This document shows, in pieces, positions 1 to 64,000 of a stretch of DNA of 64,000 nt. This DNA comes from Loxodes magnus (Eukaryota > Ciliophora > Karyorelictea > Loxodida > Loxodidae). The stretch covers positions 310,001 to 374,000 of the forward strand of contig CAMPDV010000010.1 in the NCBI GenBank assembly GCA_946699065.1, written 5' to 3'. Under the pieces are notes generated by a model. The model did no database searches, was not told the DNA's origin, and saw only the letters and a program-made list of their open reading frames with translations. Position numbers and translations under genes: made by a program. Each line of letters starts with the position of its first letter. Position 1 is the stretch's first letter.

Positions 1-19
1 TCTTTTCTTCTTTTCTCCA

Positions 20-696
20 TTTTCAAATCAAAATTTATTACCTTCTTTCTCTAATTACTTGTGAATAATTTCGAAAGTAAGAGTTAGAAGAGATTAAAGT
101 ATAATCCATCTTGTGTCAAATGCCTCAGTTGAGTTAAATTCTCCTAAATAAATAAAAAATTATTTCTGATCTCACTAATAGTTCTCAAAACCTGACCAGA
201 TTGACAACAAATAAATGCAGGATAACTCTAAGACCTGGATTTCAGTACTTCTAATCAGATTCACGTATTTCATAGAGTACTTTAATTATTGTAATGTTGA
301 TTGTGGTGACAAAATCGATAAGTAAATGTGTTACTAAAAGTCTTGATAATATTAAAAGTGAATTTCAAAAGTAAGTTTACGGAAATTTGTGTTTGAAGCA
401 TTTAATGGCTTGTAACGTATCTTCCCTAGAGAATATTATTGAATACTTTAAATATTATATTGCTGATTGTGTTGACAAAATTAATAGTAAATATGTTATT
501 AAAAGTCTTGATAATTTTAGTAAGGAAATTCAGAAGTTAGTTATAGAACCGATAGAGAGAATCCTCAAATAAATAAGACTTATCACATAAAGAGCACGTC
601 CTTACATATCCATGGTGCATCTATTATAAAAGTGCTTGTAATGAAATTCACATTGCACCAGATTACCTACTCGATAGACTAGAGTCAAGTATCCAT
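20..696 (-). repeat. Structured ~400-bp repeat family (rep2), divergent longest copy
   Basis: Read on the minus strand it begins ATGGATAC and carries the family core: GAGTAGGTAATCTGGTGCA, a variable hairpin, then TAGATGCACCA, so that GGTGCA pairs with TGCACC. Further in, AACTGAGGCATTTGACACA and CTCTTCTAACTC match the copy at 33.5 kb. It is longer than its relatives because of an internal near-tandem duplication (about 275-375 and 436-535) built around GTTGACAAAATTAATAG-like sequence. No coding function is apparent. The family seems to be a mobile structured RNA. The inner (3') end is uncertain because similarity fades near the window edge. Confidence 0.6.
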
Positions 697-1414
697 TTAA
701 AAAATGAATATATAATAAACTTAAAAAAGTAAATTTTTCTATGAATTTAATACTTTTGAATAAAAATAAAGAGTTTACTAATTGATAATAAGAATTTAAT
801 AGCTATTTTATTTTTATTAATCTTAATAAAAAAATCATTTATTTTTAAATTTTAGATTAATAATATTTTTCGAAATGCAGGTAATTTTTCTGCTATTTTT
901 AAGCTTTAAATAAGCAATCACATCTGATAATTATCTAATCTAATTTATCAAACTTTTTTAATAATAAAATAGGTATGATTTTTAACTAAATGATATATAA
1001 ATTAAAAAGAATAATTATCGGAAATATATTTCAAAAATATAACCATTTTTACTAAAATGATTTATATATAAATATAAATTTTTATAAATAAAAGAAACTA
1101 AATTATTTCATTCATACAACAAATGATTATTTTAATTTTATAGTTTATCTTAATAATTAAACTTTGAAGAATCAAATATTATAAAAATTTATCTAAAATT
1201 ATATTTTTTTTAATTATTATCTTTATATTTAAGCTAATTTTGTAAACTCTTACTATAAATATAAAATAATTTATATATAGCATTTAATAACAAAATGGAT
1301 TGTATAATCACATTTTCTATAAACTTCTAGCACAAAAAAATAGAAGGATTTTGTTTAATTTTTTATATATTTACTGAATTTAATATAATAATGACATTGT
1401 ATTTCAAACTCTTC
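697..1414. other. AT-rich intergenic stretch
   Basis: About 80-85% A+T, with many homopolymer runs and no motif, paralogue match or repeat end that I can recognise on either strand. All frames are long under the reassigned code, so openness means nothing here. Confidence 0.5.
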
Positions 1415-1431
1415 AATTGTAAACATTTTAA

Positions 1432-1744
1432 TAATTGAAAAGATGGTGGGAGCTGAGAATGGCCTTCGTGACAACACTTTCTGGTTTTATGGCTAGGAAC
1501 AAGTTCCTTTCCTGTCGCTGAGAAAGTCCCTGGTCAGAGTCATTTTCTGAAGGAAACGCTGTCTTTGAGATTATCCGCTCTTGGTAGGGGCTTGAAGCCT
1601 GGCTACTCATAGCGATGGAGCTCCCTAGCAGCTGTGCCTGGAGCACAACAGGATATCCCTGTTATTCCATAAAAAGAGAGTGTCGGGTCGTGCAATCGGA
1701 AAGGAGTTTCCGGTCCAAAAACTTTTTTAGTTGAAATTAAATTA
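1432..1744 (+). mobile_element. SINE-like GC-rich element (rep1), copy 1
   Basis: A 313-bp island of about 45-50% G+C in very AT-rich DNA, with two other copies near 22 and 51 kb. It is bounded by an imperfect 17-bp target duplication (AATTGTAAACATTTTAA at 1415-1431 and AATTGTATACATTTTAA at 1745-1761), so it moved by target-primed insertion. The low-complexity AATT-type end next to GTTGAAATTAAATT looks like the 3' tail, which sets the orientation. GGCTTGAAGCC inside resembles a pol III B box. CGGAAA/TTTCCG and AACAGG/CCTGTT form hairpins. On the other strand all three copies keep an open frame of 60-70 codons, probably a by-product of base composition. Confidence 0.75.
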
Positions 1745-1761
1745 AATTGTATACATTTTAA

Positions 1762-2560
1762 AGATTTTTAACTATTTTCCAAACACTAATATTTTTTATT
1801 TCTTTAATTATCTTAATTTATGTCTTATTTAAATAAATTTTAATTTAATTGCTAGAATAAATTTCTTAAATTTTTATAACTATTATGCTTAATATTTTGA
1901 TAGTCTTTTTAAACTTATCGAATCATAATTAAAATTTTATAATCTAAATTTCTATTTATCAATCTCTTATTATCCGTCTGTAATTGACCTTAGGTTAAGT
2001 TTTATAAATCAAGTTAGAGCTTTGATACTATAAATCTGTTCATTTGTAAATATTATTATAAAATTAGTGATGTTTTAGATTCGAGATACCTTTATCATAT
2101 TTGCAATATTTCATAAAATTCTTATAATTTCATATATTTACAGTTATTAACTCTTATTATTAGATAAAAGCAAAATTTAGAATTAAGTTTTTTTAATTAA
2201 ATTTAATAAGCTTTATTGCAAACATTTTATTCTTAATCTACTTTAGTTAATTTTTTTATCTTGTGACTTTTTAAATTAAACAAAATGGGTTTGCAAGTAA
2301 TAAATATAGCTTAATTATTGTGATTGATATTTTTAACCTTAACTACTTAATTCATAAAAGTAAGAATACTAAAAAATAACTAAATTAGTAGAACAAGATT
2401 ATTATTTGTATCTCTAAAACTTATTAATTGGTAATAACTCTTACTTAATAGTTTACTTATAATTCATTCCTTTAGCTTTCCTCTAAATTAATCTAGATAT
2501 TTAGCTTTTGCTAAAAGTCTTTTATAAGTATAAATTTATAAGCAGGACATACATTTTATA
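1762..2560. other. AT-rich intergenic stretch
   Basis: No recognisable gene, RNA or repeat end. The sequence flanks a SINE-like insertion on the left and an ORF1-type element on the right. Confidence 0.5.
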
Positions 2561-2580
2561 TTATGATTATTATATATAAA

Positions 2581-3420
2581 ATGGCTTCTAAGAAATAACA
2601 CAACTTTGAACAAAACACTAAAGCAGCAAAATTCTCTAAAAACTAAAAAAGCGAAATAATTGAAATGAGTGAAAGTGAGAAGTATGATTGATATGACGAA
2701 CATTAACCACTTGAAAGTCCAGAATTTAAAAAAACTTCAGACAAAAACTCAAATAGAAATATTGTCTAAGGCATTAAAAGAGTTTATGCTCAAAAATAGT
2801 TACCTCACTGATAAAGTAGAAAAATTAATAACGTCTTTGCTTAAGAAACAATATTAATCATCATAAGAAATAGAAGACAAACTGGAACAAAGAATTATTT
2901 AAATTTAATAATAAATTCAGGTTACGCCATTTTCGATTTAACAGAATTAATCAGATCCTATGGAAATAGAAAATGAAACCTCAAATTAAAATAAACAGTA
3001 AACAATAAACATTAATTTAAAATAAGTAGTAAATTTAAAGTAAATAAGTGTTACAGGAATAATAGACTAAAAGAAGAATAAAATTCTACGTGTGCAATAA
3101 ATAACATCAATAAAAATACTGCTACTAACTAAGCGAAATTTAAAGAAAGAATAAATAAGATATTTTTAGAAAACTATTTAGGATATATCCTACATAAAGC
3201 GGAAAAATTTATAGAAAAAAATTCTTTAATTCAAATCTTAATCCTTGGATAAATAATTAGGAAAGCTACTTGCAAGACCAAAACTATTCCGAATATTAAA
3301 GGATGATGCACTAATAAAGTACTACACCGCCTAACTAAGCCTAGTAGAAATTCAGGACAAACTAATGGAGACAAGCTGATAGAATAGGTCAGATGGCTGA
3401 CTACTAAGGCTTTAACAAAG
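2581..3420 (+). mobile_element. Probable ORF1-type retroelement, MASKK start
   Basis: It begins ATGGCTTCTAAGAAATA, nearly the same as the start of the element at 35752-36447 (ATGGCATCTAAGAAATA). The frame then encodes a charged, Gln/Lys-rich, coiled-coil-like protein containing EIEDKLEQRIIQIQQQIQ and later KLLARPKLFRILKDDALI. Two overlapping frames are both protein-like in the first 150 bp, with a change of frame near 2.72 kb in an A-run, so this copy is probably decayed. I found no zinc knuckle and no clear 3' hairpin, so assignment to the family rests on the start and the composition. A host gene remains possible. Confidence 0.4.
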
Positions 3421-3429
3421 CTTTTTAAC

Positions 3430-6150
3430 TTTAACTTTTTTATAGCTTTCATAAAATATAATTTATTACCTTTATAACTAACTTGCATTTCATTGTATTT
3501 GAACAGCTTTCTTTTTATCTTAATATAGTTAAGATACTTTTCTTAAATTAGCTATTAACTAACTATAAGCAGCCTTATTTTTTTAAGTTATAAGTATAGA
3601 TAAAGCAATGTGGAACTGCTAAAATCAACAATTGAAAATAATAAGTATATAGAGAGAAGCAAAGAACATTTAAAATAGAGTAGTTTAATATTAAATTGTA
3701 TATAAGTAAAGATAAAATTAAATACTGTTAATTTTAGCATTAAGCATATAGAGCTATATTATTGTAACTATTAACACTTGCTAGTAGCTCCAATTTAACC
3801 TTATATTTTCTTATTAATTTAATAATTAGAATAATTAAAAGTGATATCAAAATAAACTAAATAGTAAACTTGAAGACTAAAAATAAGAAGAACATAAATA
3901 TAAAATTGCGATTGAATTAATAATTTTAGCAATTATTGCATATTTTTTCTTAAAAATTAATTTAAAGATACAAAGAGAAGATTTAGAATAATACTAAAGC
4001 AAAAAATTTAAATAAGAAGCATTAATAAAAATTAAGAATTATTCTAAATTTTATACTTTTTAAAGTAATCTAATTTATTTTAGTAGCTTTATTATAGAAG
4101 AAGGAGGAAAATAAGATAAAAGAATGAAATAAAAAGGGATAAGAACTATCTAATAAAAAAATATAAATATAAAAAATGAGAGTAAATTAAGGATAAATAA
4201 ATTTAATCAAAAGTAAATTATAAATAAAACGTAAGCTAAAATTATAGAGAATCTAATATAATCTTTTTTTAATTAAAGTCTCTTAAGAGAAGATTCAAAT
4301 ATTTTTTATTTGTAAATTATATAACTTAGAAAGGATTAAAAATAGAAATCAAATCAAATTTAGAAGATTATAAGAAACGTAAGGATATAATAGGATAAAT
4401 TACTAAAATAGAATATTAATTTTAATTTATTTATTCCCTAAAATTAATAAATTGACTACTTTTTATAAAATAATTTAATAGCAACTTTACTCTAAAAATT
4501 ATTTGTAAAATAAAATTCTAACTTTTAAACGCTAAAAAGAAAAGGAGAGGGTATGCTTTTAACTAATTAGAGATTGATATTATTTAATACCATTTTGATC
4601 CATAATGAAATAACACTGAATTAAAATATAAAAAATATGAAGAATAAAATTTTTTACTAAAGAAGGGTTATTAAATTTCTAAAATGCTTTAGTTATTTAA
4701 AATATATAAAGGGAAAATCTTTATATTGATAAGTTAAATTAAGTGAAAAATACCTCAGTTCAACTGATTAATAAAAACAACAAACAATTTGGTAAGTGAC
4801 TTTATCTTATAAAAAAAGAATAAATAAACATTTAAATAGATATTTATTGGCTGTAAAATTTCTTTAAAAATAAATTCAATCTATAAATTACTTAAATATA
4901 ATTAAAAATAAATAATGATAATATTTATTAAAAAAATAAAGAATCGTTGAAGAAAATATCTCTATAAATAAAATCCAGATTAAAACAAAAAAATTATGCT
5001 TGCAAAATTATTTAATTAGATTGTAAAATATTTAAAGAAATATAAAATTAAATAATAGTAAAGTAAATTCAACAAAATTCCAAAATTAATATTTTATATA
5101 ATAAATTTTATTAAACTTTTCTGGCTTTAAAATATAGCATTTTTAATAAATTTATTATATATAATGATTTATTATAAAATAAACAAGCTAAAATTAATAT
5201 TAATTTTTATTTAAAGAAAAATAATCCTTTTTTACATTGAAGTAAATAAATATTAAAAAAATTTAAAAACGAAAATATCAATAAAAAAAATTTAAATAAA
5301 GAATGAAATAAAAAAAATTAGAATAAAAATATAAAATTAAGTAATTTATAAGACTTTTCTTGAAATTTACTTGAAAAAAAACTCTAATTAATAGATCCAA
5401 CTTTAAAATAAATAAATAAATATTGTGTCATGATTTTGATTATTATATTTAATAAGTTTAGGATAAGTTATTTTTATTAATTAAGTAAAAAAGTTTCAAT
5501 ATTTTAATTAATTTTAATTTTTCTTTAGATATAAATTAATATTTTTAAATTTTATCTAATTAATTTTTAATGTGATTGCAAACAACAAATAAAACACTTA
5601 TGCAATAATAATTCTTATAATATCTAAAAATTTATTAAAAGAACAAAAAATAAGAATAAGCATTAAAATAATACATACTTAAGTGTAGTAAAGTCTGCAG
5701 CATATATCTGAAGATATAAATAAATATTTAGAAACATTAATTTTAAAAGATTATCAAATTATAGGTATAAAAGAATATTTAATCTATAATTATATAAAAA
5801 TTATTTATGAATATGTCTATCTAAAATTCAAATATAAGTCTTTTTATTTTTAAGTAATAAGATATTAAAAGAAAAATATCTAAAAATATCTAAAAAGATT
5901 TACAAAAATATTTAAAATAATTATATATAAATTGATTAAGTTTAGAATTATATAAAAGTATAAAAAAATATTACAATATAATCTATTTTTAAAATTAAAA
6001 CTTGGAAATAAAGCTTGCTTCAACTATTATTAAATTAAATTTTTAAAAAGAATAAATATCAGATAGATAAAGTATATGAAATATACTTTTTAATATCTTT
6101 AATATAAAAATATTAAATCAAGGAAATAAGTTTAAGTTTAGATCAAGTTC
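3430..6150. other. AT-rich stretch, no supported gene
   Basis: Very A-rich on the plus strand. A long plus frame through about 3.85-4.7 kb looks mildly protein-like (Lys, Asn, Gln), but there is no motif, paralogue or defined start to support it, and A-rich DNA produces this composition anyway. The right part is the 3' flank of the minus-strand Cys-rich gene. Confidence 0.45.
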
Positions 6151-6155
6151 ATTTT

Positions 6156-9100
6156 TCAAGCTTAGTACTTTTTTCTCTATTTAACTTTAAAATGTTTGGA
6201 TTTTTTATTTTAAAATTGCTTTTTATTATATTAAGGTATTTTTTATTCTTCTCCACTTTCATGAATTTAATCAAATATTTTTTAATTTTCTCTTTGACTT
6301 TCTATACGTGTAGTGTTTTGAAAATTGATGTTAACTTATTGCTATGAATTATCTTGCTTATTTAAATCCTACTATTATTACTAATCAGCCTCTTATTGCT
6401 ATTGGATTTTATCTTACTTTGCTTTTTTACAAGATGTATACAAATCTATTAAAGTAACTATAAGTGATATAACCAAAGCTATTATTGTAAAAAGACTACA
6501 TGTAACTGTGATCACTACTCCTAATGTTTATCTATCTTTATCACTATCTTATATATCACGGTTGTTAGCATGGAAATAGAAATTAAAGAAATAAATAAAA
6601 ATAAGTATCATTTCTCCAATTATCTCTATAGCATTCAGTAAAAAATTTTCAAAAGGTTTGAAATAAACTATATAAAAGAACCAAACTAAACAATGGAAGA
6701 GATATAAAATTATTTAAGCTACTTATACCTCTACTAAAACAATAGCTGCAAACGAAACAAAAAGTCTTCTTACCAGAAAGAAAGTTTAGTAAAGTGCTTA
6801 CATTTAGTTATTCTATTTCTTTTAGTCAAAGTAAACTATATACTTTTCTTTTATTTGCTTCATCTATTTCTCTATACTTTCCTCTTTTGCTTCCTTAAAT
6901 TTAGTTTTCAAACTGAAATATTTTTTAAGTACTTAAAAGCTATGAAATATACAAACTATTTGAATAGTCTAAATATAAAAACTTACAAGTACTAAAATAG
7001 CTAGGAATGAGTTTAAGCCTGAATAGAAATCAGAAACAGTAAAGTGGTAAAGTTGTAACATAACAGCATTATTTATTTAAAGAGCTTTGATACAGTAAAT
7101 CACTGAAACGTAGTTTCTATTAGTAAATTTAGTTCTTATTTTTTCTATCTTAGTCTTGCAGCATTTTAGTCCAATAATTTTAAGCAGCAAATCAATAAAA
7201 AGTAGAACGAATAATAGGAAAAGAGCTTCAAATAGATTAGATAATAAAGTGTAACTTTAGTAATTCAAGTAAACATAAATTTATTTATCTATTTTAAGTT
7301 TGCTAGAGTGGAGATTTAAACCTAAAATATTATTATTTCTTAGTCCATTTTATTCTTAATCATTATCAAAATTTTCAAAATAATATGCATTAAGAACTTC
7401 AACTCGCTAAACATCAACAAATCCATTCATAAGCATGAGTTGAGTAATAAAAATACCTTATAAAAATTTTGAAGAACTTGCTGAATACTTAGAGTTACTA
7501 AAAAGATTAGCTAATACAGAACTTATACTTACAAATGCACTTGTGTAAACAAGAGCAGCAGATAAATTTGAAGAATTTTGAAGAAATTTTTTTTCTGTGT
7601 TAGAAATTTAAAAATCATAAAGACTATTTATTATATCATTAAACTAATCTTAATTTTATTAGTATTATCCATCTTCTTAAGTTTAGTTATCTTCCAAAGA
7701 ATTACTTTTAAGACCTTTTGTACAGCTTACATTATTTCAAAAAAATGTATCTTCACATTCAAAACATTTTTTTCCATCTTTTTCACATTCTAAGCAACTT
7801 TCTGGCTTATGATTGCATTTAAGGCAAGTTTAATTCTAGCTTTAATAAGTACCATTAGGGCAATTTTAAAAGCATTTACCATCAAAAAGAAGAAAAGATT
7901 CTTAACATTTAGAACATATTTCTCCTTCTAACTAGCATTCTGAACAATTATCAATCTTTTAATTGCATTTATAGCAGGTTTAATTTTAAGTAAAATAAGT
8001 CAAGTTTTAAGAGCAATTAGCAACACACTCATCATTAAGCATGGAAAAATATATTAAGCATTTTATACAATTTTTACCATCTAAGTCACATTTTGCACAT
8101 TTATCAAATTTCTCTTCACATCTAAGGCAAGTCTAATTATATTAGAAATAAGATTAATCAGGACATCTGGCAACACACTTATCTTCAAGTAAAAGATAAG
8201 GATCTTAGCATTTAGTACAGATATTTCCATCATTATTGCAATTATTACAATTATCTATACTTATATTGCATTAAAAGCAAGTTTAGTTATAAACAAAATA
8301 ACTATTATCAGAAGAACAGCTTTCTACACATTTCCCATCAAGTAAAAGATAAGGAAACTAGCATTATAGGCATATCTATCCTTCATTATCGCAATATAAA
8401 CAATTTTATATCTTTTAGTTGCATTTTTAACAAACTTAGTCTTTCTCAAAATAAGTTTAGTCTGGACAACTTGAAACACACTTATCTTCAAGTAAAAGAT
8501 AAGGATCTTAGCATTTTGTGCAAATATCTCCTTCTAAATCACATTCTAAGCAATTTTTTATCTTTTAATCACATTTAGTGCAAGTTTCATTTTAAACAAA
8601 ATAAGTATTGTTAGGACAACTATCAACGCATTAATTATCAAGATGAAGATAGGATTCTTAGCATTAAATACAAATATCTCCTTATTAGGTGCAGTTTTAA
8701 CAGAAAGGATTAGTTTAGTTACAGTAATCACATTTTCCATCGTTATCTTAATCTTATTAATTACCTGGACAATTAGGTAAACACTCTTTTTCCTTCGAAA
8801 TTTTTAGTGAGCATAGACATTAATCTCCTTTAAATACTCAACCATAATAGCATTATAAGCAATTACTTGTCTGAGTGTCATAACATTTGAAGCAGTAATC
8901 TCAGCATTAAATTATTTTAATTGAAGTAAAACCTTAAAATTAATAGCTTAAGATAAGAGTAAAATCATTTACTGTTAAGTATTAATTTTTATAATATCTA
9001 GCTGAATACATCTATCCAATAAAATTATAAGATTTGATATAGCTTCCTTAGTAAATAAGATCATTTGAAGTAAAAGTTATTCATTCAAGATAAGTTTGCT

Positions 9101-9557
9101 AATCAATATAGAAGATATTATTAGCTCTAGAATGAGTCAAAGTAAAAAAAGCTTGCAGTTAGTTATTAAGAGAAAATCCTAGAAAGACTCAAATATCACA
9201 AATATAATCAGTTAAAATTTTTGCATTAGAATTATAATATTTTCTTAGTCTCACTTAAAATTTAGTTTATGTACTTTGGGTTTAATATATGGAAAACTCT
9301 AGATATATTGAATTACTTTAATATAATTATAAAAAGATAGAGCTCTACTAAGTTTAGTCGAATTTAATCCAAGTTGTAATACTAAATTAAGTTTGTGTCT
9401 AAGGATTAAAATTATAAGCTGAAAATTTTTTTGAAGGAGCTAATTATTACCTAGATTAAAATTAAGGAGAGTTGGGAATAATTATATCAAAGAAATCTAG
9501 TTGAGCCAAAGTAAATTAGATTAGCTAAAGACTTAACATCAGTATTGCTATTTTCAT
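6156..9557 (-). CDS. Cys-rich GFR/furin-repeat multi-pass membrane protein, paralogue A (1133 aa)
   Basis: With TAA/TAG=Gln and TGA=Trp the frame is unbroken from ATG at 9557 to TGA at 6156. The start gives a signal peptide (MKIAILMLSLQLIQFTLA). Next comes a beta-rich region with FSITTWIKFD, as in LamG/concanavalin-like domains. From about residue 217 follow tandem units of the type NCxxCxxxGxxCxxCxxPxLLLxxxC, typical of growth-factor-receptor/furin-like repeats of ciliate surface proteins. The last third has several hydrophobic helices (LFEALFLLFVLLFIDLLLKI is one), then a Gln/Lys-rich tail, presumably cytosolic. The Trp codon in TTWIKFD is TGG (9369-9371), while the paralogue at 16971 uses TGA. 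The C-terminal half is strongly diverged from that paralogue although part of the repeat region is nearly identical. Role inferred: cell-surface receptor or adhesion protein; ligand unknown. Confidence 0.85.
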
Positions 9558-10500
9558 TTTATTATTAAATAAATAGTTATAAAGCTATTTAAATATATCT
9601 ATTTAGCAATTTATTTTAATTATTTCATTCATTTATATCCTTCAAACTTACTCTTTCTCAATTAATGAATGTTTATACCTCTCTAAGCATAATTAAAATT
9701 TTTGTTTCTATAAAATCCTTATTTTAACTAAAAGTAACTAAAATTATTTTTCCTTAATAATAAATTAATTATTTCTTTAATTTTATTTCTTAGATAACAA
9801 TAAAATTCCTAATCATTTGTAGCATAGAAATCACTGTAATCTAAATTAAAATACCTCTTTATTTTAAATGCTTGGAAACAACAAAATAGATTGCCTTATA
9901 TCAATAATTTTCTTAATTTGTGAACTAAAAGCATAATATTTTATTAATTATTAATAGAGATTTACTTATTTAATTTGTACCTTTTAATTTATTTTATTAG
10001 CTATCCCAGTTTCTTTTTATCATAAATTAACTTAAATCTAGAATTTATTTAATTGGTATATTATGTATCTCGTTGTCTTTTGCTGGAAATTAAGTTTATT
10101 CCCTGTAAAATTATTCTAAGATAAGCAGCTTATTTATCAAATGAACCAAATGTTCTTTATTATTCTTAGCAATAAGAAAGAATTAAAGATTTGCTTTAAA
10201 GTTGTTTAACAGCTAAAATTTATTAGCCAATCAATTATTTTTAAATCTACATCTTAAAGAGGAAAAAAAGTGTAGTTAAATACATAAATATGGATTAGAT
10301 ATAAACAGATATTAATAGGTTTAAGATCTAATATTCTAACGAAGGCATTTAACACAATAGTCATTAGATATATTTTCTAGTTACAGATACCAGGTTGAAA
10401 GTAAATATTATTGGTTTAAAAACTTAAATTTTAGAAATAATTTTAGTTATATTTCTTCATAGATTACCTATAACCAAAATATCTAAAAAGCAAATTTTAA
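9558..10500. other. 5' flank of the minus-strand Cys-rich gene
   Basis: AT-rich upstream region. It does not match the upstream region of the paralogue at 16971, so the two genes share coding sequence but not promoters. No clear promoter motif can be named. Confidence 0.45.
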
Positions 10501-10508
10501 AGTTATTA

Positions 10509-10980
10509 TGAAATATACCAAAAAAGTGAAAGCCTCATCTATATTTAGAAAATTTGGAAGCAAGCTTGTTAGAGGATAAAATATTAAAATTGAGTTTGAA
10601 AGTATAGCATGAATTGAGAAATAAGCAAATTTTGCCATTTTACTAAAAGAAGTTATAAAATCAATTGTTCCTACTAAGATAATTTGTCAATGATCTTTTA
10701 ATCTTACTAATTAATCATCACCAAAAGTAGAATCGAAGAAAAAATGACTAGAAGGGAATAAAATTTATAAGAAACTAAAATTAAAAGACACTACATGGAA
10801 ATTAAATAATACAAAAGATCAAATGCTTAATCATGTTAAGCTAATCCATTGCTTTTATTTCTATTAGATTTGTTGGTAGCAAGTACTGCTTGAAGATTTT
10901 ACTTCTTTATGCAATTTTAATTTAATAAATTAAATTCTTAAATGAAATAAATAAAATTAAGAAAGTCTAGATCACATTTA
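10509..10980 (+). CDS. Possible hypothetical protein, MKYTKKVKASSIF start
   Basis: From ATG at about 10509 a frame of some 150 codons has protein-like composition, with TGA again at plausible Trp sites (ESIAWIEKQ, CQWSF, KKKWLEG) beside one TGG (DTTWKLNN). There is no recognisable domain. A second plus frame upstream and across the same DNA (TDTRLKVNIIGLKTQILEI) is also protein-like, so the true frame and start are unsure; it may be the remains of a longer gene. Confidence 0.25.
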
Positions 10981-10984
10981 CATT

Positions 10985-11710
10985 TGAATTTTTTAATTTT
11001 AATTTAGATCAAAATTAAAATTTAGCTGCAGACAATTTTCCGATAATTTAAAAAGAATTTTTTTTTTAAAATATCATACTGCGAGGCAAATATTTAGATA
11101 GCGCTTAACTTTTAAGCATCTTTCAAACTTAATATTAAATCTTAATAACCCAATTGTTTGATTTTATCTAACTATTATATATAAAATAATTTAAATTTTT
11201 TTACTAAATTTTCAATAAAAAAATTAATTTAATCCTTATAATTTAGTAAGAAATGCAAATGCTTTTATTTTTTATATTTTTAATACTAAAATCTTAACTA
11301 AATAAAGGTGCCAACTTAAAAAAATCTGTGTCTAGATCTTATCTATTTTTTCAACTATATTTATTATATTTATTTATAATATTTTCAATTATTCATAATT
11401 TCGATTCAGTTTGATAGAATGAATATTTCTAGCAGCTATAAAAATGAGTCTAATTAAATAGAAGAAAACTATTATTTTTTTATTGTTGCTTTAGAGAAAA
11501 AAGTATTGAAATTAATTATATTTCTTCTCATATAAGTTAATTTAAAATGTTTGAAATAAAATAATATTTTAATCTGATTTTAAGCATCCTGACTATAAAA
11601 GTTCTTATATAAATAAATTAAATTTTAGCAAAAAGTTATTAATTATTATTTTATTTATGCTTTGAAAATTTTAAAGCAAATCCATTTTAATAAACTTTAA
11701 AGACTGGATA
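10985..11710. other. AT-rich intergenic stretch
   Basis: Nothing recognisable; it ends at the target duplication of the retroelement that follows. Confidence 0.45.
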
Positions 11711-11723
11711 TATCATCCACTCT

Positions 11724-12527
11724 TTAAAAAAAATGGAATAATCTATTCGCCTTTCCAAAAACCAAATTAAGAACGCAAAAAGGAAAGCTGCGAAACTAAT
11801 GCAGAAACAATAACAAGAAGAAGATAAATCAAGTTCCTCATCTGAAGGAAAAGTTATAATTGGAACAATAGAGACGAATCCAGTAAAAGTACAAAAATAA
11901 TCAGAAATTTAAATATAAATTGACTAAATGAAAACAATAATACAAAATTATTAGGAATTAATTTACAATCAAGGGGAAAAATAAGAGAACTAATGAATAC
12001 TATCGAAGATTAAAACAACGAGCTACTAATAATAAGACGACAATTGATTTAAAATAATTTAGTCACAGAATAGTAACTATATGAATAATCTCAATCGAAT
12101 TTTAAGCAAGAACAAAATATGATTATTGAAAAAGTTTCTACATAAACAAACATCCAAGAAAAATAGAATGACGAAAAGATTAATATAGAATTACTCCAAA
12201 CAATCGATTAACTTGAAAAAAAAGTATTTCTGAAGAGATTCAAGAAAAGACCAATCAAAAATTGCTATTATTGCAAATCAAAGTGACACCTATTACAAAA
12301 TTGCGATCAGTGAAGATAAATTTAAATGAAAGAACAACAAAGAACGTTAAGAATGCTTAGCAGACTCTGAATCACCGAAAACGGGAATTTACAAGAAGAA
12401 GATATTCGTATAAAAGACAGAAGATTCTCAGTGGTTCCATTCGCGCTAAAAAAATGGTAGCAAAAACCTGGTTGAAAATCCAGGGAATGCTAAACTTTAA
12501 TTACTTTTAGTTTACTATTATTATTAT
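11724..12527 (+). mobile_element. ORF1-only non-LTR retroelement (rep3), copy 1, with 13-bp target duplication
   Basis: The 804-bp element lies between perfect 13-bp repeats TATCATCCACTCT (11711-11723 and 12528-12540). It starts with an A-run and ATGGAATAATC and ends with a CTGG/CCAG hairpin followed by TTA repeats, as expected for a LINE-mobilised element. It encodes a basic N-terminus (IRLSKNQIKNAKRKAAK), an acidic Ser stretch, a coiled-coil-like middle and a CCHC knuckle (CYYCKSKWHLLQNC, the W being TGA). There is no endonuclease or reverse transcriptase, so it must borrow them. The reading frame is not continuous over its whole length in this copy. Confidence 0.85.
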
Positions 12528-12584
12528 TATCATCCACTCTAGCAATTTTTTAGACTTAAGATTTAGAAGGTTTTTTAAAATAAT

Positions 12585-12840
12585 ATAATATTAAATATTT
12601 AATAAAGTTGAATCAGATTTAATTAAAGGAACTTTTAGTTTTAATTTTCCTAATTGTTTATATATATTCTTTGTTTATTAATAATCTTAGTAACTCTACA
12701 TCTAAAAGATTTTTATAGTTTAACTTAATTTTATTTATAAAATAGAAAACATTAAAAGCAATAGAAATAATTCTTAATCTTATATATATAAGTTCTAATT
12801 GAAGTATTTTATTTATTTAGTCTAGTCAATATTTTTAATA
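12585..12840 (+). repeat. Dispersed repeat (rep5), uninterrupted copy
   Basis: This stretch (GGAACTTTTAGTTTTAATTT, then AATCTTAGTAACTCTAC and TTAATCTTATATATATAAG) recurs at 22168-22250 plus 22990-23130. There the two halves are split by a retroelement, so this copy is the empty-site reference. Nature unknown; it may be the duplicated flank of an older element. Confidence 0.6.
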
Positions 12841-13510
12841 AGAATAAGAAGGTAAAATTAATTAAATAAAGATAACTTTATTTTTTATTTGGTAAATAGA
12901 TTTGACTTTCATTCGAGAAATTCCTTTAAATGTATTTTTAAAGGTTTTATTTAGAGGGACTTTTGTTATAAATATAACTTAGAAAATTTATAAATGATTA
13001 AGAAAAAGTATTTGTTTATTACTTTAAGAAATCATAATATTTTAGATTAAGCAAATTAAAATCAACCTTATCTTACTATATTCAATTCTATCTAATTATA
13101 AAAAAATTTTAATTTGCATATTTACTTTAAATGAAATATACTCTTAGATATGGCTTTCAACTTAGTATTATGAGAAGATGGAATAATTAATTTCTTATTT
13201 TCAGTTAGGTTTATCACTTTCTTTGCTGGCAAGTATTATAATTTTTTATTTTGCTTCACTTTTTTTATGAAATAAACAATTTCATACCTTATTTAATGAA
13301 GAAAACTTCACTAAAAATTGCTAAAAATGGTTATTTCAATTATCTTCTGATAATATTCATAATCTTAGTAATTATGACAGTTTGGTGCTCTCGATATTTT
13401 GCTATATGCATGAACTAATAAGGAACTATATATCTAAATAAAGTAAACCTTTGGTAGATGTTTTAAAAGAGCTCTAGGTATTTATTAATGTTAATTAAAG
13501 AAAAAAAAGA
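12841..13510. other. AT-rich intergenic stretch
   Basis: No gene, RNA or repeat that I can support. Confidence 0.4.
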
Positions 13511-13515
13511 GAAAT

Positions 13516-13960
13516 ATGGCAAAAAAATAAAATAAAAATAAAATAGACGAATCATTAAAGCCAAATTACTAATAATTTATGAAATGAAGCTCGTTTTAAA
13601 AATTAGATGTGGATTCATATAATCTTTATTATATGATAGCAATATTAAAAAGCATAAGATGCATTCAAAGATATAAAAACTCAAAGTAAAAGTAATAAAA
13701 TGAGGAAAGCTCAAAGAAATAGATAATAGAAATCAATTTTTTATTATTATAAGAGAGTTTATTAAGAGAAATGGATCAAATTTAACAAATTGTATATTCT
13801 AGATCTTATGAAAGAAGGAAATGAATAAGCTTAGAAAATTTACCTTGAAACGGTCAAATTGTAATTCTATCCAGGATTTTATTAACAATTATTTAACTGG
13901 CATAGACCATAAAGTTCCAATTAAAGGAGCATTCATGCGAATTTAATATTATTATATAAA
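13516..13960 (+). CDS. Possible small hypothetical protein, MAKKQNKNKIDESL start
   Basis: ATG at 13516 opens a frame of about 145 codons with protein-like composition. TGA falls at sites that read well as Trp (FMKWSSFQ, RRKWISLENLPWNG). The N-terminus is basic and hydrophilic; the C-terminal part has a hydrophobic segment (IVILSRILLTIIQLA) that could be membrane-associated. No family recognised. It ends close to the structured repeat at 13994, and the stop is not obvious, so the 3' end is approximate. Confidence 0.35.
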
Positions 13961-13993
13961 ATAATTAAGAATATTTATTATAAGATATATAAA

Positions 13994-14398
13994 ATGGATG
14001 TCGGTCGCGACAGCCAAACAAGAAAAATCTGGTGCAGTGTAAACTGCAATGCGAGTAATCTCGCACTAGATGCACCACGGGGAAGGGTGGATAAGCACCG
14101 ATGAGACATACCTAACTTACCCCGAGGGTTCTCTCTAGCACTATGAAACTTTGAATGACGGGCCTTCTAATTACCGACTTAATAACTATCTCTTATTTGG
14201 ACCTTATTAAAGTGTACTGAAGCATTTGACTCAAGAATTAAGAATAATTTTTATCAAGAAGATTCCCCATTTGGAGAAGTTAACATGACTCATCGGACTT
14301 CTAGAATTTTAACAAGAAACATAAGAACATTTTCTTAATATTAAATATTTATATTGAAAGAGCTGCGCGCCAATAAAATGCTACGAGCTCAATAATCA
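13994..14398 (+). repeat. Structured ~400-bp repeat (rep2), copy a
   Basis: It begins ATGGATGTCGG with a TGTCG/CGACA hairpin. Next come GGTGCA and TGCACC, pairing around a GCGAG/CTCGC hairpin, and near the 3' end a GAGCT/AGCTC stem. The copy at 28.3 kb changes both sides of several of these stems, which argues for a folded RNA. It is richer in G+C than its surroundings and has no credible ORF. A TTTA-rich tail follows directly, as at the 3' end of many SINEs and LINEs. Confidence 0.75.
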
Positions 14399-15758
14399 TT
14401 TTAATTATTTATTTATTTATATAATTATTTAATTATTTACTTTTTTTAATTTATTAATTTATTTATTAGACTATTTATTTAATTATATACTTATTTAATA
14501 ATTTATTTACTTTTTTTAACTATTTAGATTATTTATATATTTTTTTATTAATTAAATTTTTTTTTTTGCATACTTTTTTTAAATTATTTATTTATATATT
14601 TTTTTAAATTTAGTTATTTATTTGAATATCTTTTTTATAATTTATTTTTTTATTTTTTTAAAATTTATTTATTTCTTTTTTTAACTAATTAGATTATTTA
14701 TTGATTTGCATATTTTGTTTTAAATTATTTTTTTTATTTTTTTTTATTTATTAATTTTATTATATATTTATTAACTTTTTTGTTTAAATTTATTTATAAA
14801 TTAATTTATTATTTACTTTTTTTAATTAATTAATTAATAAAATTATTTATTTTATTTACTTATTTTTAAATTTTTTTACTTTTTTTTTAAAAATTAATTA
14901 ATTAGTTAATTAATTAATTTATTTATTATTTACTTTTTTTAATTAATTAGCTAATTTATTTATTTATTTTGTCTTTTATTTAGATTTTTATTTATTTATT
15001 TACTTTTTTATATTATTTATTTACTTATTTATTTAGATATTTATTTATTATTTTTTTTAAATTAGATAATTTATTTAAATATTTATTTATTTATTTATTC
15101 ATTTTATTTTTTAACTAATTAATTAATTTATATATTTATTTTTTAATTAATTAATTAATTTATCTAATTATTTTTATTTTTATTTTTATTTTTTTATTTA
15201 TTTATGTATTTTTAATTAATTATTAGATCGATTATTTATTTACTTTTATTAGATAATTAATTTAGTCATTTATTTGCATATTTTGTTTATTATTTTAAAT
15301 TTATTTCGTTATATAATTATTTTAATTAATTAATTAATTTTTCTTTTTTATTTGATTATTTCTTTTTTTTTCTTTTTTAATTAATTAATTAATTAAATTA
15401 TTTTTTTATTTACTTATTTATTTAGATATTTATATATTATTTAATTAATTTATTAATTAATTTATTATTTACTTTTTTTAATTAATTAGCTAATTTATTT
15501 ATTTTGATTTTTTTTATTTATTGCTTTATTTATTATTTATTATTTATTATTTACTTTTTTTAATTTTTTAATTTTTTAATTTATTTTTTAATTTTTAATT
15601 TTTTTTTTAAATTAATTTATTTCTTTATTTTTTATTTTATTTATTCAATTTTTTTAATTAATTTCTTTATTAACTTATTATTTACTTTTTTTAGTTAATT
15701 AGTATATTTATTTATTTACTTTTTTTAAATTATTATTATTTTTTAAATTAATTTATAG
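14398..15758 (+). repeat. 1.36-kb TTTA-rich low-complexity tract
   Basis: Almost pure A+T made of TTTATTTA, AATTAATT and poly-T motifs, with only scattered G and C. It continues directly from the tail of the structured repeat, so it is best read as a greatly expanded retroelement tail. The related copy at 28.3 kb has only about 25 bp of such tail. No coding potential. Confidence 0.8.
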
Positions 15759-16970
15759 AAATTTTATAAAGTGCTTCTTGGCCTTTATTAATAATATATA
15801 GAATTAAATATAATTTATTAATTTAAATTTAATAAATAATAAATATTAGATTCAGTTTTATATAGTTAATCATATAGAAACACTTGGATAAAATAAGCTA
15901 ATAAATGAAGAATTAATAATCATTTACTAAATAAAGTTAATTGTTGTGCTGAATGAAACTATGATGTGCTTAGTTTTCAATTGAATATTAGATTATTTCT
16001 ACTTGCACTATATCACTCTTTATAATTTTTTTACTTAAATGAAAGAAATATTTTAGTATAAGCATTTTTTAGATAAAAGAAAATATTTATTGAAAAACCA
16101 AAAAAAAATTACAATTTCACTAAAATGTCTACTTATTGATGTTCAAAACTCATGAGTAAAAGATTGTTAATTTTATTTTTATAACTAAAAGAATGTAATA
16201 TCCATAATTGGGTTATTTTCTTTTGAGTGATGTAGTATTTTATCTTTTATTTTAAAATAAATAGAAATCTTTTTTATCTCCACACACTAAATTTTTTAAC
16301 TGGCATAATTTATTCTTAGTAAATTATTCTAACTCTTCAGGAATGAATATACATTAAATATCTCTATATCATAATAACTTCTTCCTTATTTATTTGTCAT
16401 ATTCAAATTATATTTATAAAAATCAAACTTATTTATGATTTCTTAATTTCTTTTTTAATTTTTATCAAAAATTAATGAAGATTTTTTAAAATCAGCATCT
16501 TATAATATTTTATTGTATTACACAATGCTTAAATCTAAGGTTCATAGTGCTAATTATGTTCGAAGGTATTTAATGCTAAGCATTAGATAAATTTGATGCT
16601 AAGCTATTTTTACTATTTTCGGCTTAATTCTAATTTAGATTTTATATTGTTGTATTTTATTAAACTTCTTAGTTAAATATTAAGAAATAGCTTTAAAGCT
16701 TTATTTTAGTAAGCATTTGGAACTATTATCTCTTTCAGTAGATATACTAAACTAAAATTAAAATAATGTTTATAATTTATTTATCTTGCAAAAAATGAAA
16801 TAATCTATAAAGCTTATACTTTTCTAAGATTAAAAAATATTTAAATATATAAAATAAAAATAGTTAATTTCTGAAGATTTCCTTCTTTATAAATTAAAAT
16901 CCAATTTTTAAATTAAAATCTTCATTGCTTTATCTTCACTAAATATCAAATCATTTAAAAATAAAATAAA
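15759..16970. other. 5' flank of the plus-strand Cys-rich gene
   Basis: AT-rich DNA with no recognised element. The last 50 bp before the ATG at 16971 are A-rich, as at the other gene starts in this window. Confidence 0.45.
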
Positions 16971-19900
16971 ATGAAAATAGCAGTACTGATGTTAAGTCTT
17001 TAGCTAATCTAATTTACTTTGGCTCAACTAGATTTCTTTGATATAATTATTCCCAACTCTCCTAAATTTTAATCTAGGTAATAATTAGCTCCTTCACAAA
17101 AATTTTCAGCTTATAATTTTAATCCTTAGACACAAACTCAATTTAGTATTACAGCTTGAATTAAATTCGACTAAACTTAGTAGAACGGAGTCTTTTTATA
17201 ATTATGACAAAGTAATTCAATTCTGGAGTTTTCCATGTTATAAACTCAAAGTACATAAACTAAATTTTAAGTGAGACTAAGAAAATATTAGGATTCCTGA
17301 TCAACTATTGTAGCTGATTATATTTATGATATTTGAGTCTTTCTAGGATTTTCTCTTAATAACTAACTGCAAGCTTTTTTTACTTTAACACACTCTAAAG
17401 TTAATAATATCTTCCATAGTGATTAGCAAACTTATCTTGAATGAATAAATTTTACTTCAAATGATCTTATTTACTAAGGAACCTTCTATTAATAAGTTAA
17501 TTTTATTGGATAGATGTATTCAGCTAGATATTATAAAAATTCATACTTAACAGTAAATGATTTTACTCTTATCTTAAGCTATTAATTTTAAGGTTTTACT
17601 TCAATTAAAATAATTTAATGCTGAGATTACTGCTTCAAATGTTATGACACTCAGACAAGTAATTGCTTATAATGCTATTATGGTTGAGTATTTAAAGGAG
17701 ATTAATGCCTATGCTCATTAAAAATTTCGAAGGAAAAAGAGTGTTTACCTAATTGTCCAGGTAATTAATAAGATTAAGATAACGATGGAAAATGTGATTA
17801 CTGTAACTAAACTATTCCTTTCTGTTAAAACTGCACCTAATAAGGAGATATTTGTATTTAATGCTAAGAATCCTATCTTCATCTTGATAATTAATGCGTT
17901 GATAGTTGTCCTAACAATACTTATTTTGTTTAAAATGAAACTTGCACTAAATGTGATTAAAAGATAAAAAATTGCTTAGAATGTGATTTAGAAGGAGATA
18001 TTTGCACAAAATGCTAAGATCCTTATCTTTTACTTGAAGATTAATGTGTTTCAAGTTGTCCAGACTAAACTTATTTTGAGAAAGACTAAGTTTGTTAAAA
18101 ATGCAACTAAAAGATATAAAATTGTTTATATTGCGATAATGAAGGATAAATATGTCTATAATGCTAGTTTCCTTATCTTTTACTTGATGGAAAATGTGTA
18201 GAAAGCTGTTCTTCTGATAATAGTTATTTTGTTTATAACTAAACTTGCTTTTAATGCAATATAAGTATAGATAATTGTAATAATTGCAATAATGATGGAA
18301 ATATCTGTACTAAGTGCTAAGATCCTTACCTTTTACTTGAAGATAAGTGTGTTGCCAGATGTACTGATTAATCTTATTTCTAATATAATTAGACTTGCCT
18401 TAGATGTGAAGAAAGGATTGATAAATGTGAATAATGTGGTTTGACAGGAAATGACTGTAATAAATGTATAGAAGGATATTATTTATTAGATAACTCTTGT
18501 GTTTAGAGTTGCCCTTTTGATGAGTATTTTGTTTTAAATTAAGCATGCTATAAATGTGAATTAATAGCTGATAAATGCTTAAACTGTGATGCAAATGGAA
18601 GAGAATGCTTAAGATGTAAAGATGGTTATTATTTATTAGAAGGTTAATGTGTCTCAAATTGTTCTTTTGATGAAGGTTATTTTATTTAAAACTAAACTTG
18701 CTTTAAATGTAGCTAAAAGATAAATAATTGTTCATCATGTAATATTTAAGGAGATATCTGTAATAAGTGTTAGAAGCCATTTTTATTACTTGAGAATAAG
18801 TGCGTTGATAAATGTGATAAGGATGATAATTACTATGTGGATAATTTTACTTGCTTGAAATGGGAGTAGAATACTAAACAATACTAAAAAAACAAATCTG
18901 ATTATAATATAATAAATTATTAGTTTGAGTTTTAAGTGACTGATACAGAACAATTTTTTACTGATTTGACCAAATATATTTAATTTATATCTTAATATAT
19001 AGTATTTGCTTCAGCATAAAGTTATATTATTTTATAAAGCGTAGTTATATAGAACTGCTTCTAGGTATTCTGATTTGTAGCTTTTATTACTTAAATGATT
19101 ATGCTAAATGCCTATATCAATGTACCTAGACCTGATAATCTTAACAACTATTATTTCTAGAATTTTAAGTTAAAATTACCATTTGGACTTAATGTTGACT
19201 TTTTTGAAATATAATGAATCAACAATGAAGTTGAATAAAATATTTGAAAAATGCTTAAATATAATTCTAGTTTATTCCTAGCAAACTCACTTAATTCCAT
19301 TTTTATCATTTTATCTGCTTTAACTTTGAGTTTTATTTTTAGAATATTTAGCTATAGATTCAAAAGATCTTAAGTATTACAAAAGCTTCTAAATTTATAT
19401 TAATATGAAGTAGTGATAGGATTTTATTTAGGCTAATGTTTAAACTTGAATTTCGCTATTTTTATATAAATTTACAATTTAGATTTCAAATAAATGTTTA
19501 CCACTTTAAACTTGCTATTGACTTTCGTATTCATTGTAAGTTATCATATGCAGATAATTTAAATTCTAGCCATTTCATATTCTTTCAAAATAGTTTACGC
19601 TTATTTACTAAAATAATAATAAAGTGGAGAATAAGAAGAATAAGAAAAGATAAAAAATAAATTTAATCTTTTCTTCTAGGATTTCTAGCCTAATAAGTTA
19701 TCTCTCTATTATCCAGCATTTATTATTAGACGATTCTTCTTATCTTCCTTGCTTATACTACTTATCAATCATCCCAAAGCTTAAATAGTTCTAATGACTC
19801 TTACCTGCTTTTTATAAATCCTCTTTCTGATCTTTTACTAACCTTTTTAAAATATTAAAAGTAACTATTTTGAGTGCGTAGTAGAAACTTTTTTGATGTG

Positions 19901-20507
19901 CATTTATCTAACTAATTTTTATTTCAATGCATAAAAAGAAAAAATGCAATTGGAAGGAATTGGTAGCAAGTAGGTAAGTGAAGTAGGAGGTTTGATATTA
20001 TATGCATCTAGTATTTTTATTTTCATAGTGACAGTGGGAATGATAATATTGAATATAAGAAACTTTATTTAGTAATATAGAGAAAAAAGAAAAATATAAG
20101 CACAACCAATGAAGATGCCTAATATAACTAATGATATTTCTTAAACTTAATTACAAATAGAACATTCTTAAATAATTTCTTCTGAACTTAGAGAGCAGAA
20201 CGATTTAAACTTAACTATCTTTTAAGGAAATAAATCAAAAAGAACTAATTTAAAATAAAAAATACAAAATTTATATTTTAAGGAAGAAGAAAAATAAGAT
20301 GATTTAGTGCATCAATAGCAAATTAAAGCTTAAGACGCCGATATTAATGAAATTATTTAATAAATAAAATAAGAAATTTAAAATGAAAAATAAAATAAGA
20401 AAAATAAGCAGAGAAGAAGAAGGAATAAGAGTAAAGTGCATGAGGATAAAAAAGGAAAAAGAAAATATAAGGATAAAATAATGAAGGACACTTAAAAAAT
20501 ATTTTGA
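16971..20507 (+). CDS. Cys-rich GFR/furin-repeat multi-pass membrane protein, paralogue B (1178 aa)
   Basis: One unbroken frame of 1179 codons from ATG 16971 to TGA 20505-20507 when TAA/TAG=Gln and internal TGA=Trp. Signal peptide MKIAVLMLSLQLIQFTLA; concanavalin/LamG-like region (FSITAWIKFD, W=TGA at 17157-17159); Cys-rich repeats from residue 217 to about 630; then about eight hydrophobic segments, the last near residues 1010-1035 (LILYASSIFIFIVTVG); and a Gln/Lys/Arg-rich tail ending RRRRNKSKVHEDKKGKRKY. About ten Trp are TGA and only one is TGG. It faces away from paralogue A, 7.4 kb apart. Residues around 197-482 are encoded by DNA nearly identical to paralogue A, with abrupt divergence at about 18415. 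Inferred role: surface sensor or adhesion protein of the ciliate GFR-repeat class. Confidence 0.88.
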
Positions 20508-20950
20508 TTGAATTTAATTTCTTAAATATTAATTAATTAAGTCTCTTTAATTTTTTTAAGATAAGTTTAAATCAAAATCTATGAAAATAAATTATTATAA
20601 AAGATAAAGTTTACTAAAGAAGATAAATATACAAGCTTTAAACTCAAATGGAATAGCCTATTTATTTTATTAAATTTAGAATAAGCTTTTATGTATACAT
20701 AACAATTTTTTTAATATGGTAAATTTTACTCTTTTTATTTCCCTTCTGCTTTCTTTTTCTTAAAAATAATTTTTAAGGAAAACTTCACTTGAACAAAAGC
20801 TTCTTATAATAATCGTAGCATTATCTTTTATATAGCAGGAGTTTTTTATGTGTTTTTACTAAAATTCCAGTTCATGTTATTTATTTTTCACAATATATGA
20901 TGGATTGCTATAATAAAAATTAAAAGCTATCGATATTTTATTAATATATA
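20508..20950. other. 3' flank of the Cys-rich gene
   Basis: AT-rich, no feature recognised. The first TGA after the charged tail is taken as the stop because protein-like composition ends there. Confidence 0.4.
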
Positions 20951-20953
20951 AAA

Positions 20954-21835
20954 ATGGTAAAAGCCCGTGAATCTAAACCTTGAATTTTAACCAATAGATC
21001 AATCTTAAGTCTCAATTAACTAATAAGAACTAAGAATTCAAAAAAGATAAATCTACTCCTGTTAAGGATTGGAAAATACTGAATTTCCTAACGAACTTAA
21101 AATATTGAGAAACCCAATGAGCAAGACATTATTTGGCTTTATTCCTTATTTGAGAAAATGAATACGGAACTTTAAATCCTCAAGGAGAAAACTAGAATCT
21201 TAAGCTTCTTTTGTAAGATAAAAAAGGAAGATAAAGGTTAGGTAAGTTAAGTTTTGCTTTAAATTTGAGTCTTAACTTCCAAATTTGTATTAATATAAAA
21301 AAATCTAGCATAAAATTCATAGAAAATTGAAGAAGAAATCCAATTAAAAATTAAAAAACACTAACCTCAAATAGATAAGATAGAAAAAGAACAAAAAATT
21401 TAGACACAATAAATAAAAACTTTGCTTCAAGCCCTCAATAAAACGTTGCTATAATTGTCAAAAGACTGGACATTAATGAAAATAATGTCTAAAATGAAGG
21501 AGAGTGCTTGAGCAGTGCTTTGGAGGTATTTATAGAAAGAAACCGGTATTAGTAGACTCAAGTGTAACATTACTCAAACAGGATCTTGGTAATTAAAAGT
21601 AACAAAATAAATAATTTCAAAAGGACAATGATGATCTTAGAATTTATTTAGAGAAGCTGGAGAAAAATTATAACAAGATGGGAAGAACAATTCTATTAGC
21701 TTATTGAAGAGAAAGAAGTAATATCTCAGTTTGAAATTCATTCATATGAAGGCATATACAGTTGAGAGATGGTTATAAAAACTTTTATTATCTTTAATTT
21801 TAGGAAGCATTTCCTCTAATTAAAGATGATTCTAA
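20954..21835 (+). mobile_element. ORF1-type CCHC retroelement copy, MVKARESKPW start
   Basis: ATG at 20954 starts a Lys/Leu-rich N-terminus with a coiled-coil-like middle. A zinc knuckle CYNCQKTGHQWKWC lies near 21450 (both W are TGA), followed by the Trp-then-basic motif LKWRR seen at the same distance in the rep3 proteins, then GIYRKKP, the conserved GIYK[KQ]K-type motif of both ORF1 families here. No endonuclease or reverse transcriptase. A SINE-like copy lies immediately downstream. The frame is not continuous along the whole copy, and the 3' boundary is approximate. Confidence 0.6.
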
Positions 21836-21849
21836 TCCTCTTAGTTAAA

Positions 21850-22167
21850 ATTAATTATTAATTTTAACTAAAAGAGTTTTTTGGACTGGAAACTTCTTTC
21901 CGATTCGACGAACGATTCTCTCTTTTTAAGAATAACGGGGATATCCTGTTGTGCTCCAGACGTAGCTACTAGGGAGCCCTACCGATATGAGCAGCCAGGC
22001 TTCAAGCCCCTACCAAGAGTGGATAATCTCAAAGACAGCGATCCCTTCAGAAAATGACTCTGATCAGAAATTTTCTAAGCGACAGAAAAGAAACTTGTTT
22101 CTTGCCATAAAACATAACAGTTTAGTCAGTAAGGCCATTATCAGCTCCCACCATCTTTTCAATTATA
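21850..22167 (-). mobile_element. SINE-like GC-rich element (rep1), copy 2
   Basis: Same family as 1432-1744 and 50923-51239. The AATTAATTATTAATT tail lies on the left, hence minus orientation, and the head (CACCATCTTTTCAATTAT on plus) on the right. It is the most diverged of the three (for example TGGAAACTTCTTTCC against CGGAAACTCCTTTCC, still able to pair). No clean target duplication could be found, so it is probably the oldest. Confidence 0.7.
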
Positions 22168-23130
22168 AGATATTTAATATATAGTTGAATGAAATATAAT
22201 TGAAGGAACTTTTAGCTTTTATTTTCTTTATTATTTAAAGATACTCTTTATTATTGGGATAGAGGATGAGGCCCATATAATTGATATATGCGAATAATAT
22301 TAATAAGAAAGAGAAGAATTGTAATAAAAATTAAATACGATAGAACAAAATTAAACCTAAATAAATATTATGTAGACCAAACTAAATTTATTCAAAATAG
22401 TTTGAGGTAATTTTGAATTTGAAAATTGAATTCGGTCTTTTCAAATAGATCAGAGAAGCTCAATAGATGCATGAATTAAAGATTTTATTAAAAGCATACT
22501 AGAAAAAAGAAGACGGGGATATATAAACAAAATCCTTCCTTTTAATAAAATAATAGGTAAGGATTATAGAGCTGGCTCAAGTGAGCACACTTGAATATTC
22601 AAAAAGCTAGTCAACGAATAAAAATAAAAGGTAGAAAAAAGAAAATGAAATTTATTTGACAAATAGATAGAATAAAACTTAAAAAATAAAAAAAAGAGAC
22701 ATACAGATGAAATGTAATTAAATAAACAAGCGAAAATGATAAAAATTTAATAAATAATAATTGACGCTCAATTACTCTAAAGAGATCTTTTAGAAGAAAT
22801 TGATCCTGAACTCTCAAATTAGTAGGTATTAGTTATGCTAGAAGAGGAACTTGATGAAGCACAAGAAATTCAAAGAGACCAAATGAAGCTAGAATCATTT
22901 CTAGCCTATTATTAACATATAAATTTGGTTTCTTTAACTTCCGTGGTGATCCAAATAAAGGTGGTACCACGATAATTTAATTAATTAATTTTATTTATTA
23001 ATAGTCTTAGTAACTCTACTCTTAATTATAAAAGATTTTTTATATTTATACTTTATTTAATTTATAAAACTAGAAAATAATAGGATTAATTCTTAATTTT
23101 ATATATATAATGGTTCTTATTTAAGTATTT
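22168..23130 (+). repeat. Dispersed repeat (rep5) split by a nested retroelement
   Basis: The left half (22168-22250, GGAACTTTTAGCTTTTATTTTC) and right half (about 22990-23130, TTATTAATAGTCTTAGTAAC) together match the continuous copy at 12585-12840. The intervening 740 bp is an inserted element with short TTTATTA-like repeats at the joints. Confidence 0.6.
22255..22990 (+). mobile_element. ORF1-type retroelement (rep4c), nested and probably 5'-truncated
   Basis: One long frame runs almost from end to end of the insert and encodes about 240 residues. These include ENWIRSFQIDQRSSIDAWIK (Trp as TGA) and a long charged coiled-coil-like C-terminus (EEELDEAQEIQRDQMKLESF). The 3' end ATCCAAATAAAGGTGGTACC followed by ACGATAATT and AATTA repeats is the rep4 3' signature. 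An overlapping frame carries TGIYKQNP, the motif conserved in the other ORF1 proteins. No ATG lies at the left end, consistent with 5' truncation. Confidence 0.65.
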
Positions 23131-24686
23131 TAATAATTAAGTTTTCAGATTTTATTGAATCTTTTTAACTTTCATTTATAATTTTCTTAAAAAGCAGTTT
23201 CAAATGTTGTAATCCATTTTAATTAAAATAGCTATAATATGATGATAAAATTTTAAATTTTTAGAAGAAGAAGAAAAAATAATTAAAATGATAAAAAAAT
23301 AATGTTATTTTTATGAAGTTGAATAATGGAAATTTTGATAATTTGAATATAATGATCATACTAGATTTTTCTTAAGAACATTTTTAATGATTTATTAAAT
23401 CAAATATAATAATTAATCTACATTTAAACTTTTTGAAATAATTTAAATTTCTATATCTGACAATACTTTTAAAAAAGTAGCTAATATCAAGAAGTTAAAA
23501 GTTAAATACTTAAAAAAATTGAAAAATACTTTCATAAAAATTAGTTTTGAGCATCTTATAATTAAAAATAATTGTAAAATAAATTTTAAATACTCAATAA
23601 GATTTTTTAATCTTATAGATAATGAAATTACTAGATTAATATTAAACTTTTTATATATTTAATGTAATTTTATAAATATTTAAAAGAAATAATAACCAAT
23701 TTATTAAAATTCCTATTTCTAATTTTTCATTAATTTTTTATATTAGTAATTATTATTCTTATGGGGTTTTTTATGATTTAACAATAATTTAAGTTAATTT
23801 TTTTAAAAATCCTCGATAGAAAAAATTAAAACTCTAAGACACTTTTGATTTTTTTAATAATTAATGAGTCCAAAAAATTGATTAAAATACTCTAATATAT
23901 AATTCTAATTTAAAAAGTAATATAAGTTAACTTCTTTACTCTAAAACCTTGCACGATACCTAACTTTTTTTATTTTATTTCTTGTTTTTATATATTTTCC
24001 TTTTTACTTTTAGTTCAACCATTATAGACAGATTCAAATAGGAAAATAAAAAAAATTAGTTTGTTTTAATCTTCTTATAAATATTTTTATTAATTGACCA
24101 TAAATTTTAATTAGATCTTTAAATATATTTTGACTATTTATATAATCTATATATTTATTTAAATTTAAAATTTGTTATTAACAAAATAAAAAATTGCTTT
24201 AAGCATTAAAAAAGAATTAAATAATTTTAAAGATTGATACTATTTCTATAATATAGAGTTATGGTTTTATATCTTCTAAATTATTTATTAATTACATTTA
24301 TTTAATAATCATTATAATATATTTTTACAATGTTTACTACTTTATTTAGCAAAACTTAACTAAAAAATTAGATTTCTTTTTTAACTTTTATTTATTAGTT
24401 TTTTATAAAATTAAATTAATAACTTAGAAAAATTATTTTGCTATTTATCATAAAAATAATTAATTCATAAAAAGTAAAAATAAAATATAATTAAATCATT
24501 TATTTTAATTACCTAGATTCTTTTTCCATATAAGCTTTAAAAAAGTAAATAGTAAAGAATTAATCTAGAGAAAGCAGTAAATAGTTTAATTTTAAATTAA
24601 AATCTGTATAAAATTGAATTAATTTTACTTTTTCTTATATAATTAAAAATCCTAAATTATTCTTTTATAAATTAAATTTAAATTAA
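23131..24686. other. AT-rich intergenic stretch
   Basis: Composition alternates between A-rich and T-rich segments. I see no motif, paralogue match or repeat boundary. Confidence 0.45.
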
Positions 24687-24699
24687 ATTTTACTAATAA

Positions 24700-25541
24700 T
24701 AAAAAAAAAAAGATGGAGCAGAACATTAGATTAAATAAAAATCAAATAAGAAATGCTCGGAAAAAGGCTGCTTAAGTACTTCGATAAAAAGCAAAACAAT
24801 AAGAAGAATCAAGTTCCGACTCATAAGGTAAAATAATGATCGGAACTTTGCAAGCTGAGGAATTTAAATCAGATATTTCAGAGGAACTACGACAAAAGAT
24901 CGAACAAATGTAAAAAATTATATCCCGATACGAAGAAACAATATATAATTAAGATTTATTAATACGGGAACTTACAACAAACATTGACGTGCAAAATAAT
25001 GAAATGGAAATCCTTAAGAATCAGCTAATAGAAAACAAGGTAATAACGGAAGAACAACTTTGAATGTAATCGCAATAAAAATCTTAACGTACATCAAAGA
25101 TGGAAATTGAAAAAACTTTCACTCCATTATAAAGTGTTTAAGAACAGAAAGAAATTAGATATGATAATAACTTAATTAAAAGACTAGAAAATATTGAAAA
25201 TAAGCTATTTAAAAAACATATTAGTCAAAAGAAGATTAAAAAATAATGTTGATATTGCCAATCCAATTACCACTTATTAAGAAGATGCTGAGAATGAAAA
25301 AAATTAAATGAAAAGGTATAATAAAGAACATGAAGAGCATTGAATTTTCTATGGATAACTCCAACAGGAATATACAAATAAAAACTGCCTATGCGCTCTT
25401 TTGAAAGCAATCAGTGGTAACCATCCACATAAAAAAAATGGTCGCGGTATCCATCCGAGTCAAAAAAATGGCGGCAGGAACTGGTTGAAAGTCCAGAATA
25501 TGCCAAAACATTTTTTTAACATTTAGTTTACTATTATTATT
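24700..25541 (+). mobile_element. ORF1-only non-LTR retroelement (rep3), copy 2, with 13-bp target duplication
   Basis: The 842-bp element is flanked by perfect 13-bp repeats ATTTTACTAATAA (24687-24699 and 25542-25554), preceded by an A-run at its 5' end and ending in a CTGG/CCAG hairpin plus TTA repeats. ATG at 24713 opens a frame of about 265 codons that stays open to the tail: basic N-terminus (QIRNARKKAAQVLRQKAK), coiled-coil middle (EELRQKIEQMQKIISRYE), knuckle CWYCQSNYHLLRRC with TGA at W, then GIYKQKLPMRS. Of all rep3 copies this is the best preserved. It has no enzymatic domains, so it needs a LINE partner. Confidence 0.88.
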
Positions 25542-25554
25542 ATTTTACTAATAA

Positions 25555-27177
25555 CACTTTTTTATTTATCTTACAATAAGTTTTCTTGCAATAAGCATAA
25601 TTTTGTTATTTTTAATCTCAAGAAAATATTAAAAAAATGTAAATAAAGCATAATAAATTGCTTAAATATTGCTAATAATAAATTAAGAAATTTGGTAAGC
25701 AAATATTTTAAAGAATTATTTATAAGTAGTAGATTATTTATTTTTAGTCTTATTTTATTACTCATAATAGAAGTATTATTTATAAATATGATTTATACTC
25801 ATTATTTAAGTTTAGGTAAAGTCTTAATATTTAAAATTATAAAAATAAGGTAATTTATATTTATATAATTATCTATATATTTAATTAAAATATATACAGT
25901 AATAAATTATTATTGAATCAAGCTAATATTTATATTTTAAAATTATATTTATATAATCTCTTATTCTTAAAAATTTAATTATTTAAATATCACTGTTTTT
26001 TATATCCAATTTGAATGAAAGTATTTATATTGAAATTATAAGTATATTTATTACTTTTTTCTATTTTTAAGTAAAAAATATTATTATAAACGATCTTTTT
26101 AAATGAGTTAAAACTTAAAAAATAATTTTAGGATGACATTTATTTTTTTCATTTACATATTTTTAAATTTTAAATGTACAATTGCCTCACTTTCTTCATT
26201 ATTTTATCATAATTCTTTATCTATCATATTTTTATAATATTTTGTTGATTATGTAATATTTTTTTAATTTTGTTGTTATTAATACCTTTAATGAGAGAAT
26301 AATGTAGAAATAAAATATATTTTTTAATGTAAGTAAATTTAAATAAAAAATAGATGGAAAACTTATTTAAAAATGAAAGGAAATTAATAAAATTATAAAT
26401 GAAAAGAAAAAAGATAATTAATGGCTTAACGATAGACTTTTTTAGTCCACATTTATTATTTTAAAATCTTTTAATTTATAAAATTACAGTATTTCACTTT
26501 AATATTAGAAAATTAATGAAATATTTATCTAATTTACAATTTTTATTTTTTTAAATTTCTTAATTCTTTAAATTTAAATTAATAGCCTTTTTTCAAAATG
26601 GTTTTTGTTCATTTTTAATAACTATAAATTAAATTTTATTTAACTACAAACTTAATTATAATGAAATTAAATTTTAAATTCTATCTTTAAAGTATTTTTA
26701 TACTTTAGAATATAAAATTATTTCAGGATTATTAGGAAATAAATAAATTAAACTAGAACTAAAATTGTTATTTGTTCTTAGTCTTTATAGACTATTAATT
26801 TTTATTTTTAAATATATTACTATAAATCATTTTATTGCTTGTTAGTTTGAAGTTTAAGAAAAGTTAAAATAAAAGTGAAATAATTTAAATTATATAAAAT
26901 TATCATCTAAATATTATTTAGAAGCATATATATTATTTGGTATAAATTAGAGTTTAATATCTTAGACTTTTAAAATATTAATAACTAAAGATAATTTTTA
27001 TAAATATATCTCATTTTTATTTTTAATCTAAGCATTAAAATTAAAATGTAATAATTTTTCTTCTTATATATTTTTCGATTTAATCTCTTCAAAATAAATT
27101 TGTTCTACTAATATCTTGAAATTATTTCATTTTTCTATTAATTATTTTTAACTGTTTGAAATTTAAAATAGCATAAT
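25555..27177. other. AT-rich intergenic stretch
   Basis: Over 85% A+T with long T- and A-runs; no recognisable feature. Confidence 0.5.
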
Positions 27178-27881
27178 TTTTTATTGTGGTATCACCTTTA
27201 TTTGATTTACTATATTTAATTTATTGATTAAAAATATATTCATCCTTAATTTGCTTGGATCTTCACTGTCATGAATTTTGATGATTTTAAGTCTTATTTT
27301 CTTGATTTTTTCTTATAGGTCAAATCTCAATCATTTTTATTGTATTCATAAACTGCTTAATAGATATAGGGAATTTCTTTATTTACTTTAAATTTTTTTT
27401 TCTGCCAAGCAAAGCAAACCTACTTGATTGAAAAATTTTTCTCATTAACTTTCTAATTTTTTTACTTAAATTGCTAGAAACTTTGTATTTATTTCCTGGC
27501 CGCTTGCAGTATATATATATCGTTTCTCTTCTTTATCTAATATATTTTGCTAGATATTTTTATTTTATTTCTATTGATTTGTTGAGTATTTAGGATTGCT
27601 CTATCATACATATTCTTGTATTTAAATCCCGTACAATCTATTGTGTCTAAAAATTCTCCCTTAAAGTTGCTATAATGACGGTTTTAGAGTTAACTCCTTT
27701 CTTTAAATTAAATTTTCAGATTTAAAATTTCCATATAGTTTATAAATCTTAAGTTCAGCAATAAAGATCAATTACAGTCGTTTTTTATTTAAAATCTCCA
27801 TCAAAAGAAAGAAAATATATTTGCAACATCATATTAAGATTTATTATGTTTTGTGGGATAGAATTGCTTCTTTGGAGTCAT
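27178..27881 (-). mobile_element. ORF1-type retroelement (rep4b), old copy
   Basis: Read on minus it starts ATGACTCCAAAGAAGCA and ends with the rep4 3' signature (AAATCAAATAAAGGTGATAC, then CAC). Along its length it aligns with the copies at 34515-35252 (minus) and 62990-63745 (plus), for example in the CATGACAGTGAAGATCC-like stretch before the end. The zinc-knuckle region is decayed. About 700 bp long, as in other members. Confidence 0.65.
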
Positions 27882-28333
27882 TTTTTTATATAATACTAAA
27901 AAAATAGAATAAATAATATATTTTTATAAGCTTAGTAGCTATTTAAAAAAAATAAACAATCTTTTTGAGGCGAAAAAACATTTTAAACTAAGATAAAATT
28001 TAGATTATATTAAAATTATAAATATTGCGCATAATAGTAGAATTGCTTTATTTTTAATAGATGATATTTAAGAATTAATTTATCAAAAGTTAAATAAAGT
28101 CAAAAAAGTTATAAATAAATTCTAAATTTTTATCTAGAGTTTTTTATATCTTTATATAAAAACTTTGATCATTAAAAAAAGTAATTGGTCGCTATTCAAT
28201 TAATTTTATTTATGAGGATGATTAAAAATTATAAAAATTGACTAAATTTATCAGACTATGAAAAAGTAATCTACTTATAAGTAATTTTCAATTATATATT
28301 TTTCATCATTTTTAAATAAATAATAAATAAAGA

Positions 28334-28736
28334 TGATTATAGAGCACGTAGCATCTCGTTGGTGAGCAACTCTTTCAATATTAATATTTAATATTAAGAA
28401 ATCATTTTCTCATTATTCTTGTTAAAATTCTAATAGTCCAATGATTCATGTCAGCTACTCTAAATGAAGATCTTACTTAATAAAAATTATTCTCGAAACT
28501 TGAATCAAGTGCTTCAGTCTTCTTGAATAGGATTCAAATAAGAATTAGTTATTAAGTCATCAGTAGACCCGTCAGTAAATTTTCATACTGTTAGCAAGAA
28601 CCCTCAGGCAAGTTAGGCTTGTCTTTCCTAGCTTGTTTACCCTTCCCAGTGGTGCCATCTAGTGCGAGATTACTTGCAATGCAGTATACACTGTATCAGA
28701 TTACCTACTAGTTTTACTGCCGCAGCCAACATCCAT
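28334..28736 (-). repeat. Structured ~400-bp repeat (rep2), copy b
   Basis: On minus: start ATGGATGTTGGCTGCGGCAG with a TGTTG/CGGCA stem replacing TGTCG/CGACA of copy a. Then GTAGGTAATCTGATACAGTG, CTCGCACTAGATGGCACCA, and a 3' stem around ATGCTACGTGCTC with a short TTTA tail. Several paired positions differ together from copy a, supporting a conserved fold. Confidence 0.75.
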
Positions 28737-28959
28737 TTTATTTTTTATAATAAAATTAAATGATTATTTACTTTAAAATTTAAATAAATAATTCTTAATA
28801 AATTATTACAATAAATAGAATAAATAAATTTATTAAATAGCTTAAATAACTAAATCTTTTATAATTTTAGATTTAAGATACACAAAAACTAAAGTTTTTT
28901 TTAGAAAAATTTTGTTTTATAAATTATTTAAAATTTAAATTATAATAAGAATCTAAAAC

Positions 28960-29340
28960 TTTTTCTTCATATCTCAATGCTAAGATTTAGCTATAATTTT
29001 TTTTCTTGGCCTGCTATTCTGGTAAGTTCCTTTCTAATTTATTTTCCTTTTATCTTCCTTTATTTTAATGTTTCATTTTTTAATTATTTTACTAAAAATT
29101 TATTTTATTCTCATCATCTTAAATTCTAATGAATTATTTTTAAATTAGATTATCTTGCTTTTTCTTCTATAACTTCCTAATTAAATTTTTTATTTTTATA
29201 TTTATTTTATTTTCAATTATTAGTCCACAAAATTTAAATCAATCTATTATCTAAGTTCAGAAGATATTATTTAAGAATGCTCTATTTGTTATTAAGTTTA
29301 AGAAATATCATTAGTTATATTAGGCATCATCATTGATTCT
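28960..29340 (-). pseudogene. C-terminal fragment of a third Cys-rich/multi-pass paralogue
   Basis: On minus the segment reads MMMPNITNDISQTQQQIEHS followed by QIISSELRQQ. It matches MPNITNDISQTQLQIEHSQ in the cytosolic tail of the protein at 16971-20507. Downstream it diverges into Lys/Gln-rich sequence. Upstream (29.3-30.4 kb) I could not find the transmembrane region or the Cys repeats, so this looks like a detached tail left by an old duplication, although a strongly diverged full gene cannot be excluded. Confidence 0.6.
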
Positions 29341-31040
29341 TGCTTAAACACTAAAGAAATAAAAATAAAAAGATTTAAGTTACTTAAGCAAAGCAATTCT
29401 TTTAAATACGAAAATTAATTTTAACTATTTTCTTAAATTTAATCTTATTAAACCTTGTGAAATACTTAAAATTTAATATATCAAGAAAACTATCAATATT
29501 TTGTTTCCATAACCATATAGTAGCATTTATTATAAAATGGGATAAACTTAAATCAAATTAAAATATTTCCTTCTTAATTCATCTTTGAAAATAATTAATT
29601 CCAGTAATATATTTTTCATTATTTTAGGAGCTATTGTTTGATCAATAGGCATTCTTTCTAAGACTTTTTATTTTAAATTTTTGAATGAGATTAATTTCTT
29701 AACTTTTAAATTTAAGAATATTAAAACTAAATAGATATATCTAAAAGCAAAACCACAATATTTTGATGCTATAATAGAAACTTTTTTAATTCAAAATTAG
29801 TTAAATTTGCTTTACATTTAGTATAACTTTCACTTAGAGAGCTCCCAAATCTAAAAGTTATTTTATATAATGACTTAGCTTTATTAATAAGAGACATTTG
29901 AAATCATATTTTCTAAGACATAAAACTTTAAAACAAATTACACTCTAATAATTTAACTTAAATAGAGCAAAGTTTAGCTCTAAAATATTTCTTTTTAAAA
30001 TATTAGTTTCTAAAATATTAATTTCTATCTAATAAAGAATCTAAAATAGTCAAAATTTAACTATTAATTACAGAGTATCTAATCATTAGTAATTAATCAA
30101 TATTGCTAAACGTTATGTATTTCATTTTTACTAAATACACACAAGAATTTCTAAATTATATTAATATTACATCTGTCTTTAGTAACTAGCTACTTAATAA
30201 TACCTTATAGTTTCTTAAAAGTTCATTAAATTCTTTTTTCCAGTTGATCTAAATGAATGTCTTCTAATGTCTGTTAAATACTTTGAATATACTGTTAAGA
30301 ACATTTTTTTTATTTTCTAAACCCTTTTAGAAATAAACAAAAAACTTAATATTATGAAAAGAGATAATAAAACTTAAAGCTAGAATTAGATATTTTTATT
30401 ATTAAATTAAGCGAAAAAAGCAAAGATAATTCTTTAAATAAATAAATTCATATTATAATATAAAGATTGTCTTAAGTACTTAAAATAAAGATAAAAAATA
30501 AATTAAAAACTAATAATTAAAAGCAAGAAGAAATTATTAATTTCTTAAAAAATTAGCTATATATTAAATTGATAACTGAGAGAAAAGGAAATAAATATAT
30601 TATGACCAAGTTAACTTAAGATAGGATAAAAGAATTATTTTTCTTTACATATTTTTGTAGTTTAAATATGTAAAATTAAAGCTTAACTAAAAAATAAAAA
30701 GAATTAAAATTGGAATTTGCTTATGCAAGCAATTTTTTGTTTTTATTTATTTTCTTTGCTGCTAAGAATCTTTATTTTAGTTTGAATAAAAAACTAAAAT
30801 TATTTTAATAAAAATTATAATGTTAAGATGGTCATTAGAAACATAATTGAATTAAAAGAATTTATAATAGCCATTTAAGTCGAAATTAATAGTTTTTAAG
30901 TGTTTACCCTTAGAGTTTATCTATGTTTAATCTAAATAAATTATTAAAAATATTATGAAAAAAAATTTCTAGATATATCTAAATAAAAAAATCTAAAATT
31001 TATTTTTTATTCTTAATTCAAAGTTGTTAAAATACTCAAA
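29341..31040. other. AT-rich stretch, possible decayed gene on minus
   Basis: A minus frame between about 30.35 and 29.4 kb has protein-like stretches rich in Leu/Phe/Ile that could be worn membrane segments of the third paralogue, but no motif confirms this. Confidence 0.3.
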
Positions 31041-31044
31041 AATG

Positions 31045-32860
31045 TAATAATAGTAATAAGATAAAAAAAAGTTTCAATACTTTGAGTATTGCGACATAAT
31101 GGACTATTCATAGTTATATTTCAAGCGAATTATGTTAAGTATAAGAGTTTATGTAAGTTTATTATCAACCTCTAGTTAATTCTTCCTGTTTCTATTCTTT
31201 TGTTCCTTCTATTTTGGTTCTAAATTTTGTTCTCGCATTTTGTTCTCTCTCTTCTTATTTTCAATTTTCTTCTTATTTTTTTAGCTCGACCATTGCTTAA
31301 GTTCTTTCTTAAATTGTATTTTTTTCTTCAATGAATCTTTTCTTTTTGTTTCAACTATTAAATTTTTTAATTTATATACTTTTTTTAAGCAATTTTGATG
31401 TATTTGTCAATCTTAGGGATTTTACTTTTTACAAAGTTTGAATTAATATAATTTTAGTCATACAGAATTAGTTTTTATAATTTTTGTCGTTAAATATTTT
31501 TCGATTAGATATTCCTAAAAGACATCTTTATATAAAGTACATTAAAATATATAATCGAATTAATCATGAGCTAAACCACATGCACAATCAATTCCATTTT
31601 ATGTGTTTAAGTGCCGCAAACTTAGTTTGTATTAGAAATTATAGGTGAATGTCCTAAGTTTGAAAATAGAAATTATGTTTTTTTTTCTGTGTCTGTTAAA
31701 CTTAGTATAAGTTATTTCAGGAAATACACTTCGATTATTTTAAATTGATTACATGTATCATTAAGCTGTAGGCATCCATGTATTCCTATAAAAGCATTCT
31801 AATAAAAATCTTTCTTTCATTCTTAGAATAAAATGCTAATTAAATTCTTTTAGATTTGTCATATTTAAAATATTTATTTTATATTATTCAAGGCTTTTAT
31901 TTATGTATTTCATATAAGGTAAATTATATTGCTTGCATTTAGAAAGCAAGAATGCTATATCAGAATTCAGGTTTTCTCTACTGGTTTGTTCTGATTAAAA
32001 TAAAAACACATGAATTTTAATATATTCATGTGTGTAAATGGAAATCAATTAAGATTAATGAAGTAAGATTCCTTGAATGCCGATTAAGGAGATTTAAATG
32101 CTTTCCTTAAAATGAGTCTTTGTAATTTAATTATTTAAGCTTTCATTCCTTTAAGTCCTGACATGATATTTCAAGGAGTTTTATCACTTTCATATTCTAT
32201 TTTAGTCAAAATAAACGTTCTGCAAAGTGTTTTAAAATTGAGTAGTGATAATACTCCGTACTTAACAAGAATTGCTGATGATTTCATTACTGCTACTCTT
32301 AATTCAGATACTTGGCTTGCACAGTGTAGTTTATAATTTTATTTATTTTCCAATCTGTATCCAAGATGTGCAATTTTTACCTTTTAATCAATAGGAATTC
32401 CATTAATATTTAAATATATTTAAATTCTATTTTCTTTCTTTTTTAATAACTAAATTACATTACATTTTTCCACATTTATATTTAGTTTTACTCAAGAAAA
32501 TATTTTTTTTGTGGCCTCAAGTAATTTTTATGCATTTTACTATGAATTAGAAAGCTCAATTAAGTCATCTGCAAAACCACGAACCACAAAATTTCTCTAG
32601 CAGATATTATAGCCATATCTATGTTACTTCTCTTCTAAATATCTAATTACAATATCATAGTAAAGTATTGCAAGTACAAGTCCATGGCTGCTTCCTTATA
32701 ATACTCCGTTATTTAACTTAAGTGATCTTGTAATATCGAATCAAGAATATATAAACTCATTTTCAAGGTTTAAAACGGAGTATTTAGACTTATAAATCAA
32801 AATATTTCACAAGAAGCTAATAACAAGAAGACTTGGGATTTTAAAAACAGAGAAAGCAAA
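31045..32860 (-). mobile_element. LINE, 5'-truncated, with reverse transcriptase and C-terminal Cys-His motif
   Basis: On minus the sequence encodes SWFDITRSLKLNNGVLQGSS, the RT block before and including the GVxQGS motif, then HGLVLAILYYDI and the catalytic box VVRGFADDLIELSNS near 32.55 kb. TGA encodes the Trp of SWF (32741-32743). Further on, DCACGLAHDQFDYIFQC is the C-terminal CxCG...H...C motif of many LINE ORF2 proteins, followed by a Lys-rich tail to a TGA at 31074-31076, about 30 bp before a TTA-type tail. The endonuclease and first RT blocks are missing at the 5' end, as in typical truncated inserts. The RT and C-terminal motifs lie in different frames, so the copy is inactive. Confidence 0.85.
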
Positions 32861-33219
32861 AAAAGGAAGAAGTTAAAGACGAGTAGAAAGAAGGAGTAAT
32901 TAAAGAAAAATGATGAGATCAAGACGATTTTAAAATAAAGTTAAAAAGATTTACTAACATCTATGATTGAAGGAAGTAATTCTTGCAATTAAAGAAGTCA
33001 ACCAACTCTTTTAGTTATAATTTAATTTAATTTAAACAGACTCATTCACTATCATTCAATTATTATTATAATGAATATCACTTTTTTCTTTATCCATTGC
33101 TACTTTATTAGTTCAGATTATTAAATCGGCTTTATTAATATGTAAACTATCGAATTTTTTAGGAGACTTATTTCTTACTTCTACTATAGATAAATTTTTT
33201 CTTGTTTTTCTTTATGGAA

Positions 33220-33490
33220 AAACTGAATCGTATCAAAAAATTTAATAAGAAAAATACTGAGCTTGAGAAAAGCTCTAGATGAAAAAGAATGAAGAATGCT
33301 TAAAATTTCTGTTTAACGGAAAGTTGAGTTTATAAATAGAAAATTCACTAAAGATCTGTATAAAATCATAAGTACTATCTTCCTCATAAAAAAAGATAAT
33401 AGAATCCTTCCATGTTAAACAAAATAGTAATATATACCTTTTTGAAAGTCCAGGAAAATAAGCAATTTAACTTTGAAGTATATTATTATT
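33220..33490 (+). mobile_element. ORF1-type retroelement (rep3), 3' fragment
   Basis: It encodes ESWVYKQKIHQRSVQNH, parallel to TGIYKQKLPMRS of the complete copy at 24700. It ends with TTGAAAGTCCAGG and TTATTATT, the rep3 3' end. The 5' part with the knuckle is absent. Confidence 0.6.
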
Positions 33491-33514
33491 TTTAAATATT
33501 CACTTTTTAAATAT

Positions 33515-33900
33515 TTGCTGGGCTCTAATCAGCCGAGTAGGTAATCCAGCTCAGTGTAGACTGCATTACAAATACTCTTGTAATAGATGCCATCACAGAT
33601 AAGTTAAGACATGTCCTTTATTTAATAAACCTTGCTTATTTGAGTGTTATCTCCTTCGGTACGAGAATCTTACTAGGTAGCACTGAATTCCAGGTTTCGG
33701 ATTTATCTTGCTTTTACATTTAATTAATCTAATCGGAAATTAGAAAAAACCTAAAGATATGACTGAGATAGAAATATTTTTATTCGAAAATATTTAATTA
33801 AACTGTGGCATTTGACACATGTATCGGATTATCCTCTAAACTCTTCTAACTCCTTTCTTCGTACTAGATCACAAGAAATAAGAGTAATATGTTAATAATT
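33515..33900 (+). repeat. Structured ~400-bp repeat (rep2), copy c, diverged
   Basis: Contains CGAGTAGGTAATCCAGCTCA and GTGTAGACTGCATTACAAAT. The hairpin TTACAA/TTGTAA stands where copy a has GCGAG/CTCGC. Later AACTGTGGCATTTGACACAT and CTCTTCTAACTC match the copy at 20-696. Start approximate. Confidence 0.6.
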
Positions 33901-33929
33901 TTAATTAAAAAAAATGAAAATATGAACAA

Positions 33930-34046
33930 AGAGACCGAGTGAAATTAGAAAATTACTAGACTTTTATTAAGAAATAAATTTGGTTTCTTTTATTAATTAT
34001 GGTGAATTTAATAAAGGTGAATCCATGCTATTTTAATTAATTAATT
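33930..34046 (+). mobile_element. ORF1-type retroelement (rep4c), 3' fragment
   Basis: AAAGAGACCGAGTGAAATTAG and AAATTTGGTTTCTTT, then AATAAAGGTGAATCC and AATTA repeats, match the last 115 bp of the element at 22255-22990. Only the 3' end is present, typical of strong 5' truncation. Confidence 0.6.
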
Positions 34047-34514
34047 TATATTCTCTAATTAATTATTTAAGATTGCTAGTAAAGTTAAGATTTAATTTAA
34101 GATAAATAAAAAGTAAAGAAATTATAAAAGGAAAAATTGAGAAAAGTTGTAAGGAGTAAAGAGAAGCATAGTAAATGTTTAGTTATGTAGCCTTAAGTTG
34201 AAATATATTTATTTCCATGTGTCTTTAATTCAAGTGTTTCTTACAAAGTTAATAATTTCTTTGTAGATTATATATGATTTTTTATCTTCAATAGCAAGAA
34301 GATTATTAATTTTTGTAATATCTTTATGTATTAATTTTCTTATTTTTTACTTTAAATAACTTTATAATTAGTTAATTAATTACAGTGTCTTCTCAATTCT
34401 TTAGTAATAATATTTGGCTTATTTAATGAAAATGTTCTATTCTTAGATATAAATACGAAAAATATTAATTTTTATTAAGAATCAAACTTATGATATTTCA
34501 TTCTTATAAAGAAT

Positions 34515-35252
34515 ATTAATATAAAGTGTCGCCTTTATTTGACTTATCATTTATCACTTATTAGTTTGTTAGTTTATTGTTTAAAAGCAAATCTACACTT
34601 CAAATTCGTTTGGATCTTCATTGCCATTTTTCTTGATATTTTTAAGATTATTTTCCATCTTTTTTTCGATAGGTCGAATCCCAATCATTTTCTGCCTTTT
34701 AGATATAGGGAGCTTCTTTGCTTAGTTGTAGTATTTTTTTCCGATAGAGTAAGCCTTCATTTGTGTAGTATATTCTAATTATATCTTACCATTTATTTTA
34801 TATTAATCTCTTTTATTTTTATTAAAATTGATAGCAATTTCTTACTTTATATCCTGAAAGCTTGCAATGCTAACATATCATTATTTTCCGATAGGGAATA
34901 TATTTGGTTACAGGTTACTTTTCTATTTCCATTAGATTATTTTATATTTAGGATTTTTCTGGTTTAATATTTTCAAGTTTTAAATTTATCTTATTATTTT
35001 TTCTATCTATAAAATTTAACTTAAATTTGTTGCAAGTATGGGTTTAGAGCTAATTCCTATCGTAGTGTTAAATTTTCCGATTTCAGAATTTCCCTAGAAT
35101 TTAATAATTCATTAGTTAGTTGATAAAGATTTTTAATAACTTTTTTTTATTTCTTAATTCTCTATCTAAAAATGGTAGAGATCATTGACTACATCCTACT
35201 AGACTTTATAAGGTATTGTTGGTGAAGTATGTTATTTCTTAGGTGCAATTTT
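34515..35252 (-). mobile_element. ORF1-type retroelement (rep4b), left-arm copy
   Basis: Inverted counterpart of 62990-63745. On minus it starts GCACCTAAGAAATAACAT and ends AAATAAAGGCGACAC. The knuckle site reads TGTTAGCATTGCAAGC (Cys-Gln-His-Cys), where the right-arm copy has TGTTGGCATTGC (Cys-Trp-His-Cys). Present in both arms, so it inserted before the duplication. Confidence 0.75.
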
Positions 35253-35740
35253 ATTTTTATATAATATATCTCAGAAATGTTTTAAAATATTATACATGCA
35301 GTACAGTTGATATACTCTATGAAAATGAAAAGCATCCTTTTATTATTCTTTATAATTTTATATAATTTATTTGAATTATCTCTTCTATTTATTTAAAATC
35401 CACCTTATGATGTTTCAATCTATATTATTATATTTTCTATTTTTAAATTGAAGAGTTAAAAATTAATGTTTTTTAGCTTCTTTTCATCTCTTCTTTTATA
35501 TTAAGATATCTTTTTAATGATTAATTTTTATTTAATTTTTTATTAGCTAATATTCGATACTTTTGTCTTTTTTCTTAATTTTAAATTACTTCTTCTCTTC
35601 TTACATTACTCTTATTCTTTTTTACTCTTAAACTCCTTAAAACCCTATTTTCTCTTCACATTACACTTTAGTTTAGGTTTACTTCGTTTTCTTTCAAATT
35701 TTTATTTTCCTTTTTTACATTAAATTAATATAATTATATA
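35253..35740. other. Spacer between two ORF1-type elements; empty site for a right-arm insertion
   Basis: Aligns with 62532-62985. At about 35725-35735 this arm runs straight from the rep4a tail into TTAATTTAATGTAAAAAAGG, where the right arm carries an extra structured repeat of about 400 bp. No gene recognised. Confidence 0.7.
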
Positions 35741-35751
35741 TTAATGTGGCG

Positions 35752-36447
35752 TCACCTTTATTTGAGTAACCATGAATTAGAGTTTATAGATTTTTGTATA
35801 AATCAATAGGTCTCAAGATTGGATTCTTCCGGATTTTTTGGATCGTCAATTCTTATAACTTTTTTATTTTCTCCTCTTACTAATTCTTGTAAGCCAAATC
35901 TATATTGTGTTTCTCAATGCCTTTTAGATTTTTGGAGTTTATTAGAATGGTTAATTTATTTTTTCTTGTAAATTCTTCTATTTGGGGATCAATAAATCTT
36001 GAATAAATTTTAAATTTCTCTTTCAGTTATTTAAAATTGTTTCTTCTTAAATCGTTAACACTAATTAACCTTGTGTCCATACTTATAGAATCAACATTTA
36101 ATTTTTCTTTTTTAATAGAATAAGTTTTAGTTCGGATTCTCTTCTCCTTATGATTCTGAACTTGATACCCGATCCTCAGGTCAAATTTTATCTTAAATTT
36201 CATTCGATTTGTCCAATCTATTTTTCTATCTAAATCTAAGAAATAGCCTATTATTTAATTTCTTACGTAGGGTCCTATTTATTTACCAATTAGTTAATGA
36301 TTAGCATGAGAGATTAAGTTATTTATTTAAAGTCTTAAACTTCTTTTACTAGCTTCTAATTATCCATTTCTAGCAAATAGAAATCGTTAGCAAAGTCTTG
36401 TTAATTATTAGACTTTGCTGGAGAATTCTATATTTCTTAGATGCCAT
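35752..36447 (-). CDS. ORF1-type CCHC protein of a rep4a retroelement (231 aa, frame intact)
   Basis: From ATG at 36447 the frame is open for 232 codons to a TGA at 35752-35754, only about 15 bp before the end of the element, with TAA/TAG=Gln and internal TGA=Trp. Basic N-terminus (MASKKYRILQQSLIINKTLL), Arg/Lys-rich middle, acidic Ser stretch (EDRVSSSESQGEENP), then a knuckle-like segment KCWFYKYGHKVNQC (W=TGA) and YWSPNRRIYKKK, matching the IYK[KQ]K motif of the rep3 proteins. It should bind the element's RNA; mobilisation would need a LINE reverse transcriptase. The counterpart is at about 61376-62115. Confidence 0.75.
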
Positions 36448-36451
36448 TTTA

Positions 36452-36483
36452 TATTATATTATATTATATTATATTATATTATA
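36452..36483. repeat. ATATT microsatellite
   Basis: About six copies of a TATAT/ATATT unit directly upstream of the rep4a element. The matching place in the right arm (61355-61375) has fewer copies, so it changed after duplication. Confidence 0.7.
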
Positions 36484-36489
36484 TAATAA

Positions 36490-38260
36490 TTTATTATTAT
36501 TTTTTAATCAAGTAAAAACCTAATCATCCAAGATTACTTCATCCTAAAATTCTTCTATAGCGTAAAACTCAGGGCAAAAGACTCTCTACACTATTTCTTT
36601 TAATTTTGTTCCTTTTTATGGTTTCATTTTACTAAATCTAGTTATTTTTCCCTTTTCATCAATATCTATCCTTATATTCAAATTATTTTTACTTTGCTTA
36701 TTAGTTTATAAGAAAATTCTGCTTTAACTTAATTTTTCTTATCGATAAGTCTAAAATAATTAAATTTATAAATATTTTAATCTTTTTATTATATCAGAAC
36801 TTACTTTATTCTATTTTCTAAATAATTTTTCATCCTTCATGATTCTATTATTTTTTTAATTTAATATATTTACGTTTTATACTTTTGCCTTAATTTTTCA
36901 AAATTTTTAGTTCGTTCCAAAAATTTTTATTCCAACCAAAAAATCTCTTGCAGTGTTAAACGCTGATCAAAAAAATATTTTACGATTTTTCGATTTTATA
37001 ACACTTTTTATTTTCTAAAAAAATTCCCTTCTAACATCCATTCATCCCAAAAACACTCCATGAAGTTTTTCTTTCACCTTCTCTTACTTTTCCTTTTATC
37101 ACCAAATTACTTTTTAACTTATTTTCAAAAATCAACAATTTTTTATATTCTTGCTCATTCACAAAATTATTTTAGGAAATATAAATTTTAATTCCAATTT
37201 CATTTTTTTTTATTTCTAACTCAATTTTCATAAGCCAAAAAAATTTTATCCCTCACTCAAATCTTTTACCTTTATCAAAAAATATCCACTACAATAACTT
37301 CATTCCCTATACCCAAAATTTATTCCTTCCTACCCCACACCCACCCTTTACCCCACCTCTATTCCGACATGAAAATCTCCTATTGTTCAAAGCGCTAAGC
37401 AAAAAAAGACTTTTTTAATTTTCGCAATTTTCACCATTCTCTCTTAACACTTCCTTATGCTTTTTTAACTTAAACTCTTTCCTTCCTTAATTCCCAGTAC
37501 TTTTTCTTTGTACTCTTAAAATCTAAATCTCTTTTTCTTGTTTTTCCCTTTCTTTCCTTATTCTTCTTTACTTTAATTTTTTTCCCTTTTCAATTTAAAT
37601 TATTTTCTCTTACAAAAAATTTTTTTTTACTTTTTTCATCATTTTTTATTCTTTTAAATTTCTTAATTTGTTTTGACTCCTCACACACTCTCTTGATATC
37701 ATCAAAATATAATACTTCCTCTAAAAAAAACAAATAACTTACACTTACACTTACTCTACTCACACTCACTCTCAACTTACTCTACTCTCTATTCTCAACT
37801 ACTCCCTTATTACCCATTCTCCTTACATAATATTATATTTTCAAAACCTTTAGTAATTCGCACTCTTACTCCTCTAACTTCTACTCAAAATACTCACTCC
37901 TCCTTAAATTCATCAATTGCTTCTTTTTATCTCTTTTTGGTATCTTAATACTCATATCATTCACCCGCCTTATTCAACAATCTTACTATTTAATACTCTC
38001 TCACTCACCCTCCCCCATTCTAAAAAGCAACTAATACTCATTCACTTATTTAATTCAACTATTACATCCTTTTCAAACTATAGTTATTTTTAACATAATT
38101 ATCATTTACTCTATATTCACTAGAATATATAATCTATCTACTCTATTCATATTCTATACATATTTTTGTATAATATATATATACTATATACATATTTTAA
38201 TCATATTCTATATATAAACTCTATATATGAAATATATATGCCTACTTTGATTATATCCAT
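36490..38260. other. Low-complexity pyrimidine-rich block downstream of the kelch gene
   Basis: C/T-rich on plus, with CACTCTACTCAC-type and CTTTT-type degenerate repeats, corresponding to G/A-rich DNA at 59.7-61.3 kb. Conserved islands, such as TTCCAACCAAAAAATCTCTT near 36.93 kb, pair with 60.93 kb. No protein-coding signal. Confidence 0.6.
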
Positions 38261-38266
38261 ACTTTA

Positions 38267-38440
38267 AATATATACTTTAATACTTTTTATACTTTAATAC
38301 TTTAATACTTTAATACTTTAATACTTTAATACTTTTAATACTTTAATACTTTAATACTTTAATACTTTAATACTTTAATACTTTAATACTTTAATACTTT
38401 AGTACTTTAATACTTTAATACTTTAATGCTTTAGTACTTT
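38267..38440. repeat. TTTAATAC tandem repeat
   Basis: About twenty copies of the 8-bp unit TTTAATAC, a few with a single-base change, just 3' of the left kelch gene. The right arm has only two or three related units near 59.70 kb, so the array expanded on one side. Confidence 0.85.
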
Positions 38441-38481
38441 TAATATAATTAATTATCGTTTTCTCATAAAAAATCTTCAAC

Positions 38482-40950
38482 TCACTCACTCACATTCAAT
38501 CGCATCGATTTCCACTCTCTAGACTTCGAAGAACCACCTGCTTTTATGTCATATACATATATCACATTTGGTTATGATTTATAATCACTACTCCACATCC
38601 ATAAACTATTATTTACATATAGACTATTGTATCAGAAAGCAGCTACTGGATCATTAGGATATTAATTACCATCCCTTATTATGGCCTTAGTGTCAAACAC
38701 ACATGTTTACTTGAGCTTATTACCATTTTCCCAGATATATACACACTCATTCTCATTCACTCAGACACTTGCCAAACAAGATGCCGGCACTGGTAATTAT
38801 ATTTCATACTCCTAATACACATTCAACTCACTGTCATATGATGATATTCCACTTGATAACTGGTAAACATCAGCTAAATTTGAACTTTAAATTGAACCAC
38901 CTACTATCCAGACTCTCTAATATGATACTCAGATTCCATTAACAGCGATATAATCCTTATTACTCAACAAAGACCTAGATTCATTCTGTAAAATGTCATA
39001 AACCTCCAAAGAATTAATGTAATTATAATAATCATGAGATGATGCAGAATATGATAACGGATCCAGTCCTCCTAAAATATACACCAATCTATCATTGTCA
39101 TATCCCATTTATTTGATTGCTCTTGGCTAGATTAAATTGGCTGATTCTTTTATTACTGAACCACTACTAACACTACTTGAAGTGATCTATAAGATCTTGT
39201 CCAGATATGATTTAGTATTTCATCCTCCTACCTAGATTAATAGCTCATCAGTGATCTAATATGTCGATGAGGTGTTTGAATATATTGGAGACATCCCCGA
39301 TACCGTATTGTAACCACAGGAGTTATTAACGCTGTCCAACTTGTAAGATTATATCTTATTAGTTTTTGGGAATACTCTCCTATAAACTGTTATCCTTGAT
39401 GACTACTTATTTACTTTCTTAGCTAAACTTTATTTGTAACTTGGCTCATTTACTAGTTCACTCTAATTACTGACTTGAATTTGTTTAGTCTAAGATTTAG
39501 ACTATTCTTAAGAAAATGGTAGATCTTTTATTTATTGTTCTTTTGACTTAAGCTATTCAGAATGATTTTTATTATCGCTTTCCAATTAAATATTAGTAGA
39601 CTTTAAAACCTCTTACTCCTTCAATAGAATTCTCATCTACTCTTTTTAATTCAAGTTCTCTTATTATAGCTTGCTTAATTAGTTTTATAACTAAGTGATG
39701 GATTATTGACTAGTAGCAAGATTCTATTGAAGAATGCCGTTTTGTTGTTAAAGCTATTAAATCTCTTAATCATATTTGAGTTAAATAGCACGTAGTTGCT
39801 CTTCCTTATCCCTTATCTGCTATTGATACATAAACTGAGTTTATTAAATGACTTAAGAATTTTCCTATTTCATTCTTGCTAGCTAATCAGTTAGATCCTA
39901 AATTGTCTTATTCTGCCCAATTATTTAAGTATTTAGATAATTGACCTAATTAAAATAAAAGGAAACCTATTGTTCTAAGGAGGTGATTTGATTGTGATAT
40001 ACTTATTCTTTATTTTCGTACTATAGGTATAATTATTGAAAGTCTTGGTATAAACACTTTATTGCTAACTAAAGTTGCTTGATCTAGTTAGCTTAGTTCA
40101 TGTAACTCTAGTATACTTGGTTATGTTAGAGTTGTTGTATTAGATGAGTTGTAATTTAGTTCTAGAGTGCCTATATACTTAAATTCTCTTGACATACAAC
40201 AGAGGATGATTATGCTATACTCTAGAACTTATCCTAGATTGTTAACTCAAATTGATTCAACTGTCTCTTCTTATTTTCACATGAAACGATACTATCCTAA
40301 GAAATGTTAGAGATAGCATTAATCTAATTATCTATCACCTGATAGTAATCAGATGTATCTTTAAGTAAATTCAATTATTTCATTAGATGTAACCTTTAGT
40401 TATTAATCATCTTCTAACTAGCTTACTTGATACTCTACTTAATCAATTGCTAAACTTAAATCATATTAGCCATTCTCGATATCTACTACTAACTTAACTG
40501 TCTGTACCATTGATTCAATGTAGATATGTATTAGACCAGTCTCTAATTGATGGCTCTAAAGGTAGATTCTAAGTAACTCTTCATTTGCTAAACTGCTTCC
40601 TATGTAGTGATACATCTATGCCCTTGATGCGATACCTACTAGCATTGTACACAGATTCCTATGTTGTCCTATATACAATATAATGTTAATGAATACTATC
40701 TATGACTCTAGCAAATATACTAAAGATTGGTGGAGTTCTATATCTATTGATTAACTAAATTTATAATTGATAGTATCTCAATTGGTCTTTCAGTTATGAC
40801 GTTATGAGTATTACATTTGAAGTTTTTATGAACCTTATAAAATCCTTTCAAGCATTTTTCACAGAGAATACATCCACAGTCCAACTGCCTAGGTTTTTTC
40901 ATTTCTTAATTGAAGTCTTCTTCACATGTATCGCACTTAACCGCTGACAT
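38482..40950 (-). CDS. RING/B-box/coiled-coil protein with kelch repeats, left-arm copy (822 aa)
   Basis: ATG at 40950, TGA at 38482-38484, 823 codons in one frame under the reassigned code. The N-terminus KCDTCEEDF...PRQLDCGCILCEKC is a RING-type Cys cluster with Cys where a His is usual, and lies in the first 50 residues. A B-box and a Gln-rich coiled coil follow (MINNQRLHLMKQLNLLKDTS). The C-terminal half has kelch-like blades with Gly-Gly pairs and Trp (RVWIVGGSIQ, LNVYQEYEIQLPVP). Internal TGA codons (GI-W-VSYQ, SV-W-VNENE, AF-W-YNS) are conserved with the right copy, so they are sense. It resembles TRIM/RBCC E3 ligases, with kelch as substrate binder; ligase function is inferred. It diverges from the gene at 41107. 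Confidence 0.87.
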
Positions 40951-41106
40951 TTTATTTTTTGACTGAGTAAAAAATAAAAATGGTATTTAATAATTGATTT
41001 GATAGAAACCACTTAAGTAAATAATAGAAATTAAACTGATATTAATTGTATGAAATTACTTATTAAATTAAATAAGAATTAGCTACTTTTAAAACTATTA
41101 CATAAA
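40951..41106. promoter_or_regulatory. Divergent intergenic region of 156 bp
   Basis: Separates the kelch gene (minus) from the gene starting at 41107 (plus) and is conserved in the right arm (57236-57355). It should hold both promoters; no specific element can be named. Confidence 0.5.
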
Positions 41107-42330
41107 ATGGAAGAAAATAGCAAATATAAATCCTTTAAATTGCTTAAAAAAGTAAATATTTAGAAATAAGATAAATTAATAAAAATAACAGACAGAAAAG
41201 AAATATGTGAGGCTTTTAAGACTATTAATAGATAACATTATTCTAATTTTATTAAGTAAGCATTATATAAACTAAATATAGATATAAATAGATATCTAAT
41301 CAATATCATATAAAATTGATTTAATACAAAGCTTTTCAAATTTAGTAAAACTCATAAAGAAAAATGTGTTATTTTTAGATAAAAAGATAAACTAGATGAT
41401 ATATTAGATTATTTAATTAAAGCAGAACAAATAGTAAAATTGAATCAAATAATAAGCATTTATTATTATTTCTACGTAACCTAAGGCTAGCAGTAAAGCT
41501 TAGTGGAGCAATTGAATGCATAGAGATTTTATTAAATGAGAGAAGTATCTTCGAAAAGCAAATATCTTGATGATCTTATGAGCATTCTATTTACCTGACT
41601 AGTTATATAAAAATAGAACATTATTAATTACTTAATCTATTCTAAATTATTTAACCTTTCTGTAAGATAAATAAAATATATTAGACATTATACAAATTTT
41701 TAACAGGAGCTAGATAAAGTAACTTCTAAATTATCCTATTAATTAGAACTAAATTAACCAGAATAAATTCTATTAGTTAATTTTCCAACTATTTCACGTT
41801 TAAGATGAAGGATAAATATCTAACAAAATAAAGAAAAGTAAGAAAGTAATAAAACATATAAAGGAAATAGCTCAAATTAAGATATATTCATTTACTAATT
41901 GAAAGTTTGGAAATATTATGAAGGAAATAGCTAAAATAGTAAGCTGAAATTTTAATATTTAGAGTTTAATTAGAGTAAAAGCAGAAATATTTAATTATCG
42001 AAAGTTTTAAATAAAGAAAACTGTAATCAGCTAAAATTTTTATGCCTTATCATTATAAAAATTAGAAGTAGTACTTTAGAGTGAAATCATTAAGCTATTT
42101 AAATAAAATATCATAATCTAATTTGCTAAATTTCAAGCTTTAGGACCTGAGAGAATATGTGAAGATGAGAAAAACCTAAGGCTAGACTATCTGATTTCTG
42201 TTCCTTAAAATAATTAACCTAAGATCTATACAAGAACTAATTAAAGTATAGTATTAAGAGAAAAAGAGAAAATGCTTATCCAGCTGAGCTAAAGCAAAAA
42301 TAGAAATAGAAAGAAAAACAAATAAGGCGT
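41107..42330 (+). CDS. Hypothetical protein divergent from the kelch gene; frame changes or short introns
   Basis: ATG at 41107 (MEENSKYKSFKLLKKVNIQK) opens a long protein-like frame. Comparison with the right arm supports three conserved blocks: KFY..IF.. FHVQDE, KEKQES..YKG, and RVK.E.FNYRK followed by KNLRLDYLISVPQ and YTRTNQ. The first and second blocks share a frame in the right arm but not here, and the third lies in another frame in both arms, so either short introns separate them or both copies are worn. No domain recognised. The 3' part runs into a segment of about 1.3 kb missing from the right arm. Confidence 0.45.
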
Positions 42331-42334
42331 AATT

Positions 42335-43630
42335 CTATAAAAGATAGGGAAAATTCTTTCATTTTATGTTTAAAAGGAAGAAGCAACTTGATAATAATAT
42401 ACCTAGTAGCTAATTAAGCTCATAACTAATTAACTTAATATCAATATGTTTAATTATTATTAAGTCAAATCCTCTTTTAACACTAAATATAACACAGAAA
42501 GTATCATCCATATGATCAACATCTAATAAGATACTAAAAACCAAGAAGATTGGATTGAGAATATAATTTATAGAAAGATGCTTTAAAAGAACAAAAATTT
42601 TTAAAAGAACAGTTCTTATGTAATTTGATTATATGATTACAGGAAATCAAATTGAAGAACTGGAAACTCTAAACCTTAAAATACGATCATTGTAAAAAGA
42701 AAATCTCTTGTATATGCATAAGCTTATTTAGAGTCTTTAATTTTATCCTGCTTTAAAAAAACTTAAAATTTTGAGGTCAATATCAACAAGATAACTATCA
42801 TTAAAATGTTGTTTAGAGAATTTATTCCTAATATGCAAAAATAAATGGGATTGAAATTAAATACCTTTAAGAAAAGTTTACATAATTTTGCTCAGATCGC
42901 ATATAAGAATCTAACCAAAGTTAAGAGGCTAAAAGAAATTAGAAGCTATAATTGGAAGTAAGTAAAGAGAGAGATTGACAAAGCACGTGGAAAAATTCAA
43001 ATTTGAGATTTAGAAGTAGCTGAATTGTAAATGGAAGTTATAAAATCAAGTTAAGCATGATTTCTTGGTATACCATAGTAATTAGAGAACATCAAATATG
43101 TTTTGAGATACATTATGATATGTGAAAATGAGAAGAATAAAAGGAAGAGCTGGAAATATTATTATAAGAGAAACAGTCACTAGATTAATAAAATTTGCTT
43201 ATCATAAAGAATCTATAGATTATTATAACCTTAGTTATCAAATAATTTTAATGAGAGTGACATTAGATAAATATAAGAAAAGAATGAAAATGAAATTTTC
43301 GTTTAAGAGAAAACTGAGGAGAAAAACTGGCTAAGCACTTTATTAGGCTTATAATAATAAATATCTTTTTTTATTTCCTTTTCTATTGCGATTTTTTACT
43401 TATATTTATTTTTTTAGTTATGAACTACTTATTAATTCTTAAGAGCTTCAATTTTAACTTATAAAAATTCCAATTTAACTAAGTTTTTAAATGTTGTATT
43501 TTAAAAATTCAAGTCAATTAATTTAATTTATCCTCTTGATGATCTTTTAAATATTTTTTTCTCTGGATATTTTTTGGTATTATAATGTTTATCTATAAAA
43601 TAAATGTAAATAATAAGCCTTTTACTACTA
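42335..43630 (+). other. 1.3-kb segment present only in the left arm; possible coding block
   Basis: The right arm joins the flanks directly near 56527. Within it a plus frame from about 42845 (MGLKLNTFKKSLHNFAQIAY) is convincingly protein-like for about 90 codons (KQVKREIDKARGKIQIWDLE). A neighbouring frame ends at 43332 in a basic tail (RVTLDKYKKRMKMKFSFKRK). This could be an insertion here or a deletion in the right arm. The last 300 bp are AT-rich without features. Family unknown. Confidence 0.45.
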
Positions 43631-43899
43631 AATATCCTACTATCTAAACATTTCAATAAATCTAATATAATAACTATCTCGAAAATCTTTTTTAAACTTT
43701 ATTTTAATTGAACTAAGAAAGCATATCTAATATATACAAGATGCATGATTATTTATTTACGATATTCATTAATATTAGAATATTTGATCTATTAAACTAA
43801 AATTAAGATTTATACTCAAATGATAATTAAATGTTTAGAAATTTAAGATTAGCTTTTTATTTTACTAATGATCTCCTAGGTTTACAAATCTTAATTTGA

Positions 43900-45078
43900 A
43901 AATCCATTATCATTATTTAAATAGGTTTTCTTTACTTCATTAGCTTTCTCGCTTTGTTTTCATATTAGGTATTTATCATATCGTAATAATTGAAAATAAA
44001 GTTATTCTAACGTCTAATTTGTCTCTTTTTCTTTTTACTATTTTTTTAATAATAACTCTAGATATTACTACAATCCAAGCTGTAGATTCAGCTTTCTCTG
44101 AAAGTTTATGATTGGAGTGGTTGAAATTTATAGTCCTGTTTTATTTTTCTCTTCCTTCTTGTTTTCGTACTTTGTTGACTCACTCTGATATCAAAATTTC
44201 GTATTCTCACTTCAAAACACTTCAAAAAATATAATTAAAGACTATTGAATATTTTCCTATTTCTTCATAGTAACTAACAGATTCCAAATAACTTCATCTT
44301 TAATTAATCATATCAATCTATTTTGTTTTCGTCACCGACTTAAATATCTTTTTACTCCGATTCTTACGTTTATATCTTATTATATTTATCTTTCAAAGTT
44401 ACTTTACAAAATAAATTTAACTTTTTTGCAGCTTAATGTAGTACTTTCTTAAAAAACTTTATAGATAATTAACTAACTTCAGTTTACTTTATATCCTTCT
44501 ATTATACTACTCTATTTAAGTACCAAGCAATAGTACAGAAGAAGTTTAGGATATCATTAGTACTTGCAAAGTTAAATATCCTTAGAGTTATTATAATTGC
44601 GGGAAGTACTGATTGCTCGAACTTGATCCAGTCTTTGCTAATTATAGGTCTTCTAATATTGATTATATTTTTATACATTTAGCTATAAAGTTTGAGTAGT
44701 AAATTGTTCAATGCTTTAAAAAGGATATTTCTGTTGACTGTTTGCTAACTTAAGATTCGCTAAGAATTAAGGTAATCTGCCAATTTATTTAAATTAATAT
44801 AGCTATAACCTCTTATATGATCTGACACCTTTCTAATAAGTATCATCTTTATACATTAATATTCTTTATATATCAAACAATCTTCAATCTAGACACTTTC
44901 TAGAGTTATATCTTACTTCTTCTCTTCTATAAACTTAAACTTTTATATTTTCCTACTTTTATTCCTTTTGAATTGTATCTTTTATTTACCTATCATCACC
45001 AATTTCTTCTCATTCTTCAAATTGTTAGTAATAGTCATCTTATGTACGTCCATCTATTATTAAATGAGCCTTCGACAT
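43900..45078 (-). CDS. Hypothetical protein, MSKAHLIIDGRTQDDYY start
   Basis: From ATG at 45078 a protein-like frame runs for at least 290 codons, with TGA at good Trp sites (EEWEEIGD, CLDWRLFD, CKYQWYP) beside TGG (EVIWNLL). The charged N-terminus is followed by Tyr/Gln-rich sequence (YNQYQKTYNQQRLDQVRAIS). The part from about 44615 downstream is duplicated at 55625-56527, so the inverted-duplication junction lies inside this gene and this is the parent copy. No recognised domain. The 3' end is not defined; similarity between the arms continues to about 43.64 kb. Confidence 0.55.
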
Positions 45079-45427
45079 TTTTCCTCTTCATAAAGAGTTA
45101 GAAATCTAATTTTCTTGATTTCCGTGATCTCTCTTTTAAATTCCTTCTCTTAAGCTTAACAATTCAATAAATAGTAATAGTTAGATTTTAAAAGTAGTAG
45201 ATCTTAATTAATGATAGTACCTTTTAAGCCATGTAATTAGCGAATAAGATTATAAATAAAAATAAGCTATAAGGTTAGATAATTAAAGACTAACTCTTTC
45301 AATTTCATCATCATTATTAGCAAAAGATAGAAAGAAAAGGATATTCAATAGAGAATTAAAAGGTAAAAGATATAAATAAAACTAGTTTTTTCTTAAACTT
45401 CAATTGTATAATAATTAATACTTACTC

Positions 45428-47450
45428 ATGTCAGATATAAGTAACATTATTTAAACGTTTAAGAATATAAAAAAAGACAGGTGATTGAAGAGTTTCTGAT
45501 CATTCAAATTAATACTACAATAAAATAAAGAGTAGTAAAATACATATTTTTAAGGATATCTCTATCTAAGATTAAATATTTGTGAATCTTAACTATATTA
45601 GATAATTGAAGCTATTAATACTATTTTGTCTAAGGAAAGAGATAACATAAAAAATTTAAGAGTGCTAATAAGCTATAAAAATTTACTTTCTGAAGAAAAA
45701 CTCAAATAAATTTAAACTTTCACAAAATAATTTGATTATTAAACTCAAGAGCTAGTCCTTGTATTCTAATAAACAGATATTTCAAAAGATTAAATTGAAG
45801 TGGCTTAAAACAACTAATTTCTCACTTTGATATCAACTCAGAACGGTGTCTTAATGTATAGAGGTAAGATAATTTGCCGATCTTCTTCTTCAAACAGGGA
45901 TTACTATATGTTATGAATGCTTGCTTGATAGTCAAATACTTCAAAAACCTACCTAAATAGAATAATTATTTGAAAATTTTCCTTAAAAAACTTGAATCCA
46001 GCTAGAGGCTTCTTTAAGCTAGTAGATATAGTCAGATAATTAAAAGTCTTGCTTTTGTCATTCATTAGATTAGATATTTTAAAAAATATGATTCTTTATC
46101 AATAAGCAAATCATTTAGCTTATATAAGGTAGAAACTAATTGATTCATTAATTAAATAAATACAAAAAGAGACACTAGTGACATCCATAAAGGTAAACTT
46201 GATCGTTCTGATAAATCTAACCTTACTCATTCTCTAAAATTAAGAAAAAGAAAAAAAGTTAAATTATTTAAAAAAGACTATAGTAGTAAATTTCTGTGAA
46301 GTCCTATGAGTAGAAGACTTATAAAATCTTAATATTTCATTAGAAGATGCTTCTAATGATACTTAATATTCAAGTTTTATTTACTAAAGTTTAATTTAAA
46401 AATGAAATTCTAAGAAAAAAGCAAGTTAATTAGATAATTTACTTTGATTAAAAAATAAATAAGAATACTTCATACTAATTGCTAGTGAAGATAGGAACTT
46501 CTTAGGTTTATTTTTAATTAAATATTCTGCTGAAGACTCACTCTTACACTTAAGTTGAAGTATCTAAGTCTTTCCTTTTAGTAAGTTTCTGTAAAATACT
46601 TATATAAGCAATGTAGATAAAAATGAAATTTAAGCTTTAGTTTTTATGCTAGATATTCTAATCTCTAATTTTCTTATTTCTACTTTTAAATTCTCTTAAC
46701 TGCTATATTAAACAACTAAGTTATCTAATTTCAATAATGCTTTATATACTCACTTTCATTAACAAATATCTAAGATATTAAAGATACCATAGAAGTATAA
46801 TCAAATACTAAAGTTAAGTATGATGGTTAATATAATATGCTAATAGCAAATGAGTGGCATCTAATAACTAATATAGAAACAGATAGCTTAGAAGAAAGAT
46901 TACTTTAAAATTAATATTTAGAGTTAAAGATATTACTATGTATAGGAAGAAGTAGATTGATGCTAAAGAGTATCAACCATCTTACAATTATTAATGCTCA
47001 TTAAATTGGGAATTACAGAATTACATTTTTAATCTTTTCCACATAGATAAAAAGTATGTCTATAGCTATTCAGAACTGCTACTATATCCATAATTCTTAA
47101 ATACATTTATAATTATAGATAATTAATACCAAAGAATGATAATAACTATTATTTTAGTTTAAGATAATTAAAGATGAAAAATTCTTAATCATTTCCATTT
47201 CATTGATCGAAATAATACCAATCTCTTCTTTTGCATTTAAAGAATAGTTAATTTCTTTTATTTCTTAGCATAAAAAATAATTGACACTTCTTTTTGAATT
47301 TTAGTAAGTTGATACTGTATTAATCTTCCTTCTCTTTCCCTTTTTTAAATAATAACCGTATAGCTATAGTTAATTATGCTAAAGGTTGATATGATAAGAC
47401 AGGGTGTTTTGATATTAAGATAATCAGTGTAATTTATATTTCCTTATATT
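45428..47450 (+). CDS. Large hypothetical protein, exon structure unclear
   Basis: ATG at 45428 (MSDISNIIQTFKNIKKDRWL) starts a strongly protein-like frame (IKNLRVLISYKNLLSEEKLK; LTLISTQNGVLMYRGKIICR) to about 46.72 kb. From about 46.74 kb another frame takes over (KYDGQYNMLIANEWHLITNI; NHLTIINAHQIGNYRITFLI; IKDEKFLIISISLIEIIPIS). Near 45.9-46.2 kb two frames compete. The Leu/Ile/Asn pattern of the second part suggests a repeat-propeller or similar beta-rich fold, but no family is identifiable. Short introns or frameshifts must be invoked. It lies in the single-copy spacer of the inverted duplication. Confidence 0.4.
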
Positions 47451-48299
47451 TAATTTTTGAAGTAACAAAATAAGCTTTAATGATTGAACAATAAATCCTA
47501 AGAAAGATTTTTAAAGTAAGTATGCTAAATGAGAGCATTAATTTACTTGTTGCTCTGTAATCATACACATAATTCATATTGTTGATCTCATAAAAAGAGC
47601 AATAGAAAGAAAAATCAGCTTAGAGTTAAATATATTTCGCAACAGTAGAATGGCTTTGATTTTTATCATATGAGTAGCTTCTAGGAGTTATATTGTTCTT
47701 TAGAAGGGCTAGAGGAGTAAGATTCATAAGCTGCAGTTTTTTTAAGTTTTAAATTACTTTCTTCTTGAGAAATTGAATCCAAAACTCGAAATCTCTCAGC
47801 TTTTTAGATTTTATAGTAAAAAACAGAAATAAATCTAAGAGGCTAGGTAGACTTAGAAAAACAAGGATTTTACTAGATTGAGAAAGGTGTAAAAGCAGTA
47901 CATTATAAAAAATAAAGATAAAAGCAGAGGAGTAAGGATTTTAGATTTATAAAAGGAGCTCAGTAAATTTAGATGTATTAGTGTAATAAAAAATACAAAT
48001 TTAAACTCTGGAATAATAAATCCTCTAATGACTAAATACCTTAAATTAAAAATTATAATACTAAAGTTTAAAAATCTTATTATTAATAAAGACTATAAAT
48101 AAGTAAGAAAGTATCTAACTATCAAAAGATACTAATTATATCTTATTTTAATAGTAAAGCTTAAAAAGTAAATTAAGATATTTAATTAATTAATTTAGAT
48201 GTTAATAAAGATAAGACTTTTTGTTTAGTAAATAGGTATAATTAATATAATTATACTTAAAGATAAAAAAGGGTTAAAATTTAAAATTGAGAATAGAAT

Positions 48300-49905
48300 T
48301 AAAGTCTTAGACAAATAGAGGATTAATTAAGTCTGCTGACTTATTTTTGAAGAAAAATTCTTGAATTACTTCGGTTAAAAATAGACTCTCAAAGAAAAAA
48401 ATTCATGACTGTAGTTAGATAGTTTTAAGGAAACAACGCTTCTAAAAACTGGAAGAGATAGAAGGAAAAAACATGTTTAAAAAATGTGAATTTAAGAAGA
48501 AGAGAAAAAATGAAAGATTCTAACTCTTTCATAGAATTAATTAACTGAAGGCTAAAGAAATAGCTAAGAAGGAAAGAAATTACTAAAGTTAACAATGATA
48601 GAGGAATCAGGAATTATCGAAAATTGATTGAAAATTTAATAATTTTGCTACACAAAAATATTATTACAATAAAGTTATAATAAAACCAAAAGGGAAAACA
48701 TAAAAAAGATCAAAAAGAATGTTAAAGAAATAACAAATCTAATTATTCAAAGCCAAATTTTGTTTTTAGATAATAAAATTAATTGAATAAAAGTGACAGA
48801 AACCTAAACCAAAATAGAAAAAAACCTGCATATTATTTCAAGGTAGAAAAGATGAGCAAGCTATAAGAAAGACTAAATAATAAACCTTATTATCAAACGA
48901 AATAAAAAATAAACTAAGAATAAGAGTAGAGAGTTAATATTTTTAGAAGAGAAACTAATATGAAAGTAAAAATCTAAAAATTGATTATTATCTTAGTAAG
49001 CAAGGACAGTAAATTTAAGTAACTCATAGTTATTTCAAAATTAATTAGGTAAAAAGAGACTGAAATCTAATAAAATTATAGAAGACACTATTTGGTTCAA
49101 AAAAAGCTAGTCAAGTCCAGAAAATTTTACTTAAAAAGTTTTATTAACTTAAAAACCAAATTTTAAACTGATATTACAAGTGAAATGAAGTCAAGATAAC
49201 AATATACTTGATCTATAATAAAATTGATCATATAGTTAAATCTCATATCTAGTTGAGGAAACAATAGTAACAAAATGATACTGTAGAAAGATTAAGAAAG
49301 AAAAAGAAAAAGCTTTAGCTTGCAACCTTAATTAAGTTTATTACCAGCAAGTATCAATTGAAATCAGATAAACAGATATGAAATTAACACCTTTCATCAA
49401 ATTGCTATAAAATACCTTTTACTAGATAAAAGCTCAAAGCTATAGATTCCTCTATCAATTACCGAATAACATTATAGTATTGTACGCTTAATTATTTCAG
49501 AAAAAGAATATTAAATCAATCAGATATTGTATAGTTAAAAACCTTATTGCACAACGAATACCAAGCTTAATGCTGCAATACTCTAACTTTTTTTAAATCT
49601 TAGTTAAACTAGAAAAATTAGTTTGCTGAGTAAATTTGTAATTAGAAAGAAGAAGAATAGTAAGATGTTTAAATCTTGTTAAAATAAAGAATGAAAAAAT
49701 GTCTCCTTCTGAGGATTGATCAAATTTAAAGATGTTGTGGTTGAATAATGTGGCATGTATTCTGTACAGTTTAAATAGTAAAACTCTTTTGAATATTTAT
49801 GAATTATATAGTTTGTATAGTTATGATAATGGTTGAGTTAGTAATTAAATGTATTAAATATAGCTTTAAATATACAAATCTAAATAAAAGGATTAAGTTT
49901 ACTAA
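48300..49905 (+). CDS. Hypothetical protein, about 500 codons, start undefined
   Basis: A plus frame is protein-like over about 48.39-49.90 kb. It has Trp at both TGA and TGG (EDTIWFKK with TGG; TKWYCRKI, LQQNWSYSQ and SEDWSN with TGA), basic clusters (KIKKEKEKALACNLNQVYYQ) and a Leu-rich end (KTLLNIYELYSLYSYDNGWV). One change of frame near 48.40 kb connects it to GLIKSADLFLKKNSWITSVK upstream. No domain recognised. A worn LINE segment is an alternative, but no RT or endonuclease block is visible. Confidence 0.35.
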
Positions 49906-49989
49906 GCTACTTCATTTAATAATCTGTTCTAATTTTATTTAGAATTAGTAATTTTTAGATAAACAAGCTTGCTTTCATTTAATTAGTTT

Positions 49990-50905
49990 TATAGTTTAAA
50001 ATTATTTAAATGTAAGCAACTGTTTATCCTTTATGAGATGAAGAGTTAATGAGACTAATAAGAAGCCTAAAGAAATGGAATGTAAATGTATAGCTTGGGA
50101 AAAATGTTTAAATGCAATGTATAAGCTAACTATAATGATAATCTGCAATCTTCATAACTCTAAATCAACTGAGTTTGTTCATGAGCTTAAAACAATTGAA
50201 ATTAAAGTTTAGAACTTGTGTAAAGAACATCAGCTTGAGATATCTATCATATGTGCTTGAGATAATTAACTTGTATGTTATACTTGCCTAATTTAAACTC
50301 ATAATCATGAAAATATACTTATATAAGAAAAAATTAGGAACCTATAGGAGTAAAATAAAAAAAAGCTGGTATTATTAAATTAAACTATGCATTTATAAGA
50401 TAAAATAGTAATTTTTAGTAAAGCATAATAACAGATAAACGAATCAAAACTTGCTACTAGAAATACCATGCTAGAAGCAAGTGAGCTAATAATTTCCTAG
50501 GCTATTCATATTTACTAAAAGTACTTTAATTAAATTTTAAACTAATTTGATAGATCAAAAGATAAGATTAATTCTAACTTATCAAAGTGCATAATTAATA
50601 GCAGCAAATAAATGATGTTGTCTAACTCGAAGAGATTACTATAGATCAATGTGAGTTAAAGAAACAGAAAAAAGATAGATAATAGCACAGTTACTTAACT
50701 AGAAACTAAATTAGAAGATTGAAATATTTAAGATTAAATAGGTTAATATATCTATTATAATGCTTTATAAAAGATATGTGGATGCAAGTTATTCAAAGAA
50801 TTAAAAGAAAAAATATATAACTAAAGAAAAAACTCCGAGGAAAATAATCAAATCTAAATATAATATTAACTGACTAAGATCAATAAGTATAAAAATTAAA
50901 AGAGT
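49990..50905 (+). pseudogene. RING/B-box/coiled-coil relative without kelch, RING region damaged
   Basis: The frame KPKEMECKCIAWEKCLNAM aligns with KPRQLDCGCILCEKCLKGF of the kelch proteins. It is followed by a B-box CKEHQLEISIICAWDNQLVC then YTCLIQTHNHE, in which TGA gives the W, and by a Gln/Lys-rich coiled coil (RSKDKINSNLSKCIINSSKQ). The first part of the RING (ATGTAAGCAACTGTTTATCC...) lies in other frames, so the start is broken or the gene is very diverged. A SINE-like element sits at the 3' end (50923-51239), so a kelch domain may have been cut off or was never present. Confidence 0.6.
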
Positions 50906-50922
50906 AATTAAAAAGAATAATT

Positions 50923-51239
50923 AATTAATTAATTTCAACTAAAAAGGTTTTTGGACCGGAAACTCCTTTCCGATTGTACGACCTAACGCTCTCTTTTTAT
51001 GGAATGGCGGGGATATCCTGTTGTGCTCCTTGCACAGCTGCTAGGGAGCTCCATCGCTATGAGCAGCCAGGCTTCAAGCCCCTACCAAGAGCAGATAATC
51101 TCAAAGACAGCGTTCCCTTCAGAAAATGAATCTGACCAGGGACTTTCTCAGCGACAGGAAAGAAACTTGTTCCTAGCCATAAAACCAGAAAGTGTTGTCA
51201 CGAAGGTCGTTCTCAGCTCCCACCATCTTTTCAATTATG
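50923..51239 (-). mobile_element. SINE-like GC-rich element (rep1), copy 3, with target duplication
   Basis: A 317-bp copy between perfect 12-bp repeats AAAAGAATAATT (50911-50922 and 51240-51251). The tail AATTAATTAATT is on the left, so it reads on minus. Nearly identical to copy 1 over its GC-rich body, hence a recent insertion. On plus it contains an open frame of about 80 codons that also stays open in the other copies. Confidence 0.85.
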
Positions 51240-51405
51240 AAAAGAATAATTTTAAACTAAAAGTAACTTTGAAATTTGATGCTTTTTTAAATTCCTAAGC
51301 ATATATAAAGAATAAACTGAAAGCTAATTAAGTTATAAGAAAACAACTTCCTTTGAATAGCTACTTCTTTAAATATCTTTTTTAGCTAATCACATGTGCT
51401 ATTTA

Positions 51406-52393
51406 TCAACTTTTAAATTAGTCTTCAGTTTGGTTTCTTAAATATAAAGTTAAATTTCCACCAAATTCAAGATCTCATATCTTCATTCTCAGCTACTCCA
51501 TTTTTATTTCACTTTTCCTTTTTTAGATTTAGCTTACATTTTCCTTAAAACTTGATCTCTTTTGGATCTTGATCCTTCTTTTTGTATTATCTACCTTTCT
51601 TAATCTAGATTCTGGTTATACTTATTAAGCATCTTTATATGCTTCCTTCTTTAAGAAATATAGTAGATTCTAGTATTTATGTATGGCTTAATGTTAAACC
51701 TTGTTACGAAACTTCTTAAACTCTTAGATATCACAGCTTAAATTACGTTCTTATATTATACCTTTCCTAATTAAATTACCGAAATATTGTAAAGAATTAA
51801 TTTAAGAATCCAATAGTACTTTTGATGCAAATATCCTAAGAATAATTTTTCTATAGTAGAAAGAACTGGTTATTCTAGCCTATTCTAATTTGGCTACATA
51901 TTCTACTTTCACTAGTTGATGTATCACTTGCCTTTTAGCTTGCAAGTTAGAGACAAAAGAAGTCAAACGTCTTTAAATATTGGTTCTGTTAATCTTTTCT
52001 TATACTGAAACAGTTCTTTAATAAGCACATTTATTCAATTACCTAGACTAAACCTTATTACAACCTCTTAAATAATCTGTCATAATCCCTAGTTAGAGAT
52101 ATCTTAGACATTAAAGCCTTTCTCAAATCAATCATCTCTCTTATGAATAATAAAGCTTATAATGCATTTTGCTACTTCTCTTTTATTAGATTTAAATTTA
52201 CTATTACTAAGCTTTCTTCCTTATTGGATCTATTTGTTATTTTACCCTTCAAATTTTTTTCTTCTAATACTTCAATTGCTTATATATTATCCACCTTATG
52301 TATGTTCAATTTCTATATTTTAAGGATAATTCAAGCATTTTCTACTTATTGGATATTAACAGTCTAACTCTCATGATTTGTTTTCCTTTTCAT
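51406..52393 (-). CDS. Hypothetical basic protein, one frame change or short intron
   Basis: ATG at 52393 gives MKRKTNHESQTVNIQQVENA and a protein-like frame to about 52.02 kb (ALLFIREMIDLRKALMSKIS). A different frame then continues well to a TGA at 51406-51408 (RRLTSFVSNLQAKRQVIHQL; YQNLLYFLKKEAYKDAQQVQ; KRRIKIQKRSSFKENVSQIQ). The total length is not a multiple of three, consistent with one short intron or a frameshift near 52.02 kb. Very rich in Arg/Lys. It is arranged head to head with the coiled-coil frame at 52850. Function unknown. Confidence 0.45.
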
Positions 52394-52849
52394 TTAATCC
52401 CTTTTTGTATTTCCTTCATTTAAAAACAATATAATAAATTGATAATTTTAGCTTAATTAAGAAGCAAATCTAAGTATCTAATTTTTTAAGCTAGCTAGAT
52501 AGAAAAGGGTAACCATAAGTATAATAAAGAAAAGTGATTTAATAAAATATACTATCAATGATACTATACTGCAGCATATCAAATACTAAGAAGTTTAGAT
52601 CTTTAGTTTATATTTGATAGAAATGAAGAGACTGAATATTTAAATATCAAAATGCAATTCAAAATAATAACAAAAAGAGATATAGGGAATAAAAAATATT
52701 GGAAACTAATTAAAAATCGCTAATTTAAACTCTTAACGACTCTTCTTTATCTAACTATAAAGAAGCTGTGATCTTATAAAAAAGCATAGGCAGATGTTTA
52801 TAACTTTATAAATCTAGAATTTGGAAACGCTACAACTGAAGTAAATAAA

Positions 52850-55010
52850 ATGAATGCCAATTTAATAAGATAAATGCTAAAAAAATGTAGCTATTAGACA
52901 ATAAATAATTTTCTTAGGGTTCCACTAAGATAACTTAAATATTCCTTGGAGCGACGTTACCAGTTGAAGCGCATTTTAAAAGTTGAGAAATATGCTTATC
53001 AAAAGAAAGCAAATTTTGCCGCCACAATTTAAAAAAAGGTATAAAAAATATCTTCAGAAAATTTAAATAATAGGGGGATAAATAAAGATATTTAAGATAC
53101 AAAAAATATTTTAAATAATCAAAATGAAAATAGTAACGGAATTATAAAATGATTCATATTTACTTAAAACTTAGAGTATAATCATGTATAGTACTAAAAT
53201 TATAAATTCAACTATCTTTTAAACCAAAAGAATTAAGAAAATTCAAATCTAAAAAATCTAAATAATCTTGAAATCAAAAAAATATAACTTTAAGCCTAAC
53301 TTATTGAAGTAAAGGATCAAATGTAATCCTAGGAATAATAGTTTGAAACTAGTAAAAAATAGTTCTTAAATTAGATTAAAGAACTTGAATAATAAATATA
53401 AAATCTATAAAATAATCAAATTATTCTTAATTAAAAATTTCTATTAGCTTAAGAAAATCAGGATCAAACTAATTAAAGGATTATAAGTAAATATGAAGCA
53501 GTAAAATCTAAATACTATAAGTAATAACTATAGTTGAAATATAATTAATTAATTTTTTGGAAAAAAGCAAATAATTCTAAAGAGATAGGAATTTAAACAG
53601 ATTGTATTTCTCAATATAATAGTTAAACTGCATAAACTGATGAAATTAATTAAATCTATTAAATAGATAAATCTTAAGAGTAGTTTAGAAGTCATTCGTT
53701 AGTTCCTTAAAAATTCAATTAATCTACAATAATCATTTAAAATTCTTCGGCATAAACTAGCTTGTATTAATATTTATATATGTCTTATTCTAGTTTATAG
53801 GATGGTTTAAAAGAACTTGAGCTATATAAAAAATAATTATCTAAATTTGAATACATTTAGTAATTATATTACGAAATCTCTTAGTAAAAGAAGACTATTG
53901 GATTTGAATTATTGGAAGCTAAAGCCGAAAACCAATAGTTGATAATTTAAAATTAATGACTTATAAATAAAGACTAATAACTATAAAAACAGCTAATAAC
54001 TTTAAATAATCAGTTAAGAATATAAAATTAGTAGAGTTTGAAATAAAACATGGAGTTTCAAGAAGAATTATAATAAAAAGATATGGAATTTCAAATATTG
54101 ATATCTTAAAAGCATAATGAAGTTTAACACTTAAAAAGTTGTAATATATAATAACTACTAGCCGTAGAAAAATGTAATATAGACATATAAAAGCAATATT
54201 ATCTCAAACTTTAATAAACAGCAAAAAATTCTACCTAAACAGAATTACTAAGCTAAAATAAATAAATTTAGACAGATTAAAACCTTTAAATAAAATGTAA
54301 TGTAGAAAACAAAATTATATAAACAATTAATTTATAATAAGATTAGGAAATTTAAGCTTAATGATAACATTAAGAAGCTGAAGTTAGCACTGAAAAATTG
54401 GAATAAAGTTAAAAATTTTGTCAAACAAACTTTATAGATTTAAATCACTAAAAACTACAATAAACATATCATTAACTTAATATGGAATTTATTTTAAATA
54501 TCTAGAGTAGCTTAGAAAACTAGAAGAAATTATATTAAGAAAATAAGAAATTAATATCTAGTACAATAAAAATTGAATAATAAAATCAATTTTGCTAGAC
54601 AAGTTTGCTTGATGAGAATTATATAAAACTTCAGTAATTCTTTCATTAGCTAAATATGAACTTCATTTGTAACAATTAAAAGTTTGAGTAAAACTTAAGA
54701 AAATAGTAAGAAATTAATGAATAATTAATGAAAGAATTATTTGATCTAAAAACCAAGCCTTGATAAAAAGATTAAATGAGCTAAACAAACATTAATTATA
54801 TTGAAAACTAGAATCGCACTTTTATCAAATAATAAATCCTTTCAAAAGAAAACATGAAGAAGATGTAATTTAATATCCTCCAGCTAAACGCACTATTAAA
54901 TGAAAAAATGAAAGAGAAAGTGAAAAGATAATACGATAATAAAATTTTCAATTTCCTCAACTATAAAACTTTATAAGACAAGGTTCGTGAAGGAGAAACT
55001 AATATTTAAT
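52850..55010 (+). CDS. Long Gln-rich coiled-coil protein with repeated QT[DEN] motifs
   Basis: From ATG 52850 the frame is open, with TAA/TAG=Gln and a few TGA=Trp, through more than 700 codons. Near residue 55 FAATIQKKVQKIS resembles an IQ motif. The rest is predicted coiled coil, very rich in Gln, Asn, Glu and Lys. Short motifs recur: GIQTD, TAQTD, SAQTS, STQTE, QIQTD, FCQTN, FCQTS, MSQTN. These resemble the dynein light chain LC8 recognition motif. Two units of about 50 residues (FCQTN...HQLNMEFI and FCQTS...HQLNMNFI) are tandem repeats. A cytoskeletal scaffold is the best guess. The same frame continues without interruption into a LINE endonuclease domain at 55228, so the true C-terminus is uncertain; TGA 54761-54763 or the one near 55.0 kb may be the stop. 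Confidence 0.6.
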
Positions 55011-55227
55011 GAGCAATGTTCGAGGAAGGTATATAACAATTAATAAAGAATTAACTCAAGGCACTATAGATAGTATCTAAAATGTTATTAAAATAGACAA
55101 TAAACTACTAGAATCTTATTTGATTTAAGTAATTTACATTTTTGATCTAATAATTCCAGCACCCTGAGTATAAAAAAGAACTGGTACATATTTAAAGAGA
55201 TTCATAAGGGAATAAATATATTTGCAT

Positions 55228-55625
55228 ATATTAGGGAGGGCTCCCTGGTGGAGCGCAAGAATCTAAGAAAATAAAAATAGGACATGTAAATATAAGCTCA
55301 ATAGCTAGTAAACAAACGGCATTATAATAATTCATCCTTGATAATGAATTTGACATTTTTTCAATAAACGAAACATGAACGTAATAAACATATTGCCCAA
55401 TTGTTATAGAACAATATCGTAACTATTACTAAAACGCAAATAAATGTGCAGGTGGAGTATGTCTATTAGTAAAAAAGTAACTTGATTCTTGTTAAAATGA
55501 ATTAGATTTCTCAAATCTTCTTGGACATTTTATAAGCGTGAGAGTTAGAAATTTAATAATAGAATCATGCTATTTGCCTACAAATGAAAAGTCAAATATT
55601 TATAAGGACATTGCATTGTACTTCT
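55228..55625 (+). mobile_element. LINE fragment: N-terminal half of an apurinic-type endonuclease domain
   Basis: Encodes KIKIGHVNISSIASKQTALQ, then FILDNEFDIFSINETW (TGA at 55376-55378 gives the invariant W), CAGGVCLLVKKQL and IIESCYLPTNEKS, i.e. the first half of the EEP-fold endonuclease of non-LTR retrotransposons. It stops abruptly at about 55625, where sequence of the inverted right arm begins. The second half, the reverse transcriptase and a 3' tail are absent. It is in frame with the upstream coiled-coil ORF. Confidence 0.8.
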
Positions 55626-56527
55626 TGCAATCATTATAATAACTCTAAGAATATTTAACTTTGCAAGTTCTAATGATATCCTAAACTTCCTCTGTATTAT
55701 AGTTTGGTACTTAAATAGAGTAAGAATAATAGAAGGATAAAAAGTAAACGGAAGATAATCAATTATTTACGAAGTTCTATAAGAAAATATTACTTAAGTT
55801 GCAAACAAATTTAAAACTTATTTTGTAAAGTAATTATGAAAGAAGTATATAATGAGGCATAAATGTAAGAATTGGAGTAAAAATATATTCAAGTCGGAGA
55901 CGAAATCAAAATAGACTGTTATAATTAATTTAAAATGAAGCTATTTGGAATCTGTAAGTTACTGTGAAGTAAAAAGGAAAATACTCAAATGTCTTTATTA
56001 AGAAGGAAGAGAAAAAATAAAAAAGAGCTGTAAATTTCAACCACTTTAGATTATAAACTTTCTGAGAAAGCTGAATATAAATTTTGGATCGTTGTGATAA
56101 TTTAGAGTTAATAGTAGACAAATAGTAAAAAGAAAAAGAGACAACTTAGACATCTGAATAGCTTGATTTTCAAAGGCTTAGATTTGATAAATATCTAATA
56201 AAAAAACAAAGCTAAAAAGCTGAAGAAATAAGGAAATCTCATTTAAATAATGATAATGGATTTTTAAATTAAAATTAGTAAACCTAGTAGATCATCAGTA
56301 AAATAAAAAGAAAATCTTAAATTTCTAAGCAATTAATAAATCATTTAATATAAATCTTAATTTTAGTTAAATAGATAAAATATTCTAAAATTAATTAGTA
56401 TCATAAATAATTAAGTTTGCATCTTATATCGTAGAAGATATTTTCTTAGTTCAATTTAAATAGATCTTAAAAAATTTTGAAATAGGTATTAAATTAGTTT
56501 TATTAAAATGTTAGATTGTAGGATATT
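55625..56527 (+). pseudogene. 3' fragment of the gene at 43900-45078, duplicated
   Basis: Shares LQSN(Y/F)ER with INVRIGVK, NQNRL and EAIWNL with the left gene. It has no start of its own, because its 5' end is cut at the duplication junction and faces the LINE endonuclease fragment. Relative to the left gene at least one change of frame is needed, so it is a gene remnant. Confidence 0.55.
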
Positions 56528-56529
56528 TA

Positions 56530-57235
56530 CGCCTTATTTATTTTACTTTCTATTTTAGCTTTAGCTTAGTTAGCTATTCATTTCCTCCTTTTAACTTAAT
56601 ACTATAATTTAATTGGTTCTTGTATTTCTATATCTTAGATAATTCTTTTAAGGAACTGAAATCAGATAGTCTAGTCTTAGGTTTTTCTTTTCTTCATATA
56701 CGTTCAGATCCCAAAAATTTAATTTTAGCAAGTAGGGTAATGATATTTTATTTAACTAACTCCAAAATGCCTCTATAAAATACTGCATATTAGCTTTTTT
56801 AATGATATGGCATTAAAAATTTTAGTTAATTACAGTCCGCTTTTTTTAAGATTTTCGATAATTAAACATTTCTGTCTTTACTCTGATTAAACGCAAAGAT
56901 TTAGAATTCCAGATTAATATTTTAATTAGTTTCCTTTCTAATCATTCCAAGCTTTCAATTAGTTATTTAATTTAACCAAAGTTGATCTACTTCCTTTATA
57001 TATATTATAACTTTCTTACTTTTCTTTATCTTTCAATTATATTTTTTCTTCATCTTAGACATGAAAATATTGGAAAATTTATAAATAGAATTTATTCTTG
57101 TCTGATTTAGTTCTAGTTATTAGTAAAGTTTAGAACTGATTTTTTCTACCTTTTGTGAAAGTTGTATAATGATTAAGATTTTGTTGTTATTTTCTTCCTT
57201 TTGATGTAATAATTTTAAAATTAGTTAATAATTAT
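56530..57235 (-). pseudogene. Right-arm counterpart of the gene at 41107, with internal deletion
   Basis: On minus it carries KFYLQIFQYFHVQDE, KDKEKQESYNIYKGS and RVKTEMFNYRKSQ with NLRLDYLISVPQ, as in the left copy. About 520 bp near the 5' end are absent, and the position of the left ATG reads AGG. Divergent from the kelch gene at 57356, as in the left arm. Confidence 0.65.
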
Positions 57236-57355
57236 TTAATTTAATAAGTAATCTCATTCAATTAATATAAAGTTTATTTTCAATTATTTACTTAAGTGAT
57301 TTCTATCCAATCTAATATTAAGTACCATTTTTATTTTTTACTCTTTCAAAAAAAA

Positions 57356-59656
57356 ATGTCAGAAGCCAAGTGTGAATTATGTAAAGAAGAATTTGACTAA
57401 GAGCTTAGAAAGCCTAGACAGTTGGACTGTGAATGCATTATCTGTGAGAAATGCATAAAAACGTTCTATAACCTCTATAATGAATTTAAATGCTGAAAGC
57501 ACAACATCACCACAACAAGACCAATCGAGTCATTACCTACTATGAATTTAGTTAGTCAATAGATATAGAACCCCACCAATCTTTAGGACATCTGCCCTAT
57601 TCATAGTTAATAGTTCTTAACTCTATATTGTATATAGGATAGTATAAGAATCTGTGTACAATGCTAGTAGGTATCGCATCAAGGGCATAGATGTATCACT
57701 ACATAGGAAGCAGTTTAGCAAATGAAGAGTTACTTAGAATCTACCTTTAGAGCCATCAATTAGAGACTGGTCTAATACATATCTACATTGAATCAATGGT
57801 ACAGACAGTTAAATTAGTAGTAGATATCCAGAATAGCTAATATGGTTTAAGTATAGCTGTAGGTCAAGTAGAATATCTAGTAAGCATGTTAGGAGATGGT
57901 AAATGACTAGTAAAACTAAATAAAATAATAAATGCAATTAATTAAAGCTACATCTGATTACTATCAATAGATAGGAAGATAGGTTAATTCTATCTCCGAT
58001 ATCTCTTAGGACAGTATTGTTTTATGTTAGGATAAGAAGAGCTAATTGGATTAGCTTGACTTCACAATATAGGATAAGTTCTAGAGTATAGCATAAGCAT
58101 CTTCTGTTTTATGTAGTGAGAATTTAAGTCAATAGGCTCTCTAGAACTAAATCGTAACTCATCTAACGCATCATCTCTAGCCTAACCGAGTATACTAGAG
58201 TTACATGGACTAAGCCAACAAGATTAAGTAACTATAGTTAGCAATAAAGCGTTTATACTAAGATATGCAATAATAGATTCTTTAGTAAGAAAAGAAGCAA
58301 TAAGAGTATTAATAGTAGTTAAGGAATAAAGACTATTAACTTTAGGCTTAGTAGCTCAAATATGATTAAGACATCTAAGAACTGCAGTAATAAAAAGCCG
58401 AGCTTCAGAAAGGTATTACAGCTAGTTAACAATCTATGATTTAATTATAAGACTAATTATCTAAATTAGCATAAGAGAAAGTCAATTATTAAGAGTAGAT
58501 AAAGATTTGATCGAAGAAGTAAGAGAGTTTAAAATCTGATAATATGTAACTGGAAGCTATTAATAAGAACCATTCTGACTAGTTAAAATATTAAAGCTAG
58601 TAATTAAAAGATCTACAATAGTCTTTGGAATAATTCAAATCTTAAAGTTAATATATTCAAGTCAATAATTGGAGTGAGTTAGTGAGAGAGTCAAGCTACA
58701 AATACAGTCTAGCTAAGAGAGTAAATAAGGAGTCACCTAGGATAACTGTTTATAGGAGAGTATTCTTTCATTCCAATAAGATCTAGAGTTACAAGCTGGA
58801 CAACGTTAATATCTCCTGTGGTTACAATATGGTATCGGGGATGGTTCCAATATCTCTAAATCGATCATCTACATATTAGATCACTGATGATTTATTAATC
58901 TAGGTGGGAGGCAAAACTACTGCGACATATATGGACAAGATCTTATAGATTACTGCTAGCAGCGTTAGTAATAGTTCAGTAATAAAAGCATCGGCTTCGT
59001 TAATCTAGTCAAGAAATATTTCTTAAATGGGATATGACAATGATAGATTTGTGTATATTTTAGGAGGAGTGGATCCGCTATCATATTCTGCATCATCTCA
59101 TCCTTATTATAATTGCCTTAATTCTTTGGAGGTGTATGACAAGGTATAGAATGAATCTAGGTCTCTGTTGAGTAATAAAGATTATATACATCTTAATGGA
59201 ATCTGAGTATCATATTAGAGAGTGTGGATAATAGGTGGTCATATTTAAAGTTAAAATTTAACTGAGAATTACTAATATTCAAGTGGTATATCATCATATG
59301 ACAGTATGTTGAATGTGTATTAGGAGTATGGAATATAATTACCAGTGCCGGCAGCTAAATTGGTAAGTATCTGAATAAATGAGAATGAGTGCGCATATAT
59401 CTGGAACAGCAATAATAAGCTCAAGTAAACATGTGTGTTTGACACTAAGGCCATAATAAGGGATGGTAACAAATATCCTTACATATCAACAGCATCTGCT
59501 TTCTGATACAATGGTATCTTTGCAAATAATAGGATATGGATGTGGAGTAGTGCTTATCGAACATAGACTAATGTGATGTATTCATATGACACAAAAGCAA
59601 GTAATTAAGGCAAAAAGAGAGAGTGGACTTCGATGCAATTGAGTGTGAGTGAGTGA
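57356..59656 (+). CDS. RING/B-box/coiled-coil protein with kelch repeats, right-arm copy (766 aa)
   Basis: ATG 57356 to TGA 59654-59656, 767 codons in one frame with TAA/TAG=Gln and TGA=Trp. RING-type cluster KCELCKEEF...PRQLDCECIICEKC, then KC-W-KHN with TGA at 57494-57496 where the left copy has Asn-Thr. B-box CPIHSQQFLTLYCIQD then ICVQC and SHQGH. Gln-rich coiled coil (QQNQIKQQMQLIKATSDYYQ). Kelch-like C-terminus (DRFVYILGGVDPLSYS; NSLEVYDKVQNES; RVWIIGGHIQ). It is 56 residues shorter than the left copy, chiefly in the middle. Both copies keep open frames and a divergent neighbour, so both may be functional. Likely a TRIM-like ubiquitin ligase; this is inferred from domain order. Confidence 0.87.
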
Positions 59657-60410
59657 GTTGAGTCTCTCTAATGAGGAGACATTAAATAATTATATTATAA
59701 GTATTAAAAGTATTAAAGTATTTATTTAAAGTATTGATATAATTAAGTAGGTATATATTTTATATATTGAGTATTTACAGAATATGAATAGAGTGTGAGT
59801 AGAGTATAAAAGAGTTTATGTAGACTTTTTACAGACTTTAAATAGAGTATAAATAGTAAATTAAGAGTATAATAGAGTATGAGTAGAGTACATTTAAATT
59901 ATACTTAAAGTATATACAAAGTATATACAAAGTATATTAATAGCGTGAATAGAGAGTGTATGGAATTTGAATAGCGTATAAACTAGAGTGAATAAATAAA
60001 ATGGGAGATAAAGTGAATGATAATTATAATTATAATTATAATTATAATAAGTATATATAGTTAAGTAAACATAAGTAAGAATAGAGTGAGTATAGAGTAC
60101 GAATAATATGAATGAGTAAATGTTTAGAGGAGTAGAATTTGTGTGCTGGAGTGGGTGAGTATATTTAAGAAATTTGAAAGTTAAAGTTAAGTAAGGATAT
60201 TGTGAAATAGTTGGTGATAGATGGTAAATAAGAAAGTAAGACTTGAGAAAATAAGACCTGAGAAAATAAGACTTGAGAAGTGTGAGTGAGAGTATGAGTA
60301 TTATAGGAAGTAGTATATTATGAAATATATTAAAAGAGTAAGATGAGTAGATTGAGGGAAGTGACGAGATTTTTCGAGGAAGAAAGGCAATAAAGAAGTG
60401 AAAAGTGGTA
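59657..60410. other. Low-complexity purine-rich block downstream of the kelch gene
   Basis: Degenerate GAGTATA/GAGTAGA-type repeats, a short AATTAT array (60027-60051) and AAGTATTAAAGTATT units; counterpart of the pyrimidine-rich block in the left arm. No gene. Confidence 0.6.
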
Positions 60411-60710
60411 AAAAAAAGGAAAAAAGGAAAAAAGGAAAAAAGGAAAAAAGGAAAAAAGGAAAAAAAAAAAAAAAGGAAAAAAGGAAAAAGGAAAAAAGGA
60501 AAAAAAGGAAAAAAAAGGAAAAAAGGAAAAAAAGGAAAAAAGGAAAAAAAGGAAAAAAAGGAAAAAAAGGAAAAAAGGAAAAAAGGAAAAAAGGAAAAAA
60601 GGAAAAAAGGAAAAAAGGAAAAAAAAGGAAAAAAAGGAAAAAAGGAAAAAAAGGAAAAAAGGAAAAAAGGAAAAAAGGAAAAAAGGAAAAAAGGAAAAAA
60701 GGAAAAAATT
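60411..60710. repeat. GGAAAAA minisatellite, about 40 copies
   Basis: A tandem array of GG followed by four to seven A, occasionally more, 300 bp long and pure purine on one strand. The long Lys/Gly frames read through it are artefacts of the repeat. The matching left-arm position (about 37.5-37.65 kb) is only pyrimidine-rich without the array, so expansion followed the duplication. Confidence 0.9.
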
Positions 60711-61370
60711 TTTAAAAATGAGTATAAAAATAATTTGGTGATAAAAAATAAAAAAATATTTTAGATATATAAAGAAAAGTAAGTGAATGTGAAAGGAAAA
60801 AAATTAATAAAGTGTTTTTGAAATGAATCGGATGTTAGAAGGAAAAATTTTTAGAAAACGAGAAGTGTTATAAAAACGGAAAATTGTGAAAACCTTTTTT
60901 TGCTCCGCATTTTACACTACAAGATATTTTTGGATTGGAATAAAAAAATTTTACAAATTAAGGAAAAGGGGGAAAACTTAAGCATATTAAATTAAAAACT
61001 AATAGAATAATGAAGGATGAAAAATAATTTAGAAAATACCATAAGTCCTGATATAATTAATGATTAAAATATTTATAAATTTAGTTATTTTAGACTTATT
61101 GAAAAGAAAAATTAAGTTAAATAAAAGATATCTTAAAAACTAATAAGTGAAGTAAAAATAATTTGAATATAAGGATAGATTTTGATGAAAAGTGAAAATT
61201 AACTAGATTAAGTAAAAGAAACCAAAAAAAAGAAATATAATTAAAAGAAAAAGGAAAACTGTAGAACATTTTCTGCTCTGAGTTTTAAACTATAAAAGAA
61301 TTTTAGGATGGAGTAATCTTTGATGATTTGATTTTTACTTGATTAAAAAATAATAAATTATTATATTATA
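60711..61370. other. AT-rich spacer of the right arm
   Basis: Pairs with about 36.49-37.1 kb in the left arm. Two short stretches look like ends of a repeated unit: TTTTTGCTCCGCATTTTACAC at 60.9 kb and TTTTCTGCTCTGAGTTTTA at 61.27 kb, each followed by an ATTTTTGGATTGGA- or ATTTTAGGATGGA-like stretch. No gene. Confidence 0.5.
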
Positions 61371-61375
61371 TAATA

Positions 61376-62115
61376 TAAAATTTCACCTAAGAAATAATAG
61401 AATTCTCAAAAAAATGTAATAATTAACCAGACTTTACTAACGATTTCTATTTGCTACAATTGGATAATTAGAAGCTAGCAAAAGAAATTTAAGACTTTAA
61501 ATAAATAATTTAATCTCTCATGATAACCATTAAAAAATGGGTAAATTAATAGAACCCTAAACAAAAGATTAAATAATAGACTATTTCCTAAGAGATGAAA
61601 AGGCAGATTGGTTTAATCGAATGGAATTTAAGATAAAATTTGACTAGAGGATCAGTTAACTGGAGCATACCAAGCTCAATCAACTATCAAATCTGGAATT
61701 AAAAGAAGAAGAAAATCCGAACTTAACTTATTCTAGTATAAAAGAAAAATTAGATGTTGATATTGCTATAAGATGGACACAAGGCTAATTAGTGTTATAG
61801 ATTTAAGAAGAAGCAATCATAAGTAACTGAAAGAGGAATCTAAAATTTATTCAAGATCTATTGCTCGCCAAGCAATGATTTAAAAGAAAAAATATTTTAA
61901 CCTTTCTTAGAAACTCCAAAAATATAAAATGCATTGAGATGACATAATATGGATTTAACTATCAAGAATTAGCAAGAGGAGAAAAGTAGTAAGTTATAAG
62001 GATACTATCCAGAAAATTCTAAAACATACGATCTCTGTACCTATTTATTTATATAAAGCTCTATAAATTCTAATTCATGGTAAACCAAATAAAGGTGACT
62101 CCACGTTAATATATT
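61376..62115 (+). mobile_element. ORF1-type retroelement (rep4a), right-arm copy
   Basis: Counterpart of the left element with the intact frame. It keeps the CWYC knuckle start (TGT TGA TAT TGC at 61755-61766) and the 3' signature AAACCAAATAAAGGTGACTCC, then ACGTTAAT and TTA repeats. This copy is decayed and probably not coding. Inserted before the duplication. Confidence 0.75.
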
Positions 62116-62133
62116 ATTATTATTATTTAAAAT

Positions 62134-62531
62134 ATGGATGGTGAGTCTCAAGCTAAGGATACTCTTGAGACTCAATATCAGAACAACTGAATCTTATTCT
62201 GTAGTCCACATCTCAGGTACTCTTCTATTCTATATGCCGTCAACTTGAATAGGAGTTTGAATAAAATCAAGGCATAGTTGAGACAAAATTTAGCAAATAT
62301 TTTTAATTATAGAAGACTACTCAAAAGACTTACATTTGTAAAATAATGAGTAATCTATAAGAGCTTCAACTGCGGTCTTCGACAATATTCACAAGAATTA
62401 AAGGAAGAGAGTTTAAAATTTTCGAATTAAAGCAAGGAAAAAGGAAGTTCAAAAACTTTTTATTAAAACATTAATCTGTGGATGGCCTAGTAATGGCAGG
62501 CCTACGTTAATTTATTGTGTTATTTTATATT
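62134..62531 (+). repeat. Structured ~400-bp repeat (rep2), copy e, absent from the left arm
   Basis: Starts ATGGATGGTGAGTCTCAAG with a 10-bp perfect stem GAGTCTCAAG/CTTGAGACTC. It contains CAAGGCATAGTTGAGACAA and ATTCACAAGAATTAAAG, as in its relatives, and ends with a GGCCT/AGGCC hairpin and TACGTTAATTTATTG. The left arm runs uninterrupted across this site, which shows that the family is mobile. Confidence 0.75.
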
Positions 62532-62985
62532 AATTTAAAGTAAAAAGGAACATAACAATTTGAAATACAACGAAGTAAACGTAAATCAAAGTGTAATGTG
62601 AAGAGAATAATAGGAATTAAGGAGTTTAAGAGTAAAAGAGAATAAAAGAAATATATCAAGAGAAGAAGTAATTTAAAAATTAAAAAAAAGACAAAAGTAT
62701 TGAATATTAGCTAAATAAAAAATTAAATAAAAATGAATCATTATAAGTTATTTTAATATAAGAGAAGCAATGAAAAGAAGCTGAAAAATATTTAATCTTT
62801 TAATTCTTCGATTAAAATAATAAAAAAATTAATAGGATAGACTGAAACATCATGGGATGGATTTAAAAAAGTAGAAGAGATAATTTAAATAAACTATATA
62901 GAATATATATGGAGAATAAAAAAGATGCATTTCATTTGCATAGAGTATATCAGCTATACTATATTTATAGTGTTTTTAAACATTT
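62532..62985. other. Right-arm spacer between elements
   Basis: Aligns with left 35253-35735. Purine-rich, no gene recognised. Confidence 0.6.
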
Positions 62986-62989
62986 CTGA

Positions 62990-63745
62990 GATATATTTTT
63001 ATAAAAATAAAATAGCACCTAAGAAATAGCAGACTTCACCAACAAAACTTAATAACACTTAGTAGGATGTAGTAAATGATCTCTACCTTCTTTAGACAAA
63101 GAATTAAAATTAATAAAAGCTATTAAAGATATTAAAGATATTTGTAAACGAACTAATAAATTATCAAACTCTATGGAAATTCTAAAATCGGAAAACCCTA
63201 CACTATGATAGGAATTAGCTCTAAACCGCATTTGCAAACAAATTTAAGGTAGAATTTTAAAGACAGAAAAATAGTAAAAGAAATGTAAATTTGAAAATAT
63301 GTAAGCCAGAACAATCCTAAATAAAAACGATATAATAGAAATAGAATAGCAACATGTAGCAAATATATTACCTATCGAAAAATAATGATATGTTGGCATT
63401 GCAAGCTTTCAGGGTATAAAGAAAGAAATTGCTTAAAATTTTAATAAAAATAAAAGAGATTAATATGAAATAAATGCTAAGATATATTTAGAATATATTT
63501 CACAAATGTTTACTCTATCTGAAAAAAATGCTCCGACTAAGCAAAGAAGATCCTTATATCTAAAAGGCAGTAAATGATTTCAATAGAAAATGATTGAGAT
63601 TCTATCTATCGGAAAAATCAAGGAAAATAATCTTAAAAATATCAAGAAACATGACAGTGAAGATTTATTTTTAAACAATAAACTAACAAACTAATAAGTG
63701 GTAAATCAAATAAAGGTGTAACCACCGTAATAATTATGTTATGTT
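62990..63745 (+). mobile_element. ORF1-type retroelement (rep4b), right-arm copy
   Basis: Starts GCACCTAAGAAATAGCAG and ends AAATCAAATAAAGGTGTAAC followed by CACC and a GTTAT-type tail; GGTG and CACC form a 3' hairpin. Encodes ELKLIKAIKDIKDICKR and a knuckle-like CWHCKLSGYKERNC in which Trp is TGG (63394-63396). Counterpart at 34515-35252; the third copy is at 27178-27881. Confidence 0.75.
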
Positions 63746-64000
63746 ATATTAATATTCTTTAGAATAAAGAAATATCATAAGTTTGATTTTTGATAAAAAT
63801 AAGATTTATCACATTTATGTCTAAGACTAGAACAATCTAATTAAATATGAAAAGTATTATTACTAAAGAATTGAGAAGATACTGGAATAGTTTAACTAGT
63901 TATAAAATTAATTAAAGTAATAATAAGTAAATTCATAAATAAGGACATTGAACAAAATAATAATCTTCTTGCTAATGAAGATAAAAATATCATATATATA
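63746..64000. other. AT-rich end of window, still within the inverted duplication
   Basis: Matches 34268-34510 in reverse complement up to the last base, so the duplication continues beyond the window. No gene recognised. Confidence 0.7.

Follow-up and report, generated by a model that had tools for sequence, protein, structure and literature searches.

This locus raises the question of what TGA means in the genome of the karyorelict ciliate Loxodes magnus: whether it is read as tryptophan inside genes, ends them, or does both. The window, which is the whole stretch of 64,000 nucleotides analyzed here, has a GC content ranging from 13 to 30% along its length and contains two paralogous genes, A and B, on opposite strands; tRNA and Rfam searches of the window returned no match. 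The relevant positions in the pair are:

6156..9557, minus strand: paralogue A, 1133 codons running from 9557 down to 6159, with a terminal TGA at 6158-6156
9371-9369, minus strand: residue 63 of A, the W of TTWIKFD, encoded by TGG
16971..20507, plus strand: paralogue B, 1178 codons from the ATG at 16971 to 20504, with a terminal TGA at 20505-20507
17157-17159, plus strand: residue 63 of B, the W of TAWIKFD, encoded by TGA, opposite the TGG of A
17334..17336, plus strand: residue 122 of B, TGA; A likewise has TGA (9191-9189), as do 26 of the 26 family genes that have this column
17442..17444, plus strand: residue 158 of B, TGA here and in 26 of 27 family genes in all
17622..17624, plus strand: residue 218 of B, TGA; across the family TGA in 21, TAA in 5, and TTA in 1 (n = 27)
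17685..17687, plus strand: residue 239 of B, TGA, the codon of 26 of 27 family genes

Paralogue A contains five in-frame TGA and two TGG codons, and B contains ten internal TGA codons, one TGG, and 112 in-frame TAA or TAG codons (91 and 21, respectively). An earlier note on this DNA had given B a frame of 1179 codons with about ten TGA inside it, had taken TAA and TAG as sense codons, and had placed a TGG in A at the same tryptophan as a TGA in B, both in frame; all of this agrees with the coordinates above, the frame length to within one codon. With TGA read as X, 1114 codons of A can be aligned with B at 57% identity, which marks the two as old paralogues, not as recent duplicates. TGA occurs in 11 aligned columns, of which four have TGA in both genes, one pairs TGG with TGA, and six set TGA opposite another codon (TAT twice, TTA twice, AAT, and TCT). 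TGG is thus the partner in only one of the seven discordant columns, a proportion that counts against a tryptophan reading. Taken alone, the A/B exchange is weak, and one exchange by itself would not prove that TGA encodes tryptophan.

Both genes belong to a large multigene family, the products of which are cysteine-rich and probably membrane-bound. B matches Furin-like_2 above the cut-off, and the cysteine-rich furin-like repeats of A fall below it. The N-terminal part of A gives a weak laminin-G-like match (16 bits, E-values of 0.014 and 0.011, against a cut-off of 27.6 bits), which is absent when X replaces TGA and serves as no more than a hint.

Comparison of B with the genome yielded at least 88 matching stretches, several per gene. 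The 30 best loci (L021-L050), together with A and B, reduce to 27 distinct genes once duplicates are dropped (A itself recurs as L031, and two genes were present in two pieces). Each family gene contains 5 to 13 TGA codons, and 19 of the 30 fetched loci align with B in a single frame over at least 1000 codons. At column 63, which is present in 26 of the 27 distinct genes, 14 have TGA, 12 have TGG, and none has any other codon. On a family tree computed without this column, TGA and TGG replace each other four times (bootstrap 5-95% range, 4-4), one of these changes depending on L050, which lies on a long branch and whose placement is unsure. At the TGA columns 122, 158, and 239, TGG is never present in the 27 genes, which again counts against the tryptophan reading. 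As judged from these alignments, the exchange at column 63 is recurrent across the family and goes beyond chance, and TGA elsewhere is conserved.

The divergent A/B pair is also a recurring unit, with at least two further copies (C10:158215-171783 and C227:82757-96727), one of them about 158 kb away on the contig of the window itself. In L032, the copy of A in that unit, TGA stands at the position of the TGG in A.

The window contains a second pair of genes, encoding B-box/kelch proteins, in which the earlier note had seen support for TGA as a sense codon:

38482..40950, minus strand: B-box/kelch copy K-, with the first TGA of an end pair at 38484-38482
38931-38929, 38763-38761, and 38634-38632, minus strand: shared TGA codons of K- in GI-W-VSYQ, SV-W-VNENE, and AF-W-YNS, respectively
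57356..59656, plus strand: B-box/kelch copy K+, with the first TGA of an end pair at 59654-59656
59204-59206, 59372-59374, and 59504-59506, plus strand: the shared TGA codons of K+
59654-59674, plus strand, and 38464-38484, minus strand: the end TGA pairs of the two genes

The three positions that had been cited are indeed TGA in both copies. However, none of the eight TGA columns of the pair includes TGG (five are TGA/TGA and three have another codon opposite TGA), so that the kelch genes, with a TGG partner in none of their three discordant columns, also count against the tryptophan reading and were rejected as evidence of exchange. On the aligned codons, the pair shows conservation of TGA, not exchange. 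Both kelch genes end in VSE-TGA-VE(S/D)xx-TGA, with two in-frame TGA codons six codons apart, either of which may be the stop.

Conserved genes of the same genome, chosen because their Trp positions can be told from independent data, decide the sense of TGA. In a pair of myosin genes (L051 and L052, 72% identical), three of four TGA columns have TGG opposite TGA, in both directions. Two pairs of dynein genes are 89% (L071 and L073) and 80% (L072 and L074) identical; the former has four TGA columns, three with a TGG partner and one TGA/TGA, and the latter has five, one with a TGG partner and four TGA/TGA. In these three pairs, TGG is the partner in seven of eight discordant TGA columns, which would happen by chance about 1.5 times in a million (calculated by hand on the assumption that the nine codons one step away from TGA, TGG among them, are equally likely). 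The alignment of L074 with L075, which is misaligned at 22% identity, and the other dynein cross-pairs are outside the eight columns. If the A/B and kelch pairs are added, the proportion falls to 8 of 18.

L051, L052, and L071-L075 were compared with the PDB after every TGA had been translated as X, which covered 21 TGA codons. Twelve of these stand opposite Trp in all or most of two to five printed alignments, one has a mixture of Trp and Tyr, and eight are not on Trp; these eight count against the tryptophan reading. At two of them the paralogue in the same genome has TGG. No Cys is found opposite any TGA in the printed alignments. The myosin-like L053, with four TGA codons, had no PDB match and was excluded from the tally, and L054 and L055 were left out of it as well. 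A third type of gene is papain-like: with the Trp codon of the motif CGSCWAF left open, 53 places were found (control, 0), many of them near-identical copies, in which the codon is TGG in 50, TGA in two, and TAT in one.

Because TGA and TGG exchange in conserved myosin and dynein genes and 12 of 21 TGA codons align with Trp in solved structures, we regard the reading of TGA as tryptophan as settled. This is the conclusion at which the earlier note had arrived; its own evidence, a single exchange and the TGA codons shared by the kelch pair, would not suffice for it, whereas the myosin, dynein, papain-type, and HSP90 genes do.

TGA codons could be translated by a cognate tRNA or by a near-cognate one. 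The genome (705,730,643 bases) was searched with a pattern for the anticodon arm of tRNA-Trp that accepts CCA or UCA equally. There were 77 matches, 72 on contig C148, three on C110, one on C7736, and one on C50 (a tRNA-Arg), and all of the Trp matches have CCA. In 72 of the 77, the CCA anticodon occurs together with a T27/C43 mismatch; in the C148 tRNA-Trp(CCA) gene, T27 lies opposite C43, leaving an anticodon stem of 4 bp. The three C110 copies of tRNA-Trp(CCA) have 27 and 43 paired and a 5-bp stem. The 4-bp form is thus not the sole tRNA-Trp(CCA) in L. magnus, a further point against our reading. The T arm is weak in both 5-bp copies that were drawn (L001 and L003).

Two patterns run against the genome turned up no tRNA-Trp with a UCA anticodon, for which the earlier note had advised looking. 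The second of these, built on a TCA anticodon, gave seven places, which were rejected as tRNA-Trp; by eye they resemble a tRNA-Leu-derived repeat, and ARAGORN called no tRNA in the three of the seven that were fetched. It follows from the extent of the search, which amounted to two patterns, that a cognate tRNA-Trp(UCA) could have been missed, for example one imported from mitochondria. We consider this improbable, as the arm pattern took UCA as readily as CCA and yet its Trp matches have CCA only, and as the seven TCA places resemble a tRNA-Leu repeat.

In our preferred reading, UGA would instead be decoded by the 4-bp-stem tRNA-Trp(CCA), which would read it as a near-cognate codon and outcompete eRF1 within the message; near the poly(A) tail, eRF1 would win and UGA would terminate. 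Third-base transitions between G and A in Trp codons swap TGG and TGA silently. Kachale et al. (2023) reportedly described the mechanism based on a 4-bp anticodon stem in tRNA-Trp(CCA). What we observe resembles it in the unpaired 27/43 and in the failure of two patterns to find a UCA tRNA, and differs in that L. magnus has 72 such matches, 66 of them arrayed, beside a few copies with 27/43 paired. Passages of PMC13092985 report the 4-bp form in Loxodes and Blepharisma, and as the only tRNA-Trp(CCA) in C. magnum, and passages of PMC12005148 agree on the 4-bp-stem tRNA-Trp(CCA).

TGA also ends genes. In all eight HSP90 loci (L056-L063), four of which sit in one tandem array and so are not all independent, MEEVD is followed directly by TGA, and no TGA occurs in the 300 codons before this stop. 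A and B likewise contain no TGA in their final 400 or more codons, though the kelch pair ends with two. TAA or TAG was not seen as the end of a gene at the few gene ends examined, which include those of A, B, and HSP90. From these gene ends and the internal codons, we read TGA as both a tryptophan codon and a terminator in the L. magnus genome. As TAA and TAG are sense codons and TGA is both sense codon and terminator, no codon is dedicated to stopping, as the earlier note had held in likening this DNA to that of karyorelicts.

The last 517 codons of HSP90 contain no TGA and four TGG in all eight loci. Compared with the 5 to 13 TGA codons in genes of the B family, this suggests that strongly expressed genes may avoid TGA. 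Two eRF1-like genes on contig C196 (L065 and L066) have AQNIKS instead of the usual TASNIKS, as aligned by eye; the Ala of this motif presumably falls at Ser70 of human eRF1.

NCBI table 28, the Condylostoma code, lets any of the three codons end a protein and would likewise accommodate TAA, TAG, and TGA as sense codons inside genes, and all 64 codons can be sense in both. It is very improbable here, however, given that TGA ends eight of eight HSP90 genes as well as A and B, that only TGA was seen as a terminator, if at few gene ends, and that passages of PMC11441545 report UGA as the sole stop of Loxodes.

There is next to nothing to recommend the notion of degenerating paralogues, or remnants of transposons, in which each TGA would be a premature stop, even though the A/B family is much copied (at least 88 matching stretches) and the assembly is described in passages of PMC11441545 as repeat-rich, since 19 of 30 loci stay in one frame with B over at least 1000 codons, TGA is kept from gene to gene in its columns (at column 122, in 26 of 26), and in dynein and myosin genes it coincides with Trp, TGG being its partner in seven of eight discordant columns. 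Equally hard to credit is TGA as a stop with occasional readthrough suppression, or as selenocysteine, in the genes concerned: HSP90 does end with TGA, and UGA readthrough in yeast inserts mostly Trp (Swart et al. 2016, PMC4967479), but family genes hold 5 to 13 TGA codons each, inefficient readthrough could hardly serve at a conserved Trp of dynein motors, and no Cys stands opposite TGA in the printed PDB alignments. The pseudogene, readthrough, and selenocysteine readings were rejected on the evidence of the conserved genes.

Sequence comparison therefore supports a code for L. magnus in which TGA is tryptophan within genes and a stop at their ends and TAA and TAG are sense codons. In NCBI table 27, TAA and TAG encode Gln, and TGA is Trp within the coding sequence and stop at its end. 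Taken jointly, the table 27 code, A and B as members of a multigene family, silent swaps of Trp codons, and presumed decoding by a 4-bp tRNA-Trp(CCA) form a reading that we hold to be almost certain. The code was reportedly described for karyorelict nuclei by Seah et al. (2022), and in the features tested, namely TAA and TAG as sense codons and TGA as Trp inside and stop at the ends, no difference from it was found. Blepharisma also reads UGA as Trp, but there is a difference in that TAA and TAG are sense codons here and TGA is also a stop; the 4-bp stem is a further likeness, according to passages of PMC13092985.

The unusual code, its occurrence in Loxodes, and the tRNA mechanism are all already published, and the code is ordinary for Loxodes. 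Passages of PMC11441545 assign Loxodes to table 27, with UGA as the sole stop, which also encodes Trp at a sufficient distance from the poly(A) tail, and describe a repeat-rich macronuclear assembly of 706 Mbp for L. magnus. In passages of PMC4967479, Swart et al. (2016) describe the karyorelict code of Parduczia and propose translation as the default, with termination near transcript ends. Our observations are thus an independent confirmation of the context-dependent karyorelict code and add little as discovery; in practice, gene models for the L. magnus assembly must take TGA as both Trp and stop.

A tandem array at C148:157310-173047 holds 66 of the 72 matches to the 4-bp tRNA-Trp(CCA), with a spacing of mostly 241 bases. 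Six of seven units compared are identical; the exception is the terminal unit, which agrees at 177 of 241 bases, since the array ceases there. A run of six T follows the tRNA in all seven copies. A literature search found no description of this array, though further papers or supplements may mention one, and the main text of PMC11441545 contains no word starting with "tRNA". It is conceivable, if doubtful, that amplification of the array provides a high dose of a relaxed 4-bp tRNA that outcompetes eRF1 at internal UGA, with 5-bp copies remaining and HSP90-type genes keeping UGG. The array may help to test the effect of dose on the balance between reading and stopping.

Patterns for tRNA-Gln suppressors gave mixed results. 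Two of them performed mostly at chance level (40 matches against 25 in the control, and 7 against 6) and were discarded, as were L076 and L077 as candidate tRNA-Gln genes, which by eye are Lys- and Arg-like and in which ARAGORN calls no tRNA. A pattern for tRNA-Gln-like arms with a TTA anticodon gave 449 matches (control, 3), and among the 100 matches listed, 80 have TTA and 20 have TTG; these arms suggest that TAA and TAG may be read as Gln. At C214:232606-237603, 19 tRNA-Gln-like TTA matches follow one another at a spacing of about 275 bases; arrays are thus not confined to Trp.
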